From assembly GCA_012976225.1 (NCBI GenBank), contig JAAVVG010000002.1, positions 1,798,001 to 1,862,000 of the forward strand: DNA of 64,000 bases. The letters run 5' to 3'. Positions within the stretch are counted from its first letter, which is position 1; the number at the start of each line of letters is the position of its first letter. Under the pieces are notes generated by a model. That model was not told where the DNA came from, did not search any database, and saw only the letters and a list, made by a program, of their open reading frames with translations. Source of the DNA: Golubevia sp. BC0850. Lineage: Eukaryota; Basidiomycota; Exobasidiomycetes; Golubeviales; Golubeviaceae. Made by a program: the position numbers and the translations under genes. Below are positions 1 through 64,000 of the stretch, one piece after another.

Positions 1-1296
1 AAAAAGAAGAGGGAAAGCGATCAGAGTGAAGGCGCAATGCGGAAGGGGAGAGTTAGCAAGAATTGGACGAAGTAAGAGGGAAGAGGGAGCTGGTCGACTT
101 ACCTTGAGAAAGCTGGATCTAAGGTCAGAAGTAGTTTACGTCTAGGTTTAGATACATCTTGAACAATCCAAGAAAGTCAGCAAAAAGAGGAGTGTGACGT
201 TGCATTGTTATCGATGTTGTGGTTGGGAAGAAGAAGAGTTCGAGCTGATAGGAATTCATTTGTTCGCCAGAAGTGGAGAGCTTCATTGACATAGAAAAGA
301 GTTCCTTAATCGTTTCGTTCCTAATTTTGAATCCAACTCCTCTCTAACCTCTCCCGACCTCATTTGCAGGGAACTCTCGACAAGCAAAGACGACTGAGGT
401 TTGTCCTGGACTGCACCAGGAGAAGAGAGACCGACATGGGTGCTAAGGCCACAAAGAAACGAGTTCGAGAAATTGAAGCTAAGAACCAATTCAAATCAAT
501 TCAGTCTGGTGTCTCTAAAGTGCATCTCATTCTACGATAGTCCGTCCTCTTCAAGCAGAGAGTGAGCACGGCCTGACACCTGAGACTGCTTCACTCTCTC
601 TCACTCGAGAACAAGGGGCTCAAAGATTTTTCATTGAAGCCAAATCTGGTTGAAATTTCAGTTGACCGATTTGATTTCGCACGCCCTAATTTCTACTGGT
701 TGCACAGCTCGACCTCTAACTCGAAGATTGAAATTGCCAACGACAGCAAGTCGAATATTTAATTCGCATCTGCTTCTATGTTGAGTGTTATTTCTAAACT
801 CATTTGGGATCATCTCAGATTTGCAAAGGCCCCCCTCGAAAGGGTGTCGGGCTGACGACAGTGGCAAATTAAAAGATGGTAAAATGTCGAGTTGACGGGT
901 AAGAGAGGGAGCTCCACTCCAGCTACTTCTTTTCAGTCTGTCATTTTACATGGAGATATGATGAGAGAAAGTAGGAAGCCTCGAATTTGTCGAATTTCCC
1001 ACGGCAGCAACGTGACGAGTAGCTGTTTAGTGCCAGTGGGAGCTTGGAAGGGCAAGGGAGGGGAGGAAGAGTGAAATAAGGATGAGGGGCAACTTTGACC
1101 GAGCTTGCATTTCAGAATTTAATTCTGGCATTCTAAGCGCATCATTCATGAATTTCAGGGGAGGCTGGAGGCGGAGATGCTTTCGTCAAGATGTCAGTCC
1201 AACCAGACTTTAGGGGCCCGTAACAGTCCGTATTACTATAGTCACAACTCACAAGCTTCGCCCAAGCCCAACACCTCTCTCACCTTTTCGTAAAAG
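1..1296. other. Left-edge region without a recognised gene
   Basis: I recognise no protein here. On the minus strand there is a good splice-donor context (CTCAAG|GTAAGTC, around 97-110), and an ATG near 200 reads into it through a possible short intron. This could be the 5' part of a minus-strand gene leaving the window on the left, but the peptide matches nothing I know. Short ORFs on both strands up to about 1,080 have no family signature. The last 200 bases before 1,297 are probably the promoter of the Vip1-like gene. Confidence 0.35.
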
Positions 1297-2645
1297 ATGT
1301 CAGAAGGACAAACAATTCAAGTCAGCAACATTGCTTCAAGCACAACTCAGAAGGGATTGGAAGAATTCTTCTCTTTTTGTGGAACTATCTCAAGCTTGAA
1401 CTTGGAGAAAGAGGCTGATGGATCTGCTCAGAGAGCAACTGTCAAGTTCGACAAGAGCAGCGCTGCCTCTACTGCTGTCATGTGAGTAGATATGATAGGG
1501 TTAGATCTTTCTCTGATGAATTGGGCGGTACGAGTAGAACCTGGGCCAGCTGGAAGATGGGGAAGGTCCATCATGCAGCATGCACCTTCATCCCCTTGTC
1601 AAACCCTCCATTCCACCTCAACTTCTCACCTTTGCAGTTCCTCTCTGACCGCTCTCACTAACTTCCAATATCTCCGTTCTCAATTCAGGCTCAACGGTGG
1701 AACTCTAGACGGCTCTCAGCTCTCGGTCACTCTACCTGGCTCCTCCTCTATTTCTCACACAGCTGATTCCTCAGACTCAATTGCCTTGGGTCAAGAAGAC
1801 AAGCCAAGGACAGCAATCGTAGCAGAGTATCTAGCTCATGGATATGCTCTTTCAGACGACATTACCAAGCGTGCCATCGATCTAGATCAAAAGCATGGGC
1901 TCTCCAATAGGTTCAAGTCTTATCTATCCACCTTGGATCGTTCTCTCGGCGAGAGTCTCTCAAAGGCTTCCTCAAGTAAGATGACAGAATCAAATGAGCA
2001 TACTCCTTCAGGTCAAGCTGCTTCGGAAAGTGTTACTGAGAAGAACGCAAGTATGGCTCCAGTTCCAGGTGCCAGCCCAGCTGATCTTGGTCCAAAGACT
2101 ACTACTGAGGTTCCCACCTCTACTTCCATTCAAGAACCTAGTCTAGCTCGTCAAGTTCAAAAGAAAGCTAATCAAGTGCTTGAACGTCCAGATGTGAAGG
2201 AGAAGACTACTTTTGCTTGGACCAAGTTGACTGAGGTGAGTTGGGAAGTTGCGAGTTCTCGGAATGGTGGAGTGGGTCAGAAGGAATAGAGTTAGAGACT
2301 CTGAGGCTGATAGATTACCCTTTGTTGACTTCATCTATTGAATTCCAACAGTATTACAACGCCATCGCCAATCATCCTCGTATCCACAGCTTCTACTCGA
2401 ACGCCTCCAAGACTGTTTCTGACGTTCACGAGGAAGCCAAGCGCATTGCTGTAAGTTCCTTCGTGTTCTATCTCTCTATCCCGGAAACTAGACTTCGACT
2501 CATCTCTCTTTTGTCTGTTGCATTTTACAGGAAGAGAAGAAGCGTACTGGTAATGCTTCAGCTGGAGCTGCAGGAACTTCAGTCCCTTCAGTCTCTCAGA
2601 TGTCAGCGCTTCCACTTCTACTACTTCTACTCTTCTCTAGTATAG
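1297..2645 (+). CDS. vip1: Vip1-like RRM protein
   Basis: This is an RNA-recognition-motif protein of the S. pombe Vip1 type (not the inositol kinase Vip1 of budding yeast). The RRM fills roughly residues 5-75, with the opening IQVSNIASSTT and the RNP-like segment ATVKFDKSSAA. It is followed by the family's conserved EDKPRTAIVAEYLAHGY block and a C-terminal helix ending HEEAKRIAEEKKR. My exons are 1297-1481, 1689-2235, 2352-2450 and from 2531 on. No stop codon follows in this frame before the next gene's start at 2600. If a possible intron at 2550-2640 (GTAATG donor, pyrimidine-rich CTCTAG acceptor) is removed, the protein ends ...KRTV at 2645 with 284 residues, close to the family's usual end. 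Without that splice it reads into the nucleobindin-like protein. Family assignment is firm; the 3' end is not. Confidence 0.8.
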
Positions 2646-4322
2646 TGATTCCAGCTGCTGCTCATGGTGGAGCTGAGATGAAACCAGCTGAAGTCGCTGG
2701 AGAGAAGCCTCATCCAGCCGGTCAAGAAAGTTACGTTCAGAAGCACATGGCTAGTGAGCATCACATTGGTGCTTTCGACATGGGAAGTTTCTTTGCTCTT
2801 CATGATTTGGACAGAAACGGAATATTAGATGTGAGTAGTTTCGACGGACGTGGTTCTCCTTCCTCTCACTCTAGAGTAAATCGAGCTGACATTCGATCTT
2901 TTCTCTTGATCTACTTTCAATAGCGCTCTGAGATCGAAGCCATCTACGGAGTTCATCACTCTACCTCTATCAAGCAGAGTGACAACTACGAAGTCCACGA
3001 TGCTAAGGCCGAACACATTGTGAAGGAAGTTCTTCGTCGTCTCGATAAGAACGGAGACAAGGTTTTGACCAAGGCCGAGTTCGTCGCTGGTGGAGCTGAT
3101 GGTCTTCCAAGCTTTGAGCAGTACGGAAAAGGTGTTCTAGGTCATCACTACGGTGAGTTAGATGCTCGGAATCGAGGAAGAAGAGCTCATCGAACGTCTG
3201 CTTCGCTTACTGATCTGTAGCAGTTCTCCCTGTTCCTTCTCAATTCCTTTCTCTCTTCTTCAGATGAGGAATCCGAGTACTTTGTTCACCACGAAGAGAT
3301 CTACCACAACACTCCAGAAACTCAAACCGACGAAGCCTACACTCATCCAGAAGATCTTGATCACTTTGCCCACCACGACAAGATCGAGAAGGAGGAAGAA
3401 ATCCGTGAACGTAAAGCCGAAGGAATGCCAACGATCGAACAAGAGGAAGCTGCCAAGAAGAAGGCTGAGGCCGAAGGAAAGGAGTACGTCTCACCGTACG
3501 AGAATCAAATGGATCCAAAGAAGGTGGCTGAAGCCGATGCTGCTCAACAGCCCGACGCAGGTTACGCTGCTTCCGAAGCCAAAGCTGGTTCTCATGTTTT
3601 CAGAACTCCAGAGGGAGAACATGTTGTCAAGACTCTTGAAGAGAAGCACTTGGAAACCTTGGAGAAACATGGTCTTCAACAGCAGCGTGGAGAAACTTTG
3701 GAAGGTTTCAATCAGAGAATGCAGGCTATCGATCTATTGAAGGCTCAGATCGCCAGAGATCGTGGAGTGGATCCAGCTGACGCCAACAAGGCCAACGACT
3801 TCACTTCAACTGATAAAGATACTTATCCAGTCGCTGGATCTCCAGCTGTTGGATCGAAAGAACATTTCGAGCAAGAGAAACTGAAACAAAAACCAGGTGA
3901 AAGCGATGCAGACTTCAAGAAGAGAATCGCCAACAGCAAATACTTGGCTGCAACTAGACCTGACTTTGGCTCTGGAAACAAAGGTTTCGCTAGACCTCAG
4001 GATGATGCCGATAGGCTTAAAAAGGGTGCTCCTTACAAGGTGAGTTCCTGGAAGCGGGAGAAAGAAAAGAAGATCCGGCCCCACTCGACATCATCTCTCC
4101 CCCTCTCTCTCCAAGCTGACCTTCCTATCAAAAATCTCGAATCACTGACGTTCTACCCAGTATCCTCCTATCCAACCTAAAAATGAGCAGTATCGTGTCA
4201 AAAAGCAGAGTTACTTCGTGAGTACTTCTGAAACTTTGGTGGAAAGGTTGATCGAGCACAAATTCTGACTTTTCATTGCCTTCGCCCTCTCCTCTCTTCC
4301 AATCTACCAGGGAGAGTTTTAA
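2600..4322 (+). CDS. Secreted EF-hand protein, nucleobindin/Ssp120-like
   Basis: This 434-residue protein begins with a signal peptide (MSALPLLLLLLFSSIVIPAA) and carries two EF-hand loops, DLDRNGILD near residue 70 and DKNGDKVLTKAEF near 120. Glu/Lys-rich helical and His-rich stretches follow (YFVHHEEIYH, HFAHHDKIEK), as in nucleobindins and yeast Ssp120, calcium-binding proteins of the ER/Golgi lumen. Exons are 2600-2830, 2924-3152, 3264-4039, 4161-4217 and 4311-4322; the last encodes only GEF and the stop. The start codon lies in frame with the upstream Vip1-like gene and inside its candidate last intron, so this gene has no intergenic promoter. It must be transcribed from within the Vip1-like gene or made as part of a fusion. 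The start at 2600 was chosen because the signal peptide begins there. Confidence 0.82.
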
Positions 4323-4324
4323 TG

Positions 4325-4690
4325 TGGCTTGTCAGGCGCTTTTCTAGTTTCTCAAAGCTTTCTTTCCAATTTTACATTACTCGAAATCCAAGATTCCCAC
4401 GTATACACTCTCTTTCACCGAAATCGCTGTAAATGATCCCGAATTTGGTTGTATCGTATGCTTTGATCGAGAACGTCTTGATTCATCTCGAAGCTGTTCT
4501 TGCTTGTATTTCCAGATCGAGACTTTGAGCGCCTGCAATAGCTGACGTTCGGAGAGAGGATGGGGAACGAATTTGCGAGGCGAAGAGCGACTGCGCCGTC
4601 GAAAGATTAGAAAGCCAATCAGAGGTGTAGGTGCAGATCCTGAAGAAGCTTAGGCGACGCTCAGAAGGAAGAGGAAGTGAAGACAAGAGG
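4325..4690 (-). pseudogene. Decayed F-box/LRR family fragment
   Basis: The minus strand here aligns over about 270 bases, at roughly 80-85% by eye, with the tail of the right-hand F-box gene (about 20783-21010 on the plus strand). Shared landmarks are CTATTGCAGGCGCTCAAAGT, GATCAAAGCATACGAT and GGTGAAAGAGAGTGTA. Translation gives LFASQIRSPSS against LFASQIRGPSS in the right copy. No long frame survives, so I call it a relic of the same family. It lies just downstream of the left F-box gene, in the same orientation, as its counterpart does on the right. Confidence 0.6.
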
Positions 4691-5530
4691 TACGCTGAAA
4701 GAGCTAGTGGAGAAACTAGGGGCTGGTTTCAGCGGCAAAATGGCTTTGACGCCTGACATCTCTATAACCTCAAAGAGAACAAAAGATGAGGGGCGTTACG
4801 GAGAGAAGGACTGAGATCTACTGAGATTGACAATCAATGGATGAACCAGGTCGTCACCCTTCAAGTGTCGACAGTGGATTGATTACGATTAAAACAATCG
4901 GGCACTTGACCTCCAGACTCCTGATCAATTTTCTCTCTTTCCCGAGCTCGCTTATGGTGTGAATTTGACTAGTGAAGAGAACGAAGCTCATTTCTAGGCA
5001 TTGACTTTGAGAATTTAGGGGAAAGGTGTGAGAGAGTGGTGTTTGATGAAGTAAAAAGGGAACGAGATCTTGGAGGGACAGAAAAGCGTGAAGCTAGTAA
5101 GATTGAGAATTCAACAGGGTAAGTAACCAAAGTTGAAAAGAAAGATCAAAAGATGGAGAAAGAAACAGAGGCAGAACGAATGCGTAGGGGAAGAGATAGA
5201 GGGTTGAAGAGAAGTTCCTTAAAGACCCAAAAAGAGAGCATCGAAAGTCGAGACCAGAGAAAGAGACCGAGTGTGAGTGAAGACGTTTGGGATTGGGGGA
5301 GAATCGAAGGTCAGCTATCTGTCTAGCGTATAGTTCGAAAACTTTGACTCTGTTGACTGTCGCACTCACCGAGTCTCGAGCAACGGTTTCTCCAGCCCCC
5401 TCCCTAGATTCCAGCATCTAACTCTGTTCATCCAAAAGCTATCTTTCTCATCTTGAAAACCTTTCTACCACTTTAATTCTTGATTCTCTCTTCATCCCTT
5501 TAGATTGAGGGAGCTTAAACTGTAAACCAA
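4691..5530. other. Intergenic stretch, no recognised gene
   Basis: Nothing here matches a family I know. The minus strand has a 107-codon frame near 5094-5417, rich in Phe, Leu and Ser, of the kind expected by chance in purine/pyrimidine-skewed DNA. It lacks domain signals and convincing splice sites. Confidence 0.4.
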
Positions 5531-5533
5531 GCA

Positions 5534-5962
5534 TCAGTAGTATAGAGTTTCATCCTCAGTTTCATCCTCAATTTCATTCTCAGATTCCTCATCCTCAGAT
5601 CCAGCAGTTGGATGAGGTAACTTAGTCACCACTGGGGGAAGCTCTGGTAGTAGTGGGGAATTCTTTAAGCTTTCAGTTCTCACTTGTTCAGATGAGTGAA
5701 GACTGAGGAGATTGGGGTACTTGACTCCCACATCTCTGCCTTGAGAGTTACCATTAAACGGAATTTCTAAAGGTTCTAGTTTAGGAAACTTGTGGAAGGA
5801 GAAGTGTTTGTAGACTGAAGAGCCCATAGTTAATCATTTCTAGATTTGGTAAATCAAATAGATGCTTGAGGTTTGGCTGGGGGGTTTTGAGATTTGGCAT
5901 CTCATTGTGTTCGTATGAGACAGTTGGTAACTCAAGAGTTTTCAGAGCTTCACTGGATTTGG
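5534..5962 (-). pseudogene. Detached C-terminal LRR-like part of the left F-box gene
   Basis: Downstream of the left F-box stop, leucine-rich segments continue in other frames. One frame reads SSEALKTLELPTVSYEHNE and LFSLQTLLLPQVS. Another then reads FPKLEPLEIPFNG and ends in an acidic tail (SEDEESENEIEDETEDE). I find no splice sites joining them, so at least two frame changes separate these pieces from the upstream reading frame. This looks like the original C-terminus of the gene, lost by decay. An unusual splice pattern is less likely but not excluded. Confidence 0.45.
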
Positions 5963-7051
5963 CTACAATTGAAGATTAATCGTCCTGGGAGATGTAGAGA
6001 TATGATGCTGGAGGAGCTCTTCTGGATTGAGTGCTGTACCGACTAGCTCTAATTCTTGAAGTTGACCTCCGATCCAACTTGAGATAGATTTCCATGGAAT
6101 TCTATAGCCGTATACCTTCAAGTTTAGCTTCTTTAACCCTTCTACTAGTACTGTCTCATTCGGGATCTCTAGCGTCTCTGAAGCAGCCTGGTCAACATCA
6201 TGTAAATTGAAGAGAACTGAAGAGAGGGAGTCAAGATTGGGGAACTTCATCGAAAAGTTCCAAAGTCTGTACCCCGTCTTGAGGGTCAAGTTAGAGTGTA
6301 AAAGCTCTTCTAAGACTCTAGGAGCTAAATTGATGATATATTGATTCGGTTCCTGCCAATTGTTGGGACCCGATAAAAGAAAGCCCTGTGCCCAGAAACC
6401 TCTTGCTTTTTTCATAACACCTAAGACATCGGTAAGAGCTGTAGCTATTACGATCGGCAAACGATTGTTGATAAAGTCGAAACTCTTTGACCCCAATTCT
6501 TCTCCCCCTCCCCTTTTAAGAATGAAAGTGATGGGAGTGACTATCTTGAATTTTCCTCGATGTTTTGATGAGAAGATTGGATCCAGAAAGAGTATAAGGA
6601 AATCTGACGTATCCTCGGCCGTTCTCTTGTCCATCAATAAAAAAAAAACCTCCTTCAGATTTGTTTGTGACCTGATGAGATAAAGTAAATCATCACCCTC
6701 CTCATCTTCCCAATTGGAGTCTCCCACAATCTTGGCTCTAACGTATTCTTCCCAAGTACTGGATAAATTGAGAGACAACTTGCGTACATCATTATCACAT
6801 AGCGATGCGAGGCGTTTAAAATCACACTCGGGATAGTCTCGAAATCCTAAATTCGACAAATCGATCTCTCTGTGCAGAGCGGGATTAGCGTTGATTGTTT
6901 CTCTCCATTCTTTAGAGATGGCGCTTGATCTAGCAATGGATTGAGGTGAGAGGGATGAGACAACCTGATAGAATGTCTCTAAAGGAAGAGCCAGCTTTGG
7001 ATCGACTAGACGGTCTTTGACTATGCTGCTGCTTGCTCTCCATGTTGACAT
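5963..7051 (-). CDS. F-box/LRR-like protein, left copy of inverted duplication
   Basis: The protein has 362 residues from the first ATG (MSTWRASSS); the open frame extends further upstream only from a TTG. The N-terminus reads LALPLETFYQVVSSLSPQSI and then AISKEWRETINANPALH, an F-box-like helix set, and the rest contains leucine-rich segments such as LQELELVGTALN. Such proteins usually recruit substrates to SCF ubiquitin ligases, but the F-box call is by pattern only. Residues up to AASET are identical to the right copy at 19903-21006; beyond that the two differ completely. Downstream LRR-like sequence lies out of frame, so this copy may itself be truncated. Confidence 0.6.
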   Translation of the reverse strand: MSTWRASSSIVKDRLVDPKLALPLETFYQVVSSLSPQSIARSSAISKEWRETINANPALHREIDLSNLGFRDYPECDFKRLASLCDNDVRKLSLNLSSTWEEYVRAKIVGDSNWEDEEGDDLLYLIRSQTNLKEVFFLLMDKRTAEDTSDFLILFLDPIFSSKHRGKFKIVTPITFILKRGGGEELGSKSFDFINNRLPIVIATALTDVLGVMKKARGFWAQGFLLSGPNNWQEPNQYIINLAPRVLEELLHSNLTLKTGYRLWNFSMKFPNLDSLSSVLFNLHDVDQAASETLEIPNETVLVEGLKKLNLKVYGYRIPWKSISSWIGGQLQELELVGTALNPEELLQHHISTSPRTINLQL

Positions 7052-7312
7052 GAAGAGATCTCTTGGAAGAATGCTAAGGTGGCAGGAGGAAGAAGAACCG
7101 ATGAGGATAACGATGGTCGAAAGCAAGGATTGAAGGGATGAAAAATCTTCACCTCATGCGCGCTTCGTTCGCTCCGAGTCGTTTAATCTTATTGCCTTCG
7201 CACGCACGAACTCCTCCTGAAATCGATGTTTCTATATTCTCCGAACTCTTATTCTGATCCCCGCGGCAGTCAAGCAGTCACACTTAAAATTTGCTTTAGC
7301 ATTTGAAGAGGA
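6172..7312. repeat. Inverted duplication, left arm (1,141 bp)
   Basis: This block is the reverse complement of 19642-20782. Both arms are 1,141 bp, so there is no length change between them. I found only two mismatches, both in the upstream non-coding part, and none in the coding part at protein level. It covers the promoter and first three quarters of the F-box-like gene. Beyond 7,312 similarity fades into a few gapped words such as TCGCGTCGACT. The inner edge at 6,172 is sharp. Confidence 0.85.
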
Positions 7313-7967
7313 GACGGTGGTCATCTCGCAAGAGTCGACGCGAAAAAATGGAAGGGGCGAGACAGGTTGAGGTGAAACGAGTTGGCTTTTGAGGCTCTTG
7401 CATATTTATCAATGAAATTTAAAGACAAAGGAAAGAAGAAAGGTTTCTTCAGAGGGAGATGGAAGCAAGGGCGGAGGCTTCTCCAGAACGTCTCAAGCTG
7501 TCTCAAGCCTTATCTTCAAACTCCTAAATCTTTTCTCCTTCAGAACCAGTCTTGGTCTAAAGAATCTACCATCTAAGATGGTGTTGTTCCTATGCCCGCA
7601 TCGCACTTCATCGGCTATCAGTGGCAACGTGGCAATTTGATGGGAGCGATAGTCAACAAATCGATCCTAGTTTCCCAAAACCACGAGGAAGAAAGGTAAA
7701 AGTGTGTCAATGGGTTTTCAATTGCTACAGAATAAAGAAGGAGAAACAAAAAACGAAAGAAACATAACAAAAGAAAAATAACAAAGTAACAAAGATGACC
7801 TTTACGTGCTGTTGCGAAAATGAGAAAGAATGATGACGAATTTTGTGTATGAATGCGAGGTGGGTGTGTTGAAAGAAAGCCATAATGATGCGTGTGCCCA
7901 ATAAAGAGAAAAAAAGTTTCCACCCTAACGAAGAAGAAGAGTCACAATCCTCTATCCCACCCACATC
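7313..7967. other. Intergenic, no recognised gene
   Basis: This spacer contains the probable 3' untranslated region of the minus-strand gene that ends at 7,968. Frames of 60-100 codons on both strands are low-complexity (Lys-rich or Phe-rich) and carry no family signature. Confidence 0.4.
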
Positions 7968-10385
7968 TCAATAAAACCCAGCAGCACCTCCCTCTTCTCT
8001 TCTCTCCATCTCTTCCATTTCTTCTCTAATTTCCCTCTCGCTCTCACTTTCGAGTCTTTTCCCATCTTCAATGACTGGAGATTCTACCGCTTCAGCTTCT
8101 TTAGAAGAATTCACAGCCCATTCTTTGATTCTAGAAGGAGAGATTCCTCTTAGTTGAGCTGGATAAGCATCTATCGAACTTGGGATTTCAATTCTCGAAG
8201 TCGATTTCGGAGGAACTGGAGGAGGAAAGGCTGGAAGTTTGGAAGGGGAAGAATCAACGTAATTTGAACTCGAAGAGTAATAATGGTTCGGAAGGTTTCT
8301 GGTTTCTTGATTTCCAAAATGTTGATCGTATTGAGTTCCAGCTACTCGGAAATTACTATTCGAGCTTAAAAGATCGAGTTGACAGAGTTTACTTCCAGCA
8401 GCACTACTCAAAGCAGTTCCACTATCTTTCCTTTGCTTTGCTTTTGCTCTTTTTGTGAATGAAAGTAATCTAATAGTTGTACCTCTAGTGGGAGTTGAAG
8501 ACTCTTCATTCGAAGTCGCATTTGTTGAACTAACAAAAGGATCCTTGAATGAATGAGACCCAGATCTAGATCTAGAACTAACCAAAGTATCCAATTCCTG
8601 ATTTGAACCTTTTGATAACCTTCTCTTCAATTCTGTGAATGCTTGTCTAGGGCTGGAACTTGTATTATTCGTAGTATTACTTGATCTTCTACGTTTTTCT
8701 ATTTGACTTGGATGTCTAGATAAACCTCCCAAAGCACTGAGAAATGAAGAATGACTTTGATGAGATCCAGAAGAATGATAGTTCTCAGACCGGTTTTCTA
8801 AATCTTCATAATCATCTGAGAAAGTTGAATCCAAAACTCTTTCTTCTTCATCATCTTCTGGCATTGAGATCCCTTGTTCTTTTTTCCATCTCAACTCTTC
8901 TTGTTTCCAACTGTCTTCCATTCTAGATACTAGGTTTGATTTTGGAGCTTGATTCAAATCTGATCTAAATCTTGTGTGTTTAGGAGTGACATCTTGAAGA
9001 GGAGAGAGAGGTGCTGATAGTGGAGGAGAAGCGGGTCGAGAAGCCAATCCAACGAGATTGAGGAATCCAGCAGAGATGGTTCTGAGTCTTGAAGTACTGC
9101 GAGTTGGTTGTGGTGTATCTCCAGGTTCAGATACAGGTTCGAAATGGGAGTTGACTTGTTGATGACTTGATCGAAGTTGCTCCTTCTCTTTGCCACCATT
9201 TGGATTAGTAAAGAGAGCAGCAGCTCCAGCTGAGAATCTCCTCATCCTATTTCCAGCAGAAGAAGAAGCTGTGCTATAAAAAGAATGATTGCTGTTGTCA
9301 CTTGCTGATCTTTCCATGTCTGCTCCACCTTCGAATCCGGATCCAGAGGTCTGAATCGTTTCCATCTCCTCTTGAGGAGCATCTTGAGCTCGAAAAGGAA
9401 GAGAAGAGTCTTGATATGAAAGATTCGAATCTCTGTCTGGCTTGAAAATCTTGGTCTTCTTTTCAGGAGAATCTCTGACTGAGTCTCTGCGATCCTTCAC
9501 TGGTAATAAAGCTGGAGGAGTAGAGGTGAAACCAACTTGACCTGAAGGTGACTGCTTCCTCGACGACTCGTCTGATTGAAAGTCAAGAATTGGCAGTTCC
9601 AGAGCTTTTCCATGACCAACACTAGCACCAGAGTTAGAGGGTAGCCTATCCAAAGGAGCTCTTTTCGGAACCTCCAAAGAAGCTGCGACTACATCTTGAT
9701 GTCCCTCTTGATCCAACCCCTTCTCCCTTCCCAATCCCAAAGTCTTTCCTCCCTCACCAACTCCTTGATCCTCCATCAGATTTCTCATTCTCACTTTTAA
9801 AGCATCTCCAAGATGTTGTTGATAAGATTCCTCATGGTCCATTTGAGAAGAGTTGATCTCCTCCCAATCTTGACCACTATTCAACCTTTCATTCCTTATA
9901 GTAGTTAAAGCCCAGTCCAAATAAGGTAGAGTTTGATCACACAAAATTCCTCTTGGTGGTAATGGAAAGGAGACTGATTTGTAGAGGTGATTATTAGGGA
10001 GTGAAGGTTGATTTGGTAAAAAGATTGAAGTTGGTTGAGGTGGATAAGTTGGTTCTAATTGACTTAAGGAATTGTTCCTAGCCTTTTTTGCAGACCTTGA
10101 TCTTGTGATGTTCCATCTACTAGATGAAGGGATTGGCATTGGGCTCTGATCTTGATCTTGTTGGAGTGGTGGTGGTTGGCGAAGGGACTGAATCGCTTCC
10201 TGATAAGTCTTGCTGTAGAGGAATTGCTGTGCGTCTTGCGATTGTGGTAAAGTTGAATCCGAAGATGGAAAGAAAGCCCTATTGGAAGATTGTGGCGATG
10301 AACTTGAACTCGTTGGATCCGTTTTAGATGATTTGGCTACCCTTTTGAAAAGATTCGACTTAGGTTTGGGCTTGCCTTGACTCAT
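7968..10385 (-). CDS. Long disordered protein of unknown function
   Basis: This uninterrupted frame encodes about 805 residues from ATG 10385 (MSQGKPKPKSNLFKRVAKSS); two extra upstream codons would need a TTG start. Most of it is Ser/Pro/Gln/Asn-rich and predicted disordered. One segment near residues 145-195 looks ordered (LPPRGILCDQTLPYLDWA, then LTTIRNERLNSGQDWEEI) and is the best handle for a homology search. Several RRxS-type motifs and basic patches (RMRRFSAG, EKRRRSS) suggest kinase targets, which is inference. The C-terminus ends in an acidic/basic charged helix and GGAAGFY. I do not recognise a family. Confidence 0.7.
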   Translation of the reverse strand: MSQGKPKPKSNLFKRVAKSSKTDPTSSSSSPQSSNRAFFPSSDSTLPQSQDAQQFLYSKTYQEAIQSLRQPPPLQQDQDQSPMPIPSSSRWNITRSRSAKKARNNSLSQLEPTYPPQPTSIFLPNQPSLPNNHLYKSVSFPLPPRGILCDQTLPYLDWALTTIRNERLNSGQDWEEINSSQMDHEESYQQHLGDALKVRMRNLMEDQGVGEGGKTLGLGREKGLDQEGHQDVVAASLEVPKRAPLDRLPSNSGASVGHGKALELPILDFQSDESSRKQSPSGQVGFTSTPPALLPVKDRRDSVRDSPEKKTKIFKPDRDSNLSYQDSSLPFRAQDAPQEEMETIQTSGSGFEGGADMERSASDNSNHSFYSTASSSAGNRMRRFSAGAAALFTNPNGGKEKEQLRSSHQQVNSHFEPVSEPGDTPQPTRSTSRLRTISAGFLNLVGLASRPASPPLSAPLSPLQDVTPKHTRFRSDLNQAPKSNLVSRMEDSWKQEELRWKKEQGISMPEDDEEERVLDSTFSDDYEDLENRSENYHSSGSHQSHSSFLSALGGLSRHPSQIEKRRRSSNTTNNTSSSPRQAFTELKRRLSKGSNQELDTLVSSRSRSGSHSFKDPFVSSTNATSNEESSTPTRGTTIRLLSFTKRAKAKQRKDSGTALSSAAGSKLCQLDLLSSNSNFRVAGTQYDQHFGNQETRNLPNHYYSSSSNYVDSSPSKLPAFPPPVPPKSTSRIEIPSSIDAYPAQLRGISPSRIKEWAVNSSKEAEAVESPVIEDGKRLESESEREIREEMEEMERREEGGAAGFY

Positions 10386-11120
10386 CTTCAATATGGATTA
10401 TAAGAATCGATAATCAGCTACTAGAATCGATTAGAGAGAGGTCAAACATGTTAGAATGAGCATCTGTAGAGGTTTTAGGAGCATTGCATTGTAGGCATTG
10501 ACATTCTCAGAAGGAAGATTGCGGGGACAAGAGGATCATTCTCTAATCTTTCCATATTCGGTCAACTCACTCACCTATAAACAGTCTTGTCTTGAATCAA
10601 TTGCCAGGTCTTGATGCTCTACACTTATTCATTTCACTCTCCAGAGGTGAATTGTGTCAAGAGCAAAGAGAGGAACGTCAATATGTCTTCGGAAGGAAAA
10701 CCTCGATCACCTTCAACGCCAAATCGATTTTGGCGCAGGGTGTTTTCAACTCGCGCTTTCAGGAACTTCTGACGTCGCACGATGTCGAGGTTCGTGAAAT
10801 CGGTGAAAAGCGGAAATCGACAAAGTTGGTTGCAAACTTCAAGACCTCAGATCTTCTGACGTTTATCCTTCATTCTTTACAAAACAGACACAGAGTAGTC
10901 AAAGGCATTATAGATACGGTTTGGGGGAGAGAAGGGGGACTGCGATTGCTAACTTGGGAGACAAAACTGACAGCAGAGAAACGGGAGAACGAGATCAGAT
11001 AGCAGGGATGGAGAAATGACCAGACCGAGTGAGAAACCGAGATTGCTAGAAAGAAAGAAAGGAAGGAAGGAGAAGCCATTTGAAAGGGGTTGACAAAATA
11101 CTTGTACGTTTCATCCCGCC
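10386..11120. other. Intergenic between disordered gene and ERT1 3' end
   Basis: This stretch should hold the promoter of the minus-strand gene starting at 10,385 and the 3' untranslated region of ERT1. A plus-strand frame of 136 codons (10592-11002) shows no conserved motif, splice context or codon pattern that would make me call it a gene. Confidence 0.4.
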
Positions 11121-14100
11121 TCAACTTAAGATTGGAAGGAAATTCCCAACAATCAAACTTGGAAGATCGAAGATATCACGTTTGATAGAGAAACAAGCAC
11201 TACATGGTACGAGTTTACCAGAAGAAGTTACTAGAGTGCATTTGAGCACTGAGAAAGAGAGGAGGAATAATCAGGAGTCAGCGACCAATGCTCTCTGCGA
11301 ACCCCCATCTCTGGAGAGTCTCCGAAATCCAACTTTTTGAAGGAATCAAGCTGAAATACTCACTGACTGATTGTCTCCCAGCATCAAAAGCATGTAAAGC
11401 AAAAGTTTCCCAGTAATTGATACTACTTTCCTTCTCCAAGAATTGATAAATGAACCTTCCTAATAGATGTTCTCTACTCCATTGAGTTAACATTGAGAAT
11501 TCAGCTCCTACTACACAGATTTCACAGGTACGTCTCCACACTACTGTTGGAGTTCCAGAGAAGGAGATAAGTTTTTCTAATTCCTTTGGGTTGGGAAGAG
11601 AGGACAAAGGAGAGACAGAGGAAAGAGGAAATTGAGTCAGCCCCCCTTCTCTTAATAGATTTCTTTTGAGAAAGAATGAAAGGAAATGAGGAACGAAGGA
11701 ATGGAAACTTACGAGAACAGTTCTTTGCAAAGATCTCTCCACAAAGATCTCATCTTCTTCAGTTAAAGGCATTTGAAGAGCTATCAACGAAGGTCTGAAA
11801 ACTGCCAAAGCTCTGACGATTCTCAAAACGTCTGCTTTTTCGAAGCTGGACAAAAACAGAAGAGTGGGTCAGTCAGCGAAACCTTTTCAACCCCTTCAGA
11901 ACTATCCTCTACCCACTTTTCAGTGCAATGTTTCAACAAAAAATGATAACCCTCAGTATAAGGAAAAGGTTTAATCTTTCTAGCATAAACTTTCCCAACT
12001 CTTTCCTTCCAAGCAGCTTCAGAGATGGAATTTGGATCTGGATCGAAAACTGAAGCATGTCTAGCTCTAACTTGAGAATCAGTCAAAGCTGCCGAAGTTG
12101 GTTCTCTTTCCTCTTCTAGCAAATCTGGATTGGAGTTGGGCTTTGGATTTGTAGACCCAGAGCCAGAAGCGGTAGAAGATTCTAGATCTTGAGTGGAAAT
12201 GTTTGAAAGTAAAGAACTTTGTAAAGATTTGGGTTTCTGAAATACATTTGAGGAACTTGAAGTTGAGTTGGAGGTAGAAGGATTAGAAAGAGACATCAAA
12301 GAAGGTAAAAAATGATTGTTGTTATTCTTTGATTTTGAAATCCTTGAAGATTTTCTAGAAGGTGTTGGATTGATATTAGATCCATTTGCATTCCCATTAT
12401 GAGAACCTCCATTAATCTCTCCCTCTGCACCATTCGTTCCATTCCAATTGGTAAACCCATCCATAGCTTCTTGACTTCCAATTACACCTTCAAACCCTTC
12501 CCCATTCCCATTCGTTCCAGTTCCATGAACACCCATACTAGCAGGATTCAAACCACTAGGAGCAGCCACACCATCATATCTTCCCAATCTATATTCATCA
12601 CTATTTTCACTAAAAGTTCTTGGACTCAATTGATTCCAATCTGGAGTACCAGTTCCACCAACACTTGAACCACCACCGATTAAGCTTGGATCTATATCAT
12701 TTAACATTGAAGACAACATTGAATATTCTAAAGAAGTGGCTTCTGATCCAAATGTAAATGAGGGTTGAGGTTCGAAAGTTGAAAACACTCTGTTATGGCT
12801 TTGAGGAAGTGAAGGTGGTTGAGCATTATTGAGTTCTGGATTTGGACCTTCTGCTTGAACGTGAGAATGATTAAAGGGGATTGGTGATTGAGAGGTCGTG
12901 ATTCTTGAAGCTTCAATTTTGAAATCTCTTCTCGGAGATGCACTGTTTCCGACTCCATTTCCATTTCCTAGTAATGAAAGATTGCTACTATTCCTTTTAA
13001 TCCCTCTAGGTCTTGAGGAACTAGTTTCTGAAGAGATACTACTACTTATGCTTGCTCGATTCTTTCCATTTCCAGTTCCTACTCCAACGTTACTGTTTCT
13101 CGAAGCTTTCCCTGACTTTTCAAGTGCTTTTTGAGCATTCAATTCAGCTGATTGGGGACGAAAAGATGGCAGGTGAGAAGGAAGCTCAGCTTCTAAAGAG
13201 AATGAAATGGACTCACCTAATTCTTCTTCGTTCAAAAGATACTTCGCTTTCTTCCTAACACCGTCTGTACATGTATCTTGAATACCTCTTTTGACACATC
13301 TACGACAAGGACGAGCTGAGAGGCGAGAAAGTGGGAGCGCAAATTTAGCATGATTAGAAGGCGGATGTGAAGCGTAAGAAGAGCTTATTCCATCTTGCTT
13401 CCCTGGAAATCCCTTGAAAGCTATCAGAATTTATTTCAACCCATCATAATTTGGTCGACTGGATCAAATTCTACTCGCAAGCTGTCTTCCACTTGAACCC
13501 TTCCCATCCTTCTCATCCTCGATTTCCGGACCTTGACCCCAAAGACTCACCATCCTCACAAGTCAAATGACTTTTCTGGCAATGAGCACAAGCTCTACTA
13601 GCTTTCTTCCTCTTATTTGAGCTCTCTTCATCTTCATTGATGGAATTGACGGGAGGAGTCTTTGAGACAGCAGTTGAGATTGAATTGGATTTACTTTGTT
13701 TCCCTTTTCCTTTTGGAGGAGCTTTCTCTATCACTTTCTCCTTACCTTTCCGATTTCTAGTGCCAGTGGTAGTAGTAGAAGTAGTTGGAGCAGGAGGAAG
13801 TGGTAATGATTGAGATTGAGAATAAGAAGGTTGTCTCCCATCTTCATCATCTTCATCTTGTGAATCGTATTCTAGCGATTGAGCCTCATCCATGGTAGGT
13901 GAATCTGAAATAAGAGATCTTTGAGATTGATTGTTGTTGTCATTGGATGGGTTTCTAACTGGAGAAGTTGTTGATGGATTAAAGAAATTGAAATTGTAAT
14001 TGGTATCAGCCGGTGGAGATGAGAGTGAATGTAAGGCTGAAGCTGCTGCATGATCTTGTGATGATAAGTTCGCGTAATTGCGTTGAAGTTGTGGTTGAGG

Positions 14101-14136
14101 AAGAATTGTAGAGGAAGAAGGTGATTCAGATTGCAT
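11121..14136 (-). CDS. ERT1: Zn(II)2Cys6 transcription activator of gluconeogenesis, Ert1/AcuK family
   Basis: The model has five exons: 13551-14136, 11917-13315, 11713-11845, 11364-11583 and 11121-11248 (821 residues). The binuclear zinc cluster spans the first intron at about residues 180-208, with [11 protein letters not shown], then [15 protein letters not shown] and the linker [11 protein letters not shown] diagnostic of this family. The PAS-like C-terminal part includes [48 protein letters not shown] and the ending [20 protein letters not shown]. Relatives bind promoters of PCK and FBP genes and control the switch to non-fermentable carbon; they act in the nucleus. The middle 400 residues are Ser/Asn-rich and probably disordered. 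The gene is transcribed divergently from the PRKRIP1-like gene at 14,495. Confidence 0.93.
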
Positions 14137-14494
14137 CGCTGTAGGAAGAGGATACGAGGATGATGAGGTTAAGTTGTCTACTTCTTCTCTCTCTTGACTC
14201 TGTTCTGTCTTCTGTTGGTAAATGATTAAAGTTGGTGTTCAATCAGGTTCATTAAGAATCAAAAATGTCCCAGGGAAGATGGAAGATGTTCAAGAAGAAA
14301 GAAGGGAAACAGATTGCTGCCGAGCCACGATCCATCAAAGTGGCCACCCAAAGTTGCATGTGCGTATAAACACCTTGATCTCTCAATCCCAATTCCAAAC
14401 ATCATCTCTATATATTTGACTCAAAAGGACCTTCAATTCATCAACTTCTACTTCTACAACTACAACTTAATCTTTCCCGCCAGGCATCTCCATC
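14137..14494. promoter_or_regulatory. Shared divergent promoter region, ERT1 / PRKRIP1-like
   Basis: These 358 bases lie between two divergent start codons, so both promoters must be here. I see pyrimidine tracts leading to the 14,495 start but no specific factor site I can name. There is no gene in it. Confidence 0.5.
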
Positions 14495-15486
14495 ATGTCA
14501 CCCACACCACCACCACCACCTCCCAATCCATCATCTTCAACTTCCACAATCCCAGAACCAAAGAATCGATTCGCCCTAACTCCAACAGAAAAGCAAGCTC
14601 TAGCACTCTCAAAACTACTCTCTCATCCAGAGAGAGAAGTCAATTTACCCAAATTGCAATCCAAGGACAAGACCCTGAGGGATCCTAGAGAGATGATGAA
14701 GAGCGTTTCTGGAAGTAGTGCAGGAGCTGGCAGTGGAGAGTTCCACGTTTACAAACACGCTAGGAGGAGAGAATATGAGAGAATCGCTTTGATGGAACAG
14801 AAGGCTGAGAGGGTGAGTTAGAAGATGATTAGCTGGGGTTTGGGAAGGGAAAGAGAAGGTAGAGCAGGTAGAAGTCGGTAGAAGTCTATTGATGATATCG
14901 CTCCGTGATGGGAACTGTAGATGGATTTTTTGGAATACTGCTTTTCTCAGAGCCAAACCTCGAAGCAGCAATGAGAAGTAGGTGCAGATGATCTCCCAAT
15001 GAGGCAAAGCTGCAGAAGCTCCAACCTTCCCTATCGAATCGCTTTCAATCTTCACCTCAATCTTCCCTCGCACTTCAGATCTGAGTCGGATTTGTTGTGC
15101 CCCTTCTCTTCTCAACGCACCTACTGCCTCTAACCCCTTCCTTCCGTTCCCTTTTGCCTCTCTCTCAAACTCAGGAAGATTCCGACGCTGCCTTTCTGCT
15201 AAAAAGAGCTCAAGAAGAAGCTGCTGCAGAGGCAAAGACATCTAAGAACAAAGCCAAGAGGGATAAGAAGAAAGCTGCTAAAGCTGCTCATGCTGCTGCT
15301 GCGAAAGGAGAACAACCTGCAGCTTCATCTTCGAAAAGGAAAGCTGAAGAGGGAGATGGGATTTTAAGTAGGGAAGATGAAGATGGGAACAAGAGAAGAT
15401 TGGTAAGAGATGAGAAAGAAGGAGAGGCTTTGAAGTTTAGGAGGAGGGAAAGTGATGATGAGGAGGAGGAATATACAGAGGGGTGA
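14495..15486 (+). CDS. PRKRIP1: PRKRIP1-like nuclear protein (DUF1168 family)
   Basis: Two exons, 14495-14812 and 15175-15486, encode 209 residues. Exon 1 ends in the family's core (GEFHVYKHARRREYERIALM, about residues 80-99, then EQKAER). Exon 2 opens with DSDAAFLLKRAQEEAAAEAK and continues into a Lys-rich nuclear-signal stretch (KTSKNKAKRDKKKAAKAA). The end is acidic (DDEEEEYTEG). Human PRKRIP1 is a spliceosome-associated double-stranded-RNA-binding protein, so a nuclear RNA role is expected from the family. The proline-rich N-terminus (TPPPPPPNPSSS) is not conserved. The 362-nt intron is long for this genome. Confidence 0.82.
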
Positions 15487-15888
15487 ATGGAGGGAGAATG
15501 AGAGAGGCGACATTGGGTTTGTAAAAGAATTTTCACATGTAAAAACAATCAACAATTAGCATTTCTTCAAGTTTCCAGAAATTCGTTGACGAATGGTTTG
15601 GAAGGAGGGAACTCGAAGGAAGACCTTTGGTCCTTGAGTCTCTCACTGCTCTCAGATCTCCATAACTAAGTCTAGATTCCTTCTCAGCACTTGAGCTTGA
15701 ATCAAAATGTTCCATCTTTTTTTGATTCCAGACTTCGAATTGCAACAGAAATTCAGGGTTGTCCGAAATCGGAGGTCAGTGACCAACACTCGACTCGAAA
15801 CAGCCAAGACGGAGAGCTCTCCCTTAACTTCTCCTCCATCTCCATTTCTCCCTTCCTCTTTATCTTTTCTTCCATTCCTTCTTCAAAG
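15487..15888. other. Intergenic, promoter of the GPI protein
   Basis: About 400 bases separate the two plus-strand genes. The last 80 bases are strongly pyrimidine-rich before the start at 15,889, as at many starts in this window. No gene is visible. Confidence 0.45.
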
Positions 15889-16822
15889 ATGCGTTTCATC
15901 AACCTACTCTCTCTAACCCTTCTATCAGCAACTCCATTACTCTCTTCAGTTTCAGCTCAAGCAGATGGTGCTCCCGTAGACCCCAACGCAACTTGTGATC
16001 AAGCAACTCTAGATTCCATCACTACCTGTCTAGGACAAGTTTACACCGATGAATCCGCTCGTGATGGAGGTCCTTGTACCTCTTCTGACTCTGCTGAGAA
16101 TTGGGCTTGTATTTGTAACGTTCAGGTTAGTAAGATGGGTGCTCCTCCCTCTCAAGGCCAAAGCCACTCGACAGCTGACCGACTCTTCTTTGGTGTATTT
16201 GGTTTCTTCTTTGATAGCTTGGATTAACTCAAGGAGGATGTTGGGCACCTTGTCCAGGTTTGGCTCCAAAGGAGGATCAAGACTATTTCGATCAAAACTG
16301 TAATGGTCAACATTCTGGTGTAACCCCTTCAAGCTATACTGGAAGTCCCATAACTACTACTGTTCCAAGTGGAGCTAGTGGAACTGCTGGAACTGTTGGA
16401 GCGTGAGTATTTAACGTTGAAGCTTGTTGGAGAGGATGAGGTCGGGTGGGATAGGACAGAAGGGAATGAGACCTCTTGGCTGTTTCGGGGATGAGCTCGA
16501 AAGGAGTGTTAACTGAAATTAGAGAGCTCAGAAGACTGTTGGAAGGAACTGTGGAAGTATAACAGTAGAGTGACTGACCGATTCTCTCCTTACTCTTCCC
16601 TTGTATTTCAGCTCCTCCGTCCCTTCCACCACTGCAGCCTCTCCAACCACTTCCGACTCCTCAGCTTCTTCCTCTGTCTCCAACACTTCCTCTGCTGTTC
16701 CCTCTTCTACCACTGCCAATCAAACCGGAACTCCAGCTGGAAACGACAACGGAGCTATTAAGGGAACTGCTCCTCTGCTCACTTTGGTAGCTGGATTGGG
16801 TTTAGGTGCTCTTCTTCTTTAG
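15889..16822 (+). CDS. Putative GPI-anchored Cys-rich surface protein
   Basis: Three exons (15889-16125, 16218-16402, 16612-16822) encode 210 residues. A signal peptide (MRFINLLSLTLLSATPLLSS) is followed by a domain of about 110 residues with eight cysteines (DATCDQATLDS-type start, WACICNVQ, GGCWAPCPG, QNCNGQ). Then comes a Ser/Thr-rich stalk and a hydrophobic tail ending GLGLGALLL, preceded by small residues suitable for GPI attachment. This layout is typical of fungal wall or plasma-membrane proteins. The cysteine spacing does not let me assign CFEM or another named domain. The stop at 16,820-16,822 directly follows the hydrophobic tail, which supports the GPI reading. Confidence 0.75.
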
Positions 16823-17942
16823 AGTTGAGGATGCTGAGAATTGTAGTAACATCAAGAGCTGGTCTTGTTATCTCCTACTTGGCTTTCAAGCTCAAACAAA
16901 AATGGACTTTTCCTTACCCCTTCTATCTTCCTTTAGCTTCTTCCTTTGATCTCAGGTTTACCTTCCTCTTGTTGATGTGGCTTTCTGTTGGTCTTTCACG
17001 ATCACTTCTGTCTTACGACTTCCCTTAATGATTCATGTTCACTTCTCTTGTCCTCTGTTCTTTCACTTCGCATGCAATCCCTGTTATTTCTCTCTTCCGA
17101 CCCTCTGGTCTCCACTGAAGCCACTGAAGCGCTTTCTTGAATCCTGATTGATGGCTGTATGGCTGGGGCGTAGTATATCGAAGTAATTGCATTCCCGAGA
17201 CTCGAAATTTAGAAACAGCATTTTAGTCCTTTGCCGCAGAGGACGCAGTTCGCAGTGTTGAAGGGATGAATTTGAAAGATCTAAATTTGAGATCCTCTGC
17301 TACTTTCAGGATGTCTGAACCGGTTGTTGACTAACCAGAGAGACTCAACTTCGAGAGCGAGTTGTTGAGGAACTAGAGAGAGAGCTAGCCAGGTATCTTC
17401 CTATCTTTTGTCTTGCTTTGGCACTTGACATCTGTTAAAAGTTGGAATTGTAATTTTATTTGTTGCTAGAGCTCTTTTTGATGCGGACTTGTTTGAAAGA
17501 AAAAGGGAGGTGACATCTTCTAGAGACGGTTCTACCAAAATTACTCTATCTTTGAGAAAAATCGATTCTTTGAGATCTGAATTTCCTTGGAAGTCAATGG
17601 TTTTGCCAGTTGGATAATGGATTTGAGATGGAGGAATGATCGAGGATTTAGAGAGATTTGATTCACAAATTGTGATTGTTAATTTGAGTTGGTCGAAAAC
17701 AATCACTTTGTTCTTTTGTATTGAGGCGGTTGCATTCCCGAGACTTGAAGGATCCCATATTTCTTGCATACATGACAACATGACACTGGATTCGGAGCTG
17801 GCTCGAAGTGGCAAAAATCCCAAAACTGATTTTTTTTGATTTGATTTTTTTTTTTTTTTAATCTGAATGAAGAAGATAAATGAATCTGAAAAATTGAAAA
17901 CTGGTCATATTAAGTATCAAAATTCGAGTGTGCTAACAATAA
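16823..17942. other. Intergenic stretch upstream of tRNA
   Basis: No gene is supported. A minus-strand frame near 17401-17823 depends on a TTG start and has no family match. A 21-base word, TTGCATTCCCGAGACTYGAA with one flanking base, occurs at about 17185-17205 and again at 17729-17749. A poly-T run (about 17827-17860) follows. AT content rises toward the tRNA. Confidence 0.4.
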
Positions 17943-18049
17943 GGGCTTATGGCGCAGCTGGTAGCGCGTGTGCTTTGCAGTGAGCGTCTTTTGTAAAAGA
18001 AGGTCGCCATTCATGTACAAGGTCCAGGTTTCGATTACCTGTGAGTCCA
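17943..18049 (+). tRNA. tRNA-Ala(UGC): tRNA-Ala (UGC) with intron
   Basis: The acceptor stem GGGCTTA pairs with TGAGTCC (two G-T pairs). The D arm is GCGC-AGCTGGTA-GCGC. The anticodon stem TGTGC pairs with GTACA, with loop TTTGCA and anticodon TGC. The T arm is CAGGT-TTCGATT-ACCTG. An intron of about 34 bases follows base 37 (starting GTGAGCG, ending CATTCA), the canonical site for nuclear tRNA introns. The TTCTTTCTTTTT tract just downstream would serve as RNA polymerase III terminator. The TTCGATT loop and GCGCAGCTGGTAGCGC provide the B and A boxes. Confidence 0.93.
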
Positions 18050-19641
18050 TCCTTCTTTCTTTTTCGGCCCCTTCGCGGTCTCATCATATTTTTTCCCTTT
18101 GTCTCCTTCCTTCCACTTTTACCATTTCAATTTCAACTCCAAGATGCAAACTATTTAGAAAACACTCTTCATACTCTGCAAAACCTTGGTTGCATCAAAG
18201 AACATCAAACCTCAGACCATGCACTTCTGTGCACCAGACAAGCAATTTCGTTTTTGGACCTTCTCATGACAAGAATACGACTTATTTCAACAGCAGAGTT
18301 TGTCTTTCCTGCAGGCACTTCTTCTTCCCGTCCAACACACAGCACTTCCAACATCTTAGACTTTTCGAGTCTAAGTAGCAGGGTTCTGGTTTTCAAAGTC
18401 ATCAGTAACGATTTGGTTCGTGGTAGTTGAATGAGAGACAAATGGAAGAGAGGGAAGAGATGGGGAGAGAAGGAAAGTAACAGGTGGGCAACTCTGCACC
18501 TCTTTTGCTACATTCCCCCCATCTTTATCCTTCACGTCACCCATTATTTTTCAATGTTCCCCCTTTAAACTAAATTTTCCCTTTTGCATTCCCCTTTTCA
18601 ATTTCATCACCAATCGTTTTTCAAACTTTCAACCCCTTAAACTCCCCTTTTTAAATTTTTAAACTCAAACTATTCAAACTTAATACCTCAAACCTCAAAA
18701 TGTTGAAACCTTTAATATTGTAGATCTTGGACTTTTAGCTTTGTATTCCATGGTAGTTTTGTCTTTGGGTCCTTGTGTATCTAGGTACTTGACCCCCGTG
18801 GAATTCAATTGATTCGATTTAGAAAAAAAAATCAATCAAATCCCTCATTCCTTGCGCTCTTTTCTTCACTGATTTCTGCTGCTGAACTTGCTCATTCCCT
18901 CTTGCTGACCCTCTGAATACTCATCTCTCTAACTGACATCACTTAATAACCACCAACCTCTTACTGACCTTGTCTCCTCTCTTACTAACTTTTTCCCCTC
19001 CTACTCCCGTTCTATCCTACACGAGTGGAGAGTCTCAATCTTGACCAAGATTAAGGGCACACCACCCAACATTATGCAATGACTGCAGAACGAAAGTCTC
19101 CATCCAATATTATGCAATGACTACAGTCAATGATAGTTCAGTGATTTGAGCTCCAAGCTTGGGCTTGAGCTGGAAGCAAAACTTGAACGAATCATGGAAA
19201 GTTTGTAGCGAAGGCTGTCCAGGTATTTGAACCAGCAATTGAGCAACGGATCTTTGGTTTCCAGTCTTGGATCAATCTTGAACTAAGTCTTGAATCATTC
19301 CTGGGCCTCCAAGCTTGGAGCAACCTTGCCCCAGCCACCGCCTAACGATTGGAGGCTTAAATCGTTGGCTCAAGATATGTTATGTTAGAGCCACAACACG
19401 CTTAACCAAAGAGAGAAGGAAAGAAAGAAAGAAGGGAGCTTGCCTACCTCTTAATCGACTAGTATTTTGCTTCCAACCCCCTCTTCCCGTCGACAAAATG
19501 TGAATTTATGTGTCTCTGTTCTTTCACTTGCTTTCTTTGAATGGCCTCTCATCATTTCCGGTTTCGCGAAGATCCGGAGTCCAACTCGTGTAATTAAGGT
19601 TTATTGCCACTTCAGTTTCTCGCGTCGACTTGCCTGCCACC
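18050..19641. other. AT/pyrimidine-rich spacer with short tandem words
   Basis: No gene is supported in these 1.6 kb. Bases 18480-18960 are dominated by C/T- and A/T-rich low-complexity sequence. At about 19066-19088 and 19113-19135 a 23-base word containing ATTATGCAATGACT is repeated with two changes, and words such as CTCCAAGCTTGG recur nearby (19151, 19309). This suggests a small local duplication. Plus-strand frames to 136 codons just after the tRNA have no recognisable content. Confidence 0.45.
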
Positions 19642-20782
19642 TCCTCTTCAAATGCTAAAGCAAATTTTAAGTGTGACTGCTTGGCTGCCGCGGGGATCAG
19701 AATAAGAGTTCAGAGAATATAGAAACATCGATTTCAGGAGGAGTTCGTGCGTGCGAAGGCAATAAGATTAAACGACTCGGAGCGAACGAAGCGCGCATGA
19801 GGTGAAGATTTTTCATCCCTTCAATCCTTGCTTTCGACCATCGTTATCCTCATCGGTTCTTCTTCCTCCTGCCACCTTAGCATTCTTCCAAGAGATCTCT
19901 TCATGTCAACATGGAGAGCAAGCAGCAGCATAGTCAAAGACCGTCTAGTCGATCCAAAGCTGGCTCTTCCTTTAGAGACATTCTATCAGGTTGTCTCATC
20001 CCTCTCACCTCAATCCATTGCTAGATCAAGCGCCATCTCTAAAGAATGGAGAGAAACAATCAACGCTAATCCCGCTCTGCACAGAGAGATCGATTTGTCG
20101 AATTTAGGATTTCGAGACTATCCCGAGTGTGATTTTAAACGCCTCGCATCGCTATGTGATAATGATGTACGCAAGTTGTCTCTCAATTTATCCAGTACTT
20201 GGGAAGAATACGTTAGAGCCAAGATTGTGGGAGACTCCAATTGGGAAGATGAGGAGGGTGATGATTTACTTTATCTCATCAGGTCACAAACAAATCTGAA
20301 GGAGGTTTTTTTTTTATTGATGGACAAGAGAACGGCCGAGGATACGTCAGATTTCCTTATACTCTTTCTGGATCCAATCTTCTCATCAAAACATCGAGGA
20401 AAATTCAAGATAGTCACTCCCATCACTTTCATTCTTAAAAGGGGAGGGGGAGAAGAATTGGGGTCAAAGAGTTTCGACTTTATCAACAATCGTTTGCCGA
20501 TCGTAATAGCTACAGCTCTTACCGATGTCTTAGGTGTTATGAAAAAAGCAAGAGGTTTCTGGGCACAGGGCTTTCTTTTATCGGGTCCCAACAATTGGCA
20601 GGAACCGAATCAATATATCATCAATTTAGCTCCTAGAGTCTTAGAAGAGCTTTTACACTCTAACTTGACCCTCAAGACGGGGTACAGACTTTGGAACTTT
20701 TCGATGAAGTTCCCCAATCTTGACTCCCTCTCTTCAGTTCTCTTCAATTTACATGATGTTGACCAGGCTGCTTCAGAGACGC
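19642..20782. repeat. Inverted duplication, right arm (1,141 bp)
   Basis: This is the reverse complement of 6172-7312, equal in length, with two mismatches seen (in AGAGTTCAGAGAAT and TGCTTGGCTGCC). The outer edge at 20,782 is abrupt. Up to GAGACGC the arms agree exactly; the next base on is unrelated to the left gene but related, at about 80%, to 4325-4600. The two arms enclose about 12.3 kb. Confidence 0.85.
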
Positions 20783-21006
20783 CGCCACTCTTCGCCTCGC
20801 AAATTCGTGGCCCATCATCCAGCTATTGCAGGCGCTCAAAGTCTCGGACTTGGAAAAGCACGCACAAGCAAGAACAGCTTCGAAAGGAATTAAGAAGTTG
20901 TCGATCAAAGCATACGATGCAACCAATCTCGGAATTTACAGCAATTTCGGTGAAAGAGAGTGTAAATTGGATTTTGAGTAATGTAAGGTTGGTAAGAAAG
21001 CTCTGA
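19903..21006 (+). CDS. F-box/LRR-like protein, right copy with replaced C-terminus
   Basis: This 367-residue frame starts at MSTWRASSS. Up to AASET it is identical in protein to the left copy, including the F-box-like LALPLETFYQVVSSLSPQSI segment. The last 75 residues (from PPLFASQIRG to NVRLVRKL) are new and basic, and come from reading sequence homologous to the relic at 4325-4690 in whatever frame was open. That tail lacks the Leu-rich pattern of the left copy, so I think this is a chimeric and possibly non-functional gene. The N-terminal region may still be expressed, because the promoter side is duplicated too. Confidence 0.5.
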   Translation: MSTWRASSSIVKDRLVDPKLALPLETFYQVVSSLSPQSIARSSAISKEWRETINANPALHREIDLSNLGFRDYPECDFKRLASLCDNDVRKLSLNLSSTWEEYVRAKIVGDSNWEDEEGDDLLYLIRSQTNLKEVFFLLMDKRTAEDTSDFLILFLDPIFSSKHRGKFKIVTPITFILKRGGGEELGSKSFDFINNRLPIVIATALTDVLGVMKKARGFWAQGFLLSGPNNWQEPNQYIINLAPRVLEELLHSNLTLKTGYRLWNFSMKFPNLDSLSSVLFNLHDVDQAASETPPLFASQIRGPSSSYCRRSKSRTWKSTHKQEQLRKELRSCRSKHTMQPISEFTAISVKESVNWILSNVRLVRKL

Positions 21007-21690
21007 GAAGCTAGAAAGGCGTATGCCATGCCATATTGAGACTCTCTGGCACAATACATACTTGAAAGATATTGACGGGGACCTCGATCTTTGAATGACT
21101 GTTGATGAGTCTAAGCCTTCTCGGTCCTTGCTCTCCAGCTTCCAAGCTCACCACGAGTGGGCCCTCAATCTCGACCTCCTTCAAGGCTGAGAACCTCCCC
21201 AGAGCATGTTCAGTGAGCTTAAGAACTAGCTGAAGTGAATCATTGGCCGTAGCTTCGTCAATCAGTAGATGTAGTTCTCTGAGACCCTGAGGGTATTTCT
21301 GGAATTGAGGAGGACTTGAATTAGTTGATGATAACCGAACTCTTTCCGTTCCCCTGCTACATGATTGATGTGGCAAAGTTCTTTCCAGAAGCTTGATAAG
21401 TTGAGAGAGAGAGACCTTGACGAGCTGATGAAGAGACAGAGATGAGAGTCTTCCGAAGTGATGAATGACCCTCTCCATCTCGCTTCCCAACCCCAAGCTT
21501 AGTAGATCAATCTCCCTGTGAAGAGCTGGATTGGTGATGATTGAAGTTCTCCAGTCTATGCAGATGGCGCTTGAGGTGGAAGGAAGGAGATAGAGTGGAA
21601 ACCCATCTCTAGCGGGAGTGCGAGCGTTGGATCGATTAGATGGTTTTGTCTGTTGATGTTGCGGTCCATGCTGTTTGACAAGTTCAGTTG
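21007..21690 (-). pseudogene. Decayed third member of the F-box/LRR family
   Basis: On the minus strand the sequence parallels the start of the duplicated gene. MDRNINRQNHLIDPTLALPL corresponds to MSTWRASSSIVKDRLVDPKLALPL. In a second frame NPALHREIDL appears again, followed by SLGLGSEMERVIHHFG and leucine-rich segments (LSSLSLHQLVKVSLSQL, LRELHLLIDEA). The reading frame is broken between the two parts (a stop follows QAPSA). It is convergent with the right F-box copy and far more diverged than the duplicated block, so it is an older family member. Confidence 0.6.
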
Positions 21691-22017
21691 AAGAAGTTAA
21701 TTTTAAGAGAACTCTAAAGAAGGAAGAACCAAAGATGTTTTAGGAAAGACTGAGGCGTGTTGAAAAATGTCGTCCAGGGAGTCGATTGAGATCGTTCGCT
21801 CCAGCTTCTTCTTCGACTTCGTAGTTGAAAGAGAAGAACACTCTTTGATTCTTGGATTTGAGGGCTGCAGTCTTGAACGTCACAGGGTCCCGTCGAATAT
21901 TTTGGGATTCTGGCTGACCTAAGCTGGAGTGGATTCGACTTCCGTACACTGACAAAGCTTTCTTCCTTTCTTCCATTCTCCTCTTCTCTTCCTCCCACAC
22001 CTCATCAAAATCTCAAA
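21691..22017. promoter_or_regulatory. Promoter region of the SDR gene
   Basis: About 330 bases lie between the F-box relic and the SDR start. The final 50 bases are pyrimidine-rich and end TCTCAAAATG. No other gene is visible. Confidence 0.4.
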
Positions 22018-23122
22018 ATGTCAACCATTCCTTCAGTTGCAGTGATTCTAGGATCTTCACAAGGAATCGGTCTTCATCTCGCACGGTAAGTCAAATCCCT
22101 TCCAATCTCTCTTGTTCCATTCACTTACCTAAAAGCCACTCTCCTCATTCCCAGATTCTACCTAGCCTCCACTTCATTGAACGTAGTATCTCTCTCAAGA
22201 ACTTCTTCCAAAGCTCGAAACTCCATTCTAGATTCCACCAAAGCTTCACCACTTTCTTCAATTTCACACGATCAGTCTAAGTTGAACCAAACGGATGCCT
22301 CGAAGTTGCATGCTTTAGATGAATCAAGATTAACTACTATAGATGTGGATTGCACAGAAGAAGATTCAATCGCTGCAGCCGCTAGAGAAGTCGAAAAAAG
22401 GTTTGGTAAGGATTCTTTGAGGTTACTTTTCAACGTAGCTGGAGTTCTACATCCTGAGAAGAGTTTGAACCAAGTTGATTATGAGAAGATGATGCAGACT
22501 TTTAAGTGAGTAGACTTCTTCGTAATCTTTCTTCGTAGCGTTGTTCTAATTTCTTGCCCTCTATGTTCTGTCACAGAATCAACACCTTCGCCCCACTTCT
22601 ATCCTTCAAACATTTCGTTCCACTTTTACCAAAGAAGATCGACTACAGTGCAGAAGAAGACTCATGTCCTTCAAGAGGTTTCTTACCAAAGAATTTGAGC
22701 GTCATCGCAAGTATGAGTGCAAGAGTTGGAAGTATCTCTGACAATGGAAGGGGAGGCTGGTACTCTTATCGTGCTTCAAAAGCAGCCCAGAATCAGCTCA
22801 CAAAGACTCTGTCTCATGAACTGAGGTTAAGAAACCATCCTGCTATCTCAGTGGGGCTACATCCCGGTAAGTAGAAGCGAGAGAGAATAAGCAGAATTGA
22901 GATCGCGTTTCTGATCCGTACCTCTCTTTGGTTCCAACAGGTACTGTAAGAAGTGAATTATCTCGTGAATTCACTGGAGGTCCGGAATCTCAAAAGGAGA
23001 AGAAAGCTGGAGAATTCGACCAAGATGAAGCTGCTCTCAACTTAGCTAATGTAATCAAGGACTTGAAGCAAGAGCAGAGCGGAGGACTGTTCGACTGGCA
23101 GGGTAAAGATATCCCTTGGTAG
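22018..23122 (+). CDS. Short-chain dehydrogenase/reductase
   Basis: Four exons (22018-22085, 22155-22505, 22577-22866, 22941-23122) give 296 residues. The N-terminal Rossmann nucleotide-binding motif reads VILGSSQGIGLHLAR (the TGxxxGIG position with S for T). The NNAG-like motif is FNVAGVLHP. The catalytic region has SVIASMSARVGS and the YxxxK motif in YSYRASKAAQNQ, and the post-catalytic HPGTVRSELS marks cofactor binding. These show an intact NAD(P)H-dependent oxidoreductase related to bacterial C-factor-like SDRs. The substrate cannot be read from sequence. A family-atypical Ser/Lys-rich insert lies near residues 35-75. Confidence 0.88.
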
Positions 23123-23401
23123 ATAGACTTTATAGATGGTGGATCTTCTCGTGTCCAAAAGTCAAACGCTGAGGAGTCAAACGTTGTGAGGTCTCTTCCT
23201 AGCTTCTTTTCTCGTTAATTTTTCTCGCCACCCTGCTCTAGTAAAGTCTCTCTGTTCCACCCAATTAGTAGATAGACACACATTGTAATAGATCTTCAAC
23301 ATCAGGTTAAATTTCGTTGCGTAAATATCGACAGCCTACATTTCATGGAGAAGTCATGAAGTCATTACAAGAAAGTCGAGATTCTCTTTGATCCCTCGCC
23401 T

Positions 23402-25586
23402 CTAAGCCTTCTTAGGTTTCTCCCAACCATCCAACCAAAACTTAACAAACTCCAGTATTTCTTCATGGATCTTTCTAATCCTTTCAGGTTCCTTTCCTTC
23501 CTTTCTACTTGTACTATCTAATCCATTTTCATCACAATGGTGCCAACAATCAGGAATCAGTTTGAAAGGTTTCTCTAAAGTGTCTTTCCTATCACCTCCA
23601 AAAGCGTAATCTTCAGAATGTACGCAAGCCGATCTCCAAGGATCAAATTGTCCATCGATGAAAGCTAACCTTTCATATTCCAGATTGAAACCTCCGATAT
23701 CGTTCACTCCAGAAACGTTTGGGTGAGCTGGAACTGAAGAGAATTCACCTGGAGGGAAACCTTTTCGACAGACTTCGGAGGAGAATTCTAAGTCTATTAG
23801 AGAGGAAATGAGTTTAGGGCCGGAGAGATGAGGAGGTTGAGGGATGGGAGGAGCGGTTTGGAAGAATCCCCAGGTTGTGCAAACTTGGTAGAGCCTGAGT
23901 GAGTAAAGATAGGGAGACAAAAGAGAAAATAGATGAGATCGGAAGCCAAGAGGGTCCCGAATTACGATGTTCCTTGACTCACCAAGCCTTGCCATTCGCA
24001 TCAGTCGGCATGGCATCAACGAACCCACTGAAATCAGAAGAACCAAAACATTCATCTGGAGTATTCTCTGCGACGCAAGAATCGATGATCCTTCCTCTTA
24101 GATAATGAGCAAATGAAAAGACTGAAGTTGGAAGTGAAAGCGGGTTTGAACTTGGTACGATCGTACTTTCGTCGGTCATCGCTCTGCAGAAGTTGTCCCA
24201 AGCTGGAGATGAAATCGCTGGATTCCAGTTGAGACTTGAGAGGAGAGAGGAAAAGAAGAAATCAGGAGGGAGCAGAGGATGAGTTTCTGGGATCAAGAGA
24301 AATAGAGAGTCGAACAATTAGATGTAGAGGGTAGATATTCAAAGATCTATAGACAGTTGAACTCACCTCTGAAAAGCGCCCAAAGGATAAGTCAAAAGAT
24401 TTCCCAAATCTCCCAATTCACTCAAACCTTTCAAATTGAAAACCTTCAACAATTCCTCAACTTCTTCTTCCTTTCTTTCAGTTTGATGAATCCCCTTCTC
24501 CGGTTCCGGAGCTATAATTTCATCTATAGCTTTAATAGCACTTTGAATGTTTTGAACACATTGAGTCTCACCACCTCTTGCAATAGGAAAGAAATAAGCA
24601 AAGTATTCTTCGATAGCTTCTGTGACTGCTGAAGAAGCAATCGCACCATAAAATAGATCTGGATATAACACCCTTTGCAAAGCTGATTTTGCACCTGGAT
24701 ATGAACCTCCGTAGTAAATGTAAGGAACGTTTGGGGAAGTTAAATCTTCAGAGAGACCAGGGAACGTGACTTTACTGACGAAATCGGCTGAATCTTGAAG
24801 GGCCTGTTTGTTGGTTAAGAATCGAAGTTGATCGGTTCCCCAGGCTTCTCCTGGTCCCAGATCTTTTCTGTTTGGGAATGATTGTCCGTAATAACGATGC
24901 TGATGCAGGGGATGTAAGTTGAACATCAGCCTCTACTCCTTTCATCCCAGCCCCCTCTCCCACTCCCATTCTCATCATCACTTCTTCTCTCCAGGACTCA
25001 CCTCCAAAACGATTCCAATTCCACCGGTAGCTTCGGCCATTATATCCAAAATCCCAGTATCCAAATAAGGTAACCTTCCCTCAGCATCTGTTTCCCCACT
25101 ATCTAGTACGAAGATAGGAACCACTTGACCTTTCTTCCTATCTTCCGGTTTCTTGTAGTAACGAGTAGAGAACCAGAACCTCTGTTCAAAAGTTGCATTA
25201 TTGGTATGATCAAAATGATCTAAAGGTTGAGTGAAAGTTGAAGCAGTAACGTTTGGAGGTAGAGAAGTGAAGGTGGGGGTTGCAGTTGCTTCTGACTCTT
25301 GATCGGATAGAGTAGATAGATAATAAGAATCTAATGAAGGTTGTTTGCTTGATGAGTCTAGATCTAAGAAGTAAGGTGTTAAATATGGATTGTCTTTGAT
25401 TGAAGCTGAAGATGAAGATTCAACTAAAGATTCAACTTCTTTTGCTTTCCTTTCAAGATGAGAATGCAGTCCTGGTGTGAATTTTGACATTTTATGGACC
25501 AAATCGGCTGAAGATCCATCGTATCGAATGCATGACACTAATGTTGAGCTTGTCAATAGTAAAGTTGAAGCTGAAAGAACTTTCAT
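23402..25586 (-). CDS. Secreted serine carboxypeptidase, S28 family
   Basis: Four exons (25002-25586, 24367-24899, 23983-24234, 23402-23894) encode 620 residues. There is a signal peptide (MKVLSASTLLLTSSTLVSC). The substrate-side motif LDHFDHTNNATFEQRFW and the junction LEHRYYGQSFP are hallmarks of the lysosomal Pro-X carboxypeptidase/DPP2 group. The nucleophile Ser lies in YYGGSYPG (about residue 261). The Asp is in FIDGQFDPW, and the His is in DCWHHCDEN. All three members of the triad are present and the protein is intact. Expected role: extracellular or vacuolar cleavage of peptides after proline. It is transcribed divergently from the small mitochondrial gene at 25,948. Confidence 0.92.
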
Positions 25587-25947
25587 CTTGAAGCTCGATG
25601 GTAGAGATTCAGAAGAAGGTCACTTGATTCCCAATCGCGTTCGCTGATAAGGTTTCCATTTCAAAGGAGACGTCGCATCGCATCGTCCTCACTCTTCCGG
25701 CTTCCCTAATTAAGGTTTTATTTTTGAAACTGAATCCGAATCGGGAAATACCATTCATCAACGCGTTCTGTGTTGGGAACCGTTGTTAAGCACTTAAGCT
25801 GACCAAGCTGGACTTGCATCGAGTGTGCGTCAGAGTGGAGAGAATTGCTTTATAATCCAGCTTCTCAACTTTCTTTCCTTCTTCTTCTTCTTCTTCTCAA
25901 CCACAACAAACCAAACTACTTTTTTCAATTCTAAATTCTCGCAACCA
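25587..25947. promoter_or_regulatory. Divergent promoter, S28 peptidase / small membrane protein
   Basis: These 361 bases separate two divergent starts. The part next to 25,948 carries a CTTCTTCTTCTTCTTCTTC microsatellite-like pyrimidine tract. I see no gene and no named regulatory site. Confidence 0.45.
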
Positions 25948-26402
25948 ATGATCTCCTCAATCATTCGTCAATCAACTCTACGTTCAACTCGTTCTCTTCA
26001 GAGTTCAGCAGTTCGTTCAACTCGTAATTATGCTACCGTTCCTCCTTCAGGTCCAACTCCAGGTGCTGTAAGTAATCATATCACTCCTTTAATCTACCTT
26101 AAATCTCGATTCTCTACCTCTTGTCTCCCCTCATTGAATCTTTCTGACTTTCCACGAACTCCCATCGCATATCTATTCTCTTCTCCCAGCACCCACCCTC
26201 TCACCAAGGAGGATCTAGAGTCACAGGAACTAGAAACATGTTAATCGGATCAGTCATAGTTTTAGCAGGCTCTACAGCTATTTTCTTATCATATGGAGGT
26301 CATGACAAGAAGAAAGAGGCATTGGGCGTATCAAGTGTCACTGCGGAAGGGGCTAGTAAGCTTGAAAGTGGTTCCGTTGCTCGTGCTAAGGGCAACATGT
26401 AA
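25948..26402 (+). CDS. Small single-pass, probably mitochondrial membrane protein
   Basis: Two exons (25948-26067, 26190-26402) encode 110 residues. The N-terminus is rich in Arg, Ser and Thr without acidic residues (MISSIIRQSTLRSTRSLQSS, then RSTRNYATVPPSG), a good mitochondrial presequence ending near RNYA. A single hydrophobic segment follows (MLIGSVIVLAGSTAIFLSYG), then a short hydrophilic tail (ESGSVARAKGNM). The size and layout resemble accessory subunits of inner-membrane complexes, but I cannot assign a family. The splice joins GPTPGA to HPPSHQGG in phase 0. Confidence 0.7.
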
Positions 26403-27291
26403 ATTCTGGATCAAGATGGGGAGAGTTTTAAAATTCAAAGCCAGAATCTGGGAGAAGGTGGGGACGTCAAGGTTTCATAGATAGTCTCAATTTTTCTCTG
26501 TTCTCCTCTTCCTTCTACGTTCTTATCTCGCAAGGTTTACTAATAAATGAAAAAGCCTACAATCCAAATCAAAGTTTCATCACCATACGTCTCATCAAAT
26601 GAAGTTCCCCCGAACTCTTCTCATCCTTCTGTAAATCCTCCACTTTATACAAGCAGTCTCGCGTCCCAACAAAGCAAAGCAATTCATTCTCACTCTTCAT
26701 TTCTTTCTAGCATTCGATGTTATGAAGATATCTCAAAAGAGTCTATGAGCAGGGTTGAGAAAACTTCTCTTTTCTGCCAAACAAACGCAGCATGCAGTCA
26801 GAAACAAAAAGAACAACTGGAATTAAATATGTGCATGGGTAAGATTTCAATCTTTAATTAGTTCTGTTGTTACATGATTGAGAGAAAGAAGAGAGCGAGA
26901 GGTGCTTTTTGCTTGTATTTATGAAGTTTTTGAAAGAAAAGAAGACTTTGTGAGACGAGACTGGTTTGATTTGTATTCTTGGAAAAGTAAGTTTTTTCAG
27001 CTGATGGGACAAGCGAAGAAAGGGAAAGCGAAATGAATCACAGAAAGAGATGAAAGGGAGAGAGAAGAAAAGAGGGGGGGGGGGGAGTTGATTGATGATG
27101 CTCATGAAGGTTGAATGTTGATTGAGATTTTGAGTTTGATGAAAGCGAAGGGATTGAATTCGAGGAAACGAAGATCTTGTTGAGTTAAGAGTCAAGAGAC
27201 CTGTCGTTCTTCGTGTCATTTGAGTTGATGGGATTGAAAGGATAGGTAGAGAAGTGGTCGGATCGGGGAAGGTTGAGTCCTAAAGCCTCTT
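26403..27291. other. Intergenic between convergent genes
   Basis: About 890 bases with no recognised gene lie between the convergent mitochondrial-protein gene and ADA2. A run of 14 or so G near 27,075 and purine-rich flanks (GAGAGAAGAAAAGAGGGG) are the only structure I note. The frames present are low-complexity. Confidence 0.45.
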
Positions 27292-30200
27292 TTAAGGAGC
27301 AGCTGTAACTTGTGGAGGAGAACCCGCTTGATGTTGTTTTTCTCCAATAGATCCATTCCCATTAAGGTTGAAGTTCGGATTTGAAGCCAAATTCTCTTGA
27401 CTATCATTTGGAAGATGAGATTGAGAAAGTTGATGTTGAGGTTGAAATCCTTGTCTTTGCACTTGTTTATTAGAATTAACAGGAGATTTAATTGGACTAG
27501 CATTCAAAGGAGCTTGAGTTAAAGGACTAGAAGTAGTTCTCTCTCTCTGAACCTTCGAAACTCCATTTTCTAAATCTTCCTTTCCTTTATTCTTAGCTTC
27601 CGCACTTATCTCCTGTTGAGCTTTGAATTTGAGATCTAAAGCTTTCGCAGTAGTAGCAGTCATTGGACTAACAGCTCCAGCAGCATTTTTCAGCAAAGCT
27701 TGAAGAGCCCCAGTTTTACCTAAAGAGTTTTCATCTTCGTGACCTGGAGGAACACCAATTCCATCTTTAGGATCCCAACCTTTAGAAGCTGCTAATAAAT
27801 AACCTTCTTCAGACAGTAAATCATAGACCTTTCCAACTTTATTAACATCCATTTTGAACAAGGTTCTAGCATCTCTTCTGGTTAAAACTCCATCTCTTCT
27901 TAGATATTCGACTATAATCTCTTTCTTCATGACCAAGAAAGAATTCGGTAGAATTCTCTGTTCAGAGCAACAAACTTGTTCTTTCGGAGTTAGATGTCTT
28001 AAAGAATCGTGATGAGAGATATCCAAAGGTCTAGGAGGTTTTCTTGGAGTCTTGGGTCCTTCTGCATTACTTGCTCTACGTTTGTGAGCTGTACTTGGTT
28101 GCTGAGCAGCTTGACTAGAAGTTGGATCCTCAGCTTGAGGAGTTCCACTCGTTTCTCTTCCTCTAGCTTTTGCTGTTCCTGCTCCTGCTCTAGGACCACT
28201 ACCTGAAGCTTGAGAAGCTCCAGGATAACCTCCGAGTCCATATCCAGCAGCTGCGAATCCTCCTTCTGCAAGAGCTGCTGCTCTCTTTGCTCTGTCTACC
28301 CTCTCCGCTTCGTATTGAGCCACTTCAGAGAGAGAAGTCAAACCAACTTTTCGGCAGGCTTGAAGTTGAGAAGCAGCTCGTCGCAGAGCTTCCTCGTGAA
28401 CTAGACCATTGAAGAAATCCTCGAAGTTCATTGCATTCTGCATTTGAGCGAAGTGCTTGACTCTCGAAAGTAGGTCTCGTTCATCTTTTGGTCTTCGTTT
28501 CTCCTGGGCTTGATTCTGTTGGGTGAGGGAGGAAAGGATTGAATGTATGCGTCAGTTTCATCTCGCAACTTCACTTTCGAACACCCTTCTCCTTCTTCTT
28601 TCGAAGGACTCACCCTCTTCATCTCGGTCAATCGTCGTTCCAGAACGAAGTCTTTCCTCCTGGCTCTCCTATCTAGCCTTTCGTTGTACATGTCTAGTAT
28701 CTCCAACTTGAGCTTCAAATCAGCTAGATCTTCATCCCAATCCGGAGCCTTGTCGTCTGGATCTGCCAGAGGAGCAGCTGGGTTAGGATGTTGAGATGTC
28801 GGTGGCTCGGCAGAAGCAGAGGTTGGAGCAGCAGCAGTGGCTGAGGAAGATGGATCTTCAGTAGAAGAAGTAGCAGCCGCCACTACCGAGCCTTCCGAAG
28901 CAGCTCCAGGAGGAGGAGCAGCAGATCTTGATGAAGCTGCGAGAGCTGGATGAGTAGCTTCGTTTCCATCAGTAGGCTTCTTTCCTCCATCTTTCATCTC
29001 CACGTCTCCTCCAGTTTCTTCTTCCACTTCTTTCTGTTTCCCCTTTTTCTTATCCTCTAACAAAATTTCATCTCCAGGGATTTCCTCCCCTCCCCATTGA
29101 TAAATTTTTCCAAACTCCATATCCTTAACCAAAGTTTCAGCTTCCTGTTCGTATTCGTACTCGAATTCCAATCTTCCAGGCATATAACCAGCTAACTCGG
29201 AATGAGAAGTAGGAGCAGAGACCAAAGGTTTAGGAGTACTAACAGCAGGAACTGAAGTTCCATTAGCTGTAGCAGCAGCAGCTGCAGCAGTTGCAGCTTT
29301 AGCTTTAGCTACATTTGAAGCATTCTCATCTCTAATGGTATCTATCCTCCTTCGTTTCCGTTTCTGAAATTCATCCGCATCTATTGAAGGATTGAAATTT
29401 AAATTAGGACCAACGACTGGAAGTTGACCGCCACTTGCTGGAGGTTTGGAACCTGGTTTATTAACATTTGGAGGTAAAGGAACTCTTGATTTCCCAGTTA
29501 AAGGATCGATTGGAACATCTGCTCTTACATATAAACTTTTACTACTCATTGAACCTGGAATTGTAGTGGAAGTGAAATTGAGTTTCTGTTCTTCTAACAA
29601 TCGAAGTTCTTCTTTCTTCGCTCGATTTTCTCCTGATAAAGTTCCATCCTTTCCTTCTACAAAGACTGATTGATAGTGTTCTTCTACTTCTTCTTTTGTT
29701 CGGTTTCCGATATGATCAGCTATGTCTGACCAATTTCCTAATCCATAGATTTGACAACCATCTAGAAGGAGGAGCTCTTCGTCTGCACCCCACTCGTCGC
29801 AGAAGATCGGATATGACGCTTGTTGCTGTGGTGAAGTAGTGAAAGTGGGTGTATTAGTTGCGAAGTTTGAGGCCAACTTTCTTGGAGAGCTTTTCTCTCT
29901 ATGAGGTCTTTGCGCCACCTCTTGTCCCTTCCCTCCTCCTCACACGACTTCCTGACCTAATCGTCCCTTCCTCCTTTCCATACAACCTCCTGTCAATTTC
30001 CTGTCCTTTGTCTGATCATATGGATCATGATGGCCTTACTCCCGAGCATTCCACTTCCCATACCAGCTAAGTTGAGCCATCTTCTCTTATCACTCACCAC
30101 AACTCTGTAGGCATGACTAGCCTTATGCTTTCCCAACTCAGCTCCATTACAGAAGCAACTCCCACAAAGATCAAAATCTTCACAACCTTCTGCGCACCGT

Positions 30201-30562
30201 ATTCGAACAGTGAGAGTGATATCAGCAGCGCAGACATCGCAATGATACCTCGTTCCAGGCTCGGCGACTGTTGTTGAGGAAAGATCCAGTTGAGCCCATT
30301 GAAGAAGAATTGAGTAAGGAAAGGGAATTAGATCACGTTGGAATTGGAGAGAAGTAGAAGTGAAGATGTCAGAACGCGTTTGATAGAATAAGATAACGCG
30401 CGCGGTAGAGGGAAGAGGTAGATCGCGATGGAGTGGAAAGAGGGGGAGGAAGGTGGAAGAGGGGCGTTGTTGTGAGGATTCGACTGAGCCAATCTCACAA
30501 CACTCACCTTTTGATTCTTCTGCCTGAGCTACGGGTTTACTTTTACGATGACTGACCGTCAT
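27292..30562 (-). CDS. ADA2: Transcriptional adaptor Ada2 (SAGA/ADA complex)
   Basis: Four exons (30508-30562, 30098-30267, 28614-29825, 27292-28515) give 886 residues. The ZZ zinc finger (about 22-65) has YHCDVCAADIT, CAEGCEDFDLCGSC and HKASHAYRVV. The SANT domain follows directly (SYPIFCDEWGADEELLLLDG, then LGNWSDIADHIGNRTKEEVE). The central conserved helix region includes LEILDMYNERLDRRARRKDF and, after an intron, NFEDFFNGLVHEEALRR. The SWIRM domain lies near 643-728 (LRHLTPKEQVCCSEQRILP to LLSEEGYLLAASKGW). Ada2 links Gcn5 acetyltransferase to activators in the nucleus. Two features differ from yeast Ada2: Ala/Glu-rich inserts in the middle, and a Gln/Ser/Asn-rich tail of about 158 residues after SWIRM, where the family normally ends. 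Confidence 0.95.
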
Positions 30563-30743
30563 TGAAGTAAATCAATCGATCTCCTGGCATTCAAAGTCTG
30601 ACTTGAGGCTGCTTTTGAGGAATAGACGCTGGTGGGTGTGGTCTGGTGATCTTGGTCCGAGACCGAGTTGAACACCACCTTCGCCACGTGAAACTTCCTA
30701 GTTCTCCTTCCCTTTGACCATCCATCACATCCAAATCATCAAA

Positions 30744-32425
30744 ATGGCATCTTATTTGGCATCCATTTACGGCACAGAACAAGATAGAGTTAATTGCTCT
30801 TTCTACTACAAGGTAAGCAACAGCTCTAGGCAGTCTCAGTGTCGTCTGACTCTCCTTCCTCATCTCACTTCTTTTAACCTTCTCACTCTTCCATCCACCA
30901 TTGCCTCTCTCAGATCGGAGCTTGTCGTCATGGAGATCGATGCTCAAGAAAACACACCAAACCTTCTTTCAGTCAAACGATTTTAATAGCCAATGTTTAT
31001 AACAATCCAAGACATTCAGATCCAGATTGTTCTCTAACTGACTCTCAACTTCAACATCAGTTCGACGATTTCTTCGAGGACTTCTTCTGTGAATTGGCAA
31101 ACTATGGTCATCTAGCTGAGATGCACGTTTGTGATAATGTGGGAGAACATTTGATCGGGAACGTCTATGCTAGATATGAATATGAGGAGGAAGCTCAAAA
31201 TGCGGTGGACAGTTTGAATAATAGGTGGTATGCTGGTGAGTATCTGTGGAATCAGATAGTTCCGAAAGTACGCATGGCTGAGAAATGGAGGTGACTAGGA
31301 CAAGAGAGAACAAATTGGGTTGAGGAAGGCAGGTTCGGACTAGACGCCATCAAGTCTTCCTTAGTATACTCGGTACTCGAGAGCAATTGAACTTGAATAT
31401 ATCCATACTCGAAATATCCTTGGAAGGGCCATGCTCAAAGTCGACAGGAACTCGATCAGAGAAGTTGGATGAGAGGATCAGTCTCAACTTTGACATGGGG
31501 ACAGGTGTAGAGGTTAGATCGAGTCTGGGAAGGAAAAAAGGAGAGAAGATCCGAGAATGAAGATGCTGATTGGGCGAAGAAGGAAAATTGAAAGCTAGAG
31601 GAGAGGATCAAGACGAAGGTGAGGACAGATCTCCTTTCCATTCTTCTTTTCTTCTTTATTCCTCTCTGCCTTTCTTCTGTCAATTTTGGTGGTGAATGAA
31701 GTAAATAGCAATCACTATCATGCATTGCGTGGATGGAGCACCAGGAGTAATACTCAGTACTCAGTATCCTTACCTCGAATTGTAATACCCTGCTCAGTTC
31801 CTTGCCAAATTGCTCTCTCACTGGGAGAAAGCTCTCTACAAAAAAAACCTAAACTGGAGGCGTCTTCAGGCTTTCAAGTTGACAGGCTTGGTTCTTGGCC
31901 AAAACGACGATTCACCCTTTTGAGTCCTCGTCGAAAACTGACAACGCCATCTTTCCTTGCTCTCACTCTTCACCAGGCCGACCTCTATTCGCCGAACTTT
32001 CACCAGTTACAGATTTCCGTGAAGCATGTTGTAGACAACACGAAACCTTAGATTGTACTCGAGGAGGATTCTGCAATTTCATGCATCTAAGATATGCGAC
32101 TCCTGCTCTAGTAAGAGAACTTCAACATGAACTTTCAGTGGAACTTTCGGATAGAGAAAGAGAAAAGAGGAGAAGAGAGAAAGAATTAGCAGCTTCGAAG
32201 AATAGTGGGAAAGGGAAGAAAAGTTGGAGAGATAGAGAGGTTTCGAATGGAGAGGTTAAAGAGGAGGAAGGAGAGGAAACGAATGTTGGAGGTGGAGGAG
32301 GTTGGAGGAAAGGTGAAAGTGGTGGTGATTGGAGAAGCAGTAGGAAGGAGAAAGAGAAAAGTGAGAGGAGGAGAAGTGCGAGTCCTGAGGTCAAGGAAGA
32401 GGGCAGTCCGTTGAAGGAAGATTAG
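30744..32425 (+). CDS. U2AF1: U2 snRNP auxiliary factor small subunit (U2AF35)
   Basis: Three exons (30744-30812, 30914-31235, 31977-32425) encode 279 residues. The first CCCH zinc finger is split by intron 1 (NCSFYYK then [14 protein letters not shown]). The central RRM/UHM domain follows ([50 protein letters not shown]). The second CCCH finger is in exon 3 ([21 protein letters not shown]). The tail is basic/acidic (RS-like, Gly-rich) to SPLKED. The protein recognises the AG at 3' splice sites. The 741-nt second intron is by far the longest confident intron in the window. Confidence 0.96.
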
Positions 32426-32762
32426 TGATGGTGATTCAGAACTTGGAATTCGATTCTCCTCGTTTGAATCTTGCTTAGACTCTGTGATGTGTGGTCTGTT
32501 CAGGTTCTGGATTCGTGAGTACACGTAGACTCTCGAGGATGAGTCTCTGGAGTCTCTCGCCTTCTCTCAAGTTCTAGGGTCTTCAACAATCAACTTCGAA
32601 ACGATCACCTTCCGTCTCGCATTAAAGTATAACACAACCTCGAGTCTCATTTAGACGTCAATTTCCAAGAAAAAGAGGGTGTCAAGACAAACAAGAAAAC
32701 AGGGAACAAGAGGAGAAATTTCGAAAAATAGGCAAGTCATCACAGAGCGACTGTCTCGCCCT
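32426..32762. other. Intergenic between convergent U2AF35 and HsbA-like genes
   Basis: About 340 bases hold the two 3' untranslated regions. Nothing else is visible. Confidence 0.45.
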
Positions 32763-33540
32763 TTAATCAGAAGAATAAGCTGAACTAGCCACAGCTAGGT
32801 CCGCATTGAACTTTGCCAAAAGAGCGTTAGCATTGGCCTGTTGGTCTGCTGGAGCTTTAGAGACCAAAGCATCTCCGAAGGTCTTGATAGAAGCTTGAAT
32901 AGCAGCAATATCTTTCTTGGCAAGTCTAGCGACTCCAGAGCTCTTCAAACCTGGCTCAATATCACTAAGGAGAAAGCAAGGAGGCAGGGATGGATTGGAT
33001 TAGCTTCAGGTTACGAGGACCGAAGGAGAAAGGTTACTCACGCAAGTTTTTGAGTTGCGGCCTTCGCGGTGGTCTCTGTCCCTTGAAGCGATTTGATAAT
33101 AGCTTGAGCATCGCTTTCTGAAACTGAAGCAGTGAGTCCGTTCACGTCGGTGGTGGATTGTTGGAGCTGCTTGTCGAGAGCGCGAGCGTCTCTGTCGATG
33201 TCAACTGCTGCGAAGAGATCGTTACCGTCAGTGGCTTGGAGATCGGTGTTGAGCCTGAGAGGCAGAAAGACAGAGAATGGGAGGCAAAGAAGAAACAGAA
33301 GCGGAGACGAGAATTTGGGGGAGGGGGAATCAGAACGGAAGCGAAGATGAGGGCTTAGGAGTGCTAAGAAGAAAAAGCGGGGTCGCAATAATCCGTCTTC
33401 ATTCTTTCTTGTTTTTTAAGGTTCACTTACTTGGTTACAGCACTGTCGATGGCCTTGATGTCGCTCTTGACAGCGGCAATGTCAGCGCTTACCAGAGCGA
33501 GAAAGCTAGCGAGAAGGATGAGAGAGCGTGAGAATTGCAT
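32763..33540 (-). CDS. HsbA-like secreted surface-binding protein, copy 1
   Basis: Three exons (33431-33540, 33042-33254, 32763-32964) encode 174 residues with a signal peptide (MQFSRSLILLASFLALVSA). The mature part is an all-helical, Ala-rich domain of the hydrophobic-surface-binding protein A/galactomannoprotein type. It has DIAAVKSDIKAIDSAVTKLN, then AVDIDRDARALDKQLQQS, SDAQAIIKSLQGTETTAKAA and DIAAIQASIKTFGDALVS. In Aspergillus, HsbA-type proteins coat hydrophobic surfaces and can recruit hydrolases. The intron positions and phases match copy 2 (after VTK, phase 2), showing common origin. The two genes are divergent, 971 bp apart. Confidence 0.75.
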
Positions 33541-34511
33541 CTTGAGTGGGATAGGTTCGGTTGGTGGACAAGAGACAAAGTTGTAGTTGGAAGTAAAGAG
33601 TGTGTGGGACGGAGGGGAAGTAGTTCGAGGCTTGTTTAAGATCTTGTCTTTAAAGCATGCGACCTTAGACGATTCCCAATTCTCGGACTTGCTTCTCATC
33701 CTGGCTAATTTGCTGTACATACATACACATACATGGTTGTCCGCATTTCGACTCGATTGGAACTGATTAGAAATCCGTGAAACGAAGGATGCAGGCTAGA
33801 AGGTTTCTGAAAAGAGGTTGAAAGCGACCTTCAGTCCATCAAAAAAGGGGTTGATCAGAAGAACCAACAGGCTGCTCCTCCCAAACACTGCTCGTCAACG
33901 CGTCAACTGGCACTGCTGGTCAAAAATCTCGTAGATTAAAATGCAAGATCTTCGATCAAGGGAGGGAAAAAGCGGAAATGATCACTCTTTGTGCATCACC
34001 AGGTACCGGTCGTACTGAAATGCGGGGCAAGCACCGGAATCAGTGATCGTGCGTGCAATCGTCTCTAATCAAGATCATCAGATTGGCTCAACTTTCTCTA
34101 TCTCACAGCTTCAGGCCTTCAGGCCGCCAGGCCCCAGGTCAACGACGAATTGAAGGTCACGACGAGGAAGCTCACCTGCTGATTTGACCAATTGGGAGAC
34201 GAGTCAAACTCTGCAAAGGTGAACGTGAAAAGGTGACCTTCTTACCCTCTTTGCAGACATGTCTGGGACCAGATGGCGGATCCACTAGAAGCTTTGAGCT
34301 AGAAGATCGCAAGCTTTCTTGCGTTGATTGCACAAATCGTCGAACAAATAACCGGAAGTCGACAGCACCAGTATTTCAGGCTCTTTAGGCCCCCTTTCTC
34401 AAATCTCGTCCTATATAAGATTGAATCTGAAAATCTTCACGTACTTCCTACCTCTCCTCTCAACGTCTCACTTGCATCTCTCAAGTCCTCTCGCTGCCAC
34501 TCTCTTTCAAC
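33541..34511. promoter_or_regulatory. Shared divergent promoter region of the HsbA-like pair
   Basis: This 971-bp interval separates two divergent paralogues and contains no credible ORF. The stretch 33715-33735 has CATACA repeats, and near 34,100 there is CAGGCCTTCAGGCCGCCAGGCC, a partly palindromic GGCC-rich patch. The last 120 bases before 34,512 contain TATATAAG (about 34413) at a plausible TATA distance from the start. I infer co-regulation but no factor can be named. Confidence 0.5.
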
Positions 34512-35280
34512 ATGAAGTTCAACTCTATCGCAATCGCAACCTTTGCCACTTTGGTCACCTGTTACGCTGCTGACATCACTGATCTAACTTCCAAGATCAC
34601 TGCTCTGTCTACTTCTGTCACCAAGTGAGTCTTAGTCTCTGTCTCAACGACTCATGCTCTCCGCCGCTAGGGCTCCGTTTCACTAATTACCTTTTTCTCT
34701 TCGGGTTTCAAACTTTCCTTTAAAGACTTAACAACGATCTCCAAAAGTTCGACAGCAAGTCTGGATACTTTGACGCTCTTAAAATCGATGTTGATGCCTC
34801 AAACACTAAGGGAAGTGAGTTTCTTCTCAGTTCTCCCCTTTCCGCTTTCCTCTACAGACAACTGCTGACAGATTTTTCTCTTTTCATCAGCTATCAATGA
34901 CTGTACCACTTCATCAGATATGCTAGATTCTTTCACAGATGACAATACCGACGCAATCTTGAACCAATTGAAAGGGGTCGAAGTCACAGTTCGCGCTGCA
35001 ACTCAACGTCTCGCGGATGTCGCTCCCCGTTTCAAGGCTTTGGGAGTAGCCGGTATCGCTAAAAATGATGTCGCTAGCTTGAAGAGTGCCACAAACACCT
35101 TCGCCATCTCCATCGCCAGGAGAACTCCTGTGAGTTGTCAACACAAACACGCTCCTGTGACTCCCTCTCTCTGACAGTCCCCTCCCTTTCCTTCTACATT
35201 CCCAGGATGACAAGCTCGAAGAAGCCGCTGAACTCTTGGGTTTATACGGAGACGACTTCAAAATCGCGGCCGCCCCCTAG
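34512..35280 (+). CDS. HsbA-like secreted surface-binding protein, copy 2
   Basis: Four exons (34512-34624, 34726-34814, 34891-35129, 35206-35280) encode 171 residues. A signal peptide (MKFNSIAIATFATLVTCYA) precedes DITDLTSKITALSTSVTKLN, which aligns with copy 1. Further matching blocks are FDALKIDVDAS, DAILNQLKGVEVTVRAATQR and LADVAPRFKALGVAGIAKND. Unlike copy 1 it has an extra intron near the end, and its C-terminal helix is shortened and ends GDDFKIAAAP. The sequences have diverged well apart from the helical pattern, so the pair is not a recent duplication. Confidence 0.75.
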
Positions 35281-35994
35281 TAAGTATTCTGTGTGAACGT
35301 CTTTCTAGACATGTGAAATTATCGAGGAACTTTTTTCGAGACCCTACCTTACACTTCCCCCCTTTTCTCCTTCTTTTGTCTCTCTCTCTCTCACACACAC
35401 TCTCTCTCATCTTCTCAGCGCCTAAACGCCGAGAACTTTGAGACTTTCACTTGAATGCTGGATCCCTTCTTGTAATCACTCTTCTACTTTCTTTATCCCT
35501 TGAATGCTTGTTTTACTTCCGACGCTCTCACGTTCTCACTTCTCACGTCTCGTTTGAACCCGCGACGACTGATAGTCATTTCCACCTTCAAAAAGCTCAG
35601 CTCTTGTTGACTTCGGACGCTCTCGCGGACGACCAATTCGATTCAAGATTGGACTGGCTTTGCTTACAATATGTACTGCACGACTGAATATATTGGAGAA
35701 GGGAAATGGTGAACGAGACGGGAAAGAAGGCTTTGCATCACAGCTTGGCATCAAGAAGAAGATCGGAAAGGGAAAGGTTTTGAGGAGAAGTCGAAAGGGA
35801 ACGTACGGATGATTAGATTCAGGTAATAAAGTTTGAGAAGGAAAATAGAGAGGTTGAATGTATGTGAGAGTTCTTTTGGTTCGACTTGATGGTCTAAGGA
35901 TATCAAATGAGATTGAAAAGACCCGTTTGAGCTTCTTGTATGTTGACAATTCCATTGCTTGATTCTGTAGACGGGGATGACGTTTTCAGGCCCT
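35281..35994. other. Intergenic, HsbA-like 3' end to shugoshin 3' end
   Basis: These 714 bases lie between two convergent genes. A minus-strand frame of 139 codons (35536-35955) has no motif and probably lies in the shugoshin 3' untranslated region. A (CT)/(CA) rich patch occurs at about 35380-35410. Confidence 0.45.
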
Positions 35995-38900
35995 TCAGCT
36001 TGAGGATGAGCCTACCCTTTTGGTAGGACGTTTTCCACTGGAGGAAGAGGAGTTGTTGAAAGATGCGGAGGAAGAATTCGACTGCTCTGAAGGCGAGCTT
36101 GGTCTTCTCGAGTGATTCTTCTCCTTTCCAGTGAGGGTAGAGTTCGATGACGCTGAGGAGCTGGTACTTCCGGATCTGACTGAGGCCATGGACCCACTTG
36201 AAGGAGTATGCCTGACGACCACGGAGACCCTCTGACGATTCGAGCTTGCAGGTTTGCTCGCGCCCATCCGAGGAGACGCGACCTCTTGAGGCGAAGAAGC
36301 GGATCTGACGAGCGTTCGTGGAAGGACTGGAGCAGGTTGAGAAGCTAACGTGGCGGGAGCGAGGTTGGATCTGGCTCTAGAAGCAGCTGACGACGACTGA
36401 GACTTTCCTGAGCTGCTTCCTTGACTAGAGACCGAGAGTGCAGGGCTCTCTCTACCAGAGCTACTTGCGCTACTCAGGCTTCCAACAGTTGTGGTGCTGA
36501 GAGAAGCCAGAGGATGAGAAGCTCCCAGCAGAGACATGTCCTTGTTCGCTCTATTGGCAGAGATGGGGTCAGCTGAAGCGCTGCTCTGGAGTGCAGGAGT
36601 GGAAGCAGGGAAGGAATCTCCTAGTCCATCCGTGAGAGCTGCATGTAGGCTACCTCGCTCTCTGGAAGCAGCGAGAGCGGCGGCTCGTCCAAGGCTGGAA
36701 CCATTACTAGCATTGGTTCCGACCATCCCGGATTTGGCCGCAGACTTTCCAGAGTAGGATCTGGGTCTTTCTGGTAGAGGCGTCCCAGAGTCAGAGACTG
36801 TTGAGCTCTTCTGTCTCTCCTTTGCAGATCGGCCAGATTTTCCTCCGGCAGGTGCACTGAGAGGAGTCGGAGCCCGAGTTGAAGAAGGATTGGAAGAGCG
36901 GATTGAGGTAGAAGGAGTCGTCTTTCCGTTGTTGGAGACAGAGGGAGTTGCAGTGGAGGTCTTCCTCGTCGCTGAAGGGGCTGCTTCGTCTGGAGAGGAG
37001 TTGGCTAGTTGAGATGGAGTCAAAGTACGAGACGGCAGAGTGTCTGAGCGTCGTCGAAGAGGAGGCCTTCCCTGAGAGGAATCTGAGCTTTTCGATCCAC
37101 TTGCTGTTGAAGAGCTTCCAGAAGAGGAAGGCTCCCATTCAGCCCCAGCGCTGACGTGTCGTTTCCTCTGCTTCGGGCGCTCTCCTTCGTCCTCGTCAGT
37201 GGTTGGTTCGAAGTCCTGTTCCATCACCTCTCGAGAGAGGTTTTCAGGCTGCGTCGTTTCGTCTCCGCTCTCCGTCCCTTCGGCTAATGAGGAAGTAGAG
37301 CTCCACACTCGCTTGCTAATCTCCTTTGAGCTGGACTTCTGCTGCACTCGAAAGTCGTCACTGTCTTCGTCAGTTCCGCCTGCACTTCCTTCGGCTCTCT
37401 GCGCCTCGTGAAGCTTTCTGATATCACTGAGATTTCCAGAGCTTGCTGTGAATCGAGTGGAAGTAGGAGTTGCAGATCTAGAGGTGGCGGAAGTGACGTT
37501 GGCTGGGATGAGATCGCCTGGATCTGGCTTTCGCATCTTGGTGTTGAGCTTCGGCAGAGCGTAATTGACGCTTTTCCGAGATCTTCTGCTGGATCTTCCT
37601 CCAATCTCTTCGTCTTCGGTTGAACCAGAGGCAGAAGCTAGGCTGAGGTCGGTATTGAAAGCCGGGTCAGGTGAGTTACCTGCCAGCTTTCGTTTCCGTT
37701 CTCCAGGAGTGGTAGCTGAGTAGGGGAGAAGAACAAAGGTCAGGCGACAGCTCGCGGACTACATTCATTCGAGACAACTCAAGGAACTCACCTTCAGACG
37801 CTGAACCTTCCAGCTGACCCGTACTCGTCTTCTTGGCTATTGTCTTTCTCTTTCCTTTCTCTTTCTTTCCAAGACTCTTCTGTCGCTTGAGAGAGACACC
37901 ATCTTCTGAAGGCTCCGGATCATCTGCTGAGACCGTTCCCAGAGGCTGGAATTCTGATGGAGGACTCTTCAGAGCCTCTTCGACCTCTGAGTCGAAAGGT
38001 GAATCGGTTGGCAAGCTCTCGAAGTCTGTAAGACTAGCCATGCTGCTGGCTCTGGAGAGACTTTGGCTGGTATCCTCCGGTTCCTGTAGAGGGGCTGAAA
38101 GAAGTCCACTGTGTCGCCTACTGGAACGGCGAGCTTTTGGCCTTGCCTTGGTTGTTTCCGAGCTAGGAGGAAGAAGGGACGTAGAGGCAGTTTTCCGACT
38201 GCTAGGATCGGTAACGTAGATAGTCCAGTCTGGGTTTGGGAAAGTCTCTCCATCGAAAGCGATCGGTGGACTAGAGAGAGGGCTTGGAGCGCCGTCTGGG
38301 TCGAAGGGAGAGTGTCCCCAAAGTCCAACTGCCTCCGCTGAGTTCTGTCCATGACTGATGCCACCTGAAGCTATAGCAGCTGCTAGCTCGAGGAGTGAGT
38401 CTCCTGAGTGTGCTTGAGCTGAGAGAATTCCAGAAACCGCTTGGAGCGAGTTGGAAGAGATGGTGGGTGCGTTCGATTGGTTTTCGGAAGAGAATCTCGG
38501 TTCGGATTCTAGACGAGGCGTCACTTCTGATGATTGCGTCGTGTCTTCTTGATCTGAAGTTGTGACTCTGACTGTTTCTTCGTCTCGTTCCAATTGCGAT
38601 TGCCATTGATCTTGATCTTGCTTCTCTTCCCCTTCGTCTTCTTCTTCACTTTCCTCTTCTCCTTCCATCACGTCTATGATGTGAGCTCCTGGTGGACGAG
38701 CGATAGAGCGAACTACTCCAGCTGGAAGAACTGAACGATCTAGAAAGATGTGCGAGCTCTTCTGGAAAGCTGGAGCTGTCTGTTCTTGTGAAGGCATCAG
38801 ACCCAACCCTTGAAGACCAGATGGCGCCCAGCTATTCGGAATTTCCTCCTCCGATTGATCCATAGACGAATCCAAAGCTCTCATTCCTCTTGTCATGATC

Positions 38901-39536
38901 TCCCATCCTCGACGAACGGAGGTGTGAGCATGTTCCAATCGTCTGACTTGGGCCACCAGCTGAACCACTTCCAGAGCTTGTTCTGCTTTGTCCGACTCTA
39001 AAGCTTGTATCCTCGACTCTAGCTCTCGCATACGAAGCTGTCCTAAAGCATTGGTCTTGATGATGTCCCTATTCTGGTTGATGTGCTTGCGTTTAACTAG
39101 AAGCAGTAGTTGAAGGGTTTCCAGAACGGGACCAGGAAATTGGATATAGATCAGCAGCTGAATGAGCAACGCGTTAGCGGCCTCTCACATTTGAATGCTT
39201 GATCTTAACGAATTCACCAATTCCACTCTCTCCTGAAAAGAGAGAGTCGGGGAGCTAGAGGGGTGTAGCTTGATGTGAAGAGGCAGCCAAGAGGAACTGC
39301 TCCTGCTGTTCTGCATCCCGTCCACCTCTGGCTCCCATCCGAGAGAGCCCAGCTGCCTTTCTGACCCAGGATTAATTTGAAACTGTTCCATTCCTTCATT
39401 TCTGATTGTACCTCCATCTCCCTATCTACTCGAAGAACTCACATTGATCGAAGTTGGATTGGAGCTGCTGTAGGCTCGAATTAGAATCTTGAGGATGAGG
39501 GAACAGCCTGCTTTCCCTTCTAGCAGGTGGTGGCAT
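35995..39536 (-). CDS. SGO1: Shugoshin, centromeric cohesin protector
   Basis: My model starts at ATG 39536 (MPPPARRESR) with exons 39443-39536, a micro-exon of 9-15 nt ending at 39189, 37792-39096, 37680-37715 (36 nt) and 35995-37637, about 1,030 residues. The N-terminal coiled coil reads FKRKHINQNRD and KTNALGQLRMRELESRIQAL, the shugoshin N-terminal homodimer and PP2A-binding region. The C-terminal basic SGO motif reads GRSSRRSRKSVNYALPKLNT then KMRKPDPGDLIP; this motif binds phosphorylated H2A at centromeres. Between them are about 450 residues of acidic, Ser-rich sequence, and some 480 Ser/Thr-rich residues trail the motif, which in most homologues sits near the end. The exact first junctions are inferred from phase and family pattern. 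Confidence 0.88.
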
Positions 39537-41450
39537 TGAAGGGAAAGCCTGTTATTCGAATTTATTGTTTGATGCTTGCGATTGGAGACGGAGGAAGAGG
39601 AAGGATTGGATTGACAGCTGGAATTGAAGAATCTGCTTCTGGCATCAAACCTTGCAAATCCGATTGAGCTGAACCTTGATCTTGCTCCCTCTTGCTGATT
39701 CTGAAATTGATTCAACTTCTTTTCTTCTTCTGTCTTGCTGTAAGCTCTTGCTGTTTGTGGATTTGTGCTAAGTTCTCTTTCGAATTTCGAGCCTTCCCTC
39801 TTCTTTCCTCTCCGAGACCGCGTCCTAGACCAACCTCACGTGAATCAAATTTCGGTGTCTCCTCTTCTCGAAAATTCCATCTTTTGAAATAGACACTTCC
39901 TTTAGATCTTCACACTTATTCAATCTAGGGTGGGGTATACTCTCTGTAAAGATTCCTTCCTTTTCGACGTTGTAAAAGTTTGTAAAAAGGGGAGAAGGTT
40001 TTACACATTTTTAGAAGGTTTCACTACTATTACATTCATTTCTACCTTGGTGAAAGTATGTAAGACTGTGTAAAAATGTCGCCTCCCCTAGTAAGGGAGA
40101 GAAACAGGGAGAAGAGAGAGAAAGAGGATTCTGTGGGGGAAAGGTGGTAATCCATCTTCTTCAATCTTCGAGTCCCAAACCTCTCCATTGTTTTCTCTGC
40201 CTCTCTGCTGGCTCAGTTCTGAGCGTGGCACAGGGAGGTCACGCTGCTTGTTTTTACAATCTTTTACAGGCGAAATTCATAGCGTCGATGTAAAAGTGGC
40301 ACTTTTACCAATTTTTAGTGTAAAAATTGTTCTTGAAATTGAAAGTAGTTTTTACTCGAGACCGCACCTAACTACACATCTTCTCTATCTCCATCGCTTC
40401 TGGTTACATATCTATCACAAAAGCTTCCTATTGTCTTCTGATGTGTAAGCAGTCTTGGTCCTTTCTTCCAGTATACCCCGTCTCATGCCGAAGCTCGATA
40501 TGATTCACTCTTCTTACAATTACTGCTCTGAAGTTGGACTTCCTCATCCTGATTTCTGACAGAGGTTTAGTCATTCGCAAAGTTCTTCTTTCTCGTCGTG
40601 ACGGCTGTTGATGAACGATCGAGAGAAGAGAAAGCGAGAAAGAGCCCATCATCGCATCATCGGGAACCGTTCTAGACTTCTGGTGACTGGCATCCTTTGA
40701 TTGATTTTCTGATGCATACATAGATAAAGAAAAGGATTCTATCTTGGAAAGGATACTAGGAAAGAGAGATCTAATGATGACCTCGGACATTCAAGCAGAG
40801 CCACTGAGTGGGACAACAGGACCCATGCCAGCAAAAATAAAATGCTATGTAGGAAACAACACCAAACATTGAGGGAGGGGAAGGAGCGAGAGACCGATGA
40901 CGGGGATAACAAAAATTAAGGACTAAAGGAATAGGTCGGGGAGTCGCGAAAGGGAACCCAGCAACATTTTGAAGAAGTTCTAAAATCCTGAATCGCAAAT
41001 AAAAAGAGAGGAGCAAGAGTTTCAACTTGCCTTCTTTCCACAACGTTTCGAGAAGAGAGAGGAGAAGAATGGTGAGTGGCAAAGTACTTCGGCATTCACA
41101 AGATTCGAGTGGCGGGAGATAAGAAATAGCGCGCATGCCCCATTGTGCTGTAAGGGTGGACCCTCTTCATGTCTTTCACTTCCCCTTTCCTCTCTCCTTG
41201 CAACCACTCTGCTAGAACTAAATCTTTTGGCCACATTAATTTGTAGCGTTCTCAAAAGTCTTCTACCATCAACAACTTTAAAAGAGTTCAATCTTCACTT
41301 CTCTGAAGGAACTTCTTTTTGCTAAGGTTTCCAACTCTCTGCTGAATCAGATTCAATTCAATCAGTCATCAGTACACTTACCTCAACGACCCAATTCCCT
41401 CCTTTTGAAATTTCCCTAATTTCCTATTCCTTTTCCCATCCTACATCATC
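39537..41450. promoter_or_regulatory. Long divergent intergenic region with TGTAAAA clusters
   Basis: About 1.9 kb separate shugoshin from the next plus-strand gene. Between 39970 and 40335 the heptamer TGTAAAA or its complement TTTTACA occurs about eight times in both orientations (for example TGTAAAAGTTTGTAAAA at 39971). From 40430 to 41290 both strands have frames up to 120 codons, but those on the minus strand start with TTG or lack any domain signal, so I do not call genes there. Confidence 0.5.
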
Positions 41451-43112
41451 ATGCTGTTATCTAACTCCATCCACATTTCCACCTCTCCATCATGCTCTCC
41501 TACCTCCTCTGCCTCTACCACCTCTACTCCTCCCTGCCTGCCGCCTTCGGCCATAATTCGATTTCGATCCTCAACCAAACAACGAAGCAAACTTTCACTC
41601 TCTTTTGAACCTCAATTTGAATCAAATCCAATTCAATTCATTCAATCAATCCAACCGCATCAACCTTGCATTCTACCTTCACCCTCAGATTCAATCATGC
41701 CCAATTCCAACTCTTCACCATCTTTACGCAGACATGTGTTAGTCAGAAATGCTGTCTTATCATCAATCAGACAAGATAGAGATCAAAGGTTAAATCTATT
41801 AAAGCAAGCTTATTATCTACCAGACGAAGAGGAAGACAAAGCTTGGATGCCATCATCAAATACGGGTCCAAACGTTGAAATGAAACAAGAGGATTCAGAA
41901 ATGAGTGAGAATTCAAATGTGTTAAGAGAAGCTAGGGAAGAAGTGAAGAGGGAGATGAAGAGAGAATTGAAAGTGAGGAATCCAACAGTGATCATGGTCG
42001 AAAGCGGCAGTTCCTCGGAAAGTGATGGAGATGATTCTGGAGATGAATCAGATGAATCAATGGAAGATATTGAAGAGTACTACAGACTTAGAAATCAAAG
42101 GTTTAATGAAACAGTTCAGGTTTCAAAGATCTTACCCGAAGCACCAAGACGTTCGATGGCTAGTTTATCTGGTTCTGCTTCCGTCAAACCTCTATCCTCA
42201 ACTTCTATCCAACCTGCTTCGAGTATCCCACTACCCAGACCTTCTGCCAGTCCAGTCAAAACCTCTAGACCCGGTTTAACTCCAGTCCAATCCAGACCGT
42301 CAATGCCTACTAGACCTTCAGCTTCTCCTGTTCAGTCAGTTCGTCCCACGTTAACTAGACCTTCTTTGTCATTACTGCAAGAGATAGCTCAAAGTTCGAC
42401 ATTCTCAGCTCAAGTCGAAGTTTCAAGTCAGGAGAGACCAACCGTCACTTCAAGACCTTCTCTACAACAAAGACCAGGTAGACCGGGTTTGCAAAGAAAT
42501 GTTCAAGTCAATGAAATCCAATCCATTATCAAAGAAGAAGCAGCTCAAGCTGAGAAATCTGTCGCATTGGTTTCTGAACTTGTAAAGAAGGATCAAGAAG
42601 ATGTTGAAAATGATAAATTAGCTGCTCCTTATTCCCAATTGGATTCAACTTCCACTTTCAACGCTCAGGGTTCATCAACTTCAATTGGAATGTCAATGGG
42701 AAGAAGGAATTCAGAAGAAAGAAAAGAAGAAGAATGGTTTGATGATTTATTGAATGAATTAGGAAACAATGGGATGAAGCAGATGAAGCAAGGAGATGGT
42801 TCAAATCAAGAAATGAATTCACTTTCTGATTCAGATTATTCTTCCTTTGATGAGGACGAAGATGAAGATGACAATAGAGAAGAAATCGAATCTGATTCTA
42901 CTACTCCACCAACTTCTGATCAAGGAACTTCCAAATCAAATCCAGTTTCCAAATCTTCTAATGAATTCACTGATTCTGAAATGGATACTGAAATGAGTTT
43001 ATCTGATCAAATCTCAAGTTGGAGAAATCATCATTGTTCACCTCAAAATGATGAAAGCTTAAAAGAAGTCAAAATGGAAGTAGACGCTATTCCTTATGCC
43101 TCTTTGATCTAA
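41451..43112 (+). CDS. Disordered acidic protein of unknown function
   Basis: The open frame has 553 codons from ATG 41451. A second ATG at 41698 (MPNSNSSPSLRRHVLV) begins just before the only segment that looks ordered, RNAVLSSIRQDRDQRLNLLK then QAYYLPDEEEDKAWMP, and may be the true start. A Glu/Lys-rich helix follows (LREAREEVKREMKRELKVRN), then Pro/Ser repeats of the form RPSASPVxSxRP (about residues 250-330) and acidic runs (DEDEDEDDNREEIESD). No introns are needed. I do not recognise a family; a nuclear or cytoplasmic scaffold is a guess from composition only. Confidence 0.65.
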   Translation: MLLSNSIHISTSPSCSPTSSASTTSTPPCLPPSAIIRFRSSTKQRSKLSLSFEPQFESNPIQFIQSIQPHQPCILPSPSDSIMPNSNSSPSLRRHVLVRNAVLSSIRQDRDQRLNLLKQAYYLPDEEEDKAWMPSSNTGPNVEMKQEDSEMSENSNVLREAREEVKREMKRELKVRNPTVIMVESGSSSESDGDDSGDESDESMEDIEEYYRLRNQRFNETVQVSKILPEAPRRSMASLSGSASVKPLSSTSIQPASSIPLPRPSASPVKTSRPGLTPVQSRPSMPTRPSASPVQSVRPTLTRPSLSLLQEIAQSSTFSAQVEVSSQERPTVTSRPSLQQRPGRPGLQRNVQVNEIQSIIKEEAAQAEKSVALVSELVKKDQEDVENDKLAAPYSQLDSTSTFNAQGSSTSIGMSMGRRNSEERKEEEWFDDLLNELGNNGMKQMKQGDGSNQEMNSLSDSDYSSFDEDEDEDDNREEIESDSTTPPTSDQGTSKSNPVSKSSNEFTDSEMDTEMSLSDQISSWRNHHCSPQNDESLKEVKMEVDAIPYASLI

Positions 43113-43733
43113 AGTTCAAGTTCAAATCTCATTCAAGTTGTCTCTTCTCTTCATCCTTTAAATGGTCTCTCAAACATCCTCCAAATCAACCAAAAACTTA
43201 CAGTCACCGCTCCACTCGTCTCGCATTCCATTCTCTCTCTCAACTCTGCTCCATCTTTGTCTCGCCCATTTTCTCCACTCTTACTCTACAAACCTTCATC
43301 TTTGCAAACCCGAACATGATATCCTCAAACCTATAACATAAGCTAAAGTTTCTTTTTTATTTTGCTCACTTCGTCTCTCCAACGGTCTCTCTTTGTCATT
43401 CCTCTCTTCCCCCTCCTACCCTAATTTAACACTTTTATCTGCTGTTTTTCTTTCGCTGCAATTTTCTCTTTCTCATGAAACCTACTCTGCTTTTTTACGT
43501 TACTACATTAACCTTACAATTTGTTTTTCGTTTGCCCCACTCTGCTCACATCCGTTCCGAACCAAATCAAATTGAATCGAATCGAATCCTCTTGTTCAGC
43601 GTGATTTGGAATTTTTCCACAAAAGTCGAGAAAAAGTGGAAGCAGAAAAAACAAAATACTAATCAAATTCCATAGCCAATAAAAAATACATGGTGAAATA
43701 CTCGGAAAAGATCGTTAAGAGGTTGGATCATGG
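43113..43733. other. Intergenic between convergent genes
   Basis: About 620 bases of pyrimidine-rich, AT-rich sequence hold the 3' ends of the disordered gene and DCR2. No gene is visible. Confidence 0.45.
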
Positions 43734-46596
43734 CTAAGCCCTCCCGTCGTACAGCGTCGTCTCATCTAGTCTATCTTCGCCAAGTTCCAGCCTGTGATAC
43801 GTTCGGACTTTTTCACCATAATCAGTGATTTCAAAAACCCTAGCTCTTCGTTGAAGGCCAAGCAAGCCATACCCAGCGAACGAGCTTCCTCCATTCTTCA
43901 CGGAAAGAAAAGAGAGAGAGAGAGTCAAAAGAGAGGTTCTCCCAAAGTAGTTTCCCTGAAAAATCGCAAGGAAAAACACTCACAAAGCAAATCCAAATTC
44001 CTGTCACAGATCTACAATCACTATTGAGATGATTATGCCCGTGGGAGATGACTTTTACGTCTCTTGAGGTTTTTTGGGCGATGAGTCTTGAGACGAAGGA
44101 AAAGAATTTGAGTTCAGATACTGATCTAAGATCGCTCCGCCTCTTGATTGACTCACGCATCAAAGAATCCAGCTTCACTCTGAGCGCCTTCGGAAGTAGC
44201 TTTCTCCTTCCTCTCACCTACAATCATTTCCTTTCCACTTGAATCCTTATCAACAGCAGCAAAAGCTTCTGGTAAAGGAATATGAATAAAAGCCATCGCA
44301 GCAGGTTTTTCCAATCTTCTACCTTGATCAGCTTTCCCATCCCAAGTTCCATCTCCCTGAGGAACTCTCACTTCCATTCCATGTTTCCTTTCCATCTTTC
44401 GACTCCTCTTTTTCCAAGTGTTATCCAAGTCTTTTTCTCCATCTCTCATAAAAGGTCTATAAGTCGCTTTGACTTTTTCACTCGTAGATAGAAACCACTG
44501 AATTTGATCTTTATGAATGAAATCATACTTGTCTTTTTCGAAAGGATTGAACTTACTCTTTGGAGCTAAATCACCGGAATCTAAGAAATAGAGAGTAAAC
44601 AAATGAGAAAGTTCTCCTGTCACTCCGTTGACTTTACCAGTTGCTGAGGTTGAGAAAGGAGAGTAAAGATTGACGTAGTAGTTACCTGACCCTTGACCAT
44701 TTTGTAAATCTAAAGGACCAGGTAAGACGTAAGAATAAGGAAGGTAGGAAAGGAGATTCACCTGTTGTCTCCGGGTGAGCTTGTTAGATTGAGCATCGTG
44801 ATTCCCTAGAATAGCCGTCCAAGGGATTTTACGTGAAATCACTGGGTCGAGAACTTTGGGGAGAACAGATCGAACATCCCAAGATGTACCTTGTCCATTG
44901 AGTTGATCTCCGGAGAAGACTGAAAGAGAGAGGAGAGAGAAATCAGGAACACTACGCGACAGTTTGACTCTCTCTCTCTCTCTCTCTTTTGAATGACACT
45001 TCTTACAAACTCACCAACCAAATCTGGCTTTTCTTCATCCAACCATCTTGAAATCATCTTCAAAGTGGTGTCATCTCCCACGCAATCTTTGAATCCAACT
45101 TCCCTACATACCTCATGACCGACTGAGAAATGAAGATCAGAGAGCTGAAGGATCTTGAACTTGCCTTTGGAGTTGAACTTCAATCTCTCCTTCGGCGGTG
45201 GAGCGATAGGCTTTCTTCTGATAAGGAGTGAGACTTCGTTTTGAGCCAAAGAAGGTTCTGGAGGTGAGATCTGACCAGCCAAGGTGAATCCTGGGAAAGC
45301 TGGACCTGGACCGTACTGTTGGAAGAGGGAAATGGGTTAGGAGAAAGGGATGAAACAGCTCAATAAACTGCTTTCGTGTCATTTCACACTTTCCCAAGAG
45401 ACTCACCATGATATCCAATTCAGTCAAAGCATCTTTCTCCGCATAACCACCTCCTTGACCAAAGATAGGTCTCCCAAGAGAATCATATTCCACCTTGACC
45501 TCCTCAACTTTCTCAATCGGTCTACCCAAGCTGTCCAATTCGACCTCTTTCTCTTCCTTCCCACCAAAAGTCTTAAAATATAGATGTAAAGGTTTTTCCT
45601 TGCCCCACATACTAGTCATCATCTTAGTTCTCAAATCATTTTTAACTCGATGCCAACCAAGATTACCATCAGGTCTTTCCGAACCTTCTTCAACCAATTT
45701 GATTTCCGTAATCTTCCTAACATCACTTCTTCTAGATCTTCTATAGAAAATGAATTTCTGTTCTAAGGAATTGAAAAGGTTTGAAAGTCCACCGGTTGCG
45801 AAAGTACCTATTGCGCTTTTTGGATCAAGAGCTCTGTCCACTTTTACCCATTTTCCATATTTAGAATCTGTTTCTGGATTGGTTGGTGGGGTACAATCTA
45901 CTAATGGAAGACAGGTTCGAATTTCTATGTCTGTTAGAGGGGCAGGATTTGGTACAATCGGAGCGTATTGATCTAGCGGGAAGCTCGCTGATTGGGGAGG
46001 GAGATTAGGGGAGACGAGTAGATGAGAAGAGGAGCGGCTCATCAGTCAGGTCCTGGACATCTAATTGAAGTGCTTTTCTTTTAATTGTTGTTGATTTGAA
46101 CCTTGATGTTGAGTAGTCTTTGAAGTGGGACGTCCCCACCTGGTCAGCTGTTCAATTGACAAAGCTCTGACTACAATCCCACTCTCTCCTACGTGCATCC
46201 CTTTGCGAAACTAGGTCGATTTATAATACTCACGTCCATAATCGGGACCATCAGAAAGATTTCCTCCCATAGCAAGCTCCTTGCCTCCTTCTCCTTGCAC
46301 TACCGATTGAACGGACTTCGACTTGGTTTGACCATAGAGAGGTTCATCCTTCTGCCAACCTATCCAACGAGAGGCAGCTGGAGTTGTATTGTGTCCCATA
46401 AAGTATATGACTGAGAAAGAAGAGATGAGATGAGGAGAGGTAAAGTCAGAGGGTCCTAGCCTCTAGCCCAATGATTAGCATTCTCTATCTGATACTCACT
46501 ACTTAGAAACCAAATGAAACCGAAAGTGAGAGCCAAAGTCCTGAAAGCAGGTCTTTGAATTCTAGGCGGTTTCGAAGACCTAGAAAGGGCTGGCAT
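43734..46596 (-). CDS. DCR2: Dcr2-like calcineurin-type phosphoesterase, membrane anchored
   Basis: Seven exons (46500-46596, 46234-46410, 45407-45987, 45015-45315, 44157-44919, 43984-44086, 43734-43895) add up to 727 residues. An N-terminal membrane segment (FRTLALTFGFIWFLS) continues across intron 1. The metal-binding motifs of the metallophosphoesterase fold are all present: QLSDLHFSVGHE, VFSGDQLNGQ (Gln where many have Asn-rich GDxxN variants), AILGNHDAQ and SHGHNHLNSDC. The family ending SSFAGYGLLGLQRRARVFEI is intact. Yeast Dcr2 promotes cell-cycle start and dephosphorylates Ire1 to damp the unfolded protein response, so a similar role is expected. The ATG was chosen because it opens the exon carrying the membrane segment. 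Confidence 0.9.
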
Positions 46597-46815
46597 ACCT
46601 GCGAAACAGCTTCTTTCTGCTCAGATGATACGATGTTGCGGGTGGTGGAGACGGTGTTGAAACGTTGAAAGGTTCTGCTTCACAAGCTTCACTTCTTCTC
46701 TCACTCTCTTGACTTTCTCCTCTATTTGTTGGCTTTGACTCTCAAGTCGACAAGTGATTCCACCTCTAGACTCAGATTCAACTGGCAGTACTAGTACTAG
46801 TACAGTACTTACAGA

Positions 46816-49536
46816 ATGGCATCTTCTTCATCATCTTCATCATCTTCGTTCGCGTTGGATAGATTAGAATCGCTTTCGAACGAGTTGGATGAGATTTCAT
46901 TCTTGAACAGAAAGTTGATTCACTCAAAGACTAACAGTCAACTCAAATCATCATCAACATCAACAAGTGAAAGTTTTAATAAAGATTCAAGTCAAGATTT
47001 AGATTCCATTCTCAACTTTGACTTTGTTTCCATTTCAAATGATTCCAACAAGACACAACACTCCAAATCAACTTTACCAACTCTTCAAATCTTAAAATCT
47101 TCTTTGGATCAACTTGTAAAACAAACTTCGACTTCTTCCACCCCGTCAATCCAAACTGCAGAGGATGACGAGGATCTAATCCCTCTAGCTAGAATCGTCT
47201 ACGCAACTTTATCTTTAACTCTGGAAACCCTTCTGAATCAAGCTGAACAAGTTCAAGATCAAGCTTTTTATTGGACAAAGGTTGAAGATTCCACTTCCAG
47301 TACTCTACTTTATCTGATCCAAAGTTAGTATAGCTTCCACATCGAAAGAACTGAACTTGATCCCTCTGACCCTCCCTGATCTTTCCTGTTTCTCCTCTGT
47401 CAGCCCTACCTCATCGAATCCTGTCCCTGATTCGAGCCAGCATTTCCATCGCAACTGAAAATGCAAGGCAGACTCTAACTTCAGCGACGAGTTCAAACTC
47501 TCCGACTTTCGATAGAGAAACTATCAAGAAGACTTTGAATGCTTTGAAGAATTCTCCAATCTTGGTTATTGGGACTTTATTTCCTGAAGCTGTTCCTCAT
47601 GGAAGAGAAGAGGGAGAGAGTGGAAACCTAACACTAATGGGAGAAGATGTAGATTCCACTTCCAATTTTAATCAGTCAAGATCAAAATCCAAACCTAAAC
47701 TTTCATCTGGATTCTTAATTCCTGGAATTCCAATTTTGAGAATTCCAACTTCGAATGGTCTGTTGAGACTTTCACCACTTAGATTGACCAGACATGAAGC
47801 AAAGATTAAGAGAACAAAGGTTTTGAAGAAAAGAGATGAATTGGCTGAAAGGTTAGGGATGGTAGCTAAGATTTCTAATGGTTTTAAAGGAAATGGAGAA
47901 TTTGGAAATGAGGGGAAAGAGAAAAGAAACCTCGATCTTCATGTTGAGGGGAAGGGAGAAGGAGAGATTAGTATCGATCAAGAACTTCAAGAGAGGAACC
48001 TGAAAGTAGAATTAAAGATCTTGAAATCGGATCTAGACTCTAAATTGAAAATCATCGAAAAGGTTCTTGGAGGAAATGGAATCCAAGAGAAGGAGATCAA
48101 TTCGAAGAATTTAGATTCGATTTCAACTATTTCATTGACTTCTAGATTATCATCACTTCTTCAAACTTCCCTTCCAACTCAAATTTCATCTTTGGATTCA
48201 GTACTGTCACCTTCTCCCAAAGGTTTGTCACCTCCAACCTATCTCACCAGAATCTGGCCAAACCTAATTTTAATTCCTTTAACTTCTTTAATCACCATTA
48301 GATTGGTACTAAAAAATTGGTCTTCAGTAGTAGAAAGTCTAGTAGAAGGTAAAGAAACTTTGATTGGATTTTTCAGGAATTGGTGTTATGAACCTTTATT
48401 GAAATTGGCTGAGACGGTTCGAGTGGGAGATAAAGGTGAAGGAATGATAGTCTCTAAAGAAAGTTTGAGAAGCGATTTGGAATCTTTACAGAGAATGGTG
48501 GTTGATTTTGCTGTGGAAAGGAATGGAAGTAAGTTGGGAGAGGATGGTTTGAAGGAATTGAAAAGAAGAGTTGGAGAAGGTGATTTGAGTGAAGTCATGA
48601 AGGTTTATGAAGGAGAGTTAAAGGTGAGTGTTCCTCTTATTTTCTGAAATTCCCGCTAGAATCGGCTCTCCAGAGAAAATCTTCTGACTTGCTTTCTGCC
48701 TCACGACACTCATTCCGACCTCTGTTTGGGAAATTCCCTCCTCTTGTCGTCCTAGTCACCAATCTCCTCTCTCGTCAAAGGCTCTCTTCTCAGGTCTCTC
48801 TTGATTCAAATCCAGAAATCAAAGGTAGATTTAGAATTGGCAATGTCTGGAATCGATCGTCTTCTCAAATCCCAAGAGCTCTTGTTCGGTGCTGTTGGAA
48901 TTGCTCCTGCATTTTTGATCCTTTGGGGAATGAAGAATGGTCTCAACAAACTGCTTTCAGGCGACACAGGTGCGACCGGAGAAGAAAGAAGAATGGCTTG
49001 GGAAGCTATGAGGTGAGTTTTCATTTGTTTTTTGGATATTGTTGCGCTCTCGAGTAGTCCGTCTTTGCTTTAGAGTTAAAGGGTTTCTCAAGTCTGATAC
49101 TCTTTCCCTTCCCTTCGTCTTTTCCTCCCTCAAAAATAGACGCATAGATAGACTATTGTCCTCAACTTCAACATCCTCTACCTCATCTTCTTCGCTCTCA
49201 CCTTTGTCACATGGTCTATTACTATTAGACCTTTCTCTACTTCGTAGGATCTCTCTTCCACTTCTAAGTTCTCATCCTTCCATCTCTTCAAGGAAAGGAA
49301 AGAACGGGAAACGAGTCGCTAAGAGATTGAGAGAACTTTGGATCGAAGACTTGAAGGAGCTGGAAGAAGTCGGTGGTCTCAATGAAAAAGATGGAGTTTA
49401 TCAATCAGGGGGAACAAAAATCCCAAACGGAAATGCAGTTGGGAGGGGGGTGGTAGATGTTGGGATGGGCTATTTCAATAGAAGGACTGCTGTCGAGAGA
49501 ATGTGGAATAGTTGGGGATCGATTCTTAGTCTTTGA
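46816..49536 (+). CDS. NCA2: Nca2-like mitochondrial protein
   Basis: Four exons (46816-47323, 47404-48623, 48756-49012, 49140-49536) encode 793 residues. The NCA2 domain occupies the C-terminal half. It has LTRIWPNLILIPLTSLITIR, KETLIGFFRNWCYEPLLK, the block SPISSLVKGSLLRSLLIQIQ then KSKVDLELAMSGIDRLLKSQ, a hydrophobic segment (LFGAVGIAPAFLILWGMKN) and the end VERMWNSWGSIL. Yeast Nca2 affects expression of the mitochondrially encoded ATP synthase subunits 6 and 8. The poly-Ser start and Ser-rich 130-residue N-terminus are variable in the family. The stop lies 17 bases from the end of the convergent dioxygenase remnant. Confidence 0.9.
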
Positions 49537-49553
49537 GGTATCACAATCGGAAA

Positions 49554-50572
49554 TCAAAAATGCATCGTACGAATTTCTAGCACATTATCCAAGTTCGGTA
49601 GTACCGAGTCGTTAGCGCCAGACTCTCCTCTGTAAAAGCGTGGAGTCGAATCAAAAGTTCCTTCGTAGACGACACCGTTGGGGAACAAGGGCGAGCTGCG
49701 AAGTAGAGAGAAAGAGGTAGATGAAGAGGTAGACAGAGAATAAAAGGAATAGAGTTAGAGTTAGAGTCAGAATTAGAGAGGCAGAAAGAGAAGGGGGGTC
49801 AGAAAGAGCATTCGCAAGATCCTTCTAGAAACCAAACACTTGCCTTTGGAGCTGTTCCAAAGATGAAAGAACGGAAGTTTAGATAATCTTCCTTCTCAGA
49901 TCTAGACCACATGGTCTCCATCGACTTGTTGATCTTTTGATAGGCTGCGAGTATATACAGTAGATCAGCTAGTGAGTTCTCGAAAGCTGGAACGTCTCCA
50001 GACATAGCAGCGTTGATACAGTCGTTAGTAGCTTTGACTACCAGACCAGAGTAAGAGACTATCTCGGTGTGAACTAGAATGAACCCTCTCTCAGAACCGG
50101 TTGGATCTTCGAAAGCTCTGATGAGCTCGATTTGTGAGCTCGAGCAAATCGAAGCTGAAAGGACCAGCTGCTGCTGCTTCGCGTTCTTTCCTGGCTTCTT
50201 TGCGTACTCTTTCCCTTCCCTGGAGAAGTTATCGAGCTTTGGATCTGCTAGAAGTCTCTCCTGATCCGTAGCCATCTCAGCGCTGAGCTGACGTTGCGTC
50301 TCGATTGCGTAGCATTTAATCCAGTGAGCCATCGTTCCTTTCCCATGCTCTTCATGTTCTTCGTCCAAAGGTGTTGAGTCTAGTCCAGAGTCCAGTCTTA
50401 GTCTTAAGTCCAATCCTTGTCCAGGAAACGTAGTCTGATCTTTGACCCTCAAGTTACACAGTCTTGATTTCTTTCGGAGAAGGAAGTGAGTCAGGTTGGC
50501 CCCTGGACTGGCACAAAGTGGGGCTTCAAAGACACAGAAGGCGTCGCGAACGCGTCGAGAATGGTGGATCAC
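49554..50572 (-). pseudogene. Indoleamine 2,3-dioxygenase-like remnant
   Basis: The minus strand encodes the middle of an IDO-superfamily protein: SERGFILVHTEIVSYSGL, MWSRSEKEDYLNFRSFIFGT and then, beyond an intron, SPLFPNGVVYEGT and RFYRGESGANDSVLPNLDN. IDO binds heme through a histidine in the following segment (the family's MRxYxPxxHRxFL region). Here the frame ends at once (LEIRTMHF, stop at 49,554) and that region is absent; NCA2 coding sequence on the other strand begins 17 bases on. The N-terminal IDO domain is also unrecognisable, the first ATG being MAHWIKC at 50332. The intron at 49696-49843 would use a GC donor, and with it the frame is one base off. I call it a decayed gene. Confidence 0.65.
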
Positions 50573-51029
50573 ACACTCTCTCCCCTCCCTTCTAGATCAC
50601 TGCACTATCGAATTTGATCCAAAAGGATCTCAACTAAAAAGTTCGAGAGGAAGCTAAGAGAGAGAACAGCCGAAGAAAAAGCGCGAGCACCAACCCCTGG
50701 AAACTGAATACTGAATTACGACTCCTGAGATCCTGAGAGAGCGAGAATGTGTATAATTTAATACAAGTAGAGAATGCAGAAGTAATTTCAAAAGAGAAGG
50801 GAGGCTTTTAACATTTTCCAGAATCGATCGCGAAAGGTCCCTGTCGGTTTGAAGGGTGAAGAGGAGCTATTTAGCCTTCTCATTCGAAGATTCGGGAAAA
50901 AATTAATTAGTCTACTCACCCATTTAGTGACCGTAACATGAGATTGGGAATTGGCTCCACTGTGGAAGTGATCGTGGACCTTGAGAGGCCAAGAAGGATT
51001 GCCACCAACGATTAGCATTCTCGCAATTC
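50573..51029. other. Spacer between IDO remnant and small secreted protein
   Basis: A minus-strand frame at 50788-51018 contains VGGNPSWPLKVHDHFHSGAN, which could be a second exon of the secreted protein upstream. The intron needed would be only 24-31 nt and the phases do not fit, so I leave it unassigned. Confidence 0.3.
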
Positions 51030-51398
51030 CTAGATCTCGATCAAAATACTCACGAGAATCGTATATTCATCTCCTCTCAATCCACAAGGGACTTTGACTC
51101 CATTGGCTTCAATCACGTAGGTGAAACCTTTTGCTCTGGTAGAGAATTGGCGACTTGACGCCTTGGACTTTCCTTCCCCTTCATAAGAGAAGGTGATGTA
51201 GTCTGTAGCGCTAGATTGACCACTGATAGCTCTAAACTCTGCGTTGAAAGTCTTTCCGATCTTGGTGCCCGAAGATGGGGAACAGAGAGTGTCTTTTGGG
51301 CTGGCTGAACAGGGAGCTCTGGCGGTGGGTTGAGATTGAACTTGGAGGAGAGCGCTAGAGCTCCAGGCTAGGATGAGAGTGGAAATTATAGAACGCAT
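51030..51398 (-). CDS. Small secreted Cys-containing protein, unknown
   Basis: The frame encodes 122 residues with a signal peptide (MRSIISTLILAWSSSALLQV) and at least three cysteines in the mature part (APCSASPKDTLCSPSSG, KVPCGLRG). A beta-rich pattern follows (ATDYITFSYEGEG, KGFTYVIEANGVKV). I do not recognise the family. The last residues (after DEYTIL) fall on a good donor (CTC|GTGAGTATT), so the real C-terminus may lie in a downstream exon in 50,788-51,018 that I could not join in frame. Confidence 0.5.
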   Translation of the reverse strand: MRSIISTLILAWSSSALLQVQSQPTARAPCSASPKDTLCSPSSGTKIGKTFNAEFRAISGQSSATDYITFSYEGEGKSKASSRQFSTRAKGFTYVIEANGVKVPCGLRGDEYTILVSILIEI

Positions 51399-52620
51399 GC
51401 TTTCGGGTGCTAAGCCCAGCTTGGTTGGGAGTGCGAAAAGATGAACAAAGGGGGAGATGGGAATGATTAGGGAGAGAGTTGTGACGATTGACGACTGCTG
51501 AAGACCCTGGCTTTAAATATCCTCTTCTCGATTGAGTGTGTTCAGCGTTCAGCGTTCAAGACACTCATTCTGAATCGGTCTGATTGATAACTGGAAAAGT
51601 TGACGACCAATCTAATCTGCGGAAGATGAAGGCACGTTGGGAGGTCTGACCCGATTCATAGAAGCACGGCTCTCCTCAACAACCCCTGATCTCGAAGAAC
51701 TATGGCAGAACCCAAGTATCTTTTCAAATTTCTTCTTCTTCTTCATCGAATTGAATTGAGTTGAATTGAATTGAATAATTTTTTAGCGTCAAAGTGGCCT
51801 CTTGGTATAGACATAATGACGTGTCCTCGTAAGAGAACAAAAGTAGCTGAATACATGGCAAATAAAAGGAATCCGGGATTCGTCCTAGTCGAAGAGTTGC
51901 TGGCGTTGGTTCCGGTCTCCATTGGGGTCGAACACGAGAAAGGTTTCCACCTAGCCGTAGCGCTGGCTCTCGATGGAGATCTCATTGCTCCCTCTGCTTC
52001 CACTCCAGAGGAGTCTTTCCTCGCTGATTCTGACCCCATAAAGTTCTATTAAGAATTTTTATTAATCCTGATTTGGCCGAGATTTGAGGTTGATAGTGAA
52101 TTGAGAGTCTTTTGAGGCTTTGAAGGTCGAGCAGCTCGAAGTGTTGCTGTGGCTGAGGAGCAGCTAGCGAAAGGATCGAATGGTTGGTGTGATTGTGGCA
52201 GATAATAGAAGTGTTGAAGAGACTAAACTTGTACTATTCAATGCTGAACAACGTACCTTGATGATTGAGTTGTCGATAAAAGCTTGTTGCAGTTCAGAGC
52301 AGGAAGAATTGTTTCTTCATCCCACCCACTCTGTCATGCGCACCTCTGCTAGAGCACCTCACTTACTGCTCGCCAGCCCCACTATTCAAAGATTACTTCT
52401 TCTTTTTTTTTCTTTTTTTTTCTTTTTTTTTGTATAAACACTTGCGTACAGGCTCGGCTCTAAACGCGGTCTCCCTCGTGGACGCGTGGACGTGATAAAA
52501 TAAACCAACCAACCAACTGTCTCGCTGTCTTTCGGAGCGTCCGGTAAGTCAGCTCATTGTCAGCTCACCTCACGCCCAGTAGCATCATCGTTCTCACCAG
52601 AATCTCTGCCTCTTTTACAG
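51399..52620. other. Intergenic with microsatellites
   Basis: These 1.2 kb contain an ATTGA-type repeat (about 51748-51775) and a T-rich array with period about 10 (TTCTTTTTTTTT three times, about 52398-52433). Two opposite frames of 93-98 codons cover 51743-52052; the plus frame reads FVLVEELLALVPVSIGVEHE but has no motif I know. None is strong enough to call. Confidence 0.4.
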
Positions 52621-53804
52621 TGCCCACGCCGAAGTACTGCTGGTGCGGAAGTTATCGGTGCTGGAGAACTCGATACCTTCCCTTCTACGTTCACGATTTA
52701 CCTGCAGATGCCTGGATGCAAATTCTATCTTATCTCGACTTCTTGGATCTGAATCGAATCAGAACGTCTAGCAAGTTCTTCTTACAATGCTCAGAAGTTC
52801 GAAGACTTCAGGAGAATTTGTTTCGAGCTCCTTTCAATCAGCAAATTTTGGAGGCCAACTTCAAAGAAGACGATACGATTCAACTTCATCCAGCTCTCGT
52901 CTCAAATCTATATCGAGTGAAGAAGGAAGAAATCTTCTGGTCGGATGGTGAAAAGGGACATCCGAATCTGGCAACCACAGCAGGAGGCTTCTGGATCGGA
53001 AATCTGGAAGTGAATGAACTGTCAAGTCTCTCCTATCAAAACGCAACCAATCCTCCCGTTAATCGAATCATGTTCTTAGACAGAGCTTGGGATGCTCGAA
53101 CCTTGAGAGATTGTAACGAGAACAGCGTTTACTACAATTTAGGTGAAGAAGGTTACTACCGGTGGAGGGGACAGCCAGAACCAGAAGACGAGTTTTCAGT
53201 TCCCAGTTCAATCACTGTTTGGGATATCTTATCTGGTCTAAGAGTAGACTTCTTCAAACAAGCCGAATGTCAAATGATGTGCTGGGACCAAAGAGACGCT
53301 GATGAATGGGAAAATTGGGAAAGAGAGGAAGAGGAAGAGGAAGAAGAACTTGCAGGCAAAGAAGAAAGCGAAGATGAGAACCCAGACGAAGATTGGGGAA
53401 GTCGTTGGAATTGGGCTTGATATTTGAGAAAAGAAGAGTTAGGCTTCATCGAGAGAAGTTCGTTGCTGAGAGGCGACGCAAAGCTTTGCAGTTCGAAAAG
53501 GATTTCCCACGAGATCCTGCCTTTCTTGTCCTCGTCAGGCGGTATTCGAAGGGTTTCGAGGAGAATCTTCTAGTAGACATGCCTCTTATGGATCCAAATC
53601 CATCTCTTCTTTTGGACGATGGAGGGAACCTGGTGGCTGACCTAGATTTTCTTGAGATGGCAGAGTGAGCACAGAGATTTTATACTCTCTCCCTTCCCTT
53701 CTCCCTTTTCTTCTAGGTCTAGCTCGGAAAACTGAATCTAACTTGTCCTTTTCCTTTGATCTCGCAGCCACGAGTTCACAAGTGACATCATCATCAAGCG
53801 TTGA
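52621..53804 (+). pseudogene. F-box protein gene, apparently damaged
   Basis: From a splice acceptor at 52,620 (CTCTTTTACAG) the frame reads a clear F-box: LPFYVHDLPADAWMQILSYL then DFLDLNRIRTSSKFFLQCSE. The usual F-box-protein middle follows (FWIGNLEVNELSS, RIMFLDRAWDARTL, WDILSGLRVDFF) and an acidic run ends RWNWA* at 53,420. The next frame continues without a gap (IFEKRRVRLHREKFVAERRR to LDFLEMAD) and, after an intron, ends HEFTSDIIIKR at 53,804. The two halves are one base out of register, so either the gene carries a frameshift or the sequence has an error. No ATG exists in the upstream exon candidate (ends CGTCCG before GTAAGT); the first in-frame ATG lies inside the F-box. Confidence 0.6.
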
Positions 53805-55140
53805 ACTTCAATCTTTCATCTCCTTTCTCGGATCCTTACCGCCTCAATCTCCCAGCCAGACTCCGAATTCAATTTTCGCTTCGTTATAATTACAATGTCC
53901 TACTCACCTTTATAGCAATCTGGTCACCAAGTGGTTTGTCCGGGACCGCACTTCAGAGAGTGCAAAAGCGTCTCCGCTTCAAGAAAAAGCCTCGAAGCAG
54001 CTCATGCTCCAATGGAAGGGACGTATCAAACTGCTTGCTTATTAGCTGGGGATGAAATGACTGAAACAGACTTCCCTTCTCCAGAGGGTTGATGTCTTCT
54101 TCGATCTGTCGAAACTCATTCGAAGCCGACCACAGGCTTTCGGTTGGCATCACAATCCCTCGGAGCCTTCAGCAGACAACGTCGGATCAATTCCGTCAAG
54201 ATACTCTCAAACAGCTCCTCCCTTATTACCCCTAGCCGACCAAACTTCTGCTAAAGTTTGCCTGACAAGCTCTCTTGCCTCTTCCCTCGCCTCCCATGAG
54301 CGTTCTCCTTCAACAGGTACCCTAGAAGTCGAGGTCGAACCGAAATCCAAAATCGGAGAGGAAATACAAGCTTCTAAAGTCTGCTCCAATCTTGGTTCTC
54401 TCTCTTTGGACTAATCAAACAAGTCGAGGTTGAACTTGAGGGGATTGAAAGGTCTAGAGTGGAGAAGCTTCTCCAACGATTGATAGGCTCTAGAGTTGGA
54501 GATGCTGCTTTGATAAGACTTGTGATGGAGGAAATGAAAGAAAGATAGCTGCCTGCAAAGAGAACCTGACCCTCTGAACTTGTCGACGACTCCTCCAGGT
54601 CGATCAAAGAGAGCTCCTTCAACTTCGACAGTTGATCATGAAACTTTGCGATCTGAAAGGAAGCCTCTTCGCATATAATCTCTGAGATGTCATGAATCAT
54701 CTGACTTGAAGCAGTGCTTGCAACCAGGTTGAGAGCAGCGATTTCTTTGAGAGAGTAAAGTAAGGCATGAAGGAGCTTCTTCATCACCTCTTGTCCATCG
54801 ATGAATTCTAAACCTGATTTTCAATGATGATCTTCAGATGCAGAGAGAGTACTCATCATCACCATTGGGTAGACGAAAGCAAATCGAAGCTCTTTGAGAA
54901 TTTCTCTGCAACTGTCTTGTTCGATCTCCCCCACTATAGCTGATGAAGAATCTAGTGTAACTGATCTTTCTCTCAGCTTTGAAAGGATGAGAACGAAGTT
55001 CTCTAGGAGAATTTCTCGTGTGTTGCTCCGACCGACTCGTTCGTTCGTTCGTTCGTGTTCAATACGGACTGTCTGGTCTCTCACAACCAACATCGTTGAG
55101 CCGACTCTCCTCCTAACTTCACGCTTTCCAAGAACCACCA
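53805..55140. other. Unresolved stretch with coding-like pieces on both strands
   Basis: No full gene could be built. On the minus strand a chain looks helical and gene-like: REILLENFVLILSKLRE, LEFIDGQEVMKKLLHALLYS then LKEIAALNLVAS, ASFQIAKFHDQLSKLKELSL, and near 54,200 FGRLGVIREELFESILTELI. It would start at ATG 55088 (MLVVRDQTVRIEHERTNERV). On the plus strand NLVTKWFVRDRTSESAKASP (from 53918), VDVFFDLSKLIRSRPQAFGW (54090) and KQVEVELEGIERSRVEKLLQ (54416) also look coding. I cannot decide between one minus-strand multi-exon gene and two convergent genes. No family is recognised. Confidence 0.4.
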
Positions 55141-56877
55141 ATGCTCTTCTCCTCGATGTGGGCGTTTCTGATATTCTTCCATCTATCACTCACACCAACA
55201 TCAGTTCACGGCCTGGATTTAGGATTGGATCTCTCAACACCACCGCTCTTGGATGTTGGACGAGTATCTCATCAACCCGTTCAAAAAAGATCAGCTCTCG
55301 CTCAAGATGTTGTGGATAGGGTCAAAAGGGATTACAAGAAAAGATCAGAAGAAAGATCAAGATCCGAGATGCCCAAGAAACCTAAGAAGAGTCGAAAGAG
55401 ATCAGCGAGGATCTCTCTAAGCAGACGCCAGCTTCTTCAGCCTCAGCCTCAACCCCAACCTCACCGATTCGATCTCGGAGACAACTCAGAAGACTCTTCA
55501 GAGAATGGAGAAGAAGATGGAGAAGAAGGAAATGAGAAAGGAGAGGAAGAGGAAGAAGGAAGTGAATCCTCAGATGGATCAGATGCCGAAGATCTCATCG
55601 AAGAAACCACGAACTCGATCGCTCTTTCCTGGCCCAAAGGCTCTCCAGATGCGGGAAAGACTTGGAAACTACCGAAACATTTCACTACCTTTGATGCTTT
55701 CAACATCACTCAATGGGTTTCTAAGGGGAGAGAGAACTGCGTAATCCTACCGAATGGGATCCCCACCACCAAACCTAAACCGAGACCCAAACCTCAAGCA
55801 CCTTCAATTCCTGCTACTAGTAGTCCAAATCCTCATTCGGCCTCTTCTGGACTCACAATCAGCTTAGGTGGGCTTCAAGTTAGCTTGTTAAAGAGAGACG
55901 AAGATGGGTTGGAGGCTTCGGAGAGTCATGAACCTGCGTTGGAGGATAGATCCCTCACACCAAATCCGTTCACAAATCTTTTGAGCGGTCCAGCGTCCGT
56001 GATCAGAGCGTTCTATCCCAAAGGTGAGTGCCCAGTGCCAACTTCGACCGTTTCTCCCTGACTGACCTCTCCATCCCCGTTTCACCACCAGGCTCTTCTA
56101 ATCCCGGCTCCGATCCAGTTGGGGGCTGTCAGTTCTACGCTGCGACTCCTCTGGAACTTTCTTCTGCGACCAGTGTCACTCTCAGATACTCGGTTTACTT
56201 CTCACCAACTTTCAATTTCGTTATGGGAGGGAAGGTGAGCAATATTATCTGACAATCTCACCCCGTCTCCAACTGATCCTCTCTCTCTTTTTTGACTTGC
56301 ATTTCTACAGCTCCCCGGACTCTATTCAGGCGAGGGCTGTAGTGGAGGAAATGATGCTCAAGACTGTTGGTCTTCGAGGATGATGTGGCGAACAAATGGA
56401 ATGGGGGAGCTCTACCTTTACGTGCCTCAAGACAAACAGGATCCAGCGATCTGCAAGATTCCACCTTATTCTGAATGCAATCCTGATTATGGAGAGTGAG
56501 TACATTGATAATTGCTTGGGCACTTGGAAAGGAGGATTTTGAAGAGATCGAACAATCTCTGACGACATCGACTCTTTCCTCGCCCCATCTTCTTTAGCTC
56601 AATCGGTAGAGGATCTTTCTACTTCACTAGAGGCGCTTGGACTCAAATCTCCCAGACTATCAGACTCAATTCTTCTCCTACAGCTCAAGATGGAAGCTTC
56701 AACGTTCAAGTGAACGGTGGAATTCCAACTACCATCAACTTCAACAAAGTCTTATACCCCGCTGCTTTCAAGGGAATATTCTTCTCAACATTTTTCGGAG
56801 GGCATGGTGAAGAGTGGGCCGCTCGTAAGGATGAACATACTTATTTCAAAGACTTCTCTGTCACCGTCAATCATTAA
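55141..56877 (+). CDS. Secreted protein with polysaccharide-lyase-14-like domain
   Basis: Four exons (55141-56023, 56092-56234, 56311-56495, 56598-56877) encode 496 residues. After a signal peptide (MLFSSMWAFLIFFHLSL...SVHG) comes a long pro-region with dibasic sites (QPVQKRSALAQDVVDRVKRD, KKRSEERSRSE), Pro/Gln repeats and an acidic Glu/Gly run. The C-terminal 200 residues form the PL14-type beta-sandwich: GGCQFYAATPLELSSATSVT, LRYSVYFSPTFNFVMGGKLP, SRMMWRTNGMGELYLYVPQD, RGSFYFTRGAWTQISQTIRL, FNVQVNGGIP and GIFFSTFFGGHG. Family members act on glucuronan or alginate or are uncharacterised fungal surface proteins. The domain is complete; the Kex2-type cleavage of the pro-region is inferred. Confidence 0.8.
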
Positions 56878-57522
56878 GCTCCCTCTCCTTCCCTCTTTGC
56901 TTTCTTCTCCTCCGGGCTTGCTTTCTTTTTGCTATGGGCTCTCAATATTTCTGTTTCCCTTTGTTGTTATCTTTCTCCGAAGAAGATTGAACTCTCACTC
57001 TCATACCCATTCAAGTGTCTTCACTTCAATCCACACTCGTTAGTTCTCTTCGTCGTTCTGCCCCCCCCCTTTTTCCTAGCCTGCACCAGACTTCGCTCTG
57101 GTGTGGTGTGATGTGAATCATTATATGGACTTCAGTCTTATCCTGACTCGAAACCGAGGCTCACGGGCATGTATCGATGCGACGTACAGACATGGGTGGG
57201 ATCTGCACTTGAAAATGAAGCCCGTGTGGAACGAGAGAATCAGCGAAGAAGCGGAAATCGAATGGAAATGTAAAGATGGCTCCTGTTTTGAAGTCCTCAA
57301 AGGAGTTTCGCTGATGAAGCGATGAGGCACAGAGATTTCAAACTCCTCCTCTCCTATCCAGATTTCCCTTCACCGTCACCTTTCCCCCTCCTCTCCTCTT
57401 CTGTCTCTTCCTTCTCTCAAGACAAACTCTGATGCCATTCCATCGAAAGTGAACTCCAAGTCTTCCAAATTCCAAGTTGGTATCCTATTCTCCTTAACCT
57501 GCTAACTTCACTTGAACCAATC
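56878..57522. other. Intergenic, no recognised gene
   Basis: About 645 bases hold no supportable gene. A 74-codon plus frame (57101-57325) and its minus-strand mirror lack motifs. The final 150 bases before 57,523 are pyrimidine-rich, the usual upstream pattern here. Confidence 0.45.
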
Positions 57523-59664
57523 ATGAAGAACTGCCCTTTATCTCTATTACCACCTCCTCCAATCTCAAACTCATCTACTTCATCTAATTCCAGTTCATCA
57601 AATGCAAAATTCGCCTTCAGACATTCAGATTCGTTGGGCAATCAGCTGGTTTCTCATTCTCATCCTCAATCACTTCCCCTAAATCAGCCTTCTTGCTCCT
57701 ATTCATCCTACTCCTATTCCAGCTCCGACTCATCTCATAACCCTTTCTCTTCAAGACCATCTTCAAGAGTCACTTCACCAAAACCTATTCAATCATCATA
57801 CCATCAGCATGCTCATAGAGGACATCATGAAGAGGAGGAGGATGAAGAAGAGGATGAGGGGAAACAGATGCAGAGACTATGGGACGCAAGAATTAGATTG
57901 GGCGTTCCTCCAAGAAGTCTTTCAAATCCTTATCATTCAATTACAAAGAGAGTCAACTTGGAAGATGGGGGATTAGCAGGCGAGTACGGTGGCCTTGGCC
58001 TCAAAAGTCGGTCTAGCTCTCCATCTCCCAGAACGTTTCATGAGCACTCAATCGGAAGAGAAGATGGGTTGAATGTAAATCGTTATCGAGGGTATTCTGA
58101 ACAGTACTTGGAGCATGGAATGGAAAGGAGAGATGGAAGTGGCTCCAGCAATTCGTCCTACCCCTCTAACTCAACTCACCAACAATCGTCTTCGAGAGCA
58201 AGTGGTTCCAGAATAACTTCATGCCCATTACCATCAAACTCTGGTCAATCTGCCAAATCGAGAAATCCATCAACTTCTTCTGGTGATAGCAAGTCAAATG
58301 AAACGAGCGGAGGCGGTACCGTCTCTCCTTTGACCTTAGAATACTCTCCTCCAGTCGGTTTCAATTCTAGTTCTATTCCGCAATCCCATTCTCTTTCGAC
58401 TTCAAATCCAATTAAGCAAGCTTCTTCAGGTCGACCTCACGCTGAACACGCGCTCTTAGAAGACCATCTACTGTCAGCTGCTACTGATGCTTTGAACCTA
58501 CATGCTAAGAGAATGAAGAAACAAAGTGCTATCGAGGGAAAGAAGAGTGCAGGAGTCAAGTTGTCAGTTCAAGAGAGAAGAGCCAGAAGAGCGAATGAAG
58601 CTGTTGAGAACAAGCCTAAAGAGAAACCTAGACCTCAACTTGAAACATCTACAGTCTCAATCAAACCTCCAGCCAATTCTCATGCCCAACCTCGTCTATC
58701 ATTAACTTCATGCCAAAAGGTGTCAAGATCTGATTCATCAACTACGCATACCTACAGCGACAACTCAACGATTTCGCCAACTTCTTCACTGTTCTCTTCA
58801 TTATTGCTTCCTTCGTTATCGTTATCTTCTTCTTCAACATCAGTGACTTCTTCAAATCCGGTCAAGCAAAGCAACACCTCTCCTGGTCAAAACGGTAGAC
58901 TTCTTCCACCTCCATCCAGATTAACATTAGCTCTGAAGTCTCTTCCAAAAGTAGTTGATGAGGTGGGAGAAGTAGAAATCGAGAGAGAGGCAAGGAACAG
59001 AGCCAACAGAAAAGCAATTCTGGCCTGGACTGGTGGGTGGAATGAATGGGAATGGAATGATGAAGTCGGGAAAAGAGAGGTCGCTGGAGTGGTTGGAAAT
59101 GCGAATCCATTTGGTATTGCTTTTGGTGGAGTCGAAGATCAAGTTGTTCAAGATGATGATGAAGATGCAAGCCTTGAGTATCAATCTCCCTCAAGTACTC
59201 TCTTCTTCAATGGGCCCTTCTCTTCAGAGGAACCCACTTATTCAAGTTTGAGAAGACAAAGTGAAGCTCCAATTCAACTGACAAGATCAAATGCCTACAA
59301 CTCGTTCGAGGTTTTAATGACTACCTCTAAATCTTATGACACTTTAGGTTTAACCTTGGGTTCTACACCAACTGAAAATGAGAACCTTGTCAATTTGGAA
59401 GGATCTGCCTTGGGTTTGGGTCTTGGAGGCATCAACTCAATGGGGAAAGAGAAAGCAGCTGAACAGGAGAAGAGTAAGAAGAAATCAAATTTTGGAAAGT
59501 GGAACAGAGTTTCTTCAAGTGGTTTAGAACGTTCTTCTTTGAGGTTACCAACCAACTCAACTCCAGCTTGGTTATGTCAAGATTTCTGTTGTTGGGAACC
59601 TAGCGATGCAAAAAGCCTTCTCACTTCTAGTTCTGCAAGCAAGAAGAAGAAGAGAGGTCTTTAG
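57523..59664 (+). CDS. Ser-rich disordered protein of unknown function
   Basis: This single open frame encodes 713 residues starting MKNCPLSLLPPPPISN. Nearly all of it is Ser/Asn/Pro-rich. Ordered-looking islands are KQMQRLWDARIRLGVPPRSL (about residue 115), a helical basic segment (ALLEDHLLSAATDALNLHAK, then KLSVQERRARRANEAVENK) and RNRANRKAILAWTGGWNEWE (about 490). The C-terminus is compact, with three cysteines and tryptophans (TPAWLCQDFCCWEP), followed by a Lys-rich end (SKKKKRGL). These islands could be short linear binding motifs. I do not recognise a family. Confidence 0.68.
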   Translation: MKNCPLSLLPPPPISNSSTSSNSSSSNAKFAFRHSDSLGNQLVSHSHPQSLPLNQPSCSYSSYSYSSSDSSHNPFSSRPSSRVTSPKPIQSSYHQHAHRGHHEEEEDEEEDEGKQMQRLWDARIRLGVPPRSLSNPYHSITKRVNLEDGGLAGEYGGLGLKSRSSSPSPRTFHEHSIGREDGLNVNRYRGYSEQYLEHGMERRDGSGSSNSSYPSNSTHQQSSSRASGSRITSCPLPSNSGQSAKSRNPSTSSGDSKSNETSGGGTVSPLTLEYSPPVGFNSSSIPQSHSLSTSNPIKQASSGRPHAEHALLEDHLLSAATDALNLHAKRMKKQSAIEGKKSAGVKLSVQERRARRANEAVENKPKEKPRPQLETSTVSIKPPANSHAQPRLSLTSCQKVSRSDSSTTHTYSDNSTISPTSSLFSSLLLPSLSLSSSSTSVTSSNPVKQSNTSPGQNGRLLPPPSRLTLALKSLPKVVDEVGEVEIEREARNRANRKAILAWTGGWNEWEWNDEVGKREVAGVVGNANPFGIAFGGVEDQVVQDDDEDASLEYQSPSSTLFFNGPFSSEEPTYSSLRRQSEAPIQLTRSNAYNSFEVLMTTSKSYDTLGLTLGSTPTENENLVNLEGSALGLGLGGINSMGKEKAAEQEKSKKKSNFGKWNRVSSSGLERSSLRLPTNSTPAWLCQDFCCWEPSDAKSLLTSSSASKKKKRGL

Positions 59665-60486
59665 ATTTCAGAAAAGTCTTCAAAATTGCTGGGTCAAACA
59701 CTTCCCAAGCCTCTCTTACAGCACTTCAACTGCCCATTCCCCAGCGTACACGCAAATCAAATCATCTTTCTTCAAGCAAATCTCAAGTCTCTACTTCCCC
59801 GCCTGTAGTTCCTTTTCGCCTCATTTTCCAAATCTTGTTCGGTTTTCTTTCTTCTCTTTCCTTCTCTTTCTTCTTTTCCTCTTGACTTGGTAGCCCTGAA
59901 ACCTGTACGCTAATCAACTCATTACCCTCCTTTTCAACTTTTACCCATCTAGCGCCTCTTCTCTATCTCATCCCTTCCGCAACTCTCGTTCTCCAATTTC
60001 CCCCTTTGTGGCTCTCCTCTCCAAAAGTTCTCTCTCTTTCCATTCTGCTGACCATTTCAAAAATTCTTTCATGCCTATTCTTCAACCCCTTTTCTGTATC
60101 TTTTTTCTCCCCTTTTCGCTTTGACTTTGAGTCCTTTGAACAATCTTCTTTCTTCGATAATCTGTACTATACTGAACCAACTCCAATTGACAATTTTCGC
60201 CATCAACTGATTGATTGACTGAACTTCGTGCGGTTTGGATCTCATTGTTGAATCTCATGTTCCAAAGGTTTTCAGTGTGAATGGACATCGAGTGCGACAA
60301 AAGATCATCCTTCTTTTGGCATCTTTCTCTCGCTCTTCTACGTTTCACACTATCCTGGACTCGAAGGAACTCAAATCTTGATGGCTGAATGTGAACACAT
60401 TGGGATGAGAGACAATTCTGCCCACCGAGACCCAAACAAAATGGCGGAGACCTCCGATTCCAAACCGAAAAAGCAAAACGACACCC
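59665..60486. other. Intergenic between convergent genes
   Basis: About 820 bases of strongly pyrimidine-rich sequence hold the 3' regions of the disordered protein gene and BUD13. The frames seen are Phe/Ser/Leu-rich artefacts of composition. No gene is visible. Confidence 0.45.
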
Positions 60487-61866
60487 TCACATGTCTTCTT
60501 GACCGAACGCTGTCGAAAAGAAGAAAGAAGTCAAGACAGTCAGCTTGAATCCATTTCACATTTCATCTCCCTCTGGACACTCACCTCTAGCTTCCCTCTC
60601 GTTTCTACCTCTCTCATTTATCTTCTGGTACATCATGCTCTCGAATCCATTAGATCTATCAACTCCGTCCCATCGATGACCAGGTTGAATTCCAAATCGA
60701 TTAGGTGGTGGAGCAGGTCCTTTGTACTTTGGCTTCTCGACCCTTCCTTTTGGACGAGATTTCGTCAAGAAGGCTGCCATTGGATCGTCGGCTCTGAAAA
60801 CTTGCTTGAGTTGAGAGTTCATTTTTGCATCGTCAGCGGACCTGTCGATGGGAAAGAAAAAGAAAAAGAAGAGGGATAGAACGGAAATGAGGATGAAGAC
60901 AGAATGCTTTTGAGAGCTAAACAAGGCTCCCATTCTTCGACTTCCTCCCCCGTTCTCATTATACACAGAAGCACTTGAATCAAGTAGCATCGTATCCGTC
61001 ACATGTTGAAATCCGAGAACTCACCTGGCGAAATCCGTATGCCTTTCCTCCTCCAATCGTTCCCTCTTTCTCCTGTCCTCCTCTTTCTGCTTCTCTCCTC
61101 TATTCCAACCTTTCTTCTCCCTCTCTTTCATCTTCCTCCTTTCTTCATCTTTCCTCTGTTCCTCTTCTTCTCTAGCCAGATCGATCTTCCTCCCCCTCTC
61201 ATCTCTATAAATCGTTTCTTGTCCTCTCCTCTCTTCTTCTAGTTCCTCCTTCGTCTTGACTCTTGTCCTTTCGTACTCTTCTTTCTCTTTGGCTTCTACT
61301 TCTCTCCTGATTCTGGCAGCCTGGATTTCTTCTCTGGTTTGAAGTCCAGCCCTTGGTTTCGAAGAAGAGGTTGTGGGAGGAGGATCAGCAACTGAAGGAC
61401 CATCAGCTTCGCCAGCAGCAGCACTTGCTCCACTCAATCTGGTCTGTAAATTGTTCTGAGAAGCTAAATCCAAAGATCCACCTTGTTCGTCTGCGAACTG
61501 AGGCCTTTCTTCCTCTGGAATTGGTTCATCTCCCTCTTCTGGGACTTCCTCTGGTGGTGCTTGCAATCGATTTCCATCCTTATCCAAATGATCCCATTTG
61601 GACTTCTTGAATTTAGATTCCTTTATCTTCTCTACTTGAGGTGCACCGTCTTCTTCTTCATCATCTGAATCATGCTTCTTCCAAGAATCTGAATCATCTG
61701 CTATCCTCAATCCTTTTGAGCTTGAACTTGATTCAACTCCATCACCTTCCTTCCTCTTCTTTCTCTTTCTTTTCCCATTCGAATCAATTTTGGACAGAAT
61801 CGCCTCTGCTTTGGCACCTGAAAGATACTTGGACGCCAGATAGGCTTGAAGGTTTTGTTCTGGCAT
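60487..61866 (-). CDS. BUD13: Bud13, RES complex pre-mRNA splicing/retention factor
   Basis: Three exons (61025-61866, 60585-60841, 60487-60509) encode 373 residues. The start [20 protein letters not shown] is the conserved family N-terminus; the longer frame upstream would need a TTG. The Lys/Glu-rich middle includes [20 protein letters not shown] and [20 protein letters not shown]. The C-terminal signature reads [20 protein letters not shown] then [12 protein letters not shown]. The last exon codes only the final seven residues (AFGQEDM). Bud13 joins Snu17 and Pml1 in the spliceosome and helps splicing and nuclear retention of unspliced RNA. Two splicing factors (this and U2AF35) plus a PRKRIP1-like protein lie in the window, which fits an intron-rich genome. 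Confidence 0.94.
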
Positions 61867-62094
61867 CTGATAGGTGTTGGTCGGAGGACAGAAGGAAATC
61901 AAGGCAGCTGCGCTTCTCTTTCCCAACAGTAAAGATCACAAACAATGAGAGTTAAGAAAGTTTTTCATTCCGAGATCATTAAAGAGAAAGAGTTCTGACT
62001 TCCTAACTCTACTACAAGATTGAGTATTCAAACGTTAAAAGCTTCCATTTCCTACCCCTCTACCTTCTTCTCTTTCACTCTATCTCTTCAATGT

Positions 62095-64000
62095 CTATTC
62101 CTCAACAACGAATGAGAGGGGCTTAAAAGGTGTTCCAGCAGCCATGTAATGCTTCGAACTGGCTTCGACCCAATGAAGACGAAGAGCGTGGAGGAAAGCA
62201 CTGTTATGAGAGGAGAGAAAGAAAGGAGGTTAGAAATGCAGTTCACGATCGAAAACGAGGTGGACTGCAAGACCAATCTTTACTCACCTAAGTCCTTCCA
62301 TGACACAAAGAATAGCCAGAGTAAGAACGAACCACATAGCGAAGGCGCAAACGGTTGCGATGGCCCCTAGAACTCCCGTCATTCCGAAGACGTTCTGAAT
62401 GGTCATGGTCCAAAGAACCTCCGAAAGTTGAGCGTGAGCTAGAGATAGAGCCCATAGACGTAGATAAGAGGCGGTGTTCGAGATACAACCTAAGCAGAAT
62501 TCGATGGTGTGAATGACTTGATGAATGATGACTTCACCGATTTCGAATCCGTGGCCATGTTCACCTCCTTCTTCGTCATCTTGAGCAGCTCCTCCATTTG
62601 CGTGTCCGTTGGCACCTTCTTCTTCATCGTCGTCTTCTCCTACAGTTCCGACTTGCTGATAACCTGCACCTTGAGTCTTCTGGTTCTCCTTGTAAAGTAC
62701 GTACGGTTTGGCGATTAGCATCCAAGGAACACAGACTGCAGCGATAAGAAGTAAAACGGTTTGGATGAAAGCCTGACCTCCATACAACTCCTTTTCTTTC
62801 TCAACGCTTCCTGGACTCAAGAACATGTAGATCAACATGTTCAAAAGTCCTGGAGGGTTGTTTCTGAAAACGGTTCCACTTGCATCTTGTTCGTACCAAT
62901 CAACGCTCCACTTGTAAATGATAGTGATCACCAAGTAACCGAAAAGAGATTGCATGAAGAGCATTTGAGGAATGAATTCAGCCCAGATCTGATAATGTTT
63001 CTTGAAGTGAAGAGCGTTTGGAACGTTCAGGCAGATGGCGAAGGACATGTGAAGAACTCCAAGAATGATGGACATCTTCATCTTCATAGAGTTGGTGAAG
63101 ACGAGAGAGTTCTCAGTTCCGTGCCAGGTTGGATCCAAGCCGAAAGGATAGACATGATCGATCTTCTCAGCTTCGATCGAACCTTTCTTGTGTGGCCATT
63201 CCCAACCGGTATGGAAGAGATGCATCGACTTGGAGAAGATATCGTTGTAGAGGAAACCGGTGAAGATGGAGAAGGCTCCCATAAGAAGAATGATGTAACG
63301 ACCGTAGAAGAACATTTCGAAAATCTGTTGAAAGAGGGAGCAGAGGATGAAAAGGTCAGGAATGAAAGAAATGGTTGGACTGGACGTTCCTCTGCAACTC
63401 ACCTCTCCGAGACCAGCTTTAGCTAGCTTCTTCTCGTAGATACACATGAAAGCAGCAGTGAGAAGCATGAGAGTTCCGTGTCCAACATCACCGAACATGA
63501 CAGCGAAGAGGAAAGGGAAAGTGATGACGGTGAAGAGACCTGGGTTGACTTCTTGATAACTGGCGAATCCATAAGCGTCGATGATGGCTTGGAAACCTTC
63601 GGTGAACTTGTTGGTACGATGGAAGGTAGGTGGCTCCTTGGTAGTTTGAAGTTCCTGGAGAACGGGAGGAACGTTAGTTCCAGCTCTCTCGGTAGCTCGA
63701 CGAAGTGCGAGTTGAACCAATCCAAGATCCGAAGTTGGACACCAACCCTCAGCGACGAGAGTCTTACGTCTACTGTCGTACATGCAAAGGTTCATGGCTC
63801 CGTATACAGTCTTCTCCTTTCTGACTACTTCCTCCCAGGCAGTGACGGACTCTGCGACCTTGACCATCTCAGTTCTACGAGCGGCATCGGTTGAGTAGAG
63901 GACTTGATGAAGATCTTCGAGACGAGCTGAGACTTCACGTAGAGCTTCTTCACGTCTATCAGCATCGCTGTCGATTGGGTAGAGAGTCCCTCCCATAGAT
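62095..64000 (-). CDS. VPH1: V-type proton ATPase subunit a (3' part, runs off right edge)
   Basis: Exons 63403-64000, 62288-63324 and 62095-62200 give the C-terminal 580 or so residues; the 5' part lies beyond 64,000. The cytosolic part ends and the membrane domain begins around [20 protein letters not shown]. Membrane segments include [38 protein letters not shown] and the segment carrying the essential proton-channel arginine ([20 protein letters not shown]). An acidic loop ([15 protein letters not shown]) separates two helices. The end is [20 protein letters not shown] then KPLSFVVEE. Subunit a couples rotation of the c-ring to proton flow into the vacuole or Golgi. No damage is seen in the visible part. 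Confidence 0.96.

What the first reader, a model, noticed from the sequence alone, without database searches (positions are those of the whole stretch)
2531..2830. Vip1-like RRM protein reads in frame, without a stop, into a signal-peptide-bearing EF-hand protein
Seen: exon 4 of the Vip1-like gene opens at 2531 and stays open through ATG 2600 into the signal peptide and EF-hands of the nucleobindin-like protein. Family knowledge: Vip1-type proteins normally end shortly after the ...EEKKR helix, and nucleobindins are separate secreted proteins. Either the locus makes a 734-residue fusion with an internal signal sequence, or an intron at 2550-2640 (whose body contains the second gene's start codon and signal peptide) is spliced to end Vip1 at 2645 and the second protein comes from an internal promoter. 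A splice choice that toggles between a cytosolic RNA-binding protein and a luminal calcium-binding protein would be unusual.
Basis: partly seen in the sequence, partly recalled or inferred. Interest (0 to 1): 0.75.

Follow-up and report, generated by a model that had tools for sequence, protein, structure and literature searches.

The report
Fungal RNA-binder/EF-hand in-frame fusion gene
In this fungal-type genome a gene for an RNA-binding protein has no stop codon of its own and reads straight into a gene for a calcium-binding-type protein whose signal peptide-like start ends up buried in the middle; the sequence favours one fused gene over the proposed splice switch, but no RNA data or related genome was available to show what the cell makes.

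Summary
Eight exons (1297-4322) give one 734-codon frame: an RRM protein (residues 1-300) followed without a stop by M301, a hydrophobic signal-like segment and a nucleobindin-like EF-hand protein (434 aa). The join lies inside one exon (2531-2830). Openness alone proves little: 42% of random positions have 23 open upstream codons. ATG 2600 has a good start context (77th percentile of 69 predicted starts), so an extra internal promoter, or a formerly separate gene, remains possible. Best reading: a gene fusion making a precursor with an internal ER signal, perhaps cut by signal peptidase into both parts, comparable to fungal mitochondrial tandem precursors such as Arg5,6. ER entry and cleavage are inference. 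No fungal relatives could be reached, so conservation and assembly error remain untested.

The parts
1297..1481 (+). exon 1: start codon and first part of the RRM
1689..2235 (+). exon 2: rest of the RRM and middle of the RNA-binding protein (an in-frame alternative acceptor would start it at 1638)
   Evidence: alternative
2352..2450 (+). exon 3: YYNAIANHPRI...EEAKRIA, C-terminal part of the RNA-binding protein
2531..2830 (+). exon 4: carries the join: end of the RNA-binding protein, linker, signal-like segment and first EF-hand, all in one frame
   Evidence: log-odds 8.15; 0 of 1088 intron windows and 0 of 4945 intergenic windows as high
2600..2671 (+). in-frame ATG and hydrophobic signal-like segment MSALPLLLLLLFSSIVIPAAAHGG (cleavage after AAA is inferred)
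   Evidence: start context
2643..2645 (+). TAG that would end the upstream protein only in a shifted frame (intron 2550-2640 spliced, intron 3 retained, or acceptor 2591 used)
2924..3152 (+). exon 5: second EF-hand
3264..4039 (+). exon 6: long charged C-terminal region
4161..4217 (+). exon 7
4311..4322 (+). exon 8: ...GEF and TAA stop

Best explanation
It is one fused gene. Transcripts that start at the upstream promoter and are spliced at the good sites carry a single 734-codon frame. Translation makes the RRM protein first; when the hydrophobic segment (residues about 301-321) emerges it acts as an internal ER signal, the EF-hand part enters the ER lumen, and signal peptidase may cut after ...IPAAA, leaving the RNA-binding part on the cytosolic side (anchored by the spent signal, or freed by intramembrane cleavage) and a soluble luminal calcium-binding protein. 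Shown: the single frame, the coding character of the linker, the lack of a convincing intron at the join, no second copy found in the genome. Inferred: that the fused mRNA is the main product, ER insertion, and cleavage.
For: No stop between the two parts, join inside one exon. A self-trained gene finder picks the continuous model. The linker is coding in the fused frame and in neither other frame (8.15 against -9.97 and -0.37). Of the donors between 2531 and 2640 the best (2602) ranks at the 6.8th percentile and no intron starting there ranks above the 1.4th percentile in total, best acceptor for each. At E up to 1 the 734-aa protein matched only this locus (7 exon matches; only the best candidates are scored), so no separate normal version was found elsewhere in this assembly. 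Of 86 predicted proteins only this one had a lone internal hydrophobic segment next to a Met; the 4 other flagged proteins had 3 to 5 segments. Fungal precedent for a tandem precursor cut inside by a targeting-signal protease: mitochondrial Arg5,6, demonstrated; Etp1 and Rsm22-Cox11 carry the motifs in silico (PMC8847149, one passage read).
Against: ATG 2600 sits in a start-like context (77th percentile of 69 predicted starts, 93rd of 721 internal Met codons), as expected if the EF-hand protein starts there on its own. The signal segment itself is neutral by coding score (-0.45). Further down exon 4, donors 2645 and 2754 are possible though weak (totals at the 10.7th and 27.8th percentile); they lie behind the join and would alter the EF-hand part. 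The finder can merge neighbours: it joined an unrelated upstream model to a secreted-type protein at 15889 through a weak intron. No transcript, protein or orthologue evidence. One search for internal signal peptides in fungal fusions listed 5 papers, none holding the phrase.
Confidence: 0.5

Rival explanations
1. Two overlapping products: the upstream promoter gives the fusion (or a poorly used transcript), and a second promoter inside the upstream gene (introns 2-3 or exon 3) gives a normal secreted EF-hand protein starting at ATG 2600.
For: Start context of ATG 2600 is good; the signal segment is where an N-terminal signal would be; the abstract of Gordon et al. says that genes within polycistronic transcripts of Agaricomycetes are also independently transcribed (PMC4503453).
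Against: No free intergenic space for a promoter: the 248 bases upstream of 2600 are exon 4, intron 3 and exon 3. Among 38 same-strand neighbour pairs predicted in 264 kb the smallest gaps were 9, 132 and 149 bases, median 671.5 (gaps rest on predicted genes).
Confidence: 0.27
2. Sequence or assembly error: the real locus has a stop or an intergenic stretch near 2550-2600 that is missing here.
For: Both halves look like complete proteins of separately known kinds; only one assembly is held and no reads.
Against: The frame is coding on both sides of the join and through the linker, so an error would have to remove sequence without disturbing the frame. A single wrong base at one former stop codon is not excluded.
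Confidence: 0.13
3. Splice switch: intron 2550-2640, or another choice at intron 3, ends the upstream protein at TAG 2643-2645.
For: Splicing 2550-2640 does give an early stop. Acceptors 2591 and 2599 score higher as sites than the normal acceptor 2530 (6.24 and 6.34 against 3.87), and donor 2451 is weak (14.9th percentile). Intron 3 is open if retained.
Against: Donor 2550 is at the 0.7th percentile, and 1 of 281 introns lacks both +5G and +6T; no good branch point within about 60 bases of 2591 or 2599; the linker is coding. The intron set was self-predicted, which biases against odd donors, and the branch-point search reached only about 60 bases.
Confidence: 0.07
4. The full fusion is stable and uncut: a membrane protein with an RNA-binding cytosolic domain and a luminal calcium-binding domain. 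(It shares the fused gene with the best explanation, so the odds overlap.)
For: Same sequence facts as the best explanation.
Against: The segment ends in small residues (AAA), typical of a cleaved signal (recalled rule, not tested with a predictor).
Confidence: 0.1

Closest known systems
Mitochondrial tandem (composite) precursors of fungi: Arg5,6, and by motif Etp1 and Rsm22-Cox11 (PMC8847149, one passage)
   Same: Two proteins in one frame with a targeting signal in the middle that could let one protease release both.
   Different: The signal here is ER-type; the first half would stay in the cytosol; cleavage is not shown.
Polycistronic transcription units of Agaricomycetes (PMC4503453, abstract and two sections)
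   Same: Two adjacent same-strand genes that may share one transcript.
   Different: Those have multiple stops in all frames between the ORFs and an average spacing of 364 nt; here there is no stop in the fused frame and no spacer.
Nucleobindin / Ssp120-like luminal EF-hand proteins
   Same: Two EF-hands that match nucleobindin 1 (1snl, E 1.2e-5) after a signal-like segment.
   Different: The signal is internal in the frame; the long charged C-terminal region has no match in the calls. The Ssp120 likeness is recalled.
Vip1-type RRM proteins of fungi (recalled name)
   Same: N-terminal RRM (Pfam E 5.2e-9).
   Different: No stop after the C-terminal part; no Vip1 sequence was available to compare.

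Membership tests
Nucleobindin-like EF-hand protein | paired EF-hands | tested here: met
   EF-hand_6 E 1.5e-6 (62-84) and EF-hand_1 E 3.5e-6 (110-132), both over cut-off; the pair model EF-hand_7 28.1 bits, under its cut-off 30
Nucleobindin-like EF-hand protein | sequence match to nucleobindin over the EF-hand domain | tested here: met
   1snl NUCB1 is the best of 4 hits, E 1.2e-5, residues 58-133; diacylglycerol kinase alpha at 2.5e-5 is close behind, so the match is not specific
Nucleobindin-like EF-hand protein | N-terminal signal peptide | tested here: inconclusive
   signal-like segment present but 300 codons into the frame; only hydrophobicity was computed, no signal predictor
Vip1-type RRM protein | N-terminal RRM | tested here: met
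   PF00076 E 5.2e-9, residues 9-73
Vip1-type RRM protein | Vip1-specific C-terminal region and a stop soon after it | not testable with these tools
Tandem precursor with internal targeting signal | two proteins in one continuous frame | tested here: met
Tandem precursor with internal targeting signal | cleavage at the internal signal | not testable with these tools
   needs protein data
Polycistronic transcription unit (Gordon et al. 2015) | separate ORFs with stops in all frames between them | tested here: not met
   no stop in the fused frame between exon 4 start and 2830
Alternative-splicing switch at 2550-2640 | usable donor and branch point | tested here: not met
   donor -1.33, 0.7th percentile of 281; best branch point score 2.08 against 4.08-6.8 in the gene's seven introns

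The most novel reading that the evidence does not exclude
A nuclear gene that delivers a cytosolic RNA-binding protein and a luminal calcium-binding protein from one precursor by an internal, cleaved ER signal peptide, fixing their synthesis at one to one and placing the RNA-binding half at the ER surface: a cellular counterpart of viral polyproteins cut by signal peptidase.
Probability: 0.25. Interest if true: 0.7.

Novelty: new variant of a known kind. Interest (0 to 1): 0.42.

Why it matters
If the fusion is real and cut, it extends the tandem-precursor principle known from fungal mitochondria to the ER and ties an RNA-binding protein to the early secretory pathway. If it is only a fused gene model, it is a clear warning about how such models arise in compact fungal genomes.

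Tried and rejected
Relatives: viral contigs with the N-terminal 209 aa of the EF-hand part (no pattern match) and with the RRM protein (21 stretches matched a pattern, none a relative), genome contigs with a 48-aa EF-hand core (96 stretches, none a relative). These collections hold viruses and prokaryotes, so the misses say nothing about fungi. Rfam and tRNA scans of the window found nothing.

Splice switch 2550-2640: scored and rejected. Alternative acceptors for intron 3 at 2591, 2599, 2606, 2640 and 2645: scored (totals at the 2.5th to 6.4th percentile), kept only as weak rivals. Screen for internal signals in the 86 predicted genes: the first version listed nothing, not even this gene, because of its position rule; the second listed 6 segments in 5 proteins; it missed the merged model at 15889, so it is not exhaustive.

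Papers: PMC4503453: abstract and two sections; PMC8847149: one passage; PMC5607100 and PMC7291304: one reference-list passage each; the Emp47-Ssp120 paper itself is not held. The listings of searches (15 of 135 papers; 20 of 84; 6; 6; 20 of 140,777, too broad to mean much; 4; 5; 12) showed no title or abstract start on this fusion; that covers only the open-licence library and those words.

Slips mended on the way: several exon ends and the end of exon 5 were off by a base or so, and were corrected; scripts crashed and were rerun.

Full report
What is there. The window lies on contig 22 of a 25.77-Mb assembly in 64 contigs. At 1297-4322 on the + strand, eight exons with GT-AG introns give one frame of 734 codons followed by TAA. 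Residues 1-300 hold an RRM (Pfam E 5.2e-9). Residues 301-734 begin with Met and a run of hydrophobic residues, then two EF-hands whose best match among solved structures is nucleobindin 1 (1snl, E 1.2e-5; diacylglycerol kinase alpha follows at 2.5e-5). The 734-aa protein matched no other place in the genome at E up to 1 (only the best candidates are scored). The name Vip1 and the likeness to yeast Ssp120 are recalled, not tested.

The join. It lies inside exon 4 (2531-2830), 23 codons after the exon begins. Nothing in the fused frame stops it. By itself this is weak evidence: 42% of random positions in 264 kb of this contig have 23 open codons upstream, and predicted start codons have a median of 23.5 open codons upstream (here 36). 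The stronger evidence is composition. A three-periodic Markov model trained on 85 other predicted genes gives the linker 8.15 in the fused frame and -9.97 and -0.37 in the other two. No intron window (0 of 1088) and no intergenic window (0 of 4945), each allowed its best frame, reaches that, and 3.2% of 7398 coding windows do. The linker is therefore most likely read as protein in the frame that leads into the EF-hand part. The signal segment itself is neutral (-0.45 for 2600-2640) and the next 60 bases are coding again (8.49).

Splicing. A gene finder that trained itself on the 264 kb (86 genes, 281 introns) chose the continuous model, differing only in taking acceptor 1637 instead of 1688 for intron 1. 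Its donor lacks G at +5 and T at +6; one of 281 introns lacks both. The intron set is self-predicted, so unusual donors are under-represented and these percentiles are partly circular. Intron 3 (2451-2530) is the lowest-scoring of the gene's seven introns (21.4th percentile in total), and acceptors at 2591 and 2599 score higher than 2530 as sites, but they lack a good branch point within the roughly 60 bases searched. Acceptor 2599 would keep the frame and still fuse the proteins; 2591, or retention of intron 3, would end the first protein at TAG 2643-2645. Weaker alternative donors further down the exon (2645 and 2754, totals at the 10.7th and 27.8th percentile) lie behind the join.

Start codon at 2600. 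Its context ranks at the 77th percentile of 69 predicted starts (of 86; 17 low-scoring, edge or focal ones left out) and at the 93rd of 721 internal Met codons; the context of ATG 1297 ranks at the 39th of the starts. This fits an EF-hand protein that starts, or once started, at 2600. It keeps alive an internal promoter and also the idea that a separate gene was fused by loss of a stop and spacer.

How it most likely works. A transcript from the upstream promoter with the favoured splicing encodes the fusion, because the upstream protein has no stop of its own. The simplest way for both proteins still to work is that the inner hydrophobic segment acts as an ER signal and signal peptidase cuts behind it. 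In fungal mitochondria a tandem precursor is cut inside by the matrix processing peptidase (Arg5,6 demonstrated; Etp1 and Rsm22-Cox11 carry the motifs in silico; PMC8847149). For the ER this is inference. The polycistronic units of mushroom fungi are a different thing, having stops in all frames and an average spacing of 364 nt (PMC4503453), though there too the genes are also transcribed independently (abstract).

Limits. There is one assembly, no reads, no RNA, and no fungal relatives in the collections on hand. An assembly or base error near the join cannot be excluded. The finder can merge neighbours, as it probably did at 15889, so its agreement is support and not proof. The confidences of the rivals overlap: the uncut fusion shares the fused gene with the best explanation, and an internal promoter can exist beside it.

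Verdict. Observation confirmed; fusion favoured; splice switch not supported. Interest is moderate: unusual and easy to test, not yet shown at the RNA or protein level.

Noticed in passing
6172-7328 and 19626-20782: Inverted repeat of 1157 nt, about 99% identical, 12.3 kb apart, carrying copies of an F-box gene on opposite strands (F-box Pfam match tested on the first copy only); the segment between could flip.
   Followed up: partly
4312-4544 and 20820-21046: The last exon and 3' flank of the fused gene match, inverted at 81%, the flank of the second F-box copy: seemingly an older part of the same duplication, far less alike than the 99.8% arm beside it, perhaps through gene conversion.
   Followed up: partly
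1638-1688: Alternative in-frame acceptor for intron 1 that would add 17 residues inside the RRM; it scores higher than the acceptor at 1688.
   Followed up: partly
15889: A secreted-type protein (MRFINLLSL...; GPI-like end is my reading) that the finder joined to an upstream model through a weak intron ending exactly at its ATG; probably a merge error.
   Followed up: partly
32763-33720 and 34512-35425: Two HsbA (hydrophobic surface binding protein A) genes side by side on opposite strands (Pfam E 1e-17 and 4.5e-17).
   Followed up: no
2451-2530: Intron 3 has no stop in the frame entering it, so its retention would give a hydrophobic tail ending at TAG 2645.
   Followed up: partly
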